Shown here piece by piece: positions 1-64,000 of a DNA stretch of 64,000 nucleotides (its first letter is position 1; each line of letters starts with the position of its first letter). The stretch covers positions 1-64,000 of the forward strand of contig JAILFU010000163.1 of the NCBI GenBank assembly GCA_024697405.1, in the 5' to 3' direction. The DNA comes from Prevotella sp. GTDB lineage: Bacteria > Bacteroidota > Bacteroidia > Bacteroidales > Bacteroidaceae. A program made the translations under genes and the position numbers. The notes beneath the pieces are model-generated. The model saw only the letters and a list, made by a program, of their open reading frames with translations, was not told where the DNA came from and did no database searches.

Positions 1-1806
1 TTTGCCTTGGCCGATGGCCACTGGGTGGGAACATGGGGTACAGCCCCGCAACTTGTGGAAAATCATAATAATCCGCCATCGCCTGGACTGGCCAACAATT
101 CGTTGCGCCAGATTGTGCAGGTGTCCATAGGGGGTAAAAAGGTGCGCCTGAAGCTGACCAATGAGTTCAGCAAGGTCGCTACTGAAATTAAGGCCGTAGA
201 GCTGGCCTATGCCAAGACGTCAGGTAACAGCAGCGAGATCGACGAGGCCTCGACGGTCAGCCTGACTTTCGATGGCAATGCTTCGGTCAGCATCCCTGCT
301 GGCGGCAAGGTTACGTCGGATGCTGTAGACTTCCACCTCGGTAGCCGTGAAAACGTGGCTATCACCATTCATTATGGTGCTGCCTCGTCGACCAGCGTCA
401 GCGGGCATCCCGGTTCGCGAACCACGTCATATCTGAAGGCTGGTCAAACTTCCGACTTCAGCGGTGCCACCAAGACTGACCATTGGTATAGCATCCTGGC
501 ACTTGAAGTGGAGGCTCCCGAAGAGACAGGGGCGGTGGCCATCCTTGGCAACTCCATCACCGATGGACGCGGTTCGACTACCAACGAACAGAACCGCTGG
601 CCTGACGTGCTCTCACGCCGGCTCAATGCTCAGTTCTCTGATACACATTCTCAGCAGGTAGGTGTGCTCAACATGGGTATTGGCGGTAACTGTGTACTTG
701 GCGGAGGCTTAGGTCCTGCTGCCGTGAACAGATATCAGCGCGACCTGCTTGGACAGGAGGGCGTAAAGTGGATTATCCTCTTTGAGGCGGTCAACGACCT
801 GGGCGGAGCGCAGAACGGTGTGCAGACAGCCAAGCGTATTATCGACGTCTATAAGCAGATAATCCGCGAAGCACACCAGAAAGGTATCTATGTGTTCGGC
901 GCCACCATTACACCGTTCAAGGGCAACAATTACTATTCCGTAGACCATGAGAAAGGACGGAGCACCTTGAACAAATGGATTCGCACCACGAAAATGCTCG
1001 ACGGAGTGATAGACTTCGACGTGGCTGTGCGCAATCCTGAGGACACGATTGCCCTGCAGCGGGAGTTCCTTTTCGAAAACGACTGGCTCCACCTGAATGC
1101 CAAGGGCTATGAGACCATGGGTAGCTGCATCGACTTGAGCCTGTTCACCAAGACTGACCCTTTGGCAGCTGATGAAGAAGAGGACAACTATGGCGAGGCA
1201 CTTTGGATAGAAGCCGAAGAGCTGCGTACCAAGACCGTGGGTACAGCCTTTCGTCAGGTTGATGACGGCGCAGCCTCCGGTGGCAAGTATCTTCTGACGG
1301 TGAACAACATCACCAATGCCGCCCCCGCCGACAGTGCCAACATGCTCACTGCCCGCTTTGCGGCTTCCACTGCTGACACCTATTATATATATGCCCGTGT
1401 CAACTGTCCCACGTGGGATGATGACAGCTATTGGGTTGGCGTCGACGGGCCGATGAGCAACTTTGCCAACGGACTTCAGACGGGCGGCTCATGGGACTGG
1501 AAGGAACTCTTCAGCGGCTTCCTTCAGGCAGGCCAGCACCAGCTTAACCTGGCTGGACGTGAAGACGGCGCATGTATCGACAAGCTCTGTTTCACCACTA
1601 ACCCTGAAGCCCCGACGGGCTTGGGCGGTACTGCTGTTCCACTCTCTGTCAGCCGTCCTCTCAGCAGTTGTCAGTCGGCTGCTTCAGTTGACACTTATTC
1701 TTTGAATGGCCTCCGTCTGACAGCTCAACATACTTCTGGCCCACACATCGAAATCCAACGTACTGACGACGGCTCCGTCCTATCCCGAAGAGTAGTTTTA
1801 CGTTGA
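1..1806 (+). CDS. Secreted GDSL/SGNH-family esterase, 5' truncated by window edge
   Basis: Frame 1 is open from base 1 (FALA then DGHW), so the TTG-initiated ORF at 7 is not the true start. The visible FALA looks like the end of a signal peptide. SGNH blocks in ORF numbering: GNSITDG with the nucleophile Ser at about 183, the GIGGN glycine block, VNDLG with Asn at about 263, and DWLHLN supplying Asp/His at about 359-362. The N-terminal beta domain (GTWGTAPQLVE, then NNSLRQIVQVSIGG) is typical of secreted Bacteroidota and actinobacterial SGNH hydrolases. Residues from about 400 (WIEAEEL) to 540 resemble a carbohydrate-binding or GH115-C-terminal-like beta domain. The end (TYSLNGLRL) resembles a degenerate Prevotella C-terminal sorting tag. 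A deacetylase or esterase acting on plant polysaccharide is inferred from the neighbouring GH51 gene; the substrate cannot be read from sequence. Confidence 0.85.
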   Translation, partial: FALADGHWVGTWGTAPQLVENHNNPPSPGLANNSLRQIVQVSIGGKKVRLKLTNEFSKVATEIKAVELAYAKTSGNSSEIDEASTVSLTFDGNASVSIPAGGKVTSDAVDFHLGSRENVAITIHYGAASSTSVSGHPGSRTTSYLKAGQTSDFSGATKTDHWYSILALEVEAPEETGAVAILGNSITDGRGSTTNEQNRWPDVLSRRLNAQFSDTHSQQVGVLNMGIGGNCVLGGGLGPAAVNRYQRDLLGQEGVKWIILFEAVNDLGGAQNGVQTAKRIIDVYKQIIREAHQKGIYVFGATITPFKGNNYYSVDHEKGRSTLNKWIRTTKMLDGVIDFDVAVRNPEDTIALQREFLFENDWLHLNAKGYETMGSCIDLSLFTKTDPLAADEEEDNYGEALWIEAEELRTKTVGTAFRQVDDGAASGGKYLLTVNNITNAAPADSANMLTARFAASTADTYYIYARVNCPTWDDDSYWVGVDGPMSNFANGLQTGGSWDWKELFSGFLQAGQHQLNLAGREDGACIDKLCFTTNPEAPTGLGGTAVPLSVSRPLSSCQSAASVDTYSLNGLRLTAQHTSGPHIEIQRTDDGSVLSRRVVLR

Positions 1807-1826
1807 TGAAGTCTTTATAAGTGGGA

Positions 1827-1869
1827 AACGAATTAGTGGCTATGTTAGAAACATAGCCACTAATTCGTT
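1827..1869. terminator. Bidirectional terminator hairpin between convergent genes
   Basis: A perfect 20-bp inverted repeat (AACGAATTAGTGGCTATGTT and its reverse complement) with the 3-nt loop AGA. It sits 20 bp after the esterase stop and 23 bp before the convergent arabinofuranosidase stop, so it can serve both strands. No long T tract follows. Confidence 0.8.
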
Positions 1870-1892
1870 GTATAGGCATTTGTATAGAAGAA

Positions 1893-3485
1893 TCACTTCA
1901 GGGTGAGCACGACGATGCTGTGAGCTGGCATCTTCACGTTGAGCTTGCCGTCCTTGTCGAGCTTGGCGGCGCTGAAGGTGGCGGGCTGCACACGGTTGGG
2001 GTGCTCAAAGTCGTTGTAGTCGTCGGCTCTCTTGCTGGTGAGTATGCGTCCGCTCACGCTTTTTGCCTTGAAGCCGTCTAAAGCGATGTCGATGGTCTGT
2101 TCCTTGTCAAGCGACACGTTGGTCAGGGCCAGCACGATGCTGCCGTCTTGTGTCTTGGCTGCGGAGGCGGAGAGCATGGGGCAGGGGCGATAGCCGGCAT
2201 CGGCAGCATTCTCCTTCTCCTTGAAGTAGGCCTTGCTCACCGGCATGATGTCTGTCTTCAGGTCGAGAGGCAGGTAGATGGCCTCCTGGAACGGGGTGTA
2301 CATCTCGAACACATGGTAGGTGGGTGTGAGGACCATGTGGCCCGTCCCCTCCTGGTCGGTGAGAATCATCGACTGTAGCACGTTCACAACCTGCGCGATG
2401 TTGGCCATCTTCACACGGTCGGTGTATTTATGGAACACATTGAGCGACAGTGCTGCCACGATGGCATCGCGGAGTGCGTTTTGCTGGTAGAGGTGTCCGG
2501 GGACGGTGCCCGGTTCCTCGTCCCACCATGTGCCCCACTCATCCACGAGCAGGCCTATTCGCCCTTCGGGGTCTTTCTCGTCCATGATGGCTTTGTGCTT
2601 CTTGATGACTTCCTCTATTTCCAGACATTTTCCCAGTGCCCAATAGTACTGGTCGTTGTCGAAATTGGTGGCCGAACCCTTCGGTCCGTTCCATCCGGAG
2701 CAGGTATAATAGTGCAGGCTGATGCCCTGCATCTGCCGTCCAACATTCTTCATGAGGGTTTCTGTCCAGTCGTAGTCGTAGTCGCTGGCACCGCTGGCAA
2801 TACGGTAGAGCCGGTTGTCCCCCTGGTCACGCAGATAGGTGTTGAACTTGCGGTATTCGTTGGAATAGTATTCCGCAGTCATGTTTCCACCGCATCCCCA
2901 TGCCTCGTTGCCAATGCCGAAGTATTTCACCTTCCAGGCCTTGTCGCGCCCGTTCTGGCGGCGCAGGCGTGCCATCGGCGTGTCACCGTCGCTAGTCATG
3001 TATTCCACCCATTGTGCCATCTCCTTCACCGTGCCTGAGCCAACGTTGCCGCTGATGTATGGCTCGCATCCCAGCATCTCGCAGAGATTCAGGAACTCAT
3101 GGGTGCCAAAGGAGTTGTCCTCGATGGTGCCGCCCCAGTTGTTGTTGCGAAGTGAGGGCCGGTCTTTCTTCGGGCCGATGCCGTCCATCCAGTGGTAGTC
3201 GTCGGCAAAGCAGCCGCCGGGCCAGCGAAGCACGGGTACTTTCAGTGCCTTCAGCGCGTTGAACACATCCTTGCGATAGCCATCGATGTTGGGGATGGGT
3301 GACTCGGGGCCTACCCAGAGGCCGCCGTAGATACAGGAGCCGAGGTGCTCGGAGAACTGTCCGTAGATTTCTTTGTTGATTTTCTGCTGCCCTTGTGCCA
3401 CGTGTATGGTGGCAGTGGCGTCCTGTGCAGACGAGGTGACGAATGATGCCACGGCAAAAGTGGCACAAAGAATAGTTTTTTTCAT
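1893..3485 (-). CDS. Secreted alpha-L-arabinofuranosidase, GH51
   Basis: Releases terminal arabinofuranose from arabinan, arabinoxylan or pectin side chains. The start is taken at MKKTILCATF, which opens a signal peptide ending near SSAQ. The ORF track's 15 upstream residues are unlikely because a TAATTTTG promoter box falls inside that extension. GH51 features: INKEIYGQFSEHLG near the N-terminus, LRWPGGCFADDYHW, the acid/base Glu in GIGNEAWGCGG (about residue 194) and the nucleophile Glu in LLVDEWGTWW (about 316), followed by the C-terminal beta-sandwich. Length of 530 residues is normal for the family. It converges on the esterase, so both may act on the same plant material but are not one operon. 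Confidence 0.95.
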   Translation of the reverse strand: MKKTILCATFAVASFVTSSAQDATATIHVAQGQQKINKEIYGQFSEHLGSCIYGGLWVGPESPIPNIDGYRKDVFNALKALKVPVLRWPGGCFADDYHWMDGIGPKKDRPSLRNNNWGGTIEDNSFGTHEFLNLCEMLGCEPYISGNVGSGTVKEMAQWVEYMTSDGDTPMARLRRQNGRDKAWKVKYFGIGNEAWGCGGNMTAEYYSNEYRKFNTYLRDQGDNRLYRIASGASDYDYDWTETLMKNVGRQMQGISLHYYTCSGWNGPKGSATNFDNDQYYWALGKCLEIEEVIKKHKAIMDEKDPEGRIGLLVDEWGTWWDEEPGTVPGHLYQQNALRDAIVAALSLNVFHKYTDRVKMANIAQVVNVLQSMILTDQEGTGHMVLTPTYHVFEMYTPFQEAIYLPLDLKTDIMPVSKAYFKEKENAADAGYRPCPMLSASAAKTQDGSIVLALTNVSLDKEQTIDIALDGFKAKSVSGRILTSKRADDYNDFEHPNRVQPATFSAAKLDKDGKLNVKMPAHSIVVLTLK

Positions 3486-3517
3486 ATTTAATAAGTTATA
3501 GTGGTATTTTAGTGCGA

Positions 3518-3525
3518 CAAAATTA
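3518..3525 (-). promoter_or_regulatory. Putative -7 box of the GH51 gene
   Basis: The minus strand reads TAATTTTG, matching the Bacteroidota TAnnTTTG consensus, 32 bp before the chosen ATG. I could not find a convincing -33 TTG at the usual spacing. Confidence 0.5.
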
Positions 3526-3597
3526 CACATTATTTTTCAAATAATCGAAGATAGTAGCTATTTGCTTTGCTAAAAAAACTTAAGTTGGCAGTGCAAG

Positions 3598-3630
3598 TTG
3601 CGGTTATTCCGATTTTATTTCGTAATTTTG
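3598..3630 (+). promoter_or_regulatory. Putative rho promoter
   Basis: TTG at 3598-3600, a 22-bp spacer, then TAATTTTG at 3623-3630. This fits the Bacteroidota -33/-7 layout and leaves a rho leader of about 85 nt, which is long for this window. Confidence 0.55.
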
Positions 3631-3720
3631 CAGTCGATTTCTGAAAGGCGTTTCTTTTCTTGAAACGTTTCCCATCTCAACATCATCTTTCTGATTAAGA
3701 ATTACACTTGATAAATCAAT

Positions 3721-5673
3721 ATGTACACCAAGCAAGAATTAGAGCAAATGGAAGTTGCCCAGCTGATGGATGTTGCCAGCAGCCTGGGCCTGAAGGTTTC
3801 CCAGAATGACAGTCTGGAGAAAGTGATATACGATATTTTGGATAAAGCCGCCGTAGACAGTGCCACCAGCGGTGCTGCCGCTCCGAAACGGAAGCGCACG
3901 CGCATTGCCAAGAAAGACAATGACCATGTTTATTCCGTGGCAAGTAAGGAAGGAGAGCCCAAGGAAGATAAGTCCGAGAAGCAGAAAGCCGAAGAGCCGC
4001 TTCCCCTGTTTAAGGAACAGCCAGCTCCTGCTCCCAAGAAACGAGCATCGAAAAAGGCAGAGACTACGGATGAAGCACCGGCTGCTACACCCAAGAAGCG
4101 CGGCAGAAAGTCGAAGGCTGAACTTGCCGCCATTGCCGCTGCCGAGGCAGCCAAGCTGGAGGAGGAAAAGAAGGCTGCTGAAGAACAAACTCCAGATGTA
4201 GCCGTGGAAATGCAGGCCGTTCCTGAGGCTGTTGCCGAACAAACCCTGAACGACGAGGCTCCCGACCGCGACATGCTGGAGCAGTTGCAGGAAAAGATGT
4301 CCCATAGGATGGAGGCCTCCAAACAGCCGGAAGAGACGGGCGAAGCCGACAATTATCAGGATGAAATGATGGTCTGGGAGGATGATCCTGCCGACGGTAC
4401 CGACTTTATCACGCTGGTCGACCTGCCCATTGAGGATCAGTCGGCCATTCCGACGCTTGACATCTTCGACCGTCCAGTTGCCCCCCAGCAACCGGAGCCG
4501 GTTTTCCAACCCGCACCTGTGCCGCCTGTCAATACCAATGTCCGTTATGACTTCTCGGACATCATCACCGGCAATGGCGTGCTGGAGATTCTACAGGATG
4601 GTTACGGCTTCCTCCGTTCCAGCGACTATAACTACCTCTCCTCGCCCGACGACATCTATGTGTCGACCCAACAGATTAAGAAATATTCCCTGAAGACGGG
4701 CGATGTGGTGGACTGCACAGTGCGTCCTCCGCATGACAACGAGAAATATTTTGCCATGTCGACGGTGAACAGCATCAACGGGCGCAACCCCTCGGAAGTG
4801 CGCGACCGCGTAAGCTTTGAACACCTGACGCCGCTCTTCCCTGAAGAGAAGTTCAACCTGACAGGCGACCCGAATACCACCAATCCTTCGACGCGTATCG
4901 TCGACCTGTTCTCACCCATTGGCAAGGGCCAGCGTGCCCTCATTGTGGCTCAGCCCAAGACCGGTAAGACCATCCTGATGAAGGACATTGCCAATGCCAT
5001 TGCCGCCAACCACCCCGAGGCCTATATCATGATGCTGCTCATCGACGAGCGCCCTGAAGAGGTTACCGATATGGCCCGCACTGTGAATGCCGAGGTCATC
5101 GCCTCGACCTTTGACGAGCCAGCCGACCGCCACGTGAAGATTGCCGGCATCGTGCTGGAGAAGGCCAAGCGAATGGTGGAATGCGGCCACGACGTGGTTA
5201 TCTTCCTTGACAGCATCACACGTCTCGCGCGAGCATATAATACTGTGGCGCCTGCCAGCGGTAAGGTGCTCACAGGCGGTGTGGACGCCAATGCCCTGCA
5301 GAAGCCCAAGCGCTTCTTCGGCGCTGCCCGAAAGATAGAGAGAGGCGGTTCGCTGACCATCATTGCTACGGCACTCGTGGATACCGGCTCGAAGATGGAC
5401 GAGGTGATCTTCGAGGAGTTCAAGGGAACAGGCAACTCAGAGATTCAGCTCGACCGCATGCTGTCGAACAAGCGCATCTTCCCGTCGATGAACCTGGTGC
5501 AGTCGAGCACTCGCCGCGACGATCTGCTGCAAGACCAGACTACGCTGAACCGCATGTGGGTCATGCGCAAGTATATTGCTGAGATGAATGCCATCGAAGC
5601 CATGAACACGGTGTACGACCGTCTGGTGCAGAGCAAGAACAACGAGGAGTTCCTCATGTCGATGAACGGTTAA
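3721..5673 (+). CDS. rho: Transcription termination factor Rho
   Basis: Hexameric RNA helicase that ends transcription. The first about 40 residues are a Rho_N-like helical segment ([18 protein letters not shown]). Residues 45-275 are a low-complexity K/E/A/P-rich insertion typical of Bacteroidota Rho. The cold-shock-like RNA-binding domain starts near 280 ([18 protein letters not shown]). The RecA-like ATPase carries Walker [12 protein letters not shown] near 410, Walker [14 protein letters not shown] and the Q-loop region [20 protein letters not shown]. Length of 650 exceeds the 419 of E. coli entirely because of the N-terminal insertion. The downstream lipoprotein starts within about 10 bp, so they are probably co-transcribed. 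Confidence 0.97.
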
Positions 5674-5683
5674 TGTGATGGCT

Positions 5684-6256
5684 ATGAAAAAGTATTGTCT
5701 ATGGGCTATAGCTTTTGGCCTGCTGACGGTGGCTTCGTGTAAGGACAGGAAACCGGCCAATGGCGACATTATCACTACCGACTACGTAGTGCCGACACCT
5801 TCCGACACGCCTGTCGCTATGGACAGACAGTCGGACCGGGTGGAAGTGGAATGGATTGAAGGACGTACCTATACCATCGTGGTGAACCGTGTGCCGGCAG
5901 ACTCGCTGCCTATGGTGGCCGACGAGATAGGGCAGAAGTATAAAGACAACCTCGTGAGGGTGAAGGTGATGCGGGCAGACAGCACGCTCTTCTTCAACCG
6001 CACTTTCACGAAATCGGCATTTGCGAGCTGGCTTGACGCCGACTATCAGGAGAATGCTATTCTTGAAGGCATGCGCTTCCTGAAAGTGGAGTCCGACGAG
6101 CTCGTGCTGACGGCATGGCTGAATCATCCGGAGTCGGGCGATGACGAGGCGGCAGAACTGCGCGTCATCATCAATAAGAATGGTGAGGTAGCTATTCAGC
6201 GCTATAACGAGAACGACCGCGACGACCTGGAGATGATGGAGCGTGAGGAGGAGTAG
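5684..6256 (+). CDS. Small lipoprotein, DUF4738-like
   Basis: About 190 residues. The start is set at MKKYCLWAIA because the GTG and ATG codons just upstream would add only three residues before a signal peptide. A lipobox (VASC) predicts lipidation at about Cys19. The mature part is acidic, with alternating beta-like segments and no enzymatic motif that I recognise; it ends in an acidic MEREEE tail. It follows rho almost without a gap. Resemblance to the DUF4738 lipoproteins of Bacteroidales is from memory of their size, lipobox and context, so the family name is tentative and the function unknown. Confidence 0.7.
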   Translation: MKKYCLWAIAFGLLTVASCKDRKPANGDIITTDYVVPTPSDTPVAMDRQSDRVEVEWIEGRTYTIVVNRVPADSLPMVADEIGQKYKDNLVRVKVMRADSTLFFNRTFTKSAFASWLDADYQENAILEGMRFLKVESDELVLTAWLNHPESGDDEAAELRVIINKNGEVAIQRYNENDRDDLEMMEREEE

Positions 6257-6258
6257 TA

Positions 6259-6993
6259 CTAATGCCGTGCTACAAATTCGTAGCACGGCCAGGCCTCCTT
6301 CAGCTCATTCATGCTGCCCAGCAACATGTCGGTGCCTTTCTCCAGAAACAACTGTTCGGGCAGATGGCCAGTGTTGACACAAATCGTAAAAATACTGGCA
6401 GCAACGCTTGCCTGTACACCTAGCGGGGCATTCTCCACGACGATAGCTTCCCATGGATTCAGATTGCCCATTTTCTTTAGCCCTTTCAAGTAGGGGTCGG
6501 GGAACGGTTTCCCTTTCTTGATGTCGTAGGCGGTGACGATGTGCTCCTCGTCAAGAAAAGCTCCATAGTCGGTGAGCAACCGGTTAATGAGCGGGCGTTG
6601 TCCACTACCTGTCACCACGCCGATGGCCAGTCCGTCGGCGTTGATTTTTTCCATCAGTTCTTTGGCACCGGGCATCATGGGCGGCGCTGGCATAAGATGG
6701 AACAAGCGCGTCTTCTCGTCGTACATCTTTTGCGCCTCCTCCTCGTCGATGTCGCGTCCCTGCTGCTGTTTCACCATCTGGCGTATGGTGTCGACGCCGC
6801 GCTGTCCCTCAGTGGCATAAGCATCCTCATGGGTCATGGCAATACCGAATTTGGCCATTGACTCCTGCCAGGCGACAGCATGGTTGGGCATGGAGTCGTA
6901 GAGTACGCCGTCCATGTCGAAAAGCACAGCTTTGGGGCAGAATGCCTCAAAGCCATGCTTTGCTAAGTATTGCCTAACTGGGAGGAACAGCAT
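6259..6993 (-). CDS. HAD-superfamily phosphatase, beta-phosphoglucomutase-like
   Basis: A cytoplasmic HAD-IA hydrolase of about 244 residues. Motif I is FDMDGVLYDS with both Asp residues, motif II is VTGSG, motif III the Lys in KKGKPFPDPYL, and motif IV VVENAPLGVQA. An alpha-helical cap lies between motifs I and II. The ATG at 6993 (MLFLPVRQYLAKHGF) is preferred over the GTG at 7035, which overlaps the pgi stop and adds 14 non-conserved residues. It lies directly downstream of pgi, which suggests a sugar-phosphate substrate, but specificity is not readable. Confidence 0.88.
   Translation of the reverse strand: MLFLPVRQYLAKHGFEAFCPKAVLFDMDGVLYDSMPNHAVAWQESMAKFGIAMTHEDAYATEGQRGVDTIRQMVKQQQGRDIDEEEAQKMYDEKTRLFHLMPAPPMMPGAKELMEKINADGLAIGVVTGSGQRPLINRLLTDYGAFLDEEHIVTAYDIKKGKPFPDPYLKGLKKMGNLNPWEAIVVENAPLGVQASVAASIFTICVNTGHLPEQLFLEKGTDMLLGSMNELKEAWPCYEFVARH
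6264..6289. terminator. Hairpin overlapping the end of the HAD gene
   Basis: GCCGTGCTAC, a 6-nt loop and GTAGCACGGC form a perfect 10-bp stem within the last codons of the HAD gene and 8 bp after the convergent lipoprotein stop. No T-run follows on either strand, so terminator function is tentative. Confidence 0.45.
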
Positions 6994-7031
6994 CTTGATA
7001 TTTAATGAGTAAGAGTGATTCTCATTACTAA

Positions 7032-8384
7032 TCACTCATTCGCCAGCCTAGCCTTGATGGCTTTGCTCTCTGTCTCATAGCCGGGCTTGTCGAGCAGTGC
7101 GAACATGTTCTTCTTGTATGCCTCAACACCTGGCTGGTTGAAGGGATTCACACCCAGCACGTTGCCGCTGATGCCACAACCAATCTCGAAGAAGTAGATG
7201 AGCTGGCCGATGTAGAACTCGTTCAGCTTGGGAACGCTGATGCGGATGTTGGGCACGCCACCATCGACATGGGCCAGGCGAGTGCCCAGTTCGGCCATCT
7301 TGTTCACCTCGTCCACGCGCTTGCCAGCCAGGAAGTTCAGACCGTCGAGGTTCTCCTCGTCCTCTGGGAAGAGCAGTTTCTTCTCAGGCTCCTCAATGGA
7401 GATGACGGTCTCGAAGATGGTTCGCTCGCCGTCCTGAATCCACTGTCCCATGGAGTGCAGGTCGGTGGTGAAGTCTACGCTGGCGGGGAAGATGCCCTTC
7501 TTGTCCTTGCCCTCGCTCTCGCCGTAGAGCTGCTTCCACCACTCGCTCATGAAGTGGAGCTTAGGCTGGTAGTTCACCATGATTTCGATTTTCTTCCCGT
7601 TCTGGTAGAGGGCATTACGCACGGCGGCATACTGTGCGGCAGGGTTTTCTCCTGCAGGCACGTCCTTGCCGCAGGCTTTCTCCATCTGCTGGGCACCCTC
7701 GACAAGTGCTTTGATGTCAAAGCCGGCGCAGGCGATGGGCAACAAGCCTACTGGAGTGAGCACCGAGAAGCGGCCGCCAACATTGTCGGGGATGATGAAA
7801 CTTTTGTAGCCTTCCTTGTCGGCGCAGGTACGGGCGGCACCGCGCTTGGCGTCGGTCACGGCTACGATAACCTTCTTGGCCTCCTCCTTGCCACGCTGTG
7901 CCTCGCACTGCTTCTTCAGCAGGCGGAAGGTGAGGGCGGTCTCAGTCGTTGTGCCGCTCTTCGAGATGTTGATGACGCCGAACTTCTTGTCTTTCAAATA
8001 CTCCGTCAGTTCGAAGAGGTAGTCCTCACCGATGTTGTTGCCGGCGAAGAGAATCGTCGGATTCTTCTTGTCCTGAATGAGCCAGGAGAACGAGTTACTC
8101 AGTGCCTCGATGACAGCACGGGCACCCAGGTAGGAGCCGCCGATGCCGGCTACGACCACGGCCTCGCAGTTGTCGCGGAGTACTTTGGCTGTAGCCTCAA
8201 TCTCGTCGAGGAAAGCATGGGTGATCTCTGTGGGCAGATGCAGCCAGCCCAGGAAGTCGTTGCCGGGGCATGTGCCGTTTTCCAAGGCCTCTTGAGCGGC
8301 CTTCACTTGGGGTTCGAAAGCATCTACTGCGCCAGCTTTCAGGAAGCAGGCAGCTTTCGTAATGTCTAAGCTGATGTTCTTCAT
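7032..8384 (-). CDS. pgi: Glucose-6-phosphate isomerase
   Basis: Interconverts glucose-6-phosphate and fructose-6-phosphate. The 450-residue length matches the short bacterial GPI form. Conserved pieces include [16 protein letters not shown] near the phosphate site, [19 protein letters not shown] (SIS-domain phosphate loop), [15 protein letters not shown] (GPI signature) and [19 protein letters not shown] with the catalytic region near the C-terminus. It lies 32 bp downstream of pyrF and abuts the HAD gene, consistent with one minus-strand operon starting at prfA. Confidence 0.97.
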
Positions 8385-8416
8385 CTTTTACAGGTTTGTT
8401 ATTTTAGTTTTGAGGT

Positions 8417-9295
8417 TTAAAATTTCTCAGCCAACAGACTGTCCATCTGCTGTTGTAGTTCGCGTGCCTTTTTGCCGGCCTCTTCAGCAAAGTTGATATC
8501 ATTACTGGCATAGATGATGCCCCGGCTGGAATTTACCAGCAGGCCGCAATCCTCTGTCATGCCATATTTGCATACCTCCTCGAGCGAACCGCCCTGTGCA
8601 CCGACGCCGGGAACGAGGAGGAAATGGCGCGGAGCCACACGGCGAACGTCTTCGAACAGCTTGCCCTGTGTGGCCCCCACGACGTACATCATATTCTCTT
8701 CTGTGCCCCACTGCTGGCTCTTGAGAATGACTTGCTCGAAGAGCCTGGAGTTTGCGCTTTGATCAACAGGCGACATCTGGAAATCCTGGCTGCCCTTATT
8801 TGATGTCAACGCCAACAGAACGACCCACCTGCCAGGATACTGGAGGAATGGTGTCACCGAGTCTTCGCCCATGTAGGGGGCTACGGTCAGGGCGTCAGCT
8901 GGGTGGTCACCCTCAAAGAAGCTTCGGGCATACATCTTCGCAGTATTGCCGATATCGCCGCGTTTGGCATCGGCAATGATGAAGTGGTTGGGATAGAACT
9001 CCCTCAGATAGCGCAAAGTCATTTTGAATGCCACTATTCCTCCCACTCCGTATGCCTCATAGAAAGCCAGGTTGGGCTTATAGGCCACGCAATAGGGTGC
9101 TGTGGCGTCGATGATGGCACGGTTAAAAGTCAGTAGCATGATGGCTGTCAGTTGGTCGTGGTCGCTTTTCTCCGCAACGTGCTTGTTGACGTTATCTTTG
9201 AGCGGCTGTGGAATCTTTTCCATGACAGGGTCGAGTCCTACGCAGAGGAACGACCCTTTCAGCCGTATTTGCTTTATCAGTTCTTGGCGTGTCAT
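8417..9295 (-). CDS. pyrF: Orotidine 5'-phosphate decarboxylase
   Basis: Converts OMP to UMP, the last step of de novo pyrimidine synthesis. The 292-residue length and the motif [19 protein letters not shown] (catalytic Lys/Asp cluster) identify the longer type-2 PyrF. Also visible are [11 protein letters not shown] near the N-terminus and [11 protein letters not shown] at the phosphate-binding end. prfA lies 74 bp upstream; the prfA-pyrF pairing is common in Bacteroidales. Confidence 0.96.
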
Positions 9296-9369
9296 TTCCT
9301 AATATACTTTTATGTTGTTAGTTTTATGGTTCTGTAGATAATCGCCTCCCTAGGGAGACGTTGGGGGCT

Positions 9370-10479
9370 TTACAGCTCACTTTCTTTCATCCGCTCTGCA
9401 TTCTCAGCCACGGTCAGGGCATCAATCATGGCCTGTATGTCGCCGCCAAGGAATCCCTGCAGGTCGTGGGTGGTATAGCCGATGCGGTGGTCGGTGACGC
9501 GGCCCTGCGGGAAGTTGTATGTACGGATTTTCGCTGAGCGGTCGCCTGTGGAGACCAGCGTCTTGCGGCGCGAGGCGATATCATCCATGTACTTCTGGTG
9601 CTCCTTGTCGTAGATAAATGTATAGAGACGTGAGAGGGCGCGCTCCTTGTTCTTCGGTTGGTCGCGGGTCTCGGTACACTCAATGAGAATCTCTTCGGTC
9701 TCGCCTGTGTTCGGGTTCTTCCACATGTAGCGCAGACGCACGCCTGATTCCACCTTGTTCACGTTCTGGCCTCCGGCACCGCTTGAGCGGAAAGTGTCCC
9801 ACTTGATTTCACCCTCGTTGATGTGTACCTCGAACTTGTCGGCTTCTGGCAGTACGGCCACTGTGGCAGCTGAGGTGTGCATACGTCCCTGCGTTTCGGT
9901 TGCGGGTACGCGCTGCACGCGGTGAACACCGCTCTCGTACTTCAAAGTGCCATAGACATCGGCTCCGCTCACGGCAAAGTCTATTTCCTTGTATCCGCCC
10001 ACGGCCCCCTCGCTGACATCGGTCACCGAAAGCGTCCAGCCCTTTGAATCGCAAAAACTCTTGTACATCTTGAACAGGTCGCCGGCAAAGAGGCATGCCT
10101 CGTCGCCGCCCGTTCCGGCCCGGATTTCCATCTGTACATTCTTTGCGTCTTCAGGATCCTTGGGAATGAGGGCAATCTTGATTTCCTCTTCCAGCTTGGG
10201 CTGCAGTTCCTCGTTTATGGCCAGCTCCTCGCGGGCCATTTCCTTCATCTCTGGGTCGTCCTCGTTGGCCAGAATGTCCTTTGCCTCCTTGATGCCGTTC
10301 AGGCAGGCGATATAGCGGCGGCGGGCATCCATGATGTCGCTCAGGTCTTTGTATTCCTTCGTCAGTTTGACGAAACGCTGCTGGTCGCCTATGACATCCG
10401 GGTCGGTAATCAGTGTGGATACCTCCTCAAAACGGGCCTCCAGTCCGTCCAGTTTCTCTAAAATGCTATTGTTCTCCAT
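9370..10479 (-). CDS. prfA: Peptide chain release factor 1
   Basis: Recognises UAA and UAG and triggers peptide release. The start is placed at MENNSILEKLDGLE; the ORF track's extra 21 N-terminal residues would be encoded across the promoter itself (TACCTTTG box just upstream). The GGQ motif sits at about 234-236 (GAGGQNVNKVES), and the RF1-type codon-recognition region lies upstream of it. Length of 369 residues is normal. Confidence 0.97.
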   Translation of the reverse strand: MENNSILEKLDGLEARFEEVSTLITDPDVIGDQQRFVKLTKEYKDLSDIMDARRRYIACLNGIKEAKDILANEDDPEMKEMAREELAINEELQPKLEEEIKIALIPKDPEDAKNVQMEIRAGTGGDEACLFAGDLFKMYKSFCDSKGWTLSVTDVSEGAVGGYKEIDFAVSGADVYGTLKYESGVHRVQRVPATETQGRMHTSAATVAVLPEADKFEVHINEGEIKWDTFRSSGAGGQNVNKVESGVRLRYMWKNPNTGETEEILIECTETRDQPKNKERALSRLYTFIYDKEHQKYMDDIASRRKTLVSTGDRSAKIRTYNFPQGRVTDHRIGYTTHDLQGFLGGDIQAMIDALTVAENAERMKESEL

Positions 10480-10488
10480 AATTGACTG

Positions 10489-10520
10489 CAAAGGTACGAA
10501 TAAGCAAGGAGAATACCAAA
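10489..10520 (-). promoter_or_regulatory. prfA operon promoter
   Basis: On the minus strand, TTTG, a 20-bp spacer and TACCTTTG form a textbook Bacteroidota promoter. The -7 box ends 9 bp before the ATG, so the leader is nearly absent. This box decides the prfA start. Confidence 0.75.
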
Positions 10521-10571
10521 AGAAAAGGAACAAAAAACTCAAACATTTTTTTGTTCCTTCATTCAGAATCC

Positions 10572-11789
10572 CTACAGAAGGTCTTCAATTTTAATCCATA
10601 CGGGAATGTCAAGGATTGTGCAAATCTCAACCAAGGCACTGGTGGCGAAGATAATGGCTCCCGTTTTGTGGGCTGGCTGTCCGGCAAATTTGCTGAAGTT
10701 GCCAAGTATCAGTCTGATGTCTTCAACTCCCTGTGACTTAAGGAAGTTGTAGAGATTGACAGTATTGGCAGGGGGCACGGTGATGTCCTTTGAATGCTGC
10801 ACGAGTATGATGTGCTCATCGGTGCGGGGAGTCCATCCTGTACAAAGGTTGTCTTTGGCCATCACCTCCAAAAAGCTCTTCGAAACGTTAGACTCAATGT
10901 CGAGCATAGCGGGGGTGACGAAGTCGACAATGTCGTAGGAACCTACTTTCTCGTCAATTTCCTCGCGTGTGTATTTCTTGCTGATGATCCACTCGTCGAT
11001 ATTGCTGAGCAAAGGCTCTATGAATATGTCGGAGTAGGGGATGCCAAGGTTGAAGTATTTGTTGTAAGAGAGCAGCACGTTGATGACAGTAGAAGGCATG
11101 CCTGAAACATCTGCCTGGATAAGCTGTCGGTAAGTCTCGGGGATGTCATACGCCCCGGCACCGGCAATGGTAAATGTGATGTGCAGGTCAGGGCATTTCT
11201 CGTCAATCAGTCGTACCACGGCCATCGAGGTCTGTCCGCCTTGTGAGTAGCCGATGTTGAATAGGATATCGTCGTTCCATGAATAGCCCAGCGTGGGCAA
11301 CAGCTCCTTGGCGGCAAGAAGAGCATCGACGCTAGCCTGGGCATTGACGCTGGAGATGCAGTAGGCTTGCAATTTGTCCTCGGTGATGCCGAAGCCATAG
11401 TAATCGGCAGAGATTGTGATGAGACCGCTGCCGGCAATGAGTTTCTGCATCTTCAAGTCTCCTTTGGACGGGCACTCATCGGCTCGATAGACGCTGAAAT
11501 GGTTGTAGAGCAGCAATCCTTTGCCGGGATTGTCTTTTGTCACCTCGTCGCCGATGGTGATGGCGCCGGAGAGCAAGACGGGCTTGCCGAAGGGATTGGT
11601 AGAGGGGTATTCGATGTTGTATACAGTCATGTCCGCCTCGTCAATATGGTAGACGGAGGACACACGCGCCTTCAGAACGACGTTTCCCTCTTCATCGGTT
11701 GGGGGGTCGTCCTTCGAACACGAGGTGAAGGTCATTGCGCCGCAGAGCATCAGGATGACGGTGAGCAGCCATAGTTTGAACTGTTTCAT
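10572..11789 (-). CDS. Surface-type lipoprotein esterase/lipase, alpha/beta hydrolase
   Basis: A 405-residue lipoprotein. The signal peptide ends at the lipobox FTSC (Cys at about 24), followed by SKDDPPTDEE; the C-S-K-D-D pattern fits the Bacteroidota lipoprotein export signal, so surface exposure is likely. The hydrolase nucleophile elbow is GYSQGG, preceded by a fungal secretory-lipase-like arrangement (ISADYYGFG, then NAQASVDALLAAKELL). The charge-relay His is probably in the QHSKDITVPPANTVNLYNFL region near the end. Substrate unknown: a lipid, acylated sugar or phenolic ester are all possible. It has its own promoter and is probably monocistronic. Confidence 0.78.
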   Translation of the reverse strand: MKQFKLWLLTVILMLCGAMTFTSCSKDDPPTDEEGNVVLKARVSSVYHIDEADMTVYNIEYPSTNPFGKPVLLSGAITIGDEVTKDNPGKGLLLYNHFSVYRADECPSKGDLKMQKLIAGSGLITISADYYGFGITEDKLQAYCISSVNAQASVDALLAAKELLPTLGYSWNDDILFNIGYSQGGQTSMAVVRLIDEKCPDLHITFTIAGAGAYDIPETYRQLIQADVSGMPSTVINVLLSYNKYFNLGIPYSDIFIEPLLSNIDEWIISKKYTREEIDEKVGSYDIVDFVTPAMLDIESNVSKSFLEVMAKDNLCTGWTPRTDEHIILVQHSKDITVPPANTVNLYNFLKSQGVEDIRLILGNFSKFAGQPAHKTGAIIFATSALVEICTILDIPVWIKIEDLL

Positions 11790-11865
11790 GGTTTCTTGGT
11801 ATTAATAGTTGAAAGTTCTAGATAATCATTGGTACTTATTGGCGGGAATTTTCCTTATTTAGGTA

Positions 11866-11897
11866 CAAAGGTACTAAAAAAGGTGCGAATCACCAAA
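11866..11897 (-). promoter_or_regulatory. Promoter of the lipoprotein esterase
   Basis: On the minus strand, TTTG, a 20-bp spacer and TACCTTTG, with a leader of about 70 nt. Confidence 0.7.
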
Positions 11898-11967
11898 TTG
11901 TTCGTTAAAAAAAACTAACTAAAATAAATTATGTGCTGCACACCGCTCACCAGTCATCAACTTTTAG

Positions 11968-11975
11968 TACCTTTG
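11968..11975 (+). promoter_or_regulatory. -7 box of the tRNA-Leu gene
   Basis: TACCTTTG located 25 bp before the mature tRNA 5' end; an exact consensus match. The -33 element is not clear. Confidence 0.6.
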
Positions 11976-12000
11976 CACCGCATTTTGCGAAGTGAAGGCT

Positions 12001-12085
12001 GCCGCGATGGTGGAATGGTAGACACGAGGGACTTAAAATCCCTTGACCCGGAAGGGTTGTGCGGGTTCGAGTCCCGCTCGCGGCA
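12001..12085 (+). tRNA. tRNA-Leu (anticodon UAA)
   Basis: The seven-bp acceptor stem GCCGCGA/TCGCGGC is perfect. The anticodon loop CTTAAAA (12032-12038) is closed by GGGA/TCCC, giving anticodon TAA at 12034-12036. A long variable arm follows (class II tRNA), and the T arm is GCGGG TTCGAGT CCCGC. The discriminator base is A at 12085. The 3' CCA is not encoded. Confidence 0.97.
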
Positions 12086-12091
12086 CAAAAG

Positions 12092-12117
12092 AAGTGAGAG
12101 GCAATCACCTCTCACTT
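12092..12117 (+). terminator. Hairpin after tRNA-Leu
   Basis: AAGTGAGAGG, loop CAATCA, CCTCTCACTT, followed by a pyrimidine-rich run with two copies of CAGTTTCTCTCT. It begins 7 bp past the tRNA and lies before the convergent GH28 stop, so it may serve both genes. Confidence 0.55.
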
Positions 12118-12153
12118 TCAGTTTCTCTCTATTTTCAGTTTCTCTCTTCGCTT

Positions 12154-13500
12154 TCACTCTTCACTTCTCACCTCTCCATTAACAACAACCTTATTCAGCT
12201 GCAGGTTCTCGATGGGCTGTTCGGTAAATGCCTTCACTTTGGCATGGTCTACCACGTCCACGTCGTTGAAGGTGAAATTGCGCAGCTTGTATTTCTCGCT
12301 GCCGCGCACATCGAAGAAGGTACCGCAGTCCATGCGGATATTGTTGAAACGGATATCATTGCACTCGCTTATCGGCATGTCAGGCCGGTCTTCCTTCTGG
12401 TAGAATTGGGTCCAGGGACGAATGAGGAGGAAGGAACGGCATCGGCCGGTGAAATTCTCCACGCGTACATATTCATAATGTTGGGGCGTGTCGGGACGCA
12501 TCTTCAGCCAGAGCACATTGTGGGTATCGTCGGCATGACAGTTGCGCATGATGACGTTCCAGTCGTGCAGCGATTCCGAGCCGAGCGTCATACAGCCGTG
12601 CACAGTGCCGTAGTGACAGTTCTCCACCAGGATGTTGTAGTTGGGGCCATTCTCGGGAGCCTTGTCGGCAAAGGTGCCCTTACCGCCCTTCAGCACTACG
12701 GCATCGTCGTTCACGTTCATGTAGCAGCCGCGCACCACCACATCGTGGCAAGCATCGATATCGATGGCGTCGGTCGACGGTCCCTTGATGTCCTGTGTGG
12801 AGGAGTAGATATAGAGGTCGAGATAGCGCACATGGTCGCAGCGGTAGATGTGGTTCGTCCAGAAAGGAGAGTTGATGAGACGCACGTCCTGGATGGTGAC
12901 ATTATGGCTGTTGGAGATATAGGTCAGTCGTGGGCGCTGCGCGTCCTTGTTGGTGCATTGCGGGTTCCATTGGCGGCGTATCCAAAACTCCTCCCAATAG
13001 TCCTGGCCGTTGCCGTCGATGGTACCCTTGCCGCTGATGGTGAAGCCGTCCAAGCCGTCGGCGTTGACTAGTGCCACGAAATACTTGCAGGTCTGGCCCT
13101 CTATGCGCGTCTCGCGAATCTCGAAGTCATGCACGCGGTCGCTGCCTTTCAGCACGCCGCCCTCTTCTATATAAAGATGAGTGCCCTGGCGGAAGAACAA
13201 GCTGCCGCTGTAGAATGTGCCTTTCGGAACCACGATAACGCCGCCCCCTTCCTGGGCGCAGCGGTCGATGACGGCCTGAATCTGGCGCGTCTGAATGTCC
13301 GTGGTGCCTTGGCGCACGCCGTAGCTGGTCAGCACGTATTGCTTGCCCAGCGTCTTGACATCCACCTTCGTCGTGTCCTTAAACCATGCGTCCATCACCT
13401 CGCCGTTGGGCCATTGTTCGGGCAACAGCACCCGTTTCTTTCCAATGGCCGTCGAGCATAGCAACAGCATCATCATGCCAAGAATTAATCTTTGTCTCAT
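12154..13500 (-). CDS. Secreted GH28-family polygalacturonase-like glycosidase
   Basis: A right-handed parallel beta-helix enzyme of 448 residues with a signal peptide (MRQRLILGMMMLLLCSTAIG). The start is fixed at 13500 because the TACCTTTG box (13534-13541) overlaps the ORF track's upstream ATG. A pectate-lyase-like N-terminus is visible (TRQIQAVIDRCAQEGGGVIVVPKGTFYSGSLFF in two conserved stretches). The GH28 catalytic strip is atypical: NTD is STDAID, the second Asp pair NDDAVVLK is intact, the usual GHG His motif reads TLGSES, and RIK is replaced by WLKMR. The fold is secure, but activity on plain polygalacturonate is doubtful; a rhamnogalacturonan or exo-acting member is more likely. Confidence 0.85.
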   Translation of the reverse strand: MRQRLILGMMMLLLCSTAIGKKRVLLPEQWPNGEVMDAWFKDTTKVDVKTLGKQYVLTSYGVRQGTTDIQTRQIQAVIDRCAQEGGGVIVVPKGTFYSGSLFFRQGTHLYIEEGGVLKGSDRVHDFEIRETRIEGQTCKYFVALVNADGLDGFTISGKGTIDGNGQDYWEEFWIRRQWNPQCTNKDAQRPRLTYISNSHNVTIQDVRLINSPFWTNHIYRCDHVRYLDLYIYSSTQDIKGPSTDAIDIDACHDVVVRGCYMNVNDDAVVLKGGKGTFADKAPENGPNYNILVENCHYGTVHGCMTLGSESLHDWNVIMRNCHADDTHNVLWLKMRPDTPQHYEYVRVENFTGRCRSFLLIRPWTQFYQKEDRPDMPISECNDIRFNNIRMDCGTFFDVRGSEKYKLRNFTFNDVDVVDHAKVKAFTEQPIENLQLNKVVVNGEVRSEE

Positions 13501-13533
13501 GTCTTTGATCTGTTTTGATTTGTTTTTGTGGTG

Positions 13534-13541
13534 CAAAGGTA
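13534..13541 (-). promoter_or_regulatory. -7 box of the GH28 gene
   Basis: The minus strand reads TACCTTTG, 33 bp before the chosen ATG. It overlaps the upstream in-frame ATG and therefore rules that start out. Confidence 0.65.
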
Positions 13542-13547
13542 CAAAAG

Positions 13548-13660
13548 AGTTAGGAGTTCGGAGTTAGAAGTTCGGAGTTTTTTTTCTCTCAAATCAATAA
13601 AAAATGTTAAGTAGCGGGTAATAACTCCCAACTCCTAACTCCTAACTCCTAACTTTTTAC
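13548..13660. repeat. GGAGTTAG / AACTCCTAAC repeat pair
   Basis: The left part is built from imperfect units of AGTTAGGAGTTCGG and the right part from AACTCCTAACTCCTAACTCC, so the two halves can pair across about 40 bp. The sppA -7 box begins at the right-hand edge. Similar units recur after htpG (27.0 kb) and before secA in related form. Confidence 0.65.
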
Positions 13661-13668
13661 TAACTTTG
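13661..13668 (+). promoter_or_regulatory. -7 box of sppA
   Basis: TAACTTTG, a consensus match, 32 bp before the sppA ATG and directly against the repeat pair. Confidence 0.55.
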
Positions 13669-13700
13669 CGGCTCATAACAGTCAATAAAACTATTTTACA

Positions 13701-15494
13701 ATGAAAGATTTCTTTAAATACATGATGGCCACCATCTGTGGCATCATTGTGCTGACCGTTGTTGGAATACTCATCCTGTCGCTCACAGTGGCAGGCATGC
13801 TGGCTGGCAGCGATGTCAAGGTTAAGGCCAAGGAAAACAGTGTCTTTGTGCTGAAAATGAACGGAACAGTGGACGAGCGTTGTGAAGGTGCCGGCCCGCT
13901 GGATGTCCTGTTGTCGTCGGCCGACATGGAGATGATGGGGCTGGATGATATTCTGGAGGCTATCCGCAAGGCACGCGACGAGGAGAATATCAAGGGCATC
14001 TACATCGAGGGCGGTGTCACCACCTTCGACGCTCCTGCTACAGCCCAGCAGATTCGTGACGCCCTGCTCGACTTCAAGAAGAGTGGCAAGTGGGTCTATG
14101 CATACGCCGACCAGATGTTGCAAGCCTCCTACTATGTGCTCTCGGCTGCCGACTCCCTGTTCCTCAATAAGACGGGCATGATCGACTTCAAGGGATTGGG
14201 CGGCAAGGGTTACTACCTGACAGGCCTCTATGAGAAGCTGGGCATCAAGTACCAGTGCGCCCGTGTGGGCAAATACAAGAGTGCCGTGGAGAGCGTCACC
14301 CGTAAGGATATGAGCGAGGCTGACCGCGAACAGCGTGAGGCACTTTGGAACGGTATCTGGCAGCAATGGACCCGGCAGATGGCCGACAGCCGTAAGGTGA
14401 CCGCTCAGCAGCTGGATGAGCTGGCCAGCGACAGTATCATGCTTTTTGCTTGTGTTGACAACTACAAGACGTCTGGACTCATCGACCGCGCTATCTATCC
14501 CGATGAGATGAAGCGGGTAGTGTGTCGCAAGATGGGGCTCAACGACGATGAATCCGTCAACAAGCTGTTCTTGGAAGACATGCTTAACCTGAAGCCCGAG
14601 AAGAAAGAGAAAAAGCGTGGCGGTCAGGTGGCCGTGTACTATGCCTACGGCGAGATTGTGGACGAGGTGATGAGCAACTTCTATGGTGGTAGCACCATCC
14701 TGGGCAACAAAGTGGTAGACGACCTGCAGTTGCTGGCCAAGGACGATGCTGTGAAAGCGCTGGTGCTGCGCGTGAACTCGCCCGGCGGCAGTGCCGTCGC
14801 CTCGGAACAGATTTGGCATGCCCTCCAGCAGCTGAAGCTGAAGAAGCCTGTCGTAGTGTCCATGGGCGGACTGGCAGCCTCGGGCGGCTATATGATTAGC
14901 TGCGGTGCCAACTACATTATTGCCGAGCCGAGCACCGTGACGGGCAGTATCGGCATCTTCGGGCTTGTGCCCAACTTCAGCGCACTGGTGACCGATAAGC
15001 TCGGAGTAACATGGGATGGAGCCTCCACCAACGCCTATACCGACTATGAGACCAATCTCGTCTTTGGTCCGGACAACAGCAAGGAGATGCAATACTTGCA
15101 GAGCTATACCGACAGGGGCTATGACAATTTCATCAGTCTTGTGGCTCAGGGGCGCGGCATGACGAAAGAACAGGTGAACGAGATAGCCCAGGGCCGCGTG
15201 TGGCTGGCTACCGACGCCATTGGCATCAACCTCGTCGACCAGCTTGGATCGCTCAACGATGCTGTGGCTAAGGCTGCCGAGCTGGCTCATCTGGACGAAT
15301 ACCATCCTGTCAGCTATCCTGCCAAGAAAGACTGGCTGGAGGAGCTCGTCAGCGAGCAACAGCAGAAGAGCTATTTAAATGGTCAGCTGCGCCAGCTGCT
15401 GGGTGAGTTCTATGAGCCCATCATGCAGCTGCGCCTTGACCAGCAACGTAGCTGTCTGCAGGCACGCCTGCCTTACACGGTGAAGATTCAGTAG
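13701..15494 (+). CDS. sppA: Signal peptide peptidase SppA, 67K type
   Basis: A membrane-anchored protease that degrades cleaved signal peptides on the outer face of the inner membrane. An N-terminal membrane segment spans about residues 9-33. Two tandem S49 domains follow: the first carries the catalytic Lys region (VGKYKSAVESVTRKDMSE, about 190-205), the second the nucleophile Ser in GGLAASGGYMISCGA (about 394). This matches the Lys/Ser dyad split of the E. coli enzyme. Length of 597 residues is normal. It heads a plus-strand group with lpxK and thiL. Confidence 0.96.
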   Translation: MKDFFKYMMATICGIIVLTVVGILILSLTVAGMLAGSDVKVKAKENSVFVLKMNGTVDERCEGAGPLDVLLSSADMEMMGLDDILEAIRKARDEENIKGIYIEGGVTTFDAPATAQQIRDALLDFKKSGKWVYAYADQMLQASYYVLSAADSLFLNKTGMIDFKGLGGKGYYLTGLYEKLGIKYQCARVGKYKSAVESVTRKDMSEADREQREALWNGIWQQWTRQMADSRKVTAQQLDELASDSIMLFACVDNYKTSGLIDRAIYPDEMKRVVCRKMGLNDDESVNKLFLEDMLNLKPEKKEKKRGGQVAVYYAYGEIVDEVMSNFYGGSTILGNKVVDDLQLLAKDDAVKALVLRVNSPGGSAVASEQIWHALQQLKLKKPVVVSMGGLAASGGYMISCGANYIIAEPSTVTGSIGIFGLVPNFSALVTDKLGVTWDGASTNAYTDYETNLVFGPDNSKEMQYLQSYTDRGYDNFISLVAQGRGMTKEQVNEIAQGRVWLATDAIGINLVDQLGSLNDAVAKAAELAHLDEYHPVSYPAKKDWLEELVSEQQQKSYLNGQLRQLLGEFYEPIMQLRLDQQRSCLQARLPYTVKIQ

Positions 15495-15498
15495 TTTT

Positions 15499-15570
15499 TT
15501 TCGAGGTTTCGAGATTTCGACATTTCGACATTTCGGCATTTCGATATTTCGATATTTCGATATTTCGATG
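15499..15570. repeat. 8-bp tandem repeat, nine copies of TTTCGANN
   Basis: Reading from 15499, the units are TTTCGAGG, TTTCGAGA, TTTCGACA (twice), TTTCGGCA, TTTCGATA (three times) and TTTCGATG. The array fills most of the sppA-lpxK gap and ends 23 bp before the lpxK ATG. Confidence 0.95.
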
Positions 15571-15593
15571 TAACGACATCCTGATTTAACAAA

Positions 15594-16721
15594 ATGGAAG
15601 GCGATTTCATTAAAGTCCGCGATTCACTGCTGCCGCTGAGCTGGCTCTACGGCGGCGCGGTGGGTCTGCGAAATTTTTGTTTCGACGTCGGACTGCTGAA
15701 AAGTCATGCCTTCAACGTGCCTGTCATTGGTGTGGGCAATATCACAGTGGGAGGAACAGGGAAGACACCCCATGTGGAGTATCTCGTCCGTCTGCTGCAG
15801 AAATCCTTCCGTGTGGCTGTGCTCAGCCGAGGCTACAAACGCAAAAGCAAAGGCTTCCTGCTGGCCGACGGACAGACCACGGTGCAGGATATTGGCGATG
15901 AGCCCATGCAGATGAAACAGAAGTTTCCCGACATCAGCGTGGCCGTAGATAAGAAGCGCGTACACGGCATCCGGCAGCTTACCGACAACGATAAGCAGCT
16001 GGATGTTATTTTGCTTGACGATGCTTTCCAGCATCGTTATGTCAAGCCGGGAGTCAACATTCTGCTTGTCGACTACCACCGTCTCATTATTTACGATAAA
16101 CTGCTGCCCGCAGGTCGCCTGCGCGAGCCGTTAAGCGGAAAGAACCGTGCAGACATCGTCATTGTGACCAAATGCCCTAAAGAGCTGAAGCCCATGGAAT
16201 TCCGCGTCATTACCAAAGCCATGAGCCTCTACCCCTACCAGCATCTCTATTTCACCACCATCGACTACGACCAGCCTTATGCCGTGTTCGGCAAGAGGGA
16301 GAAACTGGCAATCCCGTCTGCTTCGCCAGCTTCCCTTCTGTCCTTCCCTGACCACCATGTGCTATTGCTCACAGGCATTGCCTCGCCCCGTCAGTTGAAG
16401 GAAGATCTATCGCCGCTCATTCCCCATCTCACACCGCTCACCTTCGCCGACCATCATCGTTTCCGTGCAAAGGACATTGAGCGCATCAACGATGCTTTTG
16501 CACAGCTGCCCTCACCTAAGTTCATCCTCACCACAGAAAAGGACGCCACCCGGCTGGCCAGTGCTGAAGGGCTGAGCGAGGAGGTGTGTCAAAGCCTCTA
16601 TGCCATCCCCGTGCGTGTGGCTTTTATGCAACAGCAACAGGAGGAGAAATTCTGCGAGTTCATTGTAGGCTATGTGCACAAGAACTCCCGCAACAGCATC
16701 CTCGCCACCCAATCAGAATAA
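15594..16721 (+). CDS. lpxK: Tetraacyldisaccharide 4'-kinase (lipid A synthesis)
   Basis: Phosphorylates the 4' position of the lipid A precursor at the inner membrane. Features are the N-terminal hydrophobic/amphipathic region (LLPLSWLYGGAVGLRN), the Walker A-like P loop VGNITVGGTGKTP (about residues 46-58), the LSRGYKRKSKGF motif, and Asp/His catalytic residues in VILLDDAFQHRYV. Length of 375 residues is typical of Bacteroidota. thiL begins 35 bp downstream. The segment AIPSASPASLLSFPDHH looks slightly longer and more serine-rich than expected but leaves the motifs intact. Confidence 0.96.
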   Translation: MEGDFIKVRDSLLPLSWLYGGAVGLRNFCFDVGLLKSHAFNVPVIGVGNITVGGTGKTPHVEYLVRLLQKSFRVAVLSRGYKRKSKGFLLADGQTTVQDIGDEPMQMKQKFPDISVAVDKKRVHGIRQLTDNDKQLDVILLDDAFQHRYVKPGVNILLVDYHRLIIYDKLLPAGRLREPLSGKNRADIVIVTKCPKELKPMEFRVITKAMSLYPYQHLYFTTIDYDQPYAVFGKREKLAIPSASPASLLSFPDHHVLLLTGIASPRQLKEDLSPLIPHLTPLTFADHHRFRAKDIERINDAFAQLPSPKFILTTEKDATRLASAEGLSEEVCQSLYAIPVRVAFMQQQQEEKFCEFIVGYVHKNSRNSILATQSE

Positions 16722-16756
16722 TATTCACTTATCACTTTATCATCATCACTTCCCCT

Positions 16757-17860
16757 ATGGAAATAGCACAACTGGGCGAGTTCGGTCTTATCGACCGGCT
16801 CACGAAAGACATCACTCCAAAGAACGAATCGACGAAACGCGGCATTGGCGACGACTGTGCCGTGCTACACTATCCCGATACGGAAGTGCTTGTCACTACC
16901 GACATGCTTATGGAGGGCGTTCACTTCGATCTTACCTACACTAGCCTGAAGCATCTGGGTTATAAGTCGGCTATGGTGAACATTAGCGACATTTTCGCCA
17001 TGAACGGTACCCCCCGGCAGCTCACCGTCTCGCTGGCGCTGAGCAAGCGCTTCACCGTTGAGGACGTGGAGCAGTTCTACGAGGGGCTGCGTTTGGCCTG
17101 CGAAAAGTGGAATGTCGACATCGTAGGTGGTGACACCACCAGCAGCTATACCGGCCTGGCCATTAGCATCACTTGCATCGGTGAGGCTGCCAAAGAAGAC
17201 ATAGTCTATCGCAACGGCGCACGCAACACCGACCTTATCTGCGTCTCAGGCGATTTGGGTGCTGCCTACATGGGCCTCCAGCTCCTTGAACGCGAGAAAA
17301 GCGTCTACTACAGTCAGTACAGCGAACTGCAGAAGAAAATGGCGGAAGCGCAGAAATCCGGCGACTCCTCCCAGATATCTAACATCAAATCTCAGCTTTC
17401 AGATCTCAGCATGCCCGACTTCTCCGGCAAGGAATACCTCCTCCAGCGCCAGCTGCAGGCCGAGGCCAGGGGCGACATCATTGAGAAGCTGCGCCAGGCA
17501 GGCATCCGTCCTACCGCCATGATGGATATCAGCGACGGACTCTCCAGTGAACTCATGCACATCTGCAAGCAGTCGGGCACAGGCTGCCGTATCTACGAAA
17601 AAGAGTTGCCTATCGACTATCAGACAGCCGTCATGGCCGAGGAGATGGAGATGAACGTCACCACTTGCGCCCTCAACGGCGGCGAAGACTACGAACTGCT
17701 GTTCACTGTGCCTATTGGTGACCTCGATCGCGTGCGCGACATAGAGGACGTGCATCTCATTGGCCACATCACAGAAGAAAAGTTCGGACTCCTGCTCGTC
17801 ACGCGCGATAATCAGGAATTCGAACTTAAGGCTCAAGGCTGGAACCCGTTAAAAGGGTAG
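16757..17860 (+). CDS. thiL: Thiamine-monophosphate kinase
   Basis: Makes thiamine diphosphate from thiamine monophosphate. The start is at MEIAQLGEFGLIDRL (16757); the track's longer ORF reads back through the end of lpxK. Motifs: GIGDDCAVL, VTTDMLMEGVHFDL, INISDIFAMNG-like MVNISDIFAMNG, VGGDTTSS, MMDISDGLSSEL and LNGGEDYELLF near the end. Between LEREKSV and MPDFSGKEYLLQ there is a hydrophilic stretch of about 35 residues (YYSQYSELQKKMAEAQ onward), about 25 longer than I expect for Bacteroidales ThiL. Part of its DNA resembles simple intergenic repeats. Catalytic motifs are unaffected. Confidence 0.95.
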   Translation: MEIAQLGEFGLIDRLTKDITPKNESTKRGIGDDCAVLHYPDTEVLVTTDMLMEGVHFDLTYTSLKHLGYKSAMVNISDIFAMNGTPRQLTVSLALSKRFTVEDVEQFYEGLRLACEKWNVDIVGGDTTSSYTGLAISITCIGEAAKEDIVYRNGARNTDLICVSGDLGAAYMGLQLLEREKSVYYSQYSELQKKMAEAQKSGDSSQISNIKSQLSDLSMPDFSGKEYLLQRQLQAEARGDIIEKLRQAGIRPTAMMDISDGLSSELMHICKQSGTGCRIYEKELPIDYQTAVMAEEMEMNVTTCALNGGEDYELLFTVPIGDLDRVRDIEDVHLIGHITEEKFGLLLVTRDNQEFELKAQGWNPLKG

Positions 17861-17886
17861 GGAGTAGGGTAGTGCCTTTCCCTGTT

Positions 17887-17928
17887 ACAATAGTGCCCTC
17901 ACTGTTATCATAGTGGGGGCACTATTGT
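17887..17928. terminator. Bidirectional terminator between thiL and the ABC permease gene
   Basis: ACAATAGTGCCCTCACT and AGTGGGGGCACTATTGT pair over 17 bp with one G-U, loop GTTATCAT, followed by a T-rich GTTCTTTT. It lies between convergent stops. Confidence 0.8.
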
Positions 17929-17934
17929 GTTCTT

Positions 17935-19152
<1,218 letters not shown>

Positions 19153-19157
19153 AACTA

Positions 19158-19907
19158 TTAGTCGTCCTTCGGTATGGGCAGTGCGGCCAGAGCCTCGGCT
19201 GCCGACTTGATGTTGGTGTTGATAGTATCCTCACGTATCTTGCCGTCGCGCAGGTTGATGTTGCGGCTGGCGTATTCGGCAATCTCAGGGTTGTGGGTCA
19301 CGAAGATGATGGTATGTCCCTGGTGGTAGAGCTCCTGGAAGAGGACGAGCATCTCGAAGGAGGTGCGGGTGTCGAGGTTGCCGGTGGCCTCGTCGGCCAG
19401 CAGTACGGCAGGATCGTTGACCAGTGCACGGGCGATGGCCACGCGTTGCATCTGTCCGCCCGACATCTCGTTGCTCTTGTGCATCAGACGGTCGCCCAGT
19501 CCTACAGCCTGCAGGGCCTTGATGGCCTTCTCGCGGCGCTGGGAGGCGGTGTACTCTGAGTTGTACATCAGTGGCAGCTCGACATTCTCCACGGCTGTGG
19601 TCTTCGCCAGCAGGTTGTAGTTCTGGAAGACGAAGCCTATCTTGCGGTTGCGCAGGTGAGCACGTTGCGTCTTCGACATGGTGCGCACGTTGATGCCGTC
19701 GAGGAAGTAGTCGCCACTGGTGGGGGTGTCGAGGCATCCCAGCTGGTTGAGCAGGGTGGACTTGCCGCTGCCCGATGTGCCCTGGATGGTGACGAACTCG
19801 CCCTCGTAGATCTTGAACGACACGCCGCGCAAGGCTTTCACCGTTTCCGAGCCTACCTGGAAGTAGCGCTTCACGTTTTGTAGCTCAATAACAACTTTCT
19901 TTTCCAT
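19158..19907 (-). CDS. ABC transporter ATP-binding protein, MacB/LolD type
   Basis: A cytoplasmic ATPase of 249 residues: Walker A GTSGSGKST, Q-loop FVFQNYNLL, signature MSGGQMQRVAIARAL, Walker B VLLADEATGNLD, H-loop FVTHNPE. The C-terminal 25 residues (NTNIKSAAEALAALPIPKDD) extend beyond the core domain. It starts directly at the adaptor stop and is separated from the permease by 5 bp, so translation is probably coupled. Confidence 0.95.
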   Translation of the reverse strand: MEKKVVIELQNVKRYFQVGSETVKALRGVSFKIYEGEFVTIQGTSGSGKSTLLNQLGCLDTPTSGDYFLDGINVRTMSKTQRAHLRNRKIGFVFQNYNLLAKTTAVENVELPLMYNSEYTASQRREKAIKALQAVGLGDRLMHKSNEMSGGQMQRVAIARALVNDPAVLLADEATGNLDTRTSFEMLVLFQELYHQGHTIIFVTHNPEIAEYASRNINLRDGKIREDTINTNIKSAAEALAALPIPKDD

Positions 19908-21113
19908 TTATCTCCTTGGTTGTTGTTGATTGTTGCCGTTCTGCTGTCGGTTGTTTCCTCTGGGGCGTGGCATGAAGGGGTTCTGAGCCTGCTCGCCAAA
20001 CTGAGGCATCTCGTTGCCTCCGCTGATATTAAAGCCCGTCAGCACCTCGGTGCCTGCCTCTATGCCACCGAGAATTTCGGTGAGCAGTCCGTTGGTGATG
20101 CCTGTCTGTACGGCATGTGCCTTGAAGGTGTTGCCCTCCAGCGTCCACACCTTCATCGGTGCCTCTACGTTCTCAATCTTCTGTTCTTCGTTCAGGATGG
20201 CATCGATGGGCATGAAGCGCAGGGCTTTCGACTGTACAGCCAGCACGTCGTGCTTCTCTAGCGTAAAGATGGTGACGTTGGCCGTCAGTCCGGGCTTCAG
20301 CTTCAGGTCGTTGTTCGGGGCGGAGATGACCACTTCGTAGGTGACGACATTGCTCTCTGTTGTGGCCTGCTGGCGCACCTGTGTCACCTGTCCTTCGAAT
20401 CGGTCTTCGGGGAAGGCATCGACGGTGAACATCACCCGCTGGCCTTCCTTCACGCCGCCGATGTCAGCCTCGTCGATGTCTGCTATGACGCGCATGTCGG
20501 TCAGGTCCTGGGCAATGGTGAACAGCTCGGGAGTATTGAACGAAGCGGCTACCGTCTGGCCTTCCTCCACACTCTTCGAAAGCACCACGCCGTCGATGGG
20601 GCTGGTGATGGTGGCATAGCCCAGATTGGTCTGTGCCCGCTGCACGCTCTGTGCCGAGGTGACCACCTGCTCCTTGGCCTTGAGATACGACAGCTTGGCC
20701 GATTCAAAGTCGTTGGCGCTGACCAGTCCCTTCTCATAGAGCGTCTTGTAGCGGTTGTAGTTGGCCTGCTCATAGTTCATGGTGCTCTGGGCGCTGCTCA
20801 GGTTTGCCTGAGCGGTGCGCAGCTCGCTGGTGAGGTTGGTCTTGTCCAGCTCGGCAATGACCTGTCCTTTCTTCACCACGGAGTTGTAGTCCACATAGAG
20901 GTGGCTGACGATGCCGCTCACCTGTGTGCCTACGGTGACGGAGGTCACTGGCTCGATGGTGCCGGTGGCCGTAATGCTGTTCTGGATAGTGGTCTTCTCG
21001 ACGGTGGCTTTCTCAAACTCCACGGTCTGCTTCTTCTGTCCGCCGGAAAGCAGGAACCAGGCTGCTGCGGCTATGACGACAAGAATAGCGGCGATGATGA
21101 TTGTTTTTTTCAT
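19908..21113 (-). CDS. Efflux periplasmic adaptor (MacA/HlyD family)
   Basis: A 401-residue membrane-fusion protein bridging the inner-membrane ABC unit and the outer-membrane channel. An uncleaved N-terminal anchor (TIIIAAILVVIAAAAWFLL) is followed by a lipoyl/biotinyl half-motif (ITATGTIEPVTSVTVGTQVSG), an alpha-hairpin coiled coil (about residues 95-165), the second lipoyl half (ATITSPIDGVVLSKSVEEGQTV) and beta-barrel domains. The C-terminus is Q/N/R-rich (RQQNGNNQQQPRR), likely disordered. Confidence 0.94.
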   Translation of the reverse strand: MKKTIIIAAILVVIAAAAWFLLSGGQKKQTVEFEKATVEKTTIQNSITATGTIEPVTSVTVGTQVSGIVSHLYVDYNSVVKKGQVIAELDKTNLTSELRTAQANLSSAQSTMNYEQANYNRYKTLYEKGLVSANDFESAKLSYLKAKEQVVTSAQSVQRAQTNLGYATITSPIDGVVLSKSVEEGQTVAASFNTPELFTIAQDLTDMRVIADIDEADIGGVKEGQRVMFTVDAFPEDRFEGQVTQVRQQATTESNVVTYEVVISAPNNDLKLKPGLTANVTIFTLEKHDVLAVQSKALRFMPIDAILNEEQKIENVEAPMKVWTLEGNTFKAHAVQTGITNGLLTEILGGIEAGTEVLTGFNISGGNEMPQFGEQAQNPFMPRPRGNNRQQNGNNQQQPRR

Positions 21114-21116
21114 ATT

Positions 21117-21275
21117 TTCAAGTCCCCTAAGCTAGGGGAATGGGGGTCTGAACGCCCTCGGGGTCCTTTCCCTCGGTTAAATGGTTAATACTATTTTTAT
21201 GATTTCTGTTATTCTCTCTGTTCTTTTAGGGGGAAGGCTTGCCCAGCCCCCCGACACCCCGACTTAGGGGGCTAT
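21117..21275. repeat. Palindromic AGTCCCCTAAG element in the efflux operon
   Basis: The left end contains TCCCCTAAGCTAGGGGA (local hairpin) and the right end CTTAGGGGGCT, which is the inverse of AGTCCCCTAAG with one mismatch, so the roughly 150-bp spacer can fold on itself. The right edge runs over the last codons of the TolC-type gene. Confidence 0.6.
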
Positions 21276-22631
21276 GCTACCGCCATAGAAGCGCAGCAGC
21301 TGCATGTTGAGCAAGGTCATGTATTTGGCCTGCAGCAGGCTCTGCTGTGCCTGCAGCAGCTTGTCCTTTCCGTTCATCAGCTCTACAATGTTTTTCAGTC
21401 CAAGGTTGAACTGCTCCTCCAGCAGGTCGAAGCTGGCCTGCTGGCTGGCCACGCTTTCAGTGGCGGCCTGGAACTTGTGCTGGTTGGTGGTGGCGTCAAT
21501 CCAGAAACCCTCTATGGTCTGGTAGAGCTGCTTCTGCTGATCCTGCAGGTCCAGCTGTGCCTGCTGCTGCTGTATGCGAGCCTTGGCCACGCTGGTCTTG
21601 GTCTGCTTGCCGTCGAAGATGGGTATGCTGAGCGACAGTCCGCCCGACATGTTGACGTTGGTCTTCATCTGGTTGCCCCAGCTGTTGTTGGAGAGCGAGT
21701 TGGTGCTGGTCTGTACGCCTCCCGTCATGCTCAGTGTGGGCAGCCATCCGGCCTTTGCCACGCTGAGGTTGACGTTGGCACTTTCTATGCTCAGCTTCTT
21801 GCTCTCTATCTCCGGGCGTGAGGCCAGCGCATTTTCGTAGGTCTCGCCCAGCGAGGGAATGTCGGCCAGCGCCTGCTCGTCGGTGGAAAGCCCGCTTCCG
21901 GCTGCACCCCAGGGTAGCGGAGCGTCTGTGGCGATGTCGAAGTCGTCGGCAGCCGTCAGCTCCAGCAACTGGCGGAGCTGCAGCTTGTAGTTGGCCAGCT
22001 GGCTCTGCACTTCCACAATATTATATTCGTCGTTAGCCCTTTGTGCCGAGAGCTGGGCCAGGTCGGCCTTCGACATCATGCCCACCTCAACCATTTCCTG
22101 TCCACGCTGCTCGTTCTTCAGGCTTGTTTCCAGCGTGGCCTGGCTCACCTTGATGGCTTCTGCCAGATAGAGACACTGAACGTAGAGCTGGCAGATGCGC
22201 TCCTCAATGCTGTTGGCCTGTTCGGCTACGCTCAGCTCTGCCTGCTGCTCGGTGAGTTCCGATATGCGTACGTTGTTGTGGTTGCGGTTGCCGTTCCACA
22301 CCGTCCACTGTGCATTCAGTCCGTAGCTGCCGTTGTAGGACGTCTTGTTCACCTTGGTATTCACCTGTCCGTTAGTCACGGTGGCTATGCCGTTGTCTTT
22401 CCAGGGCTGGTAGCCTATGCTCTGGTTCGACGAGCCGCTCAGCGTGGGCAGCAGCGCACCCTTCCTGGCCTTCACGTCTTCCTGTGCCGACTGCTGTTGC
22501 AGTCGTGCTTTCTGGAGGGTGATGTTGTGGGCTATGGCATAGCCAATGCAGTCATCCAGCGTCCACTGCTTCTGCGCATGCATCGATAGGACGCAGAGGC
22601 CTAGTAGCGCTGTCATTACTTTCTTCTTCAT
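21264..22631 (-). CDS. TolC-family outer-membrane efflux protein
   Basis: Outer-membrane channel of the tripartite pump. Signal peptide MKKKVMTALLGLCVLSMHA, then WTLDDCIGYAIAHNITLQKARL, the usual TolC N-terminal motif. Two repeated coiled-coil/strand halves follow, the second from about residue 270 with LSIPIFDGKQTKTSVAKARI. The 455-residue length is typical. It is the first gene of the operon, with a -7 box at 22712-22719. Its final residues (GGSIAP) are encoded inside the palindromic spacer element. Confidence 0.95.
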   Translation of the reverse strand: MKKKVMTALLGLCVLSMHAQKQWTLDDCIGYAIAHNITLQKARLQQQSAQEDVKARKGALLPTLSGSSNQSIGYQPWKDNGIATVTNGQVNTKVNKTSYNGSYGLNAQWTVWNGNRNHNNVRISELTEQQAELSVAEQANSIEERICQLYVQCLYLAEAIKVSQATLETSLKNEQRGQEMVEVGMMSKADLAQLSAQRANDEYNIVEVQSQLANYKLQLRQLLELTAADDFDIATDAPLPWGAAGSGLSTDEQALADIPSLGETYENALASRPEIESKKLSIESANVNLSVAKAGWLPTLSMTGGVQTSTNSLSNNSWGNQMKTNVNMSGGLSLSIPIFDGKQTKTSVAKARIQQQQAQLDLQDQQKQLYQTIEGFWIDATTNQHKFQAATESVASQQASFDLLEEQFNLGLKNIVELMNGKDKLLQAQQSLLQAKYMTLLNMQLLRFYGGSIAP

Positions 22632-22711
22632 GTTTAAATGCTGTTTGCTTGTTGTTCTTTTTCTTTTAGGAATGGACGTGCCTAGTGGCAGGATAGTTTA
22701 GTATTCCGCTG

Positions 22712-22719
22712 CAAAATTA
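22712..22719 (-). promoter_or_regulatory. -7 box of the efflux operon
   Basis: The minus strand reads TAATTTTG, about 80 bp before the TolC-type ATG. It is divergent to the aminotransferase promoter 75 bp away. No dedicated regulator gene is adjacent. Confidence 0.5.
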
Positions 22720-22793
22720 ACAAAAATAATGGAAATGTAACAGAAAGAATAGAAAAAAAAGAGGAGAAGACCTTTATTTTATTGAAATTGTTG

Positions 22794-22801
22794 TACCTTT
22801 G
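22794..22801 (+). promoter_or_regulatory. -7 box of the aminotransferase gene
   Basis: TACCTTTG, 28 bp before the ATG at 22829. It overlaps the TTG used as start in the ORF track, which excludes that start. Confidence 0.65.
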
Positions 22802-22828
22802 CAGCCGAATTCCGACATAACTGTCTAT

Positions 22829-24124
22829 ATGCGTAGAATATATTTGTGTCTGGCTCACATGAGTGAGGCAGGATGGGAGCAGAAATACATCAAGGAGGCC
22901 TTCGACACCAACTGGGTGGTGCCCCTTGGACCCAATGTTAATGCCTTTGAGGAGGATTTGCGTCTGTTTGTGACCCAGGATGACCCCGACAGTCACGCCT
23001 GCGGCGGCGACTTGTCCTCGAAGCAGGTGGTGGCCCTTTCGTCGGGTACTGCCGCCGTGCATCTGGCGCTGATAGCCTGCGGCGTGAAGCCCGGCGACGA
23101 GGTGATGGTGCAAGGCTCTACGTTCTGCGCCTCCAGTCATCCTGTCACCTATCTGGGAGCCACACCCGTGTTTGTGGATTCCGAGCCTGACACTTGGAAC
23201 ATAGACCCCGACTTGCTGGAGGAGGCCATCCGCGACCGTATCGCCAAGACGGGCCGCAAGCCGAAGGCCATCATCCCCGTTGCCCTCTACGGCATGCCCT
23301 ACAAGATTGACCGCATCATGGAGATTGCCCGCAAGTACGACATCCCCGTCATTGAGGATGCCGCCGAGGGTTTCGGCTCGCGCTACAAAGGGCAGGTGCT
23401 GGGCACCTTCGGCGACTATGGCGTGCTGAGCTTCAACGGCAACAAGATGATCACCACGTCGGGCGGCGGTGCCCTCATCTGTCCTGACAGGGAGATGTGG
23501 CAGAAGGTGATGTGGCTCGCCACGCAGGCCCGCGAGTCCTATCCCTACTATCAGCATGAGGCCATTGGCTACAACTACCGCATGAGCAATATCTGCGCTG
23601 GCATAGGGCGCGGACAGATGACCGTCGCCAACGACCATATTGCCCATCATCGTCATGTACAGGCGATGTATGAGGAGCTGCTGGCGGGTCTTCCCGGAGT
23701 GACCGTCCACAGCCAGCCTGCCAATGGTGATTATGACTCTAACTACTGGCTCGTCACGCTGACGATGGACGAAAACGTCCGTGTGAAGGGTCAGGAGAAT
23801 GCCTATAAGACGATAGTAACAGGGGCTGTGGGTGGAGCCGCCGGTGTAATCCACACGGCAGACTCGGCCACGACCGACTGCCAGCCTAATGACAATGTGG
23901 AGGCCATGCGTGTAGCCCTCGACCAGGCCGGCATCGAGGCTCGTCCCGTATGGAAGCCCATGCATAAGCAGCCGGTCTACAAGGATGCGCCGGCCTATGT
24001 GAACGGTGTCAGTGAGGCCATCTTCAAGACCGGCCTTTGTCTGCCGGCCGGGCCCTGTGTCTCTGAGGATGACGTGCGGTTTATCGCCCGCTCGTTCAGG
24101 GAGAACATCCTCTTCACTGAGTAG
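22829..24124 (+). CDS. DegT/DnrJ/EryC1/StrS-family PLP aminotransferase
   Basis: A 431-residue sugar aminotransferase of the type acting on UDP- or dTDP-keto sugars for surface glycans. The start MRRIYLCLAHMSEAG is fixed by the promoter. Motifs: DTNWVVPLGPNVNAFE, LSSGTAAVHLAL, VIEDAAEGFGS, the PLP-binding Lys in LSFNGNKMITTSGGG and the YNYRMSNICAGIGRGQ substrate segment. The insert around GAVGGAAGVIH occurs in Bacteroidales relatives as I remember them, so it is not an anomaly. No other glycan-synthesis gene is adjacent, so the sugar is unknown. Confidence 0.92.
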   Translation: MRRIYLCLAHMSEAGWEQKYIKEAFDTNWVVPLGPNVNAFEEDLRLFVTQDDPDSHACGGDLSSKQVVALSSGTAAVHLALIACGVKPGDEVMVQGSTFCASSHPVTYLGATPVFVDSEPDTWNIDPDLLEEAIRDRIAKTGRKPKAIIPVALYGMPYKIDRIMEIARKYDIPVIEDAAEGFGSRYKGQVLGTFGDYGVLSFNGNKMITTSGGGALICPDREMWQKVMWLATQARESYPYYQHEAIGYNYRMSNICAGIGRGQMTVANDHIAHHRHVQAMYEELLAGLPGVTVHSQPANGDYDSNYWLVTLTMDENVRVKGQENAYKTIVTGAVGGAAGVIHTADSATTDCQPNDNVEAMRVALDQAGIEARPVWKPMHKQPVYKDAPAYVNGVSEAIFKTGLCLPAGPCVSEDDVRFIARSFRENILFTE

Positions 24125-24325
24125 TCTTTTCCGTAAGGGTTCTTTTCTTGTTTCTAGCGCGTGCGCGTATAAATGCGCGCGAGAAAAAAGGTGCTACTCG
24201 TGCTACCGAACGTATTAATAGGGTGATTATCAGGTGGTTGTCGGTAGCTATAAGTGTCTTTTTGGCGCTACCGAAGGGGCTACACTGATTTTAACTTGAG
24301 CTACCGGTTTCTCTATCTACTTTGC

Positions 24326-24354
24326 CGTATGTAACATGACAAATGTTACATACG
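24326..24354. repeat. Perfect 12-bp hairpin in element A
   Basis: CGTATGTAACAT, loop GACAA, ATGTTACATACG. A C-C mismatch and then TTTG/CAAA pairing extend the stem. Confidence 0.9.
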
Positions 24355-24383
24355 CCAAAGTGCACGGAGTCAGTTTGCTGGAG

Positions 24384-24425
24384 AATACTGCCGCCGTTTG
24401 GAAAAATACTGCCGCCGTTTGGAAA
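24384..24425. repeat. Two exact 21-bp tandem units
   Basis: Both units read AATACTGCCGCCGTTTGGAA plus A, followed by a degenerate third (AACGGAGGCACCTTTTGGA). The same unit with two or three changes, in the opposite orientation, occurs at 45723-45764. Confidence 0.95.
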
Positions 24426-24593
24426 AACGGAGGCACCTTTTGGATGAATTCTCTAGAGAATTTAAACGCATGCGGCCTGTAGCTACTGCTGTAGCACCAA
24501 AGTAGCTAAAAAAACAGTTATGTGGCTACCGACAAGTGCCTGATTTTCATTATGCTGGCTTCTAAAGTAGCTCGGGTAGCGCCTTTTTTCCGT

Positions 24594-24692
24594 GCCTATA
24601 TTACGCGTGTGCGCGCGAGAAGTGATTCGACAGCCCCGCAACATCGGGCATCTCCAGCGCCTATATTACGCGTGTGCGCGCGAGAAGTGATT
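24594..24692. repeat. 34-bp exact direct repeat with 31-bp spacer
   Basis: Copies at 24594-24627 and 24659-24692 begin GCCTATATTACGCGTG and end CGCGAGAAGTGATT. A related CG-rich string (GCGCGTGCGCGTATAAATG) lies on the other side of element A near 24155. Confidence 0.95.
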
Positions 24693-24915
24693 GGGGCGGG
24701 CTGGAAGCCCTTGCAACGGACGAAAGCCCATTGTAACTGCGTGTGCGGGTGTTGGGGATTCTTCGTTGAGGTTTGGAGTGTTTAGGATGCGTGTCAGGTT
24801 GTGCTCTGCCCAATATGGGCTAACAGACCTTCGCACTGCTCTTCCTGCATAGTTTGGCATGGTTTTTGCAAGGATAAGGTAAAAAGTTGAAATCATATAA
24901 TTAAAAGTAAGAATT

Positions 24916-27006
24916 ATGCAAAAAGGTAACATTGGCGTAACGACTGAGAACATATTCCCGGTCATTAAGAAATTCCTCTACAGCGATCATGAGATTTTCC
25001 TGCGTGAGATGGTGTCGAATGCCATCGACGCCACGCAGAAGTTGAAGACTCTTCAAGAGAAGGGCGATTTCAAAGGCGAACTGGGCGACCTCACCGTGCG
25101 CATCAGCATGGATGCCGACAAGGGCACCATCACCATCAGCGACCGAGGCATCGGCATGACCGAGGAGGAAATCGACAAGTACATCAACCAGATAGCCTTC
25201 TCTGGAGTCACCGACTTCCTGGAGAAGTACAAGGACACGGCCAACAGCATCATCGGCCACTTCGGACTGGGTTTCTACAGCTCGTTCATGGTGTCGAAGA
25301 AGGTGGAGATTGTCACTCGCTCCTATCGTGAGGATGCTAAGACCGTGAAGTGGAGCTGCGACGGCAGCCCTGCCTACGAGATTGACGATGCGTCGGATTA
25401 CATATCCGCCGTAACGGGGACTGCCATTGACCGAGGTACCGACATTATCCTCTACATCGACGACGACAGCAAGGAGTTCCTCGACAAGAGCAAGCTGGAA
25501 GGCCTGCTGAACAAATACTGCAAGTTCCTGCCCGTGGCCATCGCCTTCGGCAAGAAGCAGGAGTGGTCGAGCGACGAGAAGAAAATGGTGGACACCGCCG
25601 AGGACAACATTATTAATAATGTGGAGCCGTTGTGGACGAAGACACCGTCTACGCTGAAGGACGAGGACTACAAGTCGTTCTACCGCACCCTCTATCCCAT
25701 GCACGACGAGCCGCTGTTCTGGATTCACCTGAACGTGGACTATCCCTTCCACCTCACCGGCATCCTCTACTTCCCCCGCATTAAGAATTCGCTGGAGCTG
25801 CAGAAGAACCGCATACAGCTCTATTGCAACCAGGTGTTCGTCACCGACCAGGTAGAAGGCATCGTGCCCGAATTCCTGACGCTGCTGCACGGTGTCATCG
25901 ACTCGCCCGACATCCCGCTGAACGTGAGCCGCAGCTACCTGCAGAGCGACCGCGAGGTGAAGAAGATCTCCACCTATATCACCAAGAAGGTGAGCGACCG
26001 TCTGAAAGCCATCTTCAACGAGGACCGCAAGACTTACGAGCAGAAGTGGGACGACCTGAAGCTCTTCATCAACTACGGCATATTGACCGAGGAGAACTTC
26101 TACGACCGTGCCAAGGACTTCTCACTCTTCAAAGACACCGAGGGAGCCTATTTTACCTTCGACGAGTACCGCAAGCTCATCGAGGCTTCGCAGAAGAACA
26201 AGGACGGAGACCTTGTCTACCTCTATGCCACCGACAAGGATGACCAGTACAGCTATATCAAGGCCGCTCAGGACAAGGGCTACTCCGTGCTGCTCTTCGA
26301 CGGACAGCTCGACGTGCCCTGCATCCAGACGCTGGAGCAGAAATTCGAGAAGTCGCGTTTCACACGCGTGGATGCTGATACCATCGACCACCTCATTCAG
26401 AAGGACGATGCCTCCAAGACAGAGTTGGCAGAGGCCGACCGTGACAATTTGTCAGACATCTTCCGTTCGCAGCTGCCAAAGCTCGACAAGACCGAGTTCC
26501 TGGTCGAGGTCAATGCCCTGGGCGAGACGCAGCGCCCTGTAGTCATCACGCAGAATGAATGGATGCGCCGTATGAAGGAGATGAGCCGCTACCAGAGTGG
26601 GATGAACTTCTACGGACAGATGCCCGACTCCTTCAACTTGGTGCTTAACAGCGACCATCCGTTGCTGAAGCGTGTCCTCGACGATGCCAAACAGTCACTG
26701 ACAGAACCGCTGAAGCCCATAGAGGCAGAGCTGAAGGGACAGCAGGCACGCTTGGCCGCCCTGAACCAGCAGACCGAGAAAAAGAAGCCGGAAGAGATTA
26801 CCCAGGAGCAGAAAGATGACAAGGCTGCCACGCAGAAAGCCATCGACGAGCAGAAGGAGAAGAAGCAACAGCTCATTGCCGGTTTCGCCAAGGACAACGA
26901 CATCGTCCATCAGCTCATCGACCTTGCCCTGCTGCAGAACGGCATGCTGAAGGGTGCCGCCCTTGATGCCTTCCTCCGCCGTTCCATCGATCTTATTAAG
27001 AGGTAG
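24916..27006 (+). CDS. htpG: Molecular chaperone HtpG (Hsp90)
   Basis: A cytoplasmic Hsp90 of 696 residues. The GHKL ATPase N-domain shows FLREMVSNAIDATQKL, ISDRGIGMTEEEI and IGHFGLGFYSSFMV. The middle domain carries the catalytic Arg loop (LNVSRSYLQSDREVKKI), and the C-terminal dimerisation domain follows. Around residues 590-660 the charged Q/K/E-rich segment (QTEKKKPEEITQEQKDD) is longer than in E. coli HtpG and likely a flexible linker. A strong terminator follows, so the gene is probably monocistronic. Confidence 0.97.
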   Translation: MQKGNIGVTTENIFPVIKKFLYSDHEIFLREMVSNAIDATQKLKTLQEKGDFKGELGDLTVRISMDADKGTITISDRGIGMTEEEIDKYINQIAFSGVTDFLEKYKDTANSIIGHFGLGFYSSFMVSKKVEIVTRSYREDAKTVKWSCDGSPAYEIDDASDYISAVTGTAIDRGTDIILYIDDDSKEFLDKSKLEGLLNKYCKFLPVAIAFGKKQEWSSDEKKMVDTAEDNIINNVEPLWTKTPSTLKDEDYKSFYRTLYPMHDEPLFWIHLNVDYPFHLTGILYFPRIKNSLELQKNRIQLYCNQVFVTDQVEGIVPEFLTLLHGVIDSPDIPLNVSRSYLQSDREVKKISTYITKKVSDRLKAIFNEDRKTYEQKWDDLKLFINYGILTEENFYDRAKDFSLFKDTEGAYFTFDEYRKLIEASQKNKDGDLVYLYATDKDDQYSYIKAAQDKGYSVLLFDGQLDVPCIQTLEQKFEKSRFTRVDADTIDHLIQKDDASKTELAEADRDNLSDIFRSQLPKLDKTEFLVEVNALGETQRPVVITQNEWMRRMKEMSRYQSGMNFYGQMPDSFNLVLNSDHPLLKRVLDDAKQSLTEPLKPIEAELKGQQARLAALNQQTEKKKPEEITQEQKDDKAATQKAIDEQKEKKQQLIAGFAKDNDIVHQLIDLALLQNGMLKGAALDAFLRRSIDLIKR

Positions 27007-27025
27007 GAGCTGAGAGTTCGGAGAT

Positions 27026-27080
27026 AAAAGTCAGGAGTTAGGAGCGTCTTTCTAGTTAGCGCTCTTAACTCCTGATTTTT
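27026..27080 (+). terminator. htpG terminator
   Basis: A 21-bp stem from AAAAGTCAGGAGTTAGGAGC to its near inverse (CGCTCTTAACTCCTGATTTT), with two G-U pairs, a 13-nt loop and a T-run. The stem is made of the same GGAGTTAGGAG units seen at 13.6 kb. Confidence 0.8.
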
Positions 27081-27191
27081 ATTGGGGCTGCGGCGAATAC
27101 GCCGCACACCTAACCGCAGAGGGATGGGTAATTTCTGGCTCCTATTTCCTTTTTCTAAACTCCTAACTCTCGCTTGGGGAAAATCAGAAAA

Positions 27192-30100
27192 CTATTGCAT
27201 GCGCTGCAGTCCTTCCCAACGAACGTTCCATGTGCCGTCCTGTGGGAAACCGGGATTGTGGGGATTTTCGCAGCCGTCCCAGCCGGCGCACATCATGGCG
27301 ATGGCAGTGAGCAGGGCGCCGTTGCCGGGCAGATAGATGCGTAGGCGGTCGGAGGTCTGGAAGTTGTGGCCGCTGATGAGGTAGGTGTTCTTCTGTGTGT
27401 CAAAAAGCAGGGCCTGGAGGGCTGTCTCAGGCTGACCGAGACGGGCGGCGGCCATTGCTGTCATGCCGTAGTCCCAGCCCCAGGTGGTGGGCCAGTTCCA
27501 GTTGTGCATGACCCAGTCGAGGGTCTTCTTTGCTGCGATGGTATCGCAGCGTACGGAACGGGAGGGGAGAATGGCGAAGGGGGCAAGGACGGCGGGGTGG
27601 TCGTTGCGGCATTTTTCAGTGAAGGTCTCAGTGGCAACGGTGGAATTGTTGCCCGAGGTAGTGCGGGGGGAGTCGAAGGGGTCGAAGGTTTTCAGATTGT
27701 CGGTTTTGCCTTTGGGCAGGCCAGCGGTATAGATGCCGTCGGTAGTCATGGGGAGGGGCGACAGGTTGTTGACGATGTCATCCCAGTGGGTGTTGCGGGG
27801 CATGCCCCGACGCTCGCGCCACTGGTTGGCCATGCTCAGGCCGTACTGCCAGTAGGCCAGCTCGAAGGGGTGGTTATAGCTGAAATCCTTTGACATGGAC
27901 TCCTGCATAGCGGTGGCACCCTGGAGGAAATACTGCCTCCTGGCGGAGGGGCTGCCAGAGGCGGGTGCTGAGGAGACGAAGTCGGCCATGAAGGCGGCGG
28001 TCTCTTCCACCTGCTCGGCGTACTTCTTCAGCGTTTCAGTGGTGGGATTGGCACGGTACATCTCCTCGGCCATATATATATAATGTGGCTGCTGCCAGAT
28101 GAGGAAGCTACCTGTGTTTGAGGGAGCCTCGCCGGCCCAAGGGTCGGTCATCTTCATCCAGCGTACGCCCTTGAAGCCCTGGCGTTGGGCAATCTTGCGG
28201 GCTTCGGGGTAGGCTGCCGTGTTGTACCAGTCGAGAATGGTGGCTACGGTCTTTGGACGGTGCCAGAGGGCGAAGTCTACGAGGTGCCACCAGGCCATCT
28301 CCAAATGGGGACGCCCGAACCAGGAGTTGTAGGTGAGCCCGGTTTCTTGTGGCGGCAAGCTGTTGGCACAGTTCACCTGGGTGAGGTATTGGGAGAGCAC
28401 TACACGGCGCTCCAGCTCACGGGCACGCGGGTCGGTACATTGTGAGAAGTCGACGATGGCCCCCTGCTGCCACCAGCTGTTCCAGGCACGGATGACGGCC
28501 TTCAGTTGCTGGTCGAAGACGAGCATGTCGGGAACGGCTTTCAGAGTGTGTTGCGCAGGAAGAGCACGGTACTCCGCCTCGAAACAAAGAACATCGCTGC
28601 CACTGGTGAGTTCGAAATGATGCGTCCCGCATGAATCAACGACAGCATTACCTTCCCAACGAATGTATAGAAGATATCCCTGCTCGTCCAGCAAAGACTG
28701 TTGGTCGATTTTGTGTTCAATGATGGCATAGTGGACATCCATGTCGAGAATTCTCGACGTGTGCCGTTCAGGTTTCGTCCAGTCAGCAGCATCGTCGGCG
28801 TGCTTACCTGTGGGATAAGGGAAACGGATGGAGACGGAAGCGCGGCCCTCTTTAAGTAGTGGGGTCTTGATGCGGTAGATGACGGCATCGCGGTCTTGCA
28901 GGCAGGCGGTGGTGACGTCGACGGGAAAACCATCGACGGCAAACTGCGACTCGATAACGCCGTCGTAGAGTTTCAGCTCCTGACGGACGTCGGTGAGCGT
29001 TTTCAGCTCGACCTTGGAGCCATCAGGGGTCTTTATGTCGAGGCCGATAACGCCGAGATTCAGACGGTGAGGATTTACGCGGAAGTATTCAGTGGCAGCC
29101 ACATTGCGGGCGGCATCACCTTTGGAAGCTTTGTATTCCACAGCGTAAGCCTCAGGATGGCCGTGCCCCAGGTCTATCGTCTTGTAGGAATCCTCGGGCA
29201 TCAGACCGGCGGTGTTTTCGAACTTATGCCATCCCCAGTCAGACATGGCTGTCAAGGGCACACCTGCCCTGTATTCAAAAGGGAACGACTGGAGGCCGGT
29301 GACGTCGACCGTCGTGGCAAAATGGCCGTTGCCCACGGTGAGTGATGAGAGGTGAGAAGCCTCACGAACGATGGGGTTGTTGCGGGTGACGACAGCCTGA
29401 CGGTCGATCTCAGCCGTTGTGTTCTGCGTGTCGTAGCCCATCATCTCCATTTCGAGCGATGCCCAGATGAACGGGCCGAGGCCCTTGGCATCGTTGTCGC
29501 GGATGGGCTCTGAGAGATAATAATCGTAGCTGCCGTCACGGCGGCGGTTCTCCTTCACGCTGCCCTTGGGGTTCACCTTTTTCATGGCGGCCTCCACCTC
29601 TGGTGTGGCGGCAGGGCCGAGGCCGGCCACGCTGCAGCAGTTGGTCAGCGAAATGGTCTTGTCCTCGTTCACGCGAATAAAGTTGTTGATGATACCCTTA
29701 TAGGCACGGATGCCAGCTTCGCGGTATTTGGTGCCTACGTAACCCTTGCGGTAAGCCTTCAGCAGGGCGTAAGTAAACATGGCAGAGCAGGTGGATTCCA
29801 GATAGTTACCCTCGCGGCCGGGCGAGTCCATCACCTGGTACCATACGCCCGACTGCTTGTCCTGCCATTTCAGAATGGCGTCGAAGTCTTTCACCAGCAG
29901 GTCGATGACCTCCGCACGGCGGGCGTAGTTCTCAGGCAGGGCATCGAGCACCTCGATGAGGGCCATGGTGTACCATCCCTGGGCACGGCCCCAGCAGTGC
30001 TGCGAGAGACCGGTCTCCTTGTCGGCCCAGAAGGTGTTGCGCGTCTCGTCGTAGGCGTGGCGGTTCAGTCCCGTCTTGGGGTCGAGCGTTCGATTATATG

Positions 30101-32081
30101 TAATCTTCAGCTGGTTGACGGCATCGTCGTAGATGTTCTTGATTCTGATGTCAGCTTCAAGGGGCTTACGTTTGCCCAATCCTGCTTTTTCCGTGACGGG
30201 TGCAGTAAGACAGCGGAAGGGCAGTCCCATAAAGATGCCGTCGAGCCACACCTGATAGGCGTATATGGCCTTGTGCCAGTAGACCTTGTCGGCGATGGTG
30301 CGCGGCTGGTCCTGCAGCTGGCGCATCATGGTCTGCATGGCGAGCAGGTTCTTCTGCTCGGGCCACTGCTGGTACATGCGGGTGACGAAGTGGCCGGTGC
30401 GGATGTTGTCGAGGTTGTAGTCAAGGATATTATAGCCTCGGATGTCGCCCTTCTCGTTAATCATCGTATCGGTGTACTCCTGGCAATAGCGGCGTATGTC
30501 CTCGCCTCCGTAGCGCAGGTAGGTGTCGAGCATACCTTCCAGCTCGATGCCCATGACATAGCTCCACTTTGGCTTCGTGGAGAAGTCGAGCATGAACGAC
30601 TTCGGCGTGCGTTTCATTTCGGAGTAAGTCATCCACTCGGAATAATGTTTGTAGGGCAGCTCCGTCAGGCAGAGCGAGCTATTCATCATATAGTTGTCGT
30701 AGCGGATGTTGCGCGTCTGCCCGGTAATCTTGTTGCCTTGAGCCACGCCGTCGAACCGGCAGTTGCGGATGTTCACGTCGTAGACATTGCACACAGTGTC
30801 GAGTGCTACGACCAGTACGCCGTATTTCGACTTCCCGCAGTTGACGTTTTCCACGTTAATGTTTCTCACGGTGGGGTTGAAGCCACGGCAGCATATTTCA
30901 TTGTGCTCGTAGTCGAGGTTGATTTTGACGACGGCCTCTCCGCACTGTCCCACTTGAATGTTGCGCATATTGATGTTCTCAATGATGCCTCCCCGGCAGC
31001 TGTTCGTCTTGATGCGGAGCACGCGGTCCAGATGGGGTGAGTCCATCTTGCAGTCGTGGGCATATACATTCTGGCAACCGCCTGATATCTCGCTGCCGAT
31101 GACCACGCCGCCGTGGCCGTTCTTCATCTCGCAGCGTCGGATGATGATATTCTTCGACGGCATGTTGCGCTCCCGGCCGTCGCGGTTGCGGCCGCTCTTG
31201 ATGGCTATGCAGTCGTCGCCGGTATTGAAGAAACAGTCCTCTATGAGCACACGGTCGCAGCATTCCGGGTCGCATCCGTCGCCATTGGGACCGTCGTTGA
31301 TCATCTTTACCCTGCGCACGGTGATATCGGTGGAGTGGAGGGGATGGATGACCCAGAAGGGCGATCTCAGCAGCGTGACATCTTCTAAAAGGATACGCTC
31401 ACAATGGTTGAAGCTGACCAGCTGCGGACGCAGGCCGTCTTTCGGTCCAAAGATGCGCTCGGGAGTCCTTTTGCCTTGTTCGTCATACATGGGTATGCCG
31501 TCTTCACCGTTTCTCAGCAGTCGAGGGCGCGCTTCCAGCTTTTGGCTGACCAGGCCCTCTTTCCAGCCGAAACGGGCGGCACCACACCACGGCCACCATG
31601 TATCCATGCTTCCGTTGCCATCGATGGTGCCTTTGCCAGTGACGGCAATATCGGTTTGCCGGTTGGCGTAGACACAGGGTGACAGATTGAAGCACTCCAA
31701 CCCCTCCCATGAGGTTTCTACGATAGGATAAAGTTCGGGCTCGAAGGCGAACAGCAGCACGGCTCCCTCCTCGATGTGCAGGTTGACATGGCTCTTCAGA
31801 CTGATGGCTCCTGTCAGGAATGTCTGGCCGGCAGGCACGATGACACGCCCACCGCCCTTCTTCGAGCAGCGGTCGATGGCTTTCTGAATGGCTCTTTGGT
31901 TTTGGGCGGCTGATGCACCAGACTTGGCACCGAACTTGGTGATGTCGTAATCCTTGCCACTCGTCTGTGGGGCTTGAATGCTTTGTTCTATCTGCTGATA
32001 TTTCGTCTGATCCCAGCCTTCGGCATGGGCGGCCAGCGACACCAAACAGCAGATTAATAGCGTTTGTAGTAGTTTTTTCAT
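27192..32081 (-). CDS. Three-module secreted pectinase: GH28 + GH105 + C-terminal six-hairpin-like glycosidase
   Basis: A 1629-residue secreted protein; signal peptide MKKLLQTLLICCLVSLAAHA fixes the start. Module 1 (about 35-500) is GH28 with the full catalytic strip: GDGCDPECCD, NTGDDCIAIKSGR, GHGGVVIGSE and RVLRIKT. Module 2 (about 510-850) is GH105 unsaturated rhamnogalacturonyl hydrolase: LNRHAYDETRNTFWADKETG with the catalytic Asp, WGRAQGWY and GNYLESTCSAMFTYAL. Module 3 (about 870-1629) opens with VGNGHFATTVDVTGLQSFP and continues into an alpha/alpha-barrel-like region (TYNSWFGRPHLEMAWWHL) reminiscent of GH65-like six-hairpin enzymes; I cannot name its family. The GH28 and GH105 modules suggest sequential cutting of rhamnogalacturonan. 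Confidence 0.88.
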   Translation of the reverse strand: MKKLLQTLLICCLVSLAAHAEGWDQTKYQQIEQSIQAPQTSGKDYDITKFGAKSGASAAQNQRAIQKAIDRCSKKGGGRVIVPAGQTFLTGAISLKSHVNLHIEEGAVLLFAFEPELYPIVETSWEGLECFNLSPCVYANRQTDIAVTGKGTIDGNGSMDTWWPWCGAARFGWKEGLVSQKLEARPRLLRNGEDGIPMYDEQGKRTPERIFGPKDGLRPQLVSFNHCERILLEDVTLLRSPFWVIHPLHSTDITVRRVKMINDGPNGDGCDPECCDRVLIEDCFFNTGDDCIAIKSGRNRDGRERNMPSKNIIIRRCEMKNGHGGVVIGSEISGGCQNVYAHDCKMDSPHLDRVLRIKTNSCRGGIIENINMRNIQVGQCGEAVVKINLDYEHNEICCRGFNPTVRNINVENVNCGKSKYGVLVVALDTVCNVYDVNIRNCRFDGVAQGNKITGQTRNIRYDNYMMNSSLCLTELPYKHYSEWMTYSEMKRTPKSFMLDFSTKPKWSYVMGIELEGMLDTYLRYGGEDIRRYCQEYTDTMINEKGDIRGYNILDYNLDNIRTGHFVTRMYQQWPEQKNLLAMQTMMRQLQDQPRTIADKVYWHKAIYAYQVWLDGIFMGLPFRCLTAPVTEKAGLGKRKPLEADIRIKNIYDDAVNQLKITYNRTLDPKTGLNRHAYDETRNTFWADKETGLSQHCWGRAQGWYTMALIEVLDALPENYARRAEVIDLLVKDFDAILKWQDKQSGVWYQVMDSPGREGNYLESTCSAMFTYALLKAYRKGYVGTKYREAGIRAYKGIINNFIRVNEDKTISLTNCCSVAGLGPAATPEVEAAMKKVNPKGSVKENRRRDGSYDYYLSEPIRDNDAKGLGPFIWASLEMEMMGYDTQNTTAEIDRQAVVTRNNPIVREASHLSSLTVGNGHFATTVDVTGLQSFPFEYRAGVPLTAMSDWGWHKFENTAGLMPEDSYKTIDLGHGHPEAYAVEYKASKGDAARNVAATEYFRVNPHRLNLGVIGLDIKTPDGSKVELKTLTDVRQELKLYDGVIESQFAVDGFPVDVTTACLQDRDAVIYRIKTPLLKEGRASVSIRFPYPTGKHADDAADWTKPERHTSRILDMDVHYAIIEHKIDQQSLLDEQGYLLYIRWEGNAVVDSCGTHHFELTSGSDVLCFEAEYRALPAQHTLKAVPDMLVFDQQLKAVIRAWNSWWQQGAIVDFSQCTDPRARELERRVVLSQYLTQVNCANSLPPQETGLTYNSWFGRPHLEMAWWHLVDFALWHRPKTVATILDWYNTAAYPEARKIAQRQGFKGVRWMKMTDPWAGEAPSNTGSFLIWQQPHYIYMAEEMYRANPTTETLKKYAEQVEETAAFMADFVSSAPASGSPSARRQYFLQGATAMQESMSKDFSYNHPFELAYWQYGLSMANQWRERRGMPRNTHWDDIVNNLSPLPMTTDGIYTAGLPKGKTDNLKTFDPFDSPRTTSGNNSTVATETFTEKCRNDHPAVLAPFAILPSRSVRCDTIAAKKTLDWVMHNWNWPTTWGWDYGMTAMAAARLGQPETALQALLFDTQKNTYLISGHNFQTSDRLRIYLPGNGALLTAIAMMCAGWDGCENPHNPGFPQDGTWNVRWEGLQRMQ

Positions 32082-32114
32082 ACGTTTTTTGGTTGTCTTA
32101 ATAGATTTTGTGTG

Positions 32115-32122
32115 CAAAGGTA
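32115..32122 (-). promoter_or_regulatory. -7 box of the three-module pectinase gene
   Basis: The minus strand reads TACCTTTG, 33 bp before the chosen ATG and overlapping the extension in the ORF track. Confidence 0.6.
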
Positions 32123-32141
32123 GCAAAAAAGCGTCAAATAA

Positions 32142-32173
32142 TTGTGTTTTATGAGTTTTTTTTTATACTTTTG
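32142..32173 (+). promoter_or_regulatory. Promoter of the GH128-like gene
   Basis: TTG at 32142-32144, a 21-bp spacer, TACTTTTG at 32166-32173. Divergent to the pectinase promoter in the same 136-bp gap, so the two genes may share control. Confidence 0.6.
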
Positions 32174-32217
32174 CAAACAGAATACTTTCAAACTGTCAAC
32201 TAAAAACTGGAAATACA

Positions 32218-35200
32218 ATGAAATTCATGAAGAAAACCCTACTGACAGCCCTGTTGCTGCTGGCCGGCTTACAGCTGGAGGCCGCCAACGAGAAGGAAAC
32301 TGTGGAGCAAGTAACTGCCACCGTGACCCTGACCACTGACGTGGACTATATTGTGACATCGGACACACCCTTTGGCGACGAAGGTATTGTCGATATCAAG
32401 AATACCGACCATGCCGTGCTCATCCTGCAGGGCGTTAAACCCTCAAAGGCCAAGCGCCTGCTGGCCAGCCATGTGCAGATAGACGGTGAGAAAGCTGTGG
32501 ACGGCACCAACTGCCAGCTGAAGCTTTACAACCGGGGCAGCATCATCATGCCCTACGCCAAGGACATCCGTCCGCTCACCGTCTATTCCGAGCAAAATTT
32601 TGACGGCGAAGCATGCAATGACTTCGGCTTGGAAAACACAGGCGGTTTTATGAACACGCTCAGCGATGAGAAACTGAACAACCGCATTCGCTCGTTCAAG
32701 CTGAAGCGTGGCTATATGGTGACTTTCTCGCTGCGTGCTGAGGGCCGTGGCTATAGCCGCTGCTTCATCGCCGCCGACCAGGACTTGGAGATGGCCACTC
32801 TGCCCGGCATCCTCGACCGTAGCATCTCCAGCTATCGTGTCTTCAAGTGGTATGACGCTGGCAAGCCGCAGCTGGCTGCCGCCTCTGGAGACAATGGTGC
32901 CTGCTCGGCACTGAACGTGACAAGTACCTACACTTGGGGCACCGGCCAGAATATGAGTCCCGATGTGGAGAGCGTCTGCCACCAGATTTATACGGGCTAT
33001 CCCTCTCTGTCGGCCTGCGGCAGCGTCACCTGGACGCCCCATCTGAAAACCAGCAATGAGCCGCGCAACAACAGTGATGACCATCCCGAAGACCTGAACA
33101 GCATCCTCAATAACTGGGAGGGACTGATGCGTACTGGCATGCGTCTGTGCACCCCGTCATCGTGGGACGGCAGCGACTACTGGAACGGTACGGGCTTCCT
33201 GAAAACCTTTCTTGACAGCATCGACGCACGAGGCTGGCGCTGCGATATCCTCGACATGCATTGCTATTGGCCGGAGAACAACTTTGGTAACCTGAAGAAC
33301 TGGGTGAACGCCGTCCACCGGCCTATCTGGATTTCCGAGTGGTGCTGGGGAGCCTCGTGGAACAGGGATGGTGCCTTTGCCAACGGCGTTACTGAGAATC
33401 AGGTGAAGAACGCCCTTCAGCGCATCTGCAACAACCTGAACGGCATGGATTACGTGGAGCGCTACTTCTACTGGAACGGCGAGCGCGACCCGTCGAAGCT
33501 CTACAAGAGCGGCAAGCTGACCCCTGCCGGCGAGATGTACGCGCAGCTGGACGGAGGACTGGCTTATAACGGCAAGTACGACTATGTGCCCAAGGCTCCG
33601 AAGCAGCAAGACCCCAAGGACCTGCAGGTGTACTATGACCCTGAGAGCGGGAAGGCCGACCTGATATGGTATGAATACAACCATGAGATGAACGAGTACA
33701 TCCACGTGGAGTGCCGCCAGGGAAGCGGACAACAATGGGAGGTGGTGCGCGACGTCACCGGCATAGAGTACGAGGGCCAGCATACCCTTAGCGGCTTCGA
33801 TGCCCGTCAGGGCTGGGAGTTCCGCATCAGCGAGAAGGACGCCAACGGCAAGCTGCGCCAGACGAAGGCCGTGATGGCCGCCAGCAGCAACGTGCAGGCT
33901 GGCGACCCCGTAGACCTTGACGGTGAAACCTGGTATTTGGGCGGCAACATGCTGGTGAACGGCAACTTCGACATGGGACTTGACAGCTGGCTCAACGGTC
34001 AGCAGGATGCTTTCACCACTGGCGGACAGCCTTGGTTCCAGGTGGTGCCCACGGGTGGCAGCTCCAACGGTACTTACCTGCAGTGCTACGGCAGTGGCTC
34101 GCTGAAGACTGTCGAAGCCCTCCGCTCGCAGGTGCTGGAGATGACTCCTGAAACACCCTACTACTTCACGGCTGATGTGGCCAACAATCCCAACATCACC
34201 AGCCGTCTGGCACTGACTGTCGATGGCGAGTCGGTAGACAGCACTGTGGCTCGCTTGACTGCTAGCGGCAACTATTGGCAGACCATTTTCACCACTTTCC
34301 ATACTGGTCGCTTCGAAAAGGCTTTTCTTACCCTGAGCAGCCTGGCCAATAAGGCACAGTTCGACAACATACAGCTCTGTCGGCTTTTCAGGACACAGGA
34401 TGAGGCATACGCCGACGGTGCCGCGCTGCTGCGCCGGCAAGTGCAAGCCTTCATGGACTATGCCCCCCTGTTTGCATATTCACTGAACACGCAGCTGGCC
34501 ACCGTCAATGATGACAAGCGGCGGGACTATGCCTATGTCAGGCAAGTCTTGGCCGATGCCATTGAGGCAGAAAAGATTGCAGGCCGTCTGGAGAGCCTCT
34601 ATCCCCGTGCACTCCGTGCCTTAACCTATCAGTTCCCTGGCTATGAACGCCTGGAGGACATCTGTAACAGGCTGGAATCCACGTTAACGGTGCTTCCTGG
34701 TTCAAGCAATCATTCTGGATGGAAATCCTCACAATGGGTGATAGCATCATATAATGAGCTGCGGGAGGCGATGGAGGAATACATGCCTATGGACGTGCTC
34801 TCCGACAAGGTGCAGAATCCCACCTTTGCCAGTGTCAATGGCTGGACGACGAAGGCGGGCACTTATAAAGGCGGTGAGCAGGGCATCAGCGGGCAGGCCA
34901 GCTACCAGGCGCTCTGGAAGATTCCTTCCGAAGGCAATGAGAACGAGACGATGGCCGTGCAGCAGGAGCTGACAGGCCTCACCCACGGCCTCTATGCCGT
35001 AGAGTGTGACGCCGCCACCTGGCACAACTGCCTCAGCGACCAGCATGCCTACATCACTACCGACGGCAAGGAAAACGCAGTTTCTCCCTCGCTCACTGCC
35101 AACTATTGGGACTTACCCACCGTGAGTGCTTCCGACCGCTGGCAGACGCTCACCTCTCTGCCCGTCTATGTGGCAGAGGGCGGCAGTGTCACCATCGGCT

Positions 35201-35937
35201 TCCAAGGCTCGAAACAGGGCGCACAAGACCTGGCCTGGCGAGAGGTGGGCAACAGTGGCAGCAAGGGCGACCACCGCGAAGGCTCATGGATGGCCACTAA
35301 CTTCCGCCTGCGCTTCCACCCGCTCTACAAGCCGGAAAGCATTGAAGAGTGGGGCGTAGCCTGTCTGCCCTATGCCGTGGCTCAGCATGATAAGCTGGTC
35401 TATCTGAAGATTGCTGCCATCACCAGCGACTACAAGACGCTATGCCTGGAACCCATCACTGAGACCGAACCTGGAGTGCCGTTCATCTATCGTTCACTGG
35501 GTGGTGAGATTCTGCTGCCTGAATATGGTGAGGCTGTGGACAAGGCTGCCGACGGCCCTGGCAATCTGCGTGGATTCTTCAGGTCAGCAGCCCGCGTACC
35601 TGTGGGCTATTATTACCTGGACAAAGGCCGGTGGGTCAAGCTGGCCGACAGCGACAACCGTCCGCGTATAGGTAACTTCACGGCTATTATGCGACCGCTG
35701 AACGACAAGCAAAGCCAGCCCATACCCGTGGTTGAATCCTGGGATGGCATGACCATGCCCATCGAGGGCATCACCGACGAGGAGATTGCCGACGGCATCA
35801 ATGACGCTGTAAGTCTGAACAACAACAAAAGGACTGACTACGACAAGGGATTCTTCGACCTGCAAGGGCGCAGGCTGGAGGGCAAGCCTACGCAGAAGGG
35901 CATATACATCAGACAAGGGCGAAAAGTCAAACAATAA
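32218..35937 (+). CDS. Large secreted glycosidase, GH128-like catalytic core with FN3/CBM-type modules
   Basis: 1239 residues. The signal peptide is short (start at 32218 or at the in-frame ATG 32227, which gives MKKTLLTALLLLAGLQLEA). Residues about 215-455 look like a clan GH-A core of the Glyco_hydro_cc/GH128 type: the acid/base candidate Glu in TSNEPR and the nucleophile candidate in RPIWISEWCWGASW. Then follow an FN3-like segment (about 470-560), a CBM4/9-like sandwich (MLVNGNFDMGLDSWLNG, about 575-725), a helical spacer, and a second sandwich (about 855-1040). The end (FFDLQGRRLEGKPTQKGIYI, then RQGRKVKQ) is the Prevotella C-terminal tag. Beta-1,3-glucan is the family substrate, but assignment here is by motif only. 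Confidence 0.72.
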   Translation: MKFMKKTLLTALLLLAGLQLEAANEKETVEQVTATVTLTTDVDYIVTSDTPFGDEGIVDIKNTDHAVLILQGVKPSKAKRLLASHVQIDGEKAVDGTNCQLKLYNRGSIIMPYAKDIRPLTVYSEQNFDGEACNDFGLENTGGFMNTLSDEKLNNRIRSFKLKRGYMVTFSLRAEGRGYSRCFIAADQDLEMATLPGILDRSISSYRVFKWYDAGKPQLAAASGDNGACSALNVTSTYTWGTGQNMSPDVESVCHQIYTGYPSLSACGSVTWTPHLKTSNEPRNNSDDHPEDLNSILNNWEGLMRTGMRLCTPSSWDGSDYWNGTGFLKTFLDSIDARGWRCDILDMHCYWPENNFGNLKNWVNAVHRPIWISEWCWGASWNRDGAFANGVTENQVKNALQRICNNLNGMDYVERYFYWNGERDPSKLYKSGKLTPAGEMYAQLDGGLAYNGKYDYVPKAPKQQDPKDLQVYYDPESGKADLIWYEYNHEMNEYIHVECRQGSGQQWEVVRDVTGIEYEGQHTLSGFDARQGWEFRISEKDANGKLRQTKAVMAASSNVQAGDPVDLDGETWYLGGNMLVNGNFDMGLDSWLNGQQDAFTTGGQPWFQVVPTGGSSNGTYLQCYGSGSLKTVEALRSQVLEMTPETPYYFTADVANNPNITSRLALTVDGESVDSTVARLTASGNYWQTIFTTFHTGRFEKAFLTLSSLANKAQFDNIQLCRLFRTQDEAYADGAALLRRQVQAFMDYAPLFAYSLNTQLATVNDDKRRDYAYVRQVLADAIEAEKIAGRLESLYPRALRALTYQFPGYERLEDICNRLESTLTVLPGSSNHSGWKSSQWVIASYNELREAMEEYMPMDVLSDKVQNPTFASVNGWTTKAGTYKGGEQGISGQASYQALWKIPSEGNENETMAVQQELTGLTHGLYAVECDAATWHNCLSDQHAYITTDGKENAVSPSLTANYWDLPTVSASDRWQTLTSLPVYVAEGGSVTIGFQGSKQGAQDLAWREVGNSGSKGDHREGSWMATNFRLRFHPLYKPESIEEWGVACLPYAVAQHDKLVYLKIAAITSDYKTLCLEPITETEPGVPFIYRSLGGEILLPEYGEAVDKAADGPGNLRGFFRSAARVPVGYYYLDKGRWVKLADSDNRPRIGNFTAIMRPLNDKQSQPIPVVESWDGMTMPIEGITDEEIADGINDAVSLNNNKRTDYDKGFFDLQGRRLEGKPTQKGIYIRQGRKVKQ

Positions 35938-35968
35938 TTATAGTATTACAAAAATACCGCAGTTCATT

Positions 35969-38602
35969 ATGAAGACAAGAACACAGATAGGTTTATTATT
36001 ACTTATTTCCTGTTTATCATTCAGCCCGGTCAAGGCGCAAGACGTCACTATTGCCTTCGACCTGAGCCAGCAGGAGGGCCGACGCTTTAATCCTACTTGG
36101 GGACTGGACCAGGCGTGGATCAGCGAGCAGAACATGCGCAAGGGCATGAACCACATGGGCAAGGAGAACGTCGGCATCGGGCGCTCCTGCTTCCGCACAA
36201 ACAAGGCGCTCATCAACGACTCGGTACTCGACAACTCCGAGGTGAACAGGATGAAGCAGCGCAACCGCTGGCTAAACCTGGTCAGCGACACCCTGCCGGT
36301 CATTCTCACTGCCGACCAGGAAGGCGGCACCGACGAGTACTATGTGGTGAACAGAAGCTGCAATGTCAGCCATTGGGCAGCCAATATCAACAGCCATGTC
36401 CACTGGATGCAGGAAAACACAAAGCATCCCGTGCTGGGCGTGAGCATCTTCAACGAACCCGACTACTGGACTGTGGAGGAGGGGGCCACCACCGCCAAGC
36501 AGACACAGATTGCGAAGCTGCTGCGCGGAGGCACTTACCCGCACATGGACAGCGTGCTTCTGGCAGGAGGCAACACCCTCAACGACGACAAGGCCCTCGA
36601 GTGGTATAATGCCTCCAAGCAGTATTTCGACTGGGGCAACACCCACCAGCTGGCAGGCTCGTTTGCCAACTTTGCCAAGTTCTACGAGACTGTGGCCAGA
36701 GACGGCAAGGTGGGCTATGCCGACGAGATGCACAACGTGGGCGAGGCCATGATTCTCCTCGAATACGGCGGCACCGTCGGCATCTGGTGGGGCTTCGACA
36801 GCCGTGCACGCGGCGAGTTCTGCGACATCAGCCGCCACGGCGAGCGGCTGGCCTACGGCGAGCACCGCACCAACTGGACAGCGGCTAGCGTCTGGCGGCA
36901 TGACGACGGGCGCGCCAAGGCCTTCATCGGCTCCTCCGAACGGCAGGCGGCCACCACCACCTACCAGTTCGTCTCGCTCGACCGTGATGTCTACTTCGAC
37001 GGCCACGGCCCCCTGCGCCAGTTCACGATGGAGATTCCCGGCGGCAGGGTGGGGAGCTACCAGAACGGGCAGACCAATGCTGAGCGCGTCATCGACATTG
37101 AGTGGGGAGAGGACGTGCCGCCCATGGCTGTTACTGCCGGTGTCTACAAGCTTGTCAACAAGGGCAACGGCAATGCCGTCGCCGTGTCGGGCAGCAATAT
37201 CGTCACCACCCGCTATACAGGGGCGAAAGCCCAGCAGTGGAATGTCAGCCCCATAACCTCCCGCATCGGTGGCGATTACAGCTTCTACGACTTCCGCTGC
37301 GCCAGCAACGGCCGCATCTGCATGGACGTGGAAAACTACTCGTGCCTGAACAATGCCAACGTCATTGCCTATACGCCCAGCGAAAATGCGACGAGCAACC
37401 AGCAGTGGTACCTGCAATATGCCGGTGACGGCTACTACTACGTGCGCAACCGAGAGAGCGCCCTCTACCTGTCGGCACAATCCAACAAGACCTCCAGCGG
37501 CATCAACGTCCTCCAGCGCACGCTGCAGGCCGACTCCACCCTCCATGCCTGCCAGCTGTGGCGCCTGCTGCCCACAGACGTAGCCTACGACACAGAGGCT
37601 CCCGCTCAGCCCACGAACCTGATAGCCGAGGCACTGCCAGCCGCTGTTAGGCTCACTTGGAATACGGGCACGGAGGACGACCTCGGCGGCTACATGGTGA
37701 TAAGAGACGGCAACACCATCGCCCGCCATGTCTCTTCGCCATTCATCGACAATACTGCGTTGCCCGGCCATGACTATCTCTACAAGGTGAAGGCCATCGA
37801 CCTGGCTCAGAACCAGAGCATCCCCTCGGAGAGCGTTTCTGTAAGCATGGTCGCAGAGCCTGCCTTGGTGGCCCATTGGCCCATGGACGGCAGCGTGGAG
37901 GATGTCTCCGGCAATCAGCGTCATCCAGAGCCTGCTCTCTTCGAGGTAGAGTACTTTGACGATGCTGCCGTGGGCAGCGATGCCCTCTATTTCCGCAAGA
38001 ACCAATATCTGCAGCTGCCCACCAGCCTCGTGCAGGGCGATGAGCTGACCGTCAGCCTGTGGTTCAATCCCCTCAGCTCAAAGGCGTGGCAGCGTCTCTT
38101 CGACTTCGGCAGCGACACCAGCCACTACCTGTTCCTCACTCCCTATAATTCCTCGTCGCGCATGCGCCTGGCCATCAGAAACGGCGGCGACGAGCAGGTG
38201 CTCGACTGCCCCAGCCGCCTCTCCCTGCTGCGCTGGAAGCATGTGGCGGTGACCATGAAGCCCGGCCATAGCGCCATCTACATCGACGGCGAGAAAGTGG
38301 CAGAAACCGATGCCATCACCATCAGCCCAGCCGACGTGCACCCCGTGGTGAATTATCTGGGACGCAGCCGCTCCAGCAGCGACCCCTATCTCTCAGGCTA
38401 TGTCGACGATGTGCGCATCTACAACTATGCACTCAGTGCCGACGAGGTGGCTCTGCTCTTCGGCGAGGCATCCTCCGTCCATACTCCCGGCGCGACATCA
38501 GAGACTCAACCCTCCGCCATCTATTCACTGGACGGCAAACTCCTGCCGCAGCCACGCCACGGCTTGAATATTGTCGACGGAAAGAAAGAATGGCACGATT
38601 AA
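35969..38602 (+). CDS. Secreted multi-domain glycosidase-like protein with ricin-lectin, FN3 and LamG modules
   Basis: 877 residues. Signal peptide LLLLISCLSFSPVKAQ. Residues about 25-385 resemble a TIM-barrel glycosidase: VSIFNEPDYWTVEEG gives a typical Asn-Glu-Pro acid/base strand, and ILLEYGGTVGIWWGFDSR could carry the nucleophile, but I cannot place it in a GH family. A ricin B-type trefoil (NKGNGNAVAVSGSN, QQW repeats) covers about 390-535, FN3 about 545-630, and a LamG-like sandwich (LVAHWPMDGSVEDVSGNQRH) about 635-830. The tail IYSLDGKLLPQPRHGLNIV is a sorting-tag variant. It starts 31 bp after the GH128-like gene, so the two probably form an operon. Confidence 0.75.
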   Translation: MKTRTQIGLLLLISCLSFSPVKAQDVTIAFDLSQQEGRRFNPTWGLDQAWISEQNMRKGMNHMGKENVGIGRSCFRTNKALINDSVLDNSEVNRMKQRNRWLNLVSDTLPVILTADQEGGTDEYYVVNRSCNVSHWAANINSHVHWMQENTKHPVLGVSIFNEPDYWTVEEGATTAKQTQIAKLLRGGTYPHMDSVLLAGGNTLNDDKALEWYNASKQYFDWGNTHQLAGSFANFAKFYETVARDGKVGYADEMHNVGEAMILLEYGGTVGIWWGFDSRARGEFCDISRHGERLAYGEHRTNWTAASVWRHDDGRAKAFIGSSERQAATTTYQFVSLDRDVYFDGHGPLRQFTMEIPGGRVGSYQNGQTNAERVIDIEWGEDVPPMAVTAGVYKLVNKGNGNAVAVSGSNIVTTRYTGAKAQQWNVSPITSRIGGDYSFYDFRCASNGRICMDVENYSCLNNANVIAYTPSENATSNQQWYLQYAGDGYYYVRNRESALYLSAQSNKTSSGINVLQRTLQADSTLHACQLWRLLPTDVAYDTEAPAQPTNLIAEALPAAVRLTWNTGTEDDLGGYMVIRDGNTIARHVSSPFIDNTALPGHDYLYKVKAIDLAQNQSIPSESVSVSMVAEPALVAHWPMDGSVEDVSGNQRHPEPALFEVEYFDDAAVGSDALYFRKNQYLQLPTSLVQGDELTVSLWFNPLSSKAWQRLFDFGSDTSHYLFLTPYNSSSRMRLAIRNGGDEQVLDCPSRLSLLRWKHVAVTMKPGHSAIYIDGEKVAETDAITISPADVHPVVNYLGRSRSSSDPYLSGYVDDVRIYNYALSADEVALLFGEASSVHTPGATSETQPSAIYSLDGKLLPQPRHGLNIVDGKKEWHD

Positions 38603-38640
38603 GCCCAAAACGCCCTTAGTGCCTAACCCGTAACACTAAA

Positions 38641-39549
38641 CTAAATTCCCAGGCCGTCTTGGAACGATACGTCTACTGCCTTGCTCTGCAGAATACGGGA
38701 GTAAGGCGGTACGTCGTGTGTGAGCCAGATGTTGCCGCCGATGACTGAGTCGTGGCCGATGGTGATGCGCCCCAGGATAGAAGCATTAGAGTAGACGGTA
38801 ACGTTGTCCTCGATGATGGGGTGGCGTGGAATGTTGAGCATGTTGCCGTCGGCGTCGTACTTGAAGCTTTTGGCACCTAGGGTGACGCCTTGGTAGAGGG
38901 TGACGTGGTTTCCGATGATGGTGGTCTCGCCGATGACGACACCTGTGCCGTGGTCTATGGCGAAATACTCGCCGATGGTGGCTCCGGGGTGAATGTCGAT
39001 GCCCGTCTTGGAGTGGGCCTGCTCGGTGATGATGCGCGGAATGACGGGTACCTGCATCTGGTGGAGCACATGTGCCAGGCGGTAGTGGGTCATCGTGTTC
39101 ACCACGGGGTAGCAGTAGATGACTTCGCCGTAGTTCGTCGCCGCCGGGTCGTTCTGGAACATTGCCTCCACGTCGGTGTAGAGCAGCCGCTTCACTTCGG
39201 GCAGCTGGTCGATGAAGCGCAGGGCCATTTCCTCGGCATTCGGCAGCACGTCCTCCTCGGTGCAGTCTTCGCAGAACTGCAGTCCGCGTGCTATCTGCCG
39301 GCGCAGCACGGTGTAGAACTCCTCCATGTTCACGCCGATGTAGTGCTGGCGAATCAGTTCCTCTGGCTGCCGCTTATAGAAATAGTCGGTGAAGATGATG
39401 CTCTTCGCCAGGCTGATGATGTGGCGCACTTCCTCCACGCTGGGCAATGGTGCCGACCCTGCGGGCATCATCGCTTCTTCCTTACCGTCTAATTTCGAGA
39501 GTTGTGCCACGTTGCGCAGCAGCACCTCGTTAATCCGTTTCTGGTTCAT
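38641..39549 (-). CDS. cysE: Serine O-acetyltransferase
   Basis: Makes O-acetylserine for cysteine synthesis. 302 residues: a helical N-terminal part to about 165, then the left-handed beta-helix with hexapeptide repeats: GIDIHPGATIGEYFAIDHGTG (catalytic Asp/His region), VVIGETTIIGNHVTLYQGVTLG, and IEDNVTVYSNASILGRITIG. The C-terminal tail lacks the usual IGYGI-type ending but does end in GLGI, the kind of tail that contacts the sulfhydrylase. It lies 14 bp downstream of rsgA. Confidence 0.93.
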   Translation of the reverse strand: MNQKRINEVLLRNVAQLSKLDGKEEAMMPAGSAPLPSVEEVRHIISLAKSIIFTDYFYKRQPEELIRQHYIGVNMEEFYTVLRRQIARGLQFCEDCTEEDVLPNAEEMALRFIDQLPEVKRLLYTDVEAMFQNDPAATNYGEVIYCYPVVNTMTHYRLAHVLHQMQVPVIPRIITEQAHSKTGIDIHPGATIGEYFAIDHGTGVVIGETTIIGNHVTLYQGVTLGAKSFKYDADGNMLNIPRHPIIEDNVTVYSNASILGRITIGHDSVIGGNIWLTHDVPPYSRILQSKAVDVSFQDGLGI

Positions 39550-39563
39550 ATATAATAATGTAG

Positions 39564-40526
39564 CTAGTAAGCTTCGCGGTATTTGGCCTCGTCCTTGTCG
39601 TGGAGCATGGAGAGGTAGCTCTGGTAGCGGCTTTGGGCAATGTAGTGGCTGTCCAAGGCTTGGAGCACGGCGCAGCCCGGCTCGTGGGTGTGGGTGCAGT
39701 TGCTGAAGCGGCAGTCCTTGGAGAAGCGGAATATCTCTTTGAAGTAGCCGCTAATTTCTTCTGGCTCCATGTCGAAGGTGCCGAAGCCCTTGATGCCCGG
39801 CGTGTCGATGAGGTAGGAGGGGGAAGAGATGAGCGATGAGGAGTGGTGGAGGGGAATCATCTCGCTGAAGGTGGTGGTGTGCTGTCCGGTGTTGTGGGCT
39901 TCGCTCAGCTCGGCGGTGCGCAGGTTTGCGCCGGGCACCAAGGTGTTGATGAGCGTCGACTTGCCCACGCCGCTGTTGCCGCTCAGCAAGGTGATCTTTC
40001 CCTCGAGCAGGGGGCGCAGCCGGTCGATGCCCAAGCCGGTGGTGGCCGAGATCTGCAGGCACTGGTAGCCGATGGTCTCGTAGAGCTGCAGCATCATCTG
40101 CTGGTAGTGCTGCTCATCGTCGCTGAGCAGGTCGGTCTTGTTGAACAGGAGGATGACGGGCACCCTGTATGCCTCGGCCGAGGCCAGGAAGCGGTCGATG
40201 AAGGTGGTGGAGGTCTGCGGGTTGGCCACGGTGACGATGAGCAGCGCCTGGTCGACGTTGGCAGCCAGTATATGGCTCTGCTTCGACAGGTTGATGCTCT
40301 TGCGGATGATGTAGTTGCGGCGGTCCCCGATGTCGGTGATGAAGCATCCGTCGCGGCCTTCTGCGGCCGGGGTGGTGATGGTCACCCTGTCGCCTACGGC
40401 CACGGGGTTCGTGGTGCGTATGCCCTTCAGGCGGAAGTTGCCTTTCACCTTACAAGGAATCAGCTGGTCATCGTCTGTGCGGACGATGTACCAGCTGCCT
40501 GTGTTTTTTACGACCAAGCCCTTCAT
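39564..40526 (-). CDS. rsgA: Ribosome small subunit-dependent GTPase A
   Basis: A late 30S assembly GTPase with circularly permuted motifs: N-terminal OB fold (to about 70), G4 LLFNKTD, G1 [12 protein letters not shown] (about 190), G3 [10 protein letters not shown], and the C-terminal zinc site ([14 protein letters not shown]). 320 residues. Between FSEM and YLIDTPG there is an extra serine/leucine-rich loop ([14 protein letters not shown]), about nine residues longer than I expect for Bacteroidales RsgA and built from CTC/ATC/TCC-rich DNA. The gene lies 10 bp downstream of the NfnAB-like gene. Confidence 0.95.
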
Positions 40527-40536
40527 TCCTTATTTC

Positions 40537-42885
40537 TCATTCTTCATTCCTCAGGTGCTTGTCCATGTGCTCGGCGGCACGGCGGCCGTCGCCCATGGCC
40601 AGAATCACGGTGGCGCCGCCACGAACGATGTCGCCGCCTGCGAAGATTTCGGGTCGTGCCGACTGCATGCCCTCGTTCACCACGATGGTGTTCTTGCGGC
40701 CCAGCTCGAGGCCCTGTATGCTCTTCGGCACCAGCGGGTTGGGGCTGACGCCTACGGCCACGATGACCTGGTCGACGTCGAGCGTCACGGTCTGCCCTTC
40801 CACGGGGACAGGCGAACGGCGTCCGCTGGCGTCGGGCTCGCCCAGTTCCATCACCTGGAGCACGGCTTGGCAGACGGCACCGTTCTCGTCGGCCTTGTAC
40901 TCGATGGGGTTGTGCAGCGTGAGGAAGTTGATGCCCTCCTCCTTGGCATGCTTCACCTCCTCCAGACGTGCAGGCATCTCCTGCTCGGAGCGGCGATAGA
41001 CCAGCGTGACGTTGCCACCCAGTCGCTTGGCCGTGCGGCATGAGTCCATGGCCGTGTTGCCGCCGCCAACCACGAGCACGTTCTTGCCCAGGTTGATGGG
41101 TGTGTCGGTGGCGGGGTTGGCAGCGTCCATCAGGTTGACACGCGTCAGGTATTCGTTGCTCGACATGATGTTGATGGAGTTCTCGCCGGGGATGTTCATG
41201 AAGTTGGGCAGTCCGGCACCGCTGCCTACGAAGATGCCCTTGAAGCCGGCTGCTTCCAGCTGCTCCACGCTGATGGTCTTGCCCACGATGACGTCTGTCT
41301 GGAAGTGAACGCCCATCTTGGCCAGGTTCTCTATCTCCACGTCGACGATTTTGTTTGGCAGACGGAACTCGGGGATGCCATATTTCAGCACGCCGCCTAT
41401 CTCGTGCAGGGCTTCGAAGACGTAGACGTCGTAGCCCATCTTCACCATGTCGCCGGCGAAGCTCAGTCCGGCGGGACCGCTGCCCACGACGGCAATCTTG
41501 ATGCCGTTCGACGGGGCGATGTCGGGCAGGGAGATGTTGCCGCTCTCGCGCTCGTAGTCGGCGGCGAAGCGCTCCAGATAGCCGATGGCCACGGGCTTGG
41601 AGTTCATCTTCAGGTGTATGCACTTGCTCTCGCACTGCTTCTCCTGCGGACAAACGCGGCCACAGACGGCGGGCAGGGCGGATGTCTTTTTCAGCACGCG
41701 GGCGGCGGCGAGGATGTCGCCCCGCTCAATGTTCTTCACGAAGCCGGGGATGTCGATGTTCACCGGACAGCCCTCCACGCAGCTGGGCTTTCCACAGTCC
41801 AGACAGCGCTTGGCCTCCTGCATGGCCATCTCTTTCGTCAGGCCGATGTTTACCTCCTCGGTGCGGGTGGTGGCACGGTAGACGGGGTCTAGCTCGGGCA
41901 TGACGACACGCTCGATGGCCAGCCGCTCCTTGGGCTTCATCGAAGCACGAAGCTCCTTGCGCCAACTGTCCTCTTCTGCCTCCGAGGGGGCTTCTGCAGG
42001 CTTGCTTGCAAGGGAAGGGGCTATGGTGCGCTTCTCGGAGGGCGAAGGGGCGGCTTCTTTGGTCAGGTGCTCCTCGTAGTGCTCCATCTCCTCCTGTTCG
42101 GCGCGCTTGAAGGTGCCCATGCGCTTGAACATTTCATCCCAGTCGACGAGGGCGCCGTCGAACTCCGGGCCGTCGATGCATACGAATTTCGTCTTGCCGC
42201 CGATGGTGAGTCGGCAGGCGCCGCACATGCCCGTTCCGTCGACCATGATGGTGTTCAGGCTCACCTCGCAGGGGATGCCGTGTTTCTGGGCGGTGAGGTT
42301 TGAGAATTTCATCATGATGGGAGGGCCGATGGCAAACACCTTGTCCACGTGCTCCTGCTCGATGAACTTCTCTATTCCTACGGTCACCACGCCTTTCTCG
42401 CCGTAGCTGCCGTCGTCGGTCATGATGATGACCTCGTCGGAGCTCTCGCGCACCTTGTCTTCTAATATGATGAGGTCTTTGCTCCTGCCGGCCATCACCG
42501 AGAGCACACGGTTGCCAGCCTTCTTCAGGGCCTGGATGATGGGCAGCATGGGGGCCACGCCCAGTCCGCCACCGGCGCATACCACCGTTCCGAACTTCTC
42601 GATGCGGGTGGGATTGCCCAGCGGGCCTACCACGTCGGCTATGTAGTCGCCTTCGTTGAGCGAGCATAGTTTCTTACTGGAGAGACCCACCATCTGCACC
42701 ACCAGCGTGATGGTGCCTTTGTCCACGTCGGCAGCGGCGATGGTGAGTGGCATGCGCTCGCCCTTCTGGTCGACACGCACAATGACGAAGTTACCGGCCT
42801 TGCGGCTCTTGGCAATCAGCGGAGCCTCAATCTCGAAGAGAAAGACCTTCTCTGAGAATTGTTCTTTTCTGACAATTTTATTCAT
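40537..42885 (-). CDS. Fused ferredoxin-NADP reductase (PyrK-like) / glutamate-synthase-beta-like flavoprotein (NfnAB or SudAB fusion)
   Basis: 782 residues. Residues 1-275 are a ferredoxin-NADP reductase/PyrK-type domain (GNPTRIEKFGTVVCAGGGLG, then CGACRLTIGG and FVCIDGPEFDG for a [2Fe-2S] cluster). From about 330 it is NfnB/GltD-like: [4Fe-4S] motifs CLDCGKPSCVEGCPV and CGRVCPQEKQCESKC, an FAD dinucleotide fold VVGSGPAGLSFAGDM and an NADPH fold VVGGGNTAMDSCRTAKRLGG. The family does NADH/ferredoxin:NADP transhydrogenation or sulfide-dependent chemistry; which applies here is unknown. The linker (EAAPSPSEKRTIAPSLASKP) is Pro/Ser/Ala-rich and seems expanded. It heads an operon with rsgA and cysE. 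Confidence 0.92.
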   Translation of the reverse strand: MNKIVRKEQFSEKVFLFEIEAPLIAKSRKAGNFVIVRVDQKGERMPLTIAAADVDKGTITLVVQMVGLSSKKLCSLNEGDYIADVVGPLGNPTRIEKFGTVVCAGGGLGVAPMLPIIQALKKAGNRVLSVMAGRSKDLIILEDKVRESSDEVIIMTDDGSYGEKGVVTVGIEKFIEQEHVDKVFAIGPPIMMKFSNLTAQKHGIPCEVSLNTIMVDGTGMCGACRLTIGGKTKFVCIDGPEFDGALVDWDEMFKRMGTFKRAEQEEMEHYEEHLTKEAAPSPSEKRTIAPSLASKPAEAPSEAEEDSWRKELRASMKPKERLAIERVVMPELDPVYRATTRTEEVNIGLTKEMAMQEAKRCLDCGKPSCVEGCPVNIDIPGFVKNIERGDILAAARVLKKTSALPAVCGRVCPQEKQCESKCIHLKMNSKPVAIGYLERFAADYERESGNISLPDIAPSNGIKIAVVGSGPAGLSFAGDMVKMGYDVYVFEALHEIGGVLKYGIPEFRLPNKIVDVEIENLAKMGVHFQTDVIVGKTISVEQLEAAGFKGIFVGSGAGLPNFMNIPGENSINIMSSNEYLTRVNLMDAANPATDTPINLGKNVLVVGGGNTAMDSCRTAKRLGGNVTLVYRRSEQEMPARLEEVKHAKEEGINFLTLHNPIEYKADENGAVCQAVLQVMELGEPDASGRRSPVPVEGQTVTLDVDQVIVAVGVSPNPLVPKSIQGLELGRKNTIVVNEGMQSARPEIFAGGDIVRGGATVILAMGDGRRAAEHMDKHLRNEE

Positions 42886-42915
42886 TCTATAGTGTGCTTT
42901 GTTTCATTTTGGCTG

Positions 42916-42923
42916 CAAAGGTA
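42916..42923 (-). promoter_or_regulatory. -7 box of the nfnAB-rsgA-cysE operon
   Basis: The minus strand reads TACCTTTG, 31 bp before the ATG. Confidence 0.6.
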
Positions 42924-43020
42924 CTAAGAAGTGAGCAAAACGCAAAGGAAAAAGCGTGTTTTTTAACGAAAGTGAATCTTTTCTTGTCCGGCAGACATGG
43001 GGTGGGGGAGCGCGTGTTTG

Positions 43021-43596
43021 TCAATACAAGAGCAGCAGTCCGGCAAAGCCTGCCATGAGAATCATCCGGATGGGGTTCACCTTGAATACCTTTGTTCCCA
43101 CGAACGTAGCCACGAAGAGGAAGATGCTGATCCAGAACTGCCAGGGGTTCTCCTTCGGCGTGGAGAAGTTCTCGGCAGTACAGAGCAGCAGGGTGGCAGC
43201 GGCCAGCAATCCCACCACAGCGGGGCGGAGTCCGGCGAAGACGGCCTGCACCACGGGGTGCTTCATGTGCTTGATGAACAGCTTGGCGATGAGCATCATC
43301 AGGATGAGCGACGGCAGCACCAGCGCAAAGGTGGCCACACAGGAGCCGAGGACAGCCATGCCCTCGCCCATGCCGGCATTGTGGATGGCAGTATATCCGC
43401 AATAGGTGGCCGAGTTGATGCCGATGGGGCCGGGCGTCATTTGGCTGATGGCCACGATGTCGGTAAACTCGCTGGTGGTCATCCAGTGCCAATGGTGCAC
43501 CACCTCGCCCTGAATGAGAGAGAGCATCCCGTAGCCGCCGCCGAAGCCAAAGAGGCCAATCTGGAAGAAGGTGATGAAAAGCTGTAGGAAAATCAT
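43021..43596 (-). CDS. Half-size chromate-transporter (ChrA) family membrane protein
   Basis: 191 residues with about six hydrophobic segments. The start is at MIFLQLFITFFQIGLFGFGG (ATG); the track's TTG start adds nine charged residues. The ChrA signature FGFGGGYGMLSLIQGEVV and the ISQMTPGPIGINSATYCG loop are intact. In many Bacteroidetes two half-size ChrA genes sit side by side; here there is only one, and the partner is not found on either side within this window. The substrate may be chromate or another anion. Confidence 0.88.
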   Translation of the reverse strand: MIFLQLFITFFQIGLFGFGGGYGMLSLIQGEVVHHWHWMTTSEFTDIVAISQMTPGPIGINSATYCGYTAIHNAGMGEGMAVLGSCVATFALVLPSLILMMLIAKLFIKHMKHPVVQAVFAGLRPAVVGLLAAATLLLCTAENFSTPKENPWQFWISIFLFVATFVGTKVFKVNPIRMILMAGFAGLLLLY

Positions 43597-43842
43597 TGCC
43601 TTATATGGATTCAAGTTTCGCAAGCTTAACTTGCAAGTAGTAAAGTAGTAAGTAGTAAGGAGGTAAATAAGCTCCTAATGGTGGCTGGAGTGCCCCTTTG
43701 GGGCAGGAATCTTTCAAATCTTTACAAATCAGACAAATATTTTGATAGATTTGATTAGATTTGTAAGATTTCTCGCCGCAGGCGACTACCTCGGGATGTT
43801 ATCACAACATTGAAAATAATAAACTTAGGTAATGATATAGCA

Positions 43843-44038
43843 GTCGACCCAGGACATCTTCTCCGGCGGTAGCCACTCCCCTCCCTTCAAGGGGAGGGGC
43901 AGGGGTGGGGTCTCTAATATCCTCAACGAATCTCTTATCGTTTGTTCTTCTCGGCGGAAAAAGTTACAGACCCCACCCCTGCCCCTCCCCTTGAGGGGAG
44001 GGGAGTGGCTACCGCCGGAGAAGATGTCCTGGGTCAAC
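43843..44038. mobile_element. MITE-like element: 68-bp near-perfect inverted repeat with 54-bp loop
   Basis: The arms 43846-43913 and 43968-44035 differ by one base; with one further mismatch they extend to GTCGACCC/GGGTCAAC at the ends. Each arm contains its own smaller palindrome (CCCTCCCTTCAAGGGGAGGG type), so the structure is nested. The loop is AT-rich and unpaired. No transposase and no obvious target-site duplication are seen, so mobility is inferred only from the form. Confidence 0.6.
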
Positions 44039-44057
44039 AACTATGTCATTTCCTAAC

Positions 44058-44103
44058 ATTTTCCACAATTAGTGAATAAGATTTTCCGTAATTAGCGAAT
44101 AAC
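44058..44103. repeat. 23-bp tandem pair upstream of the metal permease
   Basis: The units 44058-44080 and 44081-44103 both follow ATTTTCC..AATTAG.GAATAA and differ at four positions. They sit 41-86 bp upstream of the -7 box, where an operator or activator site could lie. Confidence 0.7.
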
Positions 44104-44143
44104 ATTTTTCTTCAAAAAGCTGTTCTAATTCAAGAATTTGTTG

Positions 44144-44151
44144 TACCTTTG
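44144..44151 (+). promoter_or_regulatory. -7 box of the metal permease gene
   Basis: TACCTTTG ends only 6 bp before the ATG at 44158, so the transcript is probably leaderless or nearly so. It overlaps the TTG start of the ORF track. Confidence 0.6.
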
Positions 44152-44157
44152 CATCCG

Positions 44158-45414
44158 ATGGATATGCAACTTTTTCTCCAATCGCTCCCCTTGGAGCGCC
44201 TGCCCGCAGCCTTCCTGACGGTGGTCTGCGAGATGGCCCCCTATCTGCTGCTGGGATTCTTCATCGCGGGCGTGCTCCATGTTTTCGTGCCGCAGAAGTT
44301 CTATGCCAACTATCTTTCGCGCAGCAATAAGCTGTCCGTTGTCTGGGCGGCGCTGTTGGGAGTGCCCCTGCCGTTGTGTTCGTGCGGCGTCATCCCTACG
44401 GCCATCGGTCTCCGTAACGAGAAGGCCTCGAAGGGAGCCATTGCCTCGTTTCTCATCGCCACGCCGCAGACGGGCATCGACTCCATTCTTGCCACCTTCT
44501 CGCTGATGGGGCTCGGCTTCGCCGTCATCCGCCCTGTGGCTGCCCTTGTCACTGGAGTATGCGGCGGATTGCTGGTAAACCGGCTGATTCGCGAGGACGA
44601 CGTCGTGGACATCGGCAGTGGCTCTTGTCAAGTGGAGAATGGAAACAGGCTTTGGCGAGTGCTGAAGTATGCCTATTACGACATGATACGCGACATCGGC
44701 CTGCGGCTCCTTGTCGGTCTTGTCGTGGCGGCGCTCATTCAGGTCGCCGTGCCCGATGAGTTCTTCCTCAGCTTCGGCAGCCAGCCGCTGTTGCAGATGC
44801 TCCTTATCTTAGCCATCGCCGTGCCGATGTACATATGTTCCACAGGCAGCATCCCCGTGGCGGCGGCATTGATGATGAAGGGCCTCTCGCCGGGAGCAGC
44901 GCTGGTGATGCTGATGGCAGGCCCCGCCGTCAATCTCGCCTCCATCCTCGTGGTGCACAAGTCGATGGGGCGCCGTTTCACCTCTGTCTATCTGATGACC
45001 ATCGTAGGCTTTGCCGTCCTCTTTGGTCTGCTTCTCAATGCTACGGGCTGGGACTTCTCCGTCGCCACTCAGGATGCTTGCTGCATGGCGACTTCCGCCC
45101 TGCCCAGCCCATTTAAGATTTTTTGTGCCACCATATTAACCCTATTAATAGTATTTGCGCTTATGATGAAACTGTTCAGCAGATTTACAGACGAAAAGAA
45201 CACAGAACCCGACGTCACCGTTTACCGCGTTGAGGATATGCATTGCAGCCATTGTGAGGCGGCCGTTGTCCGAGCCGTAGAGGAGGTGCCTGGCGTAGAG
45301 AAGGCCAAGGCCAGTGCCTCTGCCAACACCCTCACCGTCAAAGGCCCCGCTTCAGAAGACGCTGTCCGCTCTGCGGTAGAAGGCATTGGCTATACGTTCA
45401 AAGGAAAAGTATAG
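44158..45414 (+). CDS. Heavy-metal permease with C-terminal HMA domain (SO_0444-like Cu/Zn efflux family)
   Basis: 418 residues from the ATG at 44158 (a second ATG at 44164 is also possible). About eight membrane segments in two halves; the conserved cysteine loop VPLPLCSCGVIPTAIGLR and the second-half CSTGSIPVAAALMMKG are diagnostic for this DUF318-type permease family. The C-terminal 70 residues are a heavy-metal-associated domain with MHCSHCEAAVV (CxxC). The fusion suggests cytosolic capture and export of a soft metal. Two 23-bp repeats upstream could be control sites. No metal-responsive regulator gene is adjacent. Confidence 0.87.
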   Translation: MDMQLFLQSLPLERLPAAFLTVVCEMAPYLLLGFFIAGVLHVFVPQKFYANYLSRSNKLSVVWAALLGVPLPLCSCGVIPTAIGLRNEKASKGAIASFLIATPQTGIDSILATFSLMGLGFAVIRPVAALVTGVCGGLLVNRLIREDDVVDIGSGSCQVENGNRLWRVLKYAYYDMIRDIGLRLLVGLVVAALIQVAVPDEFFLSFGSQPLLQMLLILAIAVPMYICSTGSIPVAAALMMKGLSPGAALVMLMAGPAVNLASILVVHKSMGRRFTSVYLMTIVGFAVLFGLLLNATGWDFSVATQDACCMATSALPSPFKIFCATILTLLIVFALMMKLFSRFTDEKNTEPDVTVYRVEDMHCSHCEAAVVRAVEEVPGVEKAKASASANTLTVKGPASEDAVRSAVEGIGYTFKGKV

Positions 45415-45443
45415 ATTACCTCTGCTCACTCGCTAAAAAGTGT

Positions 45444-45495
45444 GCAACCGCGCCCCTTCCCTCAAGGAAGGGTAGCGGTTGCATCTTGTTTTTTT
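45444..45495 (+). terminator. Terminator of the metal permease
   Basis: GCAACCGC...GCGGTTGC encloses an inner CCCTTCC/GGAAGGG stem and is followed by CTTGTTTTTTTG. A clear intrinsic terminator shape. Confidence 0.8.
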
Positions 45496-45680
45496 GCAAT
45501 TTATAGAACAAGCCTTCATAAAAAGGTATTTATACAGAAAGTCTGCAACTCTGCATCTTTTCCAGATAAACGACTGGCTTGCAGGATGTTGCTGGTAGTA
45601 CACTTTGTGTAAACCCTGCACTCAACCCTGCACCGCCTCAGACAAAAATCGTTCCCCAAATAACTGACACCAATCCGGGC

Positions 45681-45707
45681 TTTTCGTCCCAAGCCTTGGG
45701 ACGAAAA
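45681..45707. repeat. Perfect 13-bp palindrome in element B
   Basis: TTTTCGTCCCAAG, one central C, CTTGGGACGAAAA. It lies directly next to the 21-bp repeat block, as the hairpin does in element A. Confidence 0.92.
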
Positions 45708-45722
45708 AATACTGCCAGTATT

Positions 45723-45764
45723 TTTCCAAACGGCGTTAGTATTCTTCCAAACGGCGTTAGTATT
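45723..45764. repeat. Two 21-bp tandem units in element B
   Basis: TTTCCAAACGGCGTTAGTAT plus T, then the same starting CTT. The reverse complement is AATACTAACGCCGTTTGGAA, differing from the element A unit at two positions (AA for GC after AATACT). Confidence 0.93.
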
Positions 45765-45933
45765 TCTCCAAATAGAGTGTCTCTATTTCCCTTTCACAAG
45801 CGGAGATTATTTAGAATGAGTCTCGTTTAGTGCAGAGTATGCAGAGTTGCAGGGTTTTTCCGGGTTCAGTATATTATATATATGTGAAACCCTGCATTTA
45901 AAGTCTGCACAGCTCTATCTATGACTTTCGGGC

Positions 45934-47043
45934 TCAAAGTGACAAATCGTGGAACGGTAGTCCGAAGACATCGGCGACGGCCTTGTAGACCACTTTCCCC
46001 TCCACGATGTTCAGCCCCTTTGCCAAGGCCGGGTCGTCGTTGCATGCCTGCCGCCATCCTTTGTCGGCAAGTGCGACGGCATAGCTCAGTGTGGCATTGG
46101 TGAGTGCCAGCGTCGAGGTGTTAGGCACGGCTCCAGGGATGTTGGCCACGCAATAATGGACGATGCCCTCCTCGGTATAGACGGGCTGGCTGTGGGTGGT
46201 GGGGCGTGAGGTCTCGAAACATCCGCCCTGGTCGATGGCTACGTCGACGAGCACGGTGCCCGGCTCCATCAGCTTCAGCATGTCGCGTGTGATGAGGTGG
46301 GGCGTCTTGTCGCCTGGCACGAGGACAGAGCCGATGACGATGTCCACCTGAGGCAGCTGCTTGCGGATGTTGTGCTCCGAGGAATAGAGCGTGTGCACAT
46401 TGGCTGGTGTCTCAAGGTCGAGCTGGCGCAGACGAGGCAATGAGACGTCGGTGATGGTGACCTCGGCGCCCATGCCGGCTGCCATCCGGGCTGCTGCCTC
46501 TCCTACGACTCCGCCTCCTAGTACCAGTACGCGGGCAGGCGACACGCCTGGCACGCCGCTGATGAGTTTTCCCTTGCCGCCTTTCGTCTTCTGCAGGTAA
46601 TAGGCGCCGTTGAGCGTGGCCATGCGTCCTGCCACCTCGCTCATGGGCTGCAGCAGGGGCAGGGAGCCGTTGGGCAGCTGTACTGTCTCGTAGGCCAGGC
46701 AGACGGCACCGCTCTTCAGCATGGCGTCTGTCAGTTCCTTCTCGCATGCGAAATGGAAATAGGTGAACAGCAGCTGCCCCTTGCGCACGAGGGCATATTC
46801 CGGCTCGATGGGCTCTTTCACCTTCACAATCATTTCGGCCTCGCGGTAGACGTCTTCTATGGCGGGCAGAATCGTAGCTCCCGCCTTCACATAGTCGTCG
46901 TCGCTGAATCCGCTGCCCTCGCCTGCTGTGTGCTGCACCAGCACCTCGTGGCCCCGGCGTGTCAGTTCTGCTACTCCCGCAGGGGTCATGCCCACGCGGC
47001 TCTCGTTGTTCTTAATTTCCTTGGGAATACCTACCTTGCACAT
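45934..47043 (-). CDS. ald: Alanine dehydrogenase
   Basis: NAD-dependent L-alanine/pyruvate interconversion. 369 residues. N-terminal MCKVGIPKEIKNNESRVGMTP carries the substrate Arg/Lys residues; HFACEKELTDAML follows, with the catalytic His in the FTYFHFA segment. The Rossmann motif is VLVLGGGVVGEAAARMAAGMGAEV, and the C-terminal signature ANIPGAVPNTSTLALTNATL is diagnostic. It lies 32 bp downstream of the ABC ATPase gene. A convergent metal permease lies beyond element B. Confidence 0.96.
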   Translation of the reverse strand: MCKVGIPKEIKNNESRVGMTPAGVAELTRRGHEVLVQHTAGEGSGFSDDDYVKAGATILPAIEDVYREAEMIVKVKEPIEPEYALVRKGQLLFTYFHFACEKELTDAMLKSGAVCLAYETVQLPNGSLPLLQPMSEVAGRMATLNGAYYLQKTKGGKGKLISGVPGVSPARVLVLGGGVVGEAAARMAAGMGAEVTITDVSLPRLRQLDLETPANVHTLYSSEHNIRKQLPQVDIVIGSVLVPGDKTPHLITRDMLKLMEPGTVLVDVAIDQGGCFETSRPTTHSQPVYTEEGIVHYCVANIPGAVPNTSTLALTNATLSYAVALADKGWRQACNDDPALAKGLNIVEGKVVYKAVADVFGLPFHDLSL

Positions 47044-47075
47044 AATGATGATGGTTTTAGTTAAGTATGGAGCGC

Positions 47076-47780
47076 CTATGCCTGCTCCTCGAAGTAGGCG
47101 GTAAGCTCTGCGTTAGCTTCTTCGCTGATGTTCGCTATGTCGCGTATGATGTGTCCTTTCTCGAGGAGGGCGACGCGTGAGGAGATGTCGATGGTGTGCT
47201 GCAGGTTGTGGCTGCTGAGCAGGATGGTGGCCCCTGTCTGCTCTCGGTAGTCGGTGAGCATGTGCTTGAGGATGTTCTGGCTGGTGGGGTCGAGGAAGTT
47301 GAACGGCTCGTCGAGGATGATGAGCCGTGGCCGTCGGAGCAGTGTGGACATGATGCCCACCTTCTGCTTGTTGCCTGCCGAGAGGTTGCGTATGAGCTTC
47401 TTCTGTCCGAGCACCTCGCCACCAGCGAAGTGCTCGAAGGTCTTGAGGCGCTCGTCGAGCAGGCTCTTGGGCATGCCGCATATCTTGGCGAGGAAGGCGA
47501 AATACTCCTCTGGCGTGAGATAGTCGATGAGGAAGCTGTCGTCGATATAGGCTGCGGTGTGCTCTTTCCATGCCTCTGACTGGGCGGGGTTGACGTCGTC
47601 GATGAGGACTTCTCCCTCGTCGGGTTTCAGCAGGTCGAGAATCATGCGGAAGAGGGTGGTCTTGCCCGCGCCGTTGTTGCCCACGAGGCCCAGCAGGTCG
47701 CCGTCGTTCACGGTGAAGGTGTCGATGGCGCATGCACAGGTCTTGCCGAAGTTTTTGTGGAGGTTTTCTATCTTTATCAT
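47076..47780 (-). CDS. ABC transporter ATP-binding protein without a neighbouring permease
   Basis: 234 residues: Walker A GNNGAGKTTLF, signature LSAGNKQKVGIMSTLL (degenerate LSGGQ), Walker B LIILDEPFNFLD and H-loop LLSSHNLQ. It belongs to the CcmA/drug-export branch. Related Bacteroidales ATPases are, as I recall, next to a DUF5687-type membrane protein; none is present here. Its 5' end (MIKIEN) is duplicated 207 bp upstream in a fragment, with a palindrome cluster between, so the original upstream gene or promoter may have been displaced. Confidence 0.9.
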   Translation of the reverse strand: MIKIENLHKNFGKTCACAIDTFTVNDGDLLGLVGNNGAGKTTLFRMILDLLKPDEGEVLIDDVNPAQSEAWKEHTAAYIDDSFLIDYLTPEEYFAFLAKICGMPKSLLDERLKTFEHFAGGEVLGQKKLIRNLSAGNKQKVGIMSTLLRRPRLIILDEPFNFLDPTSQNILKHMLTDYREQTGATILLSSHNLQHTIDISSRVALLEKGHIIRDIANISEEANAELTAYFEEQA

Positions 47781-48002
47781 TGCTTGTTTTTTTTAAATGA
47801 TTATCCGCAACTGTCCGCACTCCGTATCGTTCAGTCGGATTTGCAATCCGACTGCATCGAATATAAGCATTTGTAATGCGCTTTTTAGGATTGAAAATCC
47901 TTATATTCAGTGCGGCTGGATTGCAAATCCAGCCGAGCGTGCGCCCGCTTGTGGACATCGGATAATTGCGTTTTCTATCTTTATCATTGCTTGTTTTTTT
48001 AA
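47763..48002. repeat. 33-34 bp duplication bracketing a palindrome cluster
   Basis: The sequence GTTTTCTATCTTTATCATTG continuing through CTTG and a T-run to AA occurs at 47763-47796 and again at 47970-48002, differing only by one T. The first copy is the start of the ABC gene. Between them lie hairpins at 47833-47853 (AGTCGGATT/AATCCGACT), 47888-47902 (AGGATT/AATCCT) and 47914-47934 (GGCTGGATT/AATCCAGCC), plus a GAATATAAG/CTTATATTC pair. ATTATCCG near the left edge and CGGATAAT near the right edge act as short terminal inverted repeats. Confidence 0.8.
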
Positions 48003-48012
48003 TTTCACTTCC

Positions 48013-51390
<3,378 letters not shown>

Positions 51391-51479
51391 CTTTGTTATT
51401 TACGATTTGACTATTTACTATTTACGATTTATCTGTGAATGGGGCTGTTTCGCACTCCCCCCGTTTCTGTTTCAGCCTG

Positions 51480-51487
51480 CAAAGGTA
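51480..51487 (-). promoter_or_regulatory. -7 box of secA
   Basis: The minus strand reads TACCTTTG, about 90 bp before the ATG. The DNA just upstream consists of GAATGAAGAATGAA and ATTCACT simple repeats reaching the end of the phosphatase-like gene. Confidence 0.6.
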
Positions 51488-51581
51488 CGAAAAGAAATGA
51501 AGAATGAAGAATGAAACCCGAAGAATTTTAAGAGCGGTGGCAAATTATTCACTATTCACTATTCACTTTTCGCCATTCCCT

Positions 51582-53162
51582 TCAGAACAATGGCTCCGAG
51601 GAACAGGCATTCGGTGCCCTGATGTGTATGGAGCGGGCGATGGTGGGGGCGATGCGGTCGGTGGTGACAGGTGTCTGGATGCGTTCGGCATGTATGCCCG
51701 CTCCGAAGATGACAATGGGGAACTGTGTGAACGAAGCTACCTGCATCTCGCTTTCCTGGGTGTCCTCGTTGAGGATTTTCCATCCCGGTGCTGCCTCGAT
51801 GATGATGTCTCCGCAGCGCTGCGGGTTGAAGGCGTTGCGTATTTTCTCTGTCTGGAGGCTTTGGCTGGTGAGCAGCTGGAGTGAGGTGTAGACGTTTCTC
51901 ACGCCCGACATCATAGCGATGATTTCCTGTGCCCGGCTGGTGGCTTCGCCAATGCTTATCTTCTTGGTTTCCAGCAGCCGGTGGTTCAGGAATATCTGGT
52001 TGCGGAAGATGCTCTCCACGTAGTTGTCCTGCCCCCAGATGGCTCCCAGGTACATGTTCATCAGGTTGGCCGTGCGGTTGATGTTCAGCGTCCCTGTAGG
52101 GATGCGGAAACGTGCGTAGTCGGCAGCCTCCACCTCGCTGTAGCCTGTTCCTGTGACAACGAAAAGCACATTTCCTGCACCAAATGACTGGCTGACGTGG
52201 GTGATGAGGCGGTTCAGCTCGTAGTCCAGCCGCACGTAGGTGTCCTGCAGCTCCATCTGACAGTCTGTCATGCTCTGGTGGCCGAAAGGCCCGGCGTAAT
52301 AGGTCAGGCAAAGCAGGTCTGTCACCTTGTCAGCGCCCATGCCGGTGGCACTGATGCATTGCTTGGCCATCTCGGTGACATCGGCGTTGACCAGGGCGCT
52401 CTGCTTGTAGTTGCTGAAACGCTGATAGCCGGTAAATTGATGCTTGAAGGGTTTCTCGTTTTCCGTCTGGAGGAAGAAATTGAACGAGCCGGAGGCCGTG
52501 GTCTGTGGCTCCCAGGTGACATGGCTGATTTTCCTGCCTGGTGCGTTCCGGTCGTTGAACGACTGAAGCCAGTCGGGCACGTTCATCAGGTAGTAGATGG
52601 ACGAGCACCAGTCGCCGTAGACATCGTCTATCCAGAGCGCTCCGTCGGCGGCATGTCCGGCCGACAGCACGGCAGCGTCGCGGAAAGGAGCTATGGCATA
52701 GACCAGAGCCTTGCCTCCTGTGGCTACTTTAAGTTCATCTCCAAGAGTAGAGGTGGAAATGCTTGACGGTGAGGCTGTTTCGGCTGTTAGCATGCCGGTG
52801 AATTTCGGGTCGTCTACACAGCCTACAGGGCGCAGCGTCTCACGGTTGAGCCAGCGGCTTCCCACAATACTGTTATAATAGGGTGTAGTGCCGGTGAGGA
52901 TGTTGGCAATGGCCGACGCCCTGTCCACGGGGGTGAAGGGAAACGACACATTGGTGAAGACCATGCCCTCTGTCAGCAGACGCTTCAGCCCGCCTTCAGA
53001 GTAGAGTGGGGTATAGGCTTCGAGATAGTCGGAGCGCAGCTGGTCGATGGTGATGTTCACCACAAGCCGTGGAGTATTCCTCGACTGCGTCTCCTGTGCC
53101 ATTGCCTCACTGGTTATTCCCAGGACGGCCAGCAATGTGATGTAGAGATACTTATTTGTCAT
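51582..53162 (-). CDS. Alkaline-phosphatase-superfamily protein, metal site apparently degenerate
   Basis: 526 residues, signal peptide ending near AMAQ. The N-terminal part fits PafA/type I phosphodiesterases: LVVNITIDQLRSDYLEAY (first metal Asp) and FTPVDRASAIANILTGTTPYYNSIVG around the expected Thr nucleophile. The segment that usually reads SDHG reads VVTGTGYSEVE, so the Asp-His metal pair is missing. The cap region (about 120-300) is otherwise normal in length. Either it is a pseudo-phosphatase of this superfamily or it uses other ligands. Its start overlaps the DUF4105 gene's end by 11 bp, so the two are translationally linked. Confidence 0.78.
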   Translation of the reverse strand: MTNKYLYITLLAVLGITSEAMAQETQSRNTPRLVVNITIDQLRSDYLEAYTPLYSEGGLKRLLTEGMVFTNVSFPFTPVDRASAIANILTGTTPYYNSIVGSRWLNRETLRPVGCVDDPKFTGMLTAETASPSSISTSTLGDELKVATGGKALVYAIAPFRDAAVLSAGHAADGALWIDDVYGDWCSSIYYLMNVPDWLQSFNDRNAPGRKISHVTWEPQTTASGSFNFFLQTENEKPFKHQFTGYQRFSNYKQSALVNADVTEMAKQCISATGMGADKVTDLLCLTYYAGPFGHQSMTDCQMELQDTYVRLDYELNRLITHVSQSFGAGNVLFVVTGTGYSEVEAADYARFRIPTGTLNINRTANLMNMYLGAIWGQDNYVESIFRNQIFLNHRLLETKKISIGEATSRAQEIIAMMSGVRNVYTSLQLLTSQSLQTEKIRNAFNPQRCGDIIIEAAPGWKILNEDTQESEMQVASFTQFPIVIFGAGIHAERIQTPVTTDRIAPTIARSIHIRAPNACSSEPLF

Positions 53163-54321
53163 TGTGATGCGTCCAATACCTTAATAGCAAACATAGTGCC
53201 ACAAAATACATGCCCTCGGCGTAATGCTGCCACAGGCCGCCGATGAGAAAAGCCACGATGAAACCCAGCATGATGTTGAACCAGCGGGTTTTCCTCCTGC
53301 GGGCCACGGCGGGGATGAACAGCAGGGCGAGCGGATTGAGCAACAGCAGCTGCAGGTTGAGACTGGTGGCAGGATGCTCGGAGAACACCATCATCAGCAG
53401 CACACATCCTGCCAGGCCCGAAGTCAGCATCAGCAGCACGTCCCACCATACGAGAATGCGTTTCTTCCACCTTTCGTAGGCAAACACGGCAACTGACATT
53501 AATAATAATAATAATGTACACGCGTGGGGCGACAGCGGAAATCCCTTCTTCACGGGCTGCTGACCTTGGGGCACGTGTGTCACCAAGCGGCTGACCAGCG
53601 GTCGCTTGACGCCCTGTCTGTCGACGGTGGCATGGTCGAAGTCCCAGCTCAGGTCAGCAGGGAGGAACTGACGCTCACGCTGTGTGGTCTTTTTGTCAGC
53701 ATTGAGACCGAGCAGCAGGTCGTTGCCAAAGGCAGTCCAGGGGTGGTCTTCCGTGCACTGGTGAATCATCTGGCGGAACGAGGGCTCGTAGTCTTTGCGC
53801 ACGGCATAGTCAACAGTGCCCTCCAAGCACCGCTCAATCATGTCCCGAGGACGGGTGGAGCAGTTGTCATAGAAGAAATTGTAGCGGTAGACGGGGCTTC
53901 TGAGGTTGGTGGCGAGTGCTGCCTGCAGCCGCAGCTTCTCCGCAGGGGTGAGGTCTAGCACCTGCTCTTTCACCTCGCTGCCCCATTTGCGGTAGTAGTC
54001 GCACCATCGTTTCAGATTTCCCGTGCATTCCAGCATGTAGTCTGTCTGTCCCAGGATGAAGCGCCATACGAAGTGCGGCTTCTTATAGTCGAACACACCA
54101 TAGTTGAACACCCAGTGCTCGCCTGTGCGCAGGTCGTGCCAATGCAGGGCGGTGTGTCCATAGAGGCTATATACTTCTTGGTGGGGGGAACAGGTCAGCA
54201 GACCCACTTCCACGCTGTCCATCCGGCTGAGCAGGTCGTTCTGTGAATAGACAGGAAGGCTTGCTGCAAACATGCAGACAAGCATACAAAGATTCCTAAA
54301 AATGTTTTCAAAACGTTTCAC
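53152..54321 (-). CDS. DUF4105 membrane protein
   Basis: 389 residues. Signal peptide ending near PVYSQ, then the DUF4105 core: VGLLTCSPHQEVYSLYGHTALHW, FNYGVFDYKKPHFVWRFILG, and YRYNFFYDNCSTRPRDMIE with conserved Asn-Cys. The C-terminal third (from about 270) has four hydrophobic segments. The domain resembles a papain/NlpC-like lipid-modifying fold in some analyses, but the role is not established. The start codon is GTG (54321), 4 bp after a TAATTTTG box, so either the transcript is leaderless or the start is the ATG at 54285, which would weaken the signal peptide. Confidence 0.85.
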   Translation of the reverse strand: MKRFENIFRNLCMLVCMFAASLPVYSQNDLLSRMDSVEVGLLTCSPHQEVYSLYGHTALHWHDLRTGEHWVFNYGVFDYKKPHFVWRFILGQTDYMLECTGNLKRWCDYYRKWGSEVKEQVLDLTPAEKLRLQAALATNLRSPVYRYNFFYDNCSTRPRDMIERCLEGTVDYAVRKDYEPSFRQMIHQCTEDHPWTAFGNDLLLGLNADKKTTQRERQFLPADLSWDFDHATVDRQGVKRPLVSRLVTHVPQGQQPVKKGFPLSPHACTLLLLLMSVAVFAYERWKKRILVWWDVLLMLTSGLAGCVLLMMVFSEHPATSLNLQLLLLNPLALLFIPAVARRRKTRWFNIMLGFIVAFLIGGLWQHYAEGMYFVALCLLLRYWTHHNDK

Positions 54322-54325
54322 GATG

Positions 54326-54333
54326 CAAAATTA
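54326..54333 (-). promoter_or_regulatory. -7 box of the DUF4105/phosphatase pair
   Basis: The minus strand reads TAATTTTG, 4 bp before the GTG start; it faces the promoter of the divergent barrel gene. Confidence 0.55.
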
Positions 54334-54378
54334 CGCTATATTTTCCACTTTCGGTGCGATTAGTTCGATTTTTTTTAA

Positions 54379-54386
54379 TAATTTTG
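54379..54386 (+). promoter_or_regulatory. -7 box of the outer-membrane barrel operon
   Basis: TAATTTTG, 22 bp before the ATG of the barrel protein. Confidence 0.55.
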
Positions 54387-54408
54387 CAGGCTGAAATACA
54401 GATTAAGA

Positions 54409-55719
54409 ATGAAAAAGAGATTATTCTGCGGCTTTTGGGCCGCTATTGTCGCGTCTGTGGCCCTGGGGCAGACAGGTGCTCACAGCGGTTCCATATCTCC
54501 CTACAGCCAGTATGGGCTTGGCGTGCTTGCCGATCCGTCGCAAGGCTTCAATCGTGGCATGGGCGGGGCTGGACTGGCCATGCGTGACGGTACGCTGGTG
54601 AATACACTCAATCCCGCTTCCTATTCCGCAGTCGATTCGCTGACGATGCTCTTCGATGCAGGGCTGTCTCTTCAGCAGACCAATTTCAAGGAGAACGGCA
54701 CCAGCGTCAATGGCCGTAATGCCGACTTTGACTATGCTGTGGGGCTGTTCCGCCTCAGGCGCAACCTCGGCTTCAGCTTCGGTGTATTGCCTTTCTCCGA
54801 TGTCGGCTATTCCTACACTGCCAGCTCCTACCTGAATAATACGATAGGCAGTATCACGGAGTCATTTACAGGTTCGGGCGGTTTCCACCAGGCTTTCGTG
54901 GGTGCCGGCTGGCGACCTGTAAAGCCACTTTCTTTCGGTTTCAACATTGCCTATCTGTGGGGAAGCTATACCCGCTCGGTGTCATCTACGGCCAGTACGA
55001 CGGTCAATTCGCTTTCAAAGATATACAAGGCCAGCGTCAACAGCTATAACCTTACGCTGGGACTCCAGTGGCAGCAACCGTTGGGGCGCAAAGACCAGCT
55101 CTCGGTGGGCGCCACATGGGGACTGGGCCATAAACTGGGGGCAGACCCTACCTGCGACATCATCAACCTGAACATGTCGACACAGGTCAGCGACACGACG
55201 ACTTTCTCCATTGACAACGGCCTGGAGTTGCCCATGTCTTATGGCGTGGGTCTGGCCTGGACACACCAGCAGCATCTCACTGTGGCGGCAGACGTGACGA
55301 TGCAGAAATGGGGCAGTATCGACTTTCCTGGGTATGATGACAACACTAAGCGCTACACCCTGCAAAGCGGACTGCTCACCGACCGTACCCGCTTGGCCCT
55401 CGGCGCTGACTATGTGCCTGACCCCAACCATCCAACCAGCTATTTCAAGCATGTCCATTTCCGGATGGGAGCCTCTTATGCCACGCCCTATTACAAAATC
55501 AACGGGCACGACGGCCCCAAGGAACTTAGCCTCAGTGCCGGCATCGGCCTGCCGCTGCTCAGCAAGTGGAATATTCAGGCTGCCATGCGCCCCGTGCTGA
55601 ACATCAGTGCACAGTGGGTTCGCACCTCTGCCCCCGACCTCATTACCGATAATACATTCCGCATTAATATAGGCTTGACGTTCAACGAACGCTGGTTCGC
55701 CAAGTGGAGGATAGACTAG
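54409..55719 (+). CDS. Outer-membrane beta-barrel, FadL/OmpP1-like
   Basis: 436 residues. A signal peptide (MKKRLFCGFWAAIVASVALG) precedes SPYSQYGLGVLADPSQGFNRGMGG, the usual N-terminal feature of Bacteroidota FadL-like barrels, with NTLNPASYSAVDSLTM just after. Alternating amphipathic strands run to the end, which closes with IGLTFNERWFAKWRID. Transport of a hydrophobic compound is the family role; nothing here fixes the substrate. It leads the run lptC, CNNM protein, PpiD, the arrangement commonly seen in Bacteroidales. Confidence 0.86.
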   Translation: MKKRLFCGFWAAIVASVALGQTGAHSGSISPYSQYGLGVLADPSQGFNRGMGGAGLAMRDGTLVNTLNPASYSAVDSLTMLFDAGLSLQQTNFKENGTSVNGRNADFDYAVGLFRLRRNLGFSFGVLPFSDVGYSYTASSYLNNTIGSITESFTGSGGFHQAFVGAGWRPVKPLSFGFNIAYLWGSYTRSVSSTASTTVNSLSKIYKASVNSYNLTLGLQWQQPLGRKDQLSVGATWGLGHKLGADPTCDIINLNMSTQVSDTTTFSIDNGLELPMSYGVGLAWTHQQHLTVAADVTMQKWGSIDFPGYDDNTKRYTLQSGLLTDRTRLALGADYVPDPNHPTSYFKHVHFRMGASYATPYYKINGHDGPKELSLSAGIGLPLLSKWNIQAAMRPVLNISAQWVRTSAPDLITDNTFRINIGLTFNERWFAKWRID

Positions 55720-55749
55720 GCGGCCTGCGGCTTGCGGCCTTTGGCCTAA

Positions 55750-56487
55750 ATGATAAATGATGAATGCGAAATGGTAAATGATAATTGTTGCACGACGATG
55801 TGCAAAGAACAGGAGAATACAGGTGAAAGAAGGGCCAATCGCGCTCTTCCAGTGCTGGTCTTGTCGTTTGTCATTTTTCATCTGTCCTTTAGCGTAGCGT
55901 GCACCGAGGCCCAGGAGCATACGGCCGATGCCATCAGACCCGAGGATTCCGTGTCGATGATGACCACTTATGGTGTAAACACGCTGATCAGTGACTCTGG
56001 CGTTATCAAATACCGCATCGTCACTGAGCGATGGGATGTGAACACCGTCCGTCAGCCTTCGCGCTGGGAATTCATGAAAGGCATCTTCTTTGAGCAGTTC
56101 GACGAGCAGTTCCACTTACAAGCCTACATCCAGGCGGACACGGCATGGTATTTCGACAAGCAGCGGCTGTGGAAACTGCGCGGGCGTGTGAATATACGTA
56201 ATGTAAAAGGCCTTATTTACACCAGCGAGGAGCTGTATTGGGACGGCATCAAGCATGAGTTCTACTCAAATGTGTTCTCGCGTGTCGTCACCCCTGAGCG
56301 CACCATGGAAGGCACTTATTTCCGCAGCGACGAGAAAATGGAGCGCTATATGGTGACCAACAGCAAAGGCTCGTTCTTGGCCTCCGACATGGAAGACGAA
56401 GAAGAACAGCCAGAGACTGCACCTGATGACTCTCTCGCCGAAGAACAGTATGTGCGACCGGCGGCACAGAAACACAGGAAGTATTGA
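55750..56487 (+). CDS. lptC: LPS export protein LptC-like
   Basis: A periplasmic, probably lipid-anchored protein in LPS transport. 245 residues as called. The LptC/OstA-like core includes MMTTYGVNTLISDSGVIKYRI, then KLRGRVNIRNVKGLIYTSEELYWD and YSNVFSRVVTPERTMEGTYF. The signal region PVLVLSFVIFHLSFSVAC ends at a possible lipobox Cys. The 5' end is uncertain: the codons upstream are AATGATAAATGATGAATG-type simple repeats, and the start could be the in-frame ATG at 55798 (MCKEQENTG). The acidic C-terminal tail (DMEDEEEQPETAPDD) is extra to the family. Confidence 0.82.
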   Translation: MINDECEMVNDNCCTTMCKEQENTGERRANRALPVLVLSFVIFHLSFSVACTEAQEHTADAIRPEDSVSMMTTYGVNTLISDSGVIKYRIVTERWDVNTVRQPSRWEFMKGIFFEQFDEQFHLQAYIQADTAWYFDKQRLWKLRGRVNIRNVKGLIYTSEELYWDGIKHEFYSNVFSRVVTPERTMEGTYFRSDEKMERYMVTNSKGSFLASDMEDEEEQPETAPDDSLAEEQYVRPAAQKHRKY

Positions 56488-56544
56488 AAAGAATAGAAGG
56501 GTAGGAAATCGTCAATCGGAAATCTGTAAATCGTATAAAGCGAA

Positions 56545-57888
56545 ATGTCTTCTCTCATCATAGGACTGCTTGTAACAATGGTGCTCTCGGCCTTCTTCTC
56601 AGGCATGGAGATTGCCTTCGTGTCTAGCAACCGCCTGCTGGCCGAGGTGGCTCGCGAGAAGAACAGCACGGCGCAGCGTGCCATAGACCTGTTCTACCGC
56701 CACCCCAGCAATTTCGTTTCCACGATGCTGGTGGGCAACAACATTGCCCTGGTCATCTACGGCATCCTCTTCGCACGGATTTTCGACCAGACGCTCTTCG
56801 CAGCACTGGACGACGCCTCACGTGTCACTGCCGACACCTTGCTGTCGACCATCATTGTCCTCTTCACCGGCGAGTTCCTGCCCAAGACCATTTTCAAGTC
56901 GAATCCCAATGCCATGCTGACTTTCTTCGCCCTGCCGGCGTGGGTGTTCTATGTGGTGCTTTGGCCTGTGTCCCGTTTCGCCACGCTGCTGTCGAAAGGG
57001 CTTCTCCGCCTGTTTGGCGTGCGGATGAGCAGCGAGGCCGGTGATAAGGAGTTCACCAAGGTAGACCTCGATTATCTGGTACAGTCGAGCATCGACAATG
57101 CCCGCAACGATGAGGATATAGAGGAGGAGGTGAAAATCTTCCAGAATGCTCTTGACTTCAGCGAGACAAAGGTGCGCGACTGCATGGTTCCCCGTACCGA
57201 GATTGATGCTGTGGAGGACACGGCCACCATCGCCGAGCTCAAGCAGCATTTCATTGAGAGTGGCCACTCGAAGATAGTGGTCTACCATGAAGACATCGAC
57301 CATATCATCGGCTACATCCACTCGTCGGAGATGTTCCGGATCAATAATAGCGGAGAGAGAATCGTGGAGAATGGAGAGAAGAAAACGGTAGCAAGCTCTC
57401 AGCTCTCTACCCTCATCGCTCAGTTTAAAGACCTCCTACGTCCCATGACCTTTGTCCCGGAGACCATGCTCGCCAGCAAGATGATGCAGATTCTGCTGCA
57501 GCAGAAAAAGTCGCTGGGGGTGGTCGTCGACGAGTTCGGCGGCACCAGTGGCCTCATCTCGCTGGAGGATATCGTGGAGGAAATCTTCGGCGACATTGAG
57601 GACGAGCACGACTCCGTCAATTATGTGGCGAAGCAACTGGACAACGGCGAATACATGCTCAGCGCACGCCTGGAGATAGAGAAGGTGAACGAACTGTTCG
57701 ACCTTGAGCTGCCCGAAAGCGAAGAATACATGACTGTCGGGGGCTACATCCTCCATGAGTATCAGTCGTTCCCCAAACTCAACGAAGTGGTCAGAATAGG
57801 GCGCTTCGAATTCAAAATTGTGAAGAATACGGCGACCAAAATAGAGCTTGTGAGACTAAAAGTGAGCAAAAGTGAGAATTTTTCATAA
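56545..57888 (+). CDS. CNNM/DUF21-CBS-CorC_HlyC membrane protein (hemolysin family)
   Basis: 447 residues. The DUF21 membrane domain (about 1-190) has ALVIYGILFARIF and TIIVLFTGEFLPKTIFK; a CBS pair follows (DCMVPRTEIDAV, then SLGVVVDEFGGTSGLISLEDIVEEIFGDI) and a CorC_HlyC domain at the end. The family is linked to Mg/Co efflux or envelope integrity. Between SSEMFR and MTFVPETM the protein carries about 25 extra residues (GERIVENGEKKTVASSQLST), encoded by GGAGAGA/CTCTCAGCTCTC-type DNA like the local intergenic repeats. Confidence 0.93.
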   Translation: MSSLIIGLLVTMVLSAFFSGMEIAFVSSNRLLAEVAREKNSTAQRAIDLFYRHPSNFVSTMLVGNNIALVIYGILFARIFDQTLFAALDDASRVTADTLLSTIIVLFTGEFLPKTIFKSNPNAMLTFFALPAWVFYVVLWPVSRFATLLSKGLLRLFGVRMSSEAGDKEFTKVDLDYLVQSSIDNARNDEDIEEEVKIFQNALDFSETKVRDCMVPRTEIDAVEDTATIAELKQHFIESGHSKIVVYHEDIDHIIGYIHSSEMFRINNSGERIVENGEKKTVASSQLSTLIAQFKDLLRPMTFVPETMLASKMMQILLQQKKSLGVVVDEFGGTSGLISLEDIVEEIFGDIEDEHDSVNYVAKQLDNGEYMLSARLEIEKVNELFDLELPESEEYMTVGGYILHEYQSFPKLNEVVRIGRFEFKIVKNTATKIELVRLKVSKSENFS

Positions 57889-57892
57889 AAAC

Positions 57893-57925
57893 TTGCCGTT
57901 GTTTCACGCAAATTTTGTAATTTTG
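57893..57925 (+). promoter_or_regulatory. Promoter of the PpiD-like gene
   Basis: TTG at 57893-57895, a 22-bp spacer, TAATTTTG at 57918-57925, 52 bp before the ATG. It suggests transcription separate from the upstream genes. Confidence 0.55.
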
Positions 57926-57977
57926 CAGGCTGAAATTGAAAATTCAAGAAATAAATAATTAAAAACAACAAAATTAA

Positions 57978-60167
57978 ATGGCAGCAATTGGAAAAATCAG
58001 AAGCTGGGGACCATGGCTGGTGGGCATCATCGGCCTGGCATTGTTCGGCTTCATTGCGACTGACTTTACACGCTCGTGCGAGACCTCTAGCAATCAGGCT
58101 CGCCAGCAAGTGGGAGAGGTGATGGGCAAGAAATTGTCCATCCAGGATTATCAGGCTGAGGTGGAGGAATACAAGAACGTATTCAAGCAGCTTGGACAGG
58201 ATGTGGAGGAAGATCAGCTCCGCGAGTATGTCTGGACGAACTACGTGCGTAACTCCGTCATTGAAGAAGAGGCCGAGAAACTGGGACTCGGCGTTACCGA
58301 CGGCGAGATGAAGAGCATCCTCGCTTCAGGTACACACCCCCTGTTGAAGCAGGGAAACTTGCCTCTGCTCTCTGTGTTCTACGATCAGCAGACAGGCATC
58401 TTCGACTACAACAATGTCTCTCAGATATATACCTACCTCGAGCAGCAGTCGCCCGAACAGTATTTGGAGTTTGACCGCTATTGGAAGACCGTCGAGAAGA
58501 TTCTGCGCCAGCAGCTCCTTTCCTCGAAGTATATCTCCCTGCTCCAGGCCTGCATGCTCAGCAATGAGGCCTCGGCACAGGCTGCTTTCAGTGGTGCCGG
58601 TACTGAGAGCACCATTGAGCTGGCTTCTTTGGCTTTTTCCAGCATCAACGACAATGACGTGCAGATTGCTGATGCCGACCTCAAGGCTAAGTACAACGAG
58701 AAGAAGGATATGTTCCGCTGGGACAACGAGACCCGCGACGTCAAATACGCCATCTGCCAGGTGGTGCCTTCTGAGGCCGACATGACCGCCCTGCGCGACA
58801 ACCTGAATGAGGCTGCTGCCCAGCTGCGTGCCGACAGCTTGAACCAGACCGACATCCTTGCCTCGCATCGCACCGTCATCACCTATCATGAGGACATGCC
58901 TTACAATGCCGACGGCTTGAACAAGATTTCAACAAAACTCAAGGAAGCCATCGACTCGCTGGGCGAGAAGGGTGTTACTCCCCTTATTTCCTACAACGCC
59001 TATGTCGGAGGCAAGTCTATCGACTACATGGCCGTTGCACGACTGAACCGCCGTTACCAGGGGGTTGACTCCATTGGTTACGTTTATATGGGCGTGCCCG
59101 GACAGACGATGGAGGATGCCCAGCAGCGTGCCGACAGTCTCGTGGCTGTCATCAAGGCTGGTGAGAGCATCGACTCCGTGGCCGCCAAGCTTGGCCAGAC
59201 TGCAGCCAACGAGTGGATGAGCGCCAACGCTTATCAGGGTCAGGAAAATATTTCTCCCGATTACAAGACCTTCTTCACTGCCCTTCATCAGGCAACGGTG
59301 GGAGAGCCCCGCGTGCTGGTGCTCAACAACCAGGTGCTTGTCTATAAGGTCACCGAGCAGCGCCGTCCCGTCACCCTTTATGACGTGGCTATCGTCAGCA
59401 ACGAGGTGCGCTTCTCCAACGATACCTATGAGAATGCCTTCAACCAGTTCAGCCAGTTCCTGAGCGAGTGCCGCACACCGGCCGACATGGATCAGAATGC
59501 TTCGAAATACGGCTATCAGGTTCAAGACCAGCAGAACCTCACCAGCAATGCCAACAACATTGGCCAGCGCCAGGAACTCACCAACACCCGTGAGGCTGTG
59601 AAGTGGGCTTTCGCACAGGCTAATGAGGGCAACATCTCTGAGATTTACCAGAATTCAGCCGACGGCCGCTTCGTGGCTGTAGCCGTGACAAAGGTACATC
59701 CCGTAGGCTATCTTGACCAGCAGAGCGTGGAGGAATATCTGCGTGCAGAGGTGATGAAAGACAAGAAGGCCGACATGCTCATCCAGAAGCTCGCCGGAGC
59801 CAAGACCGTGGCCGAGGCTCAGCAGAAGGGCGCTTTGGTCGACACCATTAGCCATATCACCTTCCCCTCTACCGTCAATGTGAAAGGTCAGCGTGAGCGC
59901 GGTCTCAGCGGAGCTGTTGCCGCCACAGCAGTGGGCCAGACGGTGAAGCATATCGTGAAGGGTACCAACGGCGTATTCCTGTTCAATGTCATCAGCCGCG
60001 AGGCCAAGGACAGCACAGCTGCTCCCTTCAACCGCCGCCTCCAGGAGAACCAGCTGGTGCAACGTGCCATGTCGACCATCACACCGTCGCAGTACAGCCG
60101 CTATACCTCACTCTTCGACGTGCTGATGCAGAAGGCTGAAGTGAAGGACAACCGCTATCAGTTCTAA
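57978..60167 (+). CDS. PpiD-like membrane-anchored peptidyl-prolyl isomerase/foldase
   Basis: 729 residues. A single N-terminal membrane anchor (GPWLVGIIGLALFGFIATDF, about residues 11-32) is followed by a SurA-N/PpiD chaperone domain (GEVMGKKLSIQDYQAEVEEY, then the helical segment) and a parvulin-like PPIC domain around residues 340-460, which looks weak (VGEPRVLVLNNQVLVYKVTE). It assists folding of outer-membrane proteins in the periplasm. A terminator follows. It ends the envelope-biogenesis run. Confidence 0.9.
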   Translation: MAAIGKIRSWGPWLVGIIGLALFGFIATDFTRSCETSSNQARQQVGEVMGKKLSIQDYQAEVEEYKNVFKQLGQDVEEDQLREYVWTNYVRNSVIEEEAEKLGLGVTDGEMKSILASGTHPLLKQGNLPLLSVFYDQQTGIFDYNNVSQIYTYLEQQSPEQYLEFDRYWKTVEKILRQQLLSSKYISLLQACMLSNEASAQAAFSGAGTESTIELASLAFSSINDNDVQIADADLKAKYNEKKDMFRWDNETRDVKYAICQVVPSEADMTALRDNLNEAAAQLRADSLNQTDILASHRTVITYHEDMPYNADGLNKISTKLKEAIDSLGEKGVTPLISYNAYVGGKSIDYMAVARLNRRYQGVDSIGYVYMGVPGQTMEDAQQRADSLVAVIKAGESIDSVAAKLGQTAANEWMSANAYQGQENISPDYKTFFTALHQATVGEPRVLVLNNQVLVYKVTEQRRPVTLYDVAIVSNEVRFSNDTYENAFNQFSQFLSECRTPADMDQNASKYGYQVQDQQNLTSNANNIGQRQELTNTREAVKWAFAQANEGNISEIYQNSADGRFVAVAVTKVHPVGYLDQQSVEEYLRAEVMKDKKADMLIQKLAGAKTVAEAQQKGALVDTISHITFPSTVNVKGQRERGLSGAVAATAVGQTVKHIVKGTNGVFLFNVISREAKDSTAAPFNRRLQENQLVQRAMSTITPSQYSRYTSLFDVLMQKAEVKDNRYQF

Positions 60168-60221
60168 CATCCGTTTCATCCGATTCTCAAACAGCGCTCC
60201 TCTTACAGGAGTGTACGAAAT

Positions 60222-60256
60222 AGAAGAGCCGACGCTTCCCGCGTTGGCTCTTCTTT
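60222..60256 (+). terminator. Terminator after the PpiD-like gene
   Basis: AGAAGAGCCGACGC, loop TTCCC, GCGTTGGCTCTTCT (one G-U pair), followed by TT. It lies 54 bp past the stop. Confidence 0.75.
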
Positions 60257-60320
60257 AACTTCATTCGTCGTGATGCAATAAAAAAAGCGTAGATTTTTCT
60301 TTTATTTCAAATAAAATGCT

Positions 60321-60328
60321 TAATTTTG
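60321..60328 (+). promoter_or_regulatory. -7 box of ilvE
   Basis: TAATTTTG, 73 bp before the ATG. The leader between them is AT-rich with no attenuator-like hairpin visible. Confidence 0.5.
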
Positions 60329-60401
60329 CAGACGGTTAATGAAAATGTAAATTCTTAAAGATTGTCTTAGCAATCATCTAGATTATTAAATTCGTAAGGA
60401 A

Positions 60402-61418
60402 ATGAAGAATATAGACTGGGGTAGTCTGTCGTTCGGCTACATGAAGACCGACTACAATGTCCGTTGCTACTATCGCGACGGTAAATGGGGCGAGATTGAA
60501 GTCTGCTCCGACGAGTATCTGAACCTGCACATGGCAGCAACCTGCCTGCACTATGGCCAGGAGGCATTCGAGGGTCTGAAAGCCTACCGCTGTCCCGACG
60601 GCAAGGTGCGTATCTTCCGTGTCGACGAGAACGCTGCCCGTCTGCAGTCTACCTGCCGTGGCATCATGATGCCGGAGGTCAGCACCGAGCTCTTCACGGA
60701 GATGGTGAAGAAGGTGGTCCGTTTGAATCAGGAGTGGATTCCCACCTACGAGAGCGGAGCCACGCTCTACATCCGCCCGCTGCTCATCGGTACGAGTGCC
60801 CAGGTGGGCGTGCATCCCGCCAAGGAGTACTGCTTCCTGATTTTTGTCACACCCGTAGGCCCGTACTTCAAGGGAGGCTTCGCCGCCAATCCCTACGTCA
60901 TCATCCGTGACTACGACCGTTCGGCTCCTCTTGGCACCGGTAAGTATAAGGTCGGCGGCAACTATGCAGCCAGCCTCTTTGCCAACAACCTGGCTCACGA
61001 GAAGGGCTACGCCTGCGAGTTCTATCTCGACGCGAAGGAGAAGAAGTACATGGACGAGTGTGGCGCTGCCAATTTCTTCGGCATCAAGAACAATACCTAT
61101 GTCACGCCGAAGTCCACCTCTATCCTGCCTTCCATCACCAACAAGAGTCTGATGCAGGTAGCCGAGGACTTGGGCATGAAGGTGGAGCGCCGTCCCATTC
61201 CCGAAGAGGAGCTGGAGACCTTCGAGGAGGCTGGAGCCTGTGGAACAGCTGCCGTCATCAGCCCCATCAGCTATATTGACGACCTCGACACGGGTAAGCG
61301 CTACTCCTTTGGCGAGAAGCCCGGCCCGATGTCGAAGAAGCTCTTCGACACCCTGCGTGGCATCCAGTATGGCGAGCTAGAGGACAAGCACGGCTGGACT
61401 ACGGTCGTCATCGAATAG
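60402..61418 (+). CDS. ilvE: Branched-chain amino-acid aminotransferase
   Basis: PLP enzyme for the last step of Leu/Ile/Val synthesis. 338 residues, fold type [27 protein letters not shown] near the N-terminus, the PLP Lys in [14 protein letters not shown], and [33 protein letters not shown]. The GTAAVISPI motif sits near the C-terminus. No other ilv/leu gene is adjacent, so control is probably by its own promoter. Confidence 0.96.
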
Positions 61419-61428
61419 TCGTCCCGTA

Positions 61429-61449
61429 TGTTGCGATATTATCGCAACA
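61429..61449. promoter_or_regulatory. Perfect 21-bp palindrome between ilvE and trmB
   Basis: TGTTGCGATA, central T, TATCGCAACA. It is too tight for a good RNA hairpin and has no T-run, so an operator-like DNA site is at least as likely as a terminator. Confidence 0.45.
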
Positions 61450-61467
61450 AACAGAACAAAGAAAAGC

Positions 61468-62253
61468 ATGGGCAAAGGAAAACTGGCGAAGTTCGCCGAC
61501 ATGGAGACCTATAGGAACGTCTTTCAGTACCCTTATTCGGTAGTGAGCGACGTTCCATTTGCCATGCGCGGCCATTGGCGCGAGCAGTATTTCCATAACG
61601 ACAACCCCATCATCCTGGAACTGGGCTGCGGAAAGGGGGAATATGCTGTTGAGCTGGCCAAGGCCAATCCCGACCGCAACTACATCGGTGTGGACATCAA
61701 GGGCGCCCGCATGTGGACGGGCGCCACGCGTGCCCTGCAAGAGGGGATAGAGAACGTGGCCTTTCTCCGTACGAACATCGAGATTATCGACCGTTTCTTC
61801 GGTGATGACGAGGTGCAGGAGATATGGCTTACCTTCAGCGACCCGCAGATGAAGAACCCCCGCAAGCGCCTCACCAGCACCTGGTTTATGGAGCGCTACC
61901 GTCGTTTCCTCACCGACCGTGGCATCATCCATCTGAAGACCGATTCCAATTTCCTCTTCACCTACACCTCGCTGATGGTGGAGAAGAACCGTCTGCCCGT
62001 CCTCTTCCGCACGGAAGACCTTTATGCTCCTGCCGACCAGGGAACTGCTGCCGAGGAAACTGCCGGACACGTAGCCCGTTCCATCCAGACCTACTATGAG
62101 CAGATGTGGCTTGCACGGGGCATCAGCATCAAGTACATGCAGTTCTTGCTGCCCCATGACGGGCTGTTGGAGGAACCCGACGTGGAAATCGAGCTCGACG
62201 ACTACCGCAGTTACCACCGCTCCAAGCGTAGCGGTTCACTGCGTGCTAAATGA
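61468..62253 (+). CDS. trmB: tRNA (guanine-N7-)-methyltransferase
   Basis: Forms m7G46 in tRNA using SAM. 261 residues. SAM motif [17 protein letters not shown], motif [17 protein letters not shown], and the family motif [17 protein letters not shown], the Bacteroidota variant of the usual DPWPKKRH segment. [13 protein letters not shown] near the end contributes the Thr/Asp substrate residues. It lies 49 bp downstream of ilvE across the palindrome. Confidence 0.95.
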
Positions 62254-62284
62254 TATGGACAATGCCCTCCGTGTAAGATGATAA

Positions 62285-64000
62285 ATGAAAACAAAACAAA
62301 CGATGATGAAAAGAGATATTTTATTTGAGAGAAACCGGTTGATGATGGTGATAGTTCTATCATTTATCATTTGTCATTTGTCATTCAGCCCAGCAAGGGC
62401 GCAGGAGCTTACTGTCACGGTCGACTCCGTGGGCCAGTTGGCTTCCCAATTGCCCGACAGCATCCGCTTTTCCATGACGGAGCTGAAAATCAGCGGCCCG
62501 GTGGGCGGTAACGATTTGAAAATCCTGCAGCTCATCACCCGCAACATACGTACCAAGAAAACCGGCGACAAGGTGTTGAAAGTGCTCGACCTCTCCGATG
62601 CCATTATTACCGAGAGCAAGGGGAGCTTCCGCACAAAGTCTGACGTGTTGCCCGCCGCAATGTTCCAGGGCTGCAAGAACCTGGAGCGTGTCGCGCTCCC
62701 CGCCACCATGACGGAGCTCAGCCGTAGCTGTTTCAGTGGCTGTGTCAACCTCAAAGAGGTGGAATTGCCCGACGGCTTGCTGGTCATTGGCGACAATGCC
62801 TTCGACGACTGTACGTCGTTGACCGAAGTGAAGCTACCCGATGGCCTCACCAAAATCGAGAAACATGCCTTCGGCGGTTGTACCGCGCTGACTAGCATTG
62901 ACATTCCCGCATCGGTGGAGCAGCTGGATGCCGCAGCCTTCCAGAACTGCAAGAGCCTGGAGAAGGTAGAGCTGCACAATGCAGTCATTAAGGTGATTAG
63001 CAATGACCTTTTTTCCAAATGTGAGAAGTTGGAGAGCCTGGTCATTCCGTCGACGGTGACCGCTATTGGCAGTGAAGCCTTCGAGGAATGCATTTCGCTG
63101 GAGTCTGTCCAGATGCCCGATGCCGTCAGCGATATTGGCAACAGTGCCTTTGAGGGATGCCGCCGTCTGCGCAGCATAGAGATGAACGCTGCACATTCCA
63201 TTGGCAACGACGCTTTCAAGAACTGCCAGAGTCTTTCCTCCGTGGAGATAGAGCAGGTGAACAAGATTGGCAGCAGCGCCTTCGAGGGCTGCACCAGTCT
63301 GGCCACCGTCTCGCTGGACGGCAATCTGGAGGCTGTAGCCTCTGAACTCTTCTCCGGGTGTACCAGTCTTGTGTCAGTGTCTCTGCCTTCTTCTGTGAAG
63401 ACCATTGGCAAGAGTGCTTTCTACGATTGCAAGTCGCTGGCTGCTATCGACCTGCCTGAAGGACTTACTCGCGTTGGTGACCATGCGTTTGAAAACTGTG
63501 CTACTCTGAAAAACATCTACATCCCAAGCATGGTGAAGCAGTTGGGTAGTGACACGTTCGAGAACTGCACCTCGCTGGACAGCGTGGAGATTAAGGGCTT
63601 TGTGGAGAAGCTCGAGAGTGATGTCTTCCGCAACTGTCACAGCCTGCGGGTTGTGCTCCTTCCCATTTCGCTGAAGTCTATTGGCGACAATGCCTTCGGA
63701 CAGTGCTCGTCGCTAGCGTCTATCACTCTCCCGATATCCATCACCAGCATCGGCGACAACGCCTTTGAGCAGTGCTCGTCGCTCTCGTCTGTCGTTCTGC
63801 CCGCCGCTTGCGCCACCGTCGGGAGCGCAGCCTTCAGGGAGTGCACGTCTTTGAACCGTGTAGAGCTGCCTGCTGCCATCAAGAAGATTGGTGGCAATGC
63901 CTTTGCCAAGTGCGTGTCGCTGTCGGAACTGGTGATTGGTGCGCCTCTGCCTCCGAACATCACCCACAGCACTTTCAAGGGCGTGGTGATGGCCGCTTGT
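62285..64000 (+). CDS. BspA-like LRR_5 surface protein, 3' truncated by window edge
   Basis: The frame is open to base 64000 (572 codons) and is absent from the ORF track because it has no stop in the window. Signal peptide RLMMVIVLSFIICHLSFSPARAQ; starts at 62285, 62303 or 62306 are all possible. After about 100 residues, tandem leucine-rich repeats of BspA/LRR_5 type begin, of the form IGDNAFDDCTSLTEVKLPDG, about 23 residues each, with at least 18 repeats visible. Proteins of this type act in adhesion or substrate binding; the C-terminal anchor or sorting tag lies outside the window. Confidence 0.93.
   Translation, partial: MKTKQTMMKRDILFERNRLMMVIVLSFIICHLSFSPARAQELTVTVDSVGQLASQLPDSIRFSMTELKISGPVGGNDLKILQLITRNIRTKKTGDKVLKVLDLSDAIITESKGSFRTKSDVLPAAMFQGCKNLERVALPATMTELSRSCFSGCVNLKEVELPDGLLVIGDNAFDDCTSLTEVKLPDGLTKIEKHAFGGCTALTSIDIPASVEQLDAAAFQNCKSLEKVELHNAVIKVISNDLFSKCEKLESLVIPSTVTAIGSEAFEECISLESVQMPDAVSDIGNSAFEGCRRLRSIEMNAAHSIGNDAFKNCQSLSSVEIEQVNKIGSSAFEGCTSLATVSLDGNLEAVASELFSGCTSLVSVSLPSSVKTIGKSAFYDCKSLAAIDLPEGLTRVGDHAFENCATLKNIYIPSMVKQLGSDTFENCTSLDSVEIKGFVEKLESDVFRNCHSLRVVLLPISLKSIGDNAFGQCSSLASITLPISITSIGDNAFEQCSSLSSVVLPAACATVGSAAFRECTSLNRVELPAAIKKIGGNAFAKCVSLSELVIGAPLPPNITHSTFKGVVMAAC

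Follow-up and report, generated by a model that had tools for sequence, protein, structure and literature searches.

Within the window, by which we mean the whole analysed stretch of 64,000 nucleotides of Prevotella DNA, two non-coding elements, A and B, were found to share one architecture: arms in which a short word recurs in convergent orientation enclose an array of 21-bp units and one or more palindromes (Table 1). That each locus holds two units and a weaker third, with a perfect palindrome beside them, had been proposed from the letters alone (referred to here as the sequence-only reading), and direct reading of both elements confirmed it. The accompanying estimate of about a dozen word copies per element holds for the short form of the word but not for the long one: GCTAC/GTAGC occurs 13 times in A and GGTAGC/GCTACC only 6 times, while B contains 10 copies of CTGCA/TGCAG and only 4 of CCCTGCA/TGCAGGG. 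The arms of A, previously given as 67 bp, are actually about 100 bp long. Element B has a complete left arm and an incomplete right arm. Just outside A, a 34-bp segment with an alternating CG-rich tract is doubled (24596–24629 and 24661–24694), and similarly doubled tracts flank the elements in L048, L094 and L109. A further element with the word of A is located just past the right end of the window (L186; 68.4–68.65 kb of contig C46).

Table 1. Sequence features of elements A and B, in window positions; word offsets are counted from the outer end of each arm.
Feature	Position	Strand	Basis
A, left outer alternating purine-pyrimidine tract, GCGCGTGCGCGTATAAATGCGCGCGAG	24157–24182		read directly
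A, left arm, GCTAC at offsets 0, 9, 51 (inverted), 74 and 86	24183–24284	+	arm HMM, E 8.5e-18
A, imperfect palindrome ACTTTGCCGTATGTAACAT-gacaa-ATGTTACATACGCCAAAGT	24319–24361		opposite-strand self-match, 84%
A, array of 21-bp units, two identical and a degenerate third	24384–24446	+	
A, the two identical units, each AATACTGCCGCCGTTTGGAAA	24384–24404 and 24405–24425	+	read from sequence
A, perfect palindrome AATTCTCTAGAGAATT, preceded by the degenerate unit; also upstream of congener VapE genes	24447–24462		
A, right arm, GTAGC at offsets 0, 9, 51 (inverted), 74, 85 and 97	24477–24590	-	arm HMM, E 7.5e-19
A, right outer alternating purine-pyrimidine tract	24591–24622		read directly
B, left arm, CTGCA at offsets 0, 8, 37 (inverted), 73 and 85	45539–45632	+	arm HMM, E 6.7e-19
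B, two perfect palindromes, TTTTCGTCCCAAGCCTTGGGACGAAAA (45681–45707) and AAAAATACTGCCAGTATTTTT (45705–45725)	45681–45725		sequence
B, 21-bp units, two good (45717–45734, 45738–45755) and one weaker (45759–45776)	45717–45776	-	
B, right arm, outer part only, CTGCA at offsets 0, 8 and 17	45793–45856	-	arm HMM positions 1–64, E 5.9e-5

A and B are two of about 100 gene-less intergenic elements in this Prevotella genome. When up to three mismatches were allowed, the 21-bp unit was matched 435 times (196 + 239) in the 3.55-Mb genome, compared with 5 matches (1 + 4) to the reversed pattern; the window itself contains 3 matches, where 0.05 would be expected. Base-by-base reading of 1.38 Mb of the genome with profile models of the arms yielded 94 arm matches, which form 43 convergent pairs of the same type, 35 of them with the word GCTAC of A (G type) and 8 with the word CCCTGCA of B (C type). 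Scaling up from the 38 unit clusters present in the first, unbiased 1.09 Mb gives about 120 clusters genome-wide, and exact word pairs number 121 (G type) and 36 (C type) in the whole genome. The family has a common plan, in which two convergent word arms of ~100 bp flank an array of 21-bp units, often together with a palindrome, over a total of about 0.45 kb. Wherever they were read, the elements were intergenic. Successive units are spaced by 21 bp in 157 of 160 cases, and the arrays may run in either direction (24 versus 19 elements). The palindrome cannot be taken as a constant part, as had been supposed: a listed palindrome motif was counted 28 times over the 43 arm pairs, so that a good part of the elements lack it.

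Further words occupy the same layout around the same 21-bp core, namely CTGTCAT (in L041) and CCTACAT (in L045, L052 and L091), which brings the number of word types to at least four and bears out the earlier suggestion of a single non-autonomous family whose core is constant and whose word changes. One element (positions 10443–10788 of L255; 56.4–56.8 kb of contig C122) is a hybrid: its left arm is of the G type, its right arm of the C type, and the two share a single 21-bp array. The types can therefore recombine, plausibly through the common core, and such recombination would explain how the core stays fixed while the words are exchanged. Beyond the arm ends, weak conservation extends for another 25–30 bp, where the longest alternating run has a median of 15, versus 6 in shuffled sequences. 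In these outer flanks purines and pyrimidines alternate, in CG-rich tracts for the G type and TA-rich tracts for the C type, which could be Z-DNA or unwinding sites. Other repeats are found in and around the family as well. A G-type core in contig C218 (L261, 8538–10798) is interrupted by an insertion that carries a UPF0236/ISLre2-like transposase gene, indicating that other mobile elements land in these repeats, and another dispersed repeat, CCTCCCCTT-AAGGGGAGGGG ... GTCAACTGCTATATTGTTGCC, is situated beside many elements (for example in the flanks of L056, L240 and L244) and sometimes inside one.

The genome was also searched for VapE (PF05272, a family earlier called VirE), and seven genes were retrieved. 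One of them, in contig C105 (L241/L244), has its start 73 bp beyond a complete element of the G type that has 21-bp units and AATTCTCTAGAGAATT; another, in C193 (L242/L245), is directly behind a C-type element with palindrome and units; and a third, in C171 (L237/L246), is preceded by an element whose word is TTGCACC and which has a related repeat. Among the VapE genes studied in this genome, each one whose upstream sequence could be read and whose word type was clear is directly preceded by an element. The word and core of A match those of the element upstream of the L244 gene, and the word and core of B match those upstream of the L245 gene. A connection to VirE-like genes, which the sequence-only reading had offered as a guess, is thus borne out by the VapE genes that stand directly behind complete elements of the G and C types here. 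Neither an integrase nor a transposase was found beside the gene-linked modules. Gene-less copies far outnumber the gene-linked ones. We considered whether the former derive from decayed VapE modules and rejected this source, since for 42 of the 43 arm pairs no VapE-like sequence is present within 1.5 kb; they are therefore not remnants of such modules. No clear gene-less copies were found for the TTGCACC-type VapE. A VapE gene truncated by the start of contig C148 (L248), and therefore lacking its upstream region, is a possible partner of the gene-less CCTACAT-type elements. The VapE profile matches the solved structure 7pds, annotated as 'Similar to D. nodosus vapE' (E 1.4e-13). The G- and C-type proteins lack the primase domain of the congener proteins, so that a host primase would be needed. 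Assignment to a known defence system was rejected because VapE had no match in PADLOC.

In order to compare modules across the genus, we use 'congeners' for the other Prevotella genomes sampled. The BT4734-like/VapE type is present in 38 of 60 sampled Prevotella genomes, and upstream of many congener VapE genes there are again convergent word arrays, each module having its own word (ATGTAG, AGTAGA, TGTCRG, GTGAYGG, GGTGGTT, TGACGTT, TGGAAG or GTGAAGG). The association of VapE with equivalent word arrays thus extends to congeners. The 16-bp palindrome of A recurs upstream of VapE in 7 of 20 congener modules, and in several modules an HU-HIG gene is divergent from VapE. For five congener modules (L217, L218, L219, L221 and L223) the convergent-array score was higher than that of every one of 200 dinucleotide shuffles; several other congener modules scored no better than shuffles, with L230, L231 and L234 scoring 0, and L244 was not significant by this strict score either. 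The spacing of the words is conserved across modules although the words differ. Counted from the outer end, they stand at offsets 0, 9, 51 (inverted), 74 and 86 in A, at 0, 7, 54 (inverted), 72 and 83 in L306, at 0, 8, 52 (inverted), 62 and 82 in L302, at 0, 8, 73, 83 and 94 in L218, and at 0, 7, 73, 84 and 95 in L221. Successive inner words are about 11 bp, or one helical turn, apart, as expected of protein sites on one face of the DNA.

If a cognate protein reads the word, as the sequence-only reading had anticipated, part of that protein should vary together with it, and the C-terminus of VapE does so. For 22 VapE proteins, pairwise identities were determined separately for the helicase domain and for the C-terminal ~75 residues. 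Pairs with the same word (n = 12) are 85–96% identical in the helicase domain and 70–100% identical in the C-terminus, whereas in pairs that have different words at a helicase identity of 80–91% (n = 22) the C-terminus is only 42–68% identical. The C-terminal contrast has a Mann-Whitney p of 1e-6, a value that overstates the significance because the pairs are not independent, but the contrast still holds at equal helicase identity. Thus L217 and L218, both with ATGTAG, are 86% identical in the helicase domain and 100% in the C-terminus, while L217 and L219 (AGTAGAG) are 87% identical in the former and 51% in the latter. Two more same-word pairs, from additional modules used as a check, gave 96 and 96% (L308/L310) and 87 and 70% (L306/L312). 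The Rep and Cch2 proteins of staphylococcal pathogenicity islands (SaPI) use their C-terminal domain to bind iterons that adjoin the genes encoding them (PMC7581432). Taken together, these comparisons suggest that each word is probably read by its cognate VapE through the C-terminal domain.

Outside this genome the family is scarce. None of 149 congeners has more than 4 matches to the 21-bp unit, and in these genomes the arm word pairs are absent except for isolated matches. A G-type element with the core of A was identified in two other Prevotella genomes (L154 and L155); in the remaining congeners the sole match to the G-arm word is flanked by an HU-like gene on one side and a BT4734-like/VapE gene on the other. 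The genome of L155 was considered as that of a same-species strain, but its genes are only ~67% identical and it represents a separate species. Gene-less copies with the word ATGTAG are present in three congeners (G032, G014 and G031). Genome G097 and that of L155 each hold one G-type element, yet the single VapE detected in each has a different word; both are MAG assemblies, in which true loss of the matching VapE is inseparable from its absence from the assembly or from mis-binning. Searches of phage and plasmid records gave no match to A, and viral contigs contained no match to the unit pair, to the G-type arm or to a relative of the G-type VapE; we therefore rejected a phage or plasmid origin.

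In the reading that we consider probable, A and B derive from VapE modules: they would be non-autonomous copies of the cis-acting, origin-like element of such modules, devoid of a gene and multiplied in trans in a REPIN-like manner. Less easily reconciled with this reading are the G-type elements of G097 and of the L155 genome, whose detected VapE has another word, the lack of clear gene-less copies for the TTGCACC type, the congener modules that score no better than shuffles, the incomplete right arm of B, and the missing primase domain of the G- and C-type proteins. By analogy with SaPI-type helicases, the word would be an iteron that the cognate VapE, a putative self-loading hexameric helicase, binds with its C-terminal domain and on which it would load. 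One helicase would then be loaded from each of the two opposed word arrays at the core that they enclose, where the phased 21-bp array and the palindromes may serve as opening or accessory sites, and the whole element would be a candidate replication origin. The gene-less copies may have been multiplied in trans through VapE-driven copying, much as REPINs depend on RAYT. The entry of a copy into a new site is the least certain step, since the modules come with neither an integrase nor a transposase. The element boundaries fade over ~30 bp, and neither an empty site nor a target-site duplication could be obtained, because the sampled congeners, the nearest relatives among them, have too little synteny at the flanks. 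A dyad in the middle of the arms of the G and C types had also raised the possibility of a tyrosine-recombinase attachment site, with arm-type words around a core dyad; this was dropped, as the modules have no integrase and the dyad was not seen in ATGTAG modules.

Elements that are short, non-coding, intergenic, numerous, inverted at their ends and restricted to few species might also be classical MITEs, their arms being terminal inverted repeats moved by an IS transposase and VapE having been captured beside some copies; among MITEs, BrickBuilt of Porphyromonas gingivalis contains a 23-bp minisatellite (PMC4596501). However, none of the arm pairs in the 1.38 Mb read has a transposase of its own between the arms; in one element an IS simply sits in the core. 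The words, moreover, are placed well inside the arms at the spacing of protein sites, are specific to each type and co-vary with VapE, and equivalent arrays precede VapE in other species. We therefore regard a MITE origin as quite unlikely. Slightly less so, but still unlikely, is that VapE has been domesticated and that the elements are sites used by the host, either regulatory or nucleoid sites or decoys that capture the initiator of an invading replicon, and that they persist because they are selected and not because they are copied. Their intergenic position and conserved word spacing would agree with such a role, as would the encoding of an HU-HIG protein divergently from VapE in congeners and the lack of any sign of extra mobile genes alongside VapE. 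On the other hand, ~100 copies in one species against next to none in 149 congeners is what a spreading element would leave, and the swaps of word type and the G/C hybrid fit element turnover.

The long inverted arms might instead have been selected for base pairing in a structured RNA or hairpin, and the single strand of A does fold strongly (z -10.2). Such folding is expected of any inverted repeat, and arms paired in the same element share 71.3% identity, compared with 70.1% for arms of different elements, a level matched or exceeded in 68 of 1000 permutations. The arms therefore do not co-vary beyond their common words. As there was no Rfam match either, the regulatory-RNA reading entertained earlier was rejected, and selection for pairing in general appears very improbable.

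The reading as gene-less copies of a VapE-linked origin has several consequences. VapE genes are common in Prevotella and often paired with HU-HIG, and their role there is not accounted for in the literature searched, where nothing relevant was found on VapE/HU-HIG modules with iterons in Bacteroidetes. The present analysis provides VapE with a likely substrate as well as with a readable site and a domain for specificity, and it accounts for a large repeat family as origin-like elements. An origin-and-initiator pair seems to have spread through the chromosome in the manner of a transposon. If copying in trans is true, a replication initiator would here form the basis of a REPIN-like partnership. 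More tentatively, and with some doubt on our part, the family may be selfish chromosomal DNA of a class propagated by a replication initiator alone: VapE would recognise the iteron arrays by way of a rapidly changing C-terminal reader and place copies of the gene-less elements at new sites, with no transposase or integrase involved, and new pairs of word and reader would have arisen repeatedly. The matched reader domains and words form a natural series from which a DNA-recognition code could be learned.

Several known systems resemble the Prevotella family in part. BOX elements of pneumococcus are likewise modular, a variable number of core repeats standing between two flanks, but we know of no cognate initiator and no word swapping for them. 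The alpha protein of phage P4, acting with ori1 and crr, is a primase-helicase initiator with iterons in both orientations; P4 is a phage satellite with a full genome, and to our knowledge it has no dispersed gene-less copies. BrickBuilt, present in 19 copies with IS5-type terminal repeats (PMC4596501), is similarly intergenic and species-restricted, with inverted flanks around a tandem minisatellite core (23 bp, versus 21 bp here), but it has no cognate helicase, whereas the Prevotella arms are arrays of swapped words. In the REPIN/RAYT system several word types coexist in a genome, each with a single-copy cognate gene beside one copy and many dispersed gene-less copies (PMC3116915). The Prevotella family is alike in its word types, in the cognate gene beside a copy and in the dispersed gene-less copies; the cognate of REPINs, which are short hairpins, is a Y1 transposase, whereas here it is a replicative helicase serving iteron arrays of ~0.45 kb. 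As in SaPI Rep/Cch2, the protein is a VapE/D5-type helicase homologous to the VapE-like protein of known structure, and in the gene-linked copies, though not in the gene-less A and B, short iterons adjoin the initiator gene. C-terminal specificity is described there (PMC7581432) and is suggested here by co-variation of C-terminus and word. The SaPI iterons are downstream of the helicase gene and the Prevotella element is upstream; unlike those of SaPI, the Prevotella arrays are long, inverted and symmetric, are not accompanied by an integrase or an island, and exist as dozens of gene-less chromosomal copies. None of the SaPI origin, REPIN/RAYT and BrickBuilt combines all of these features.
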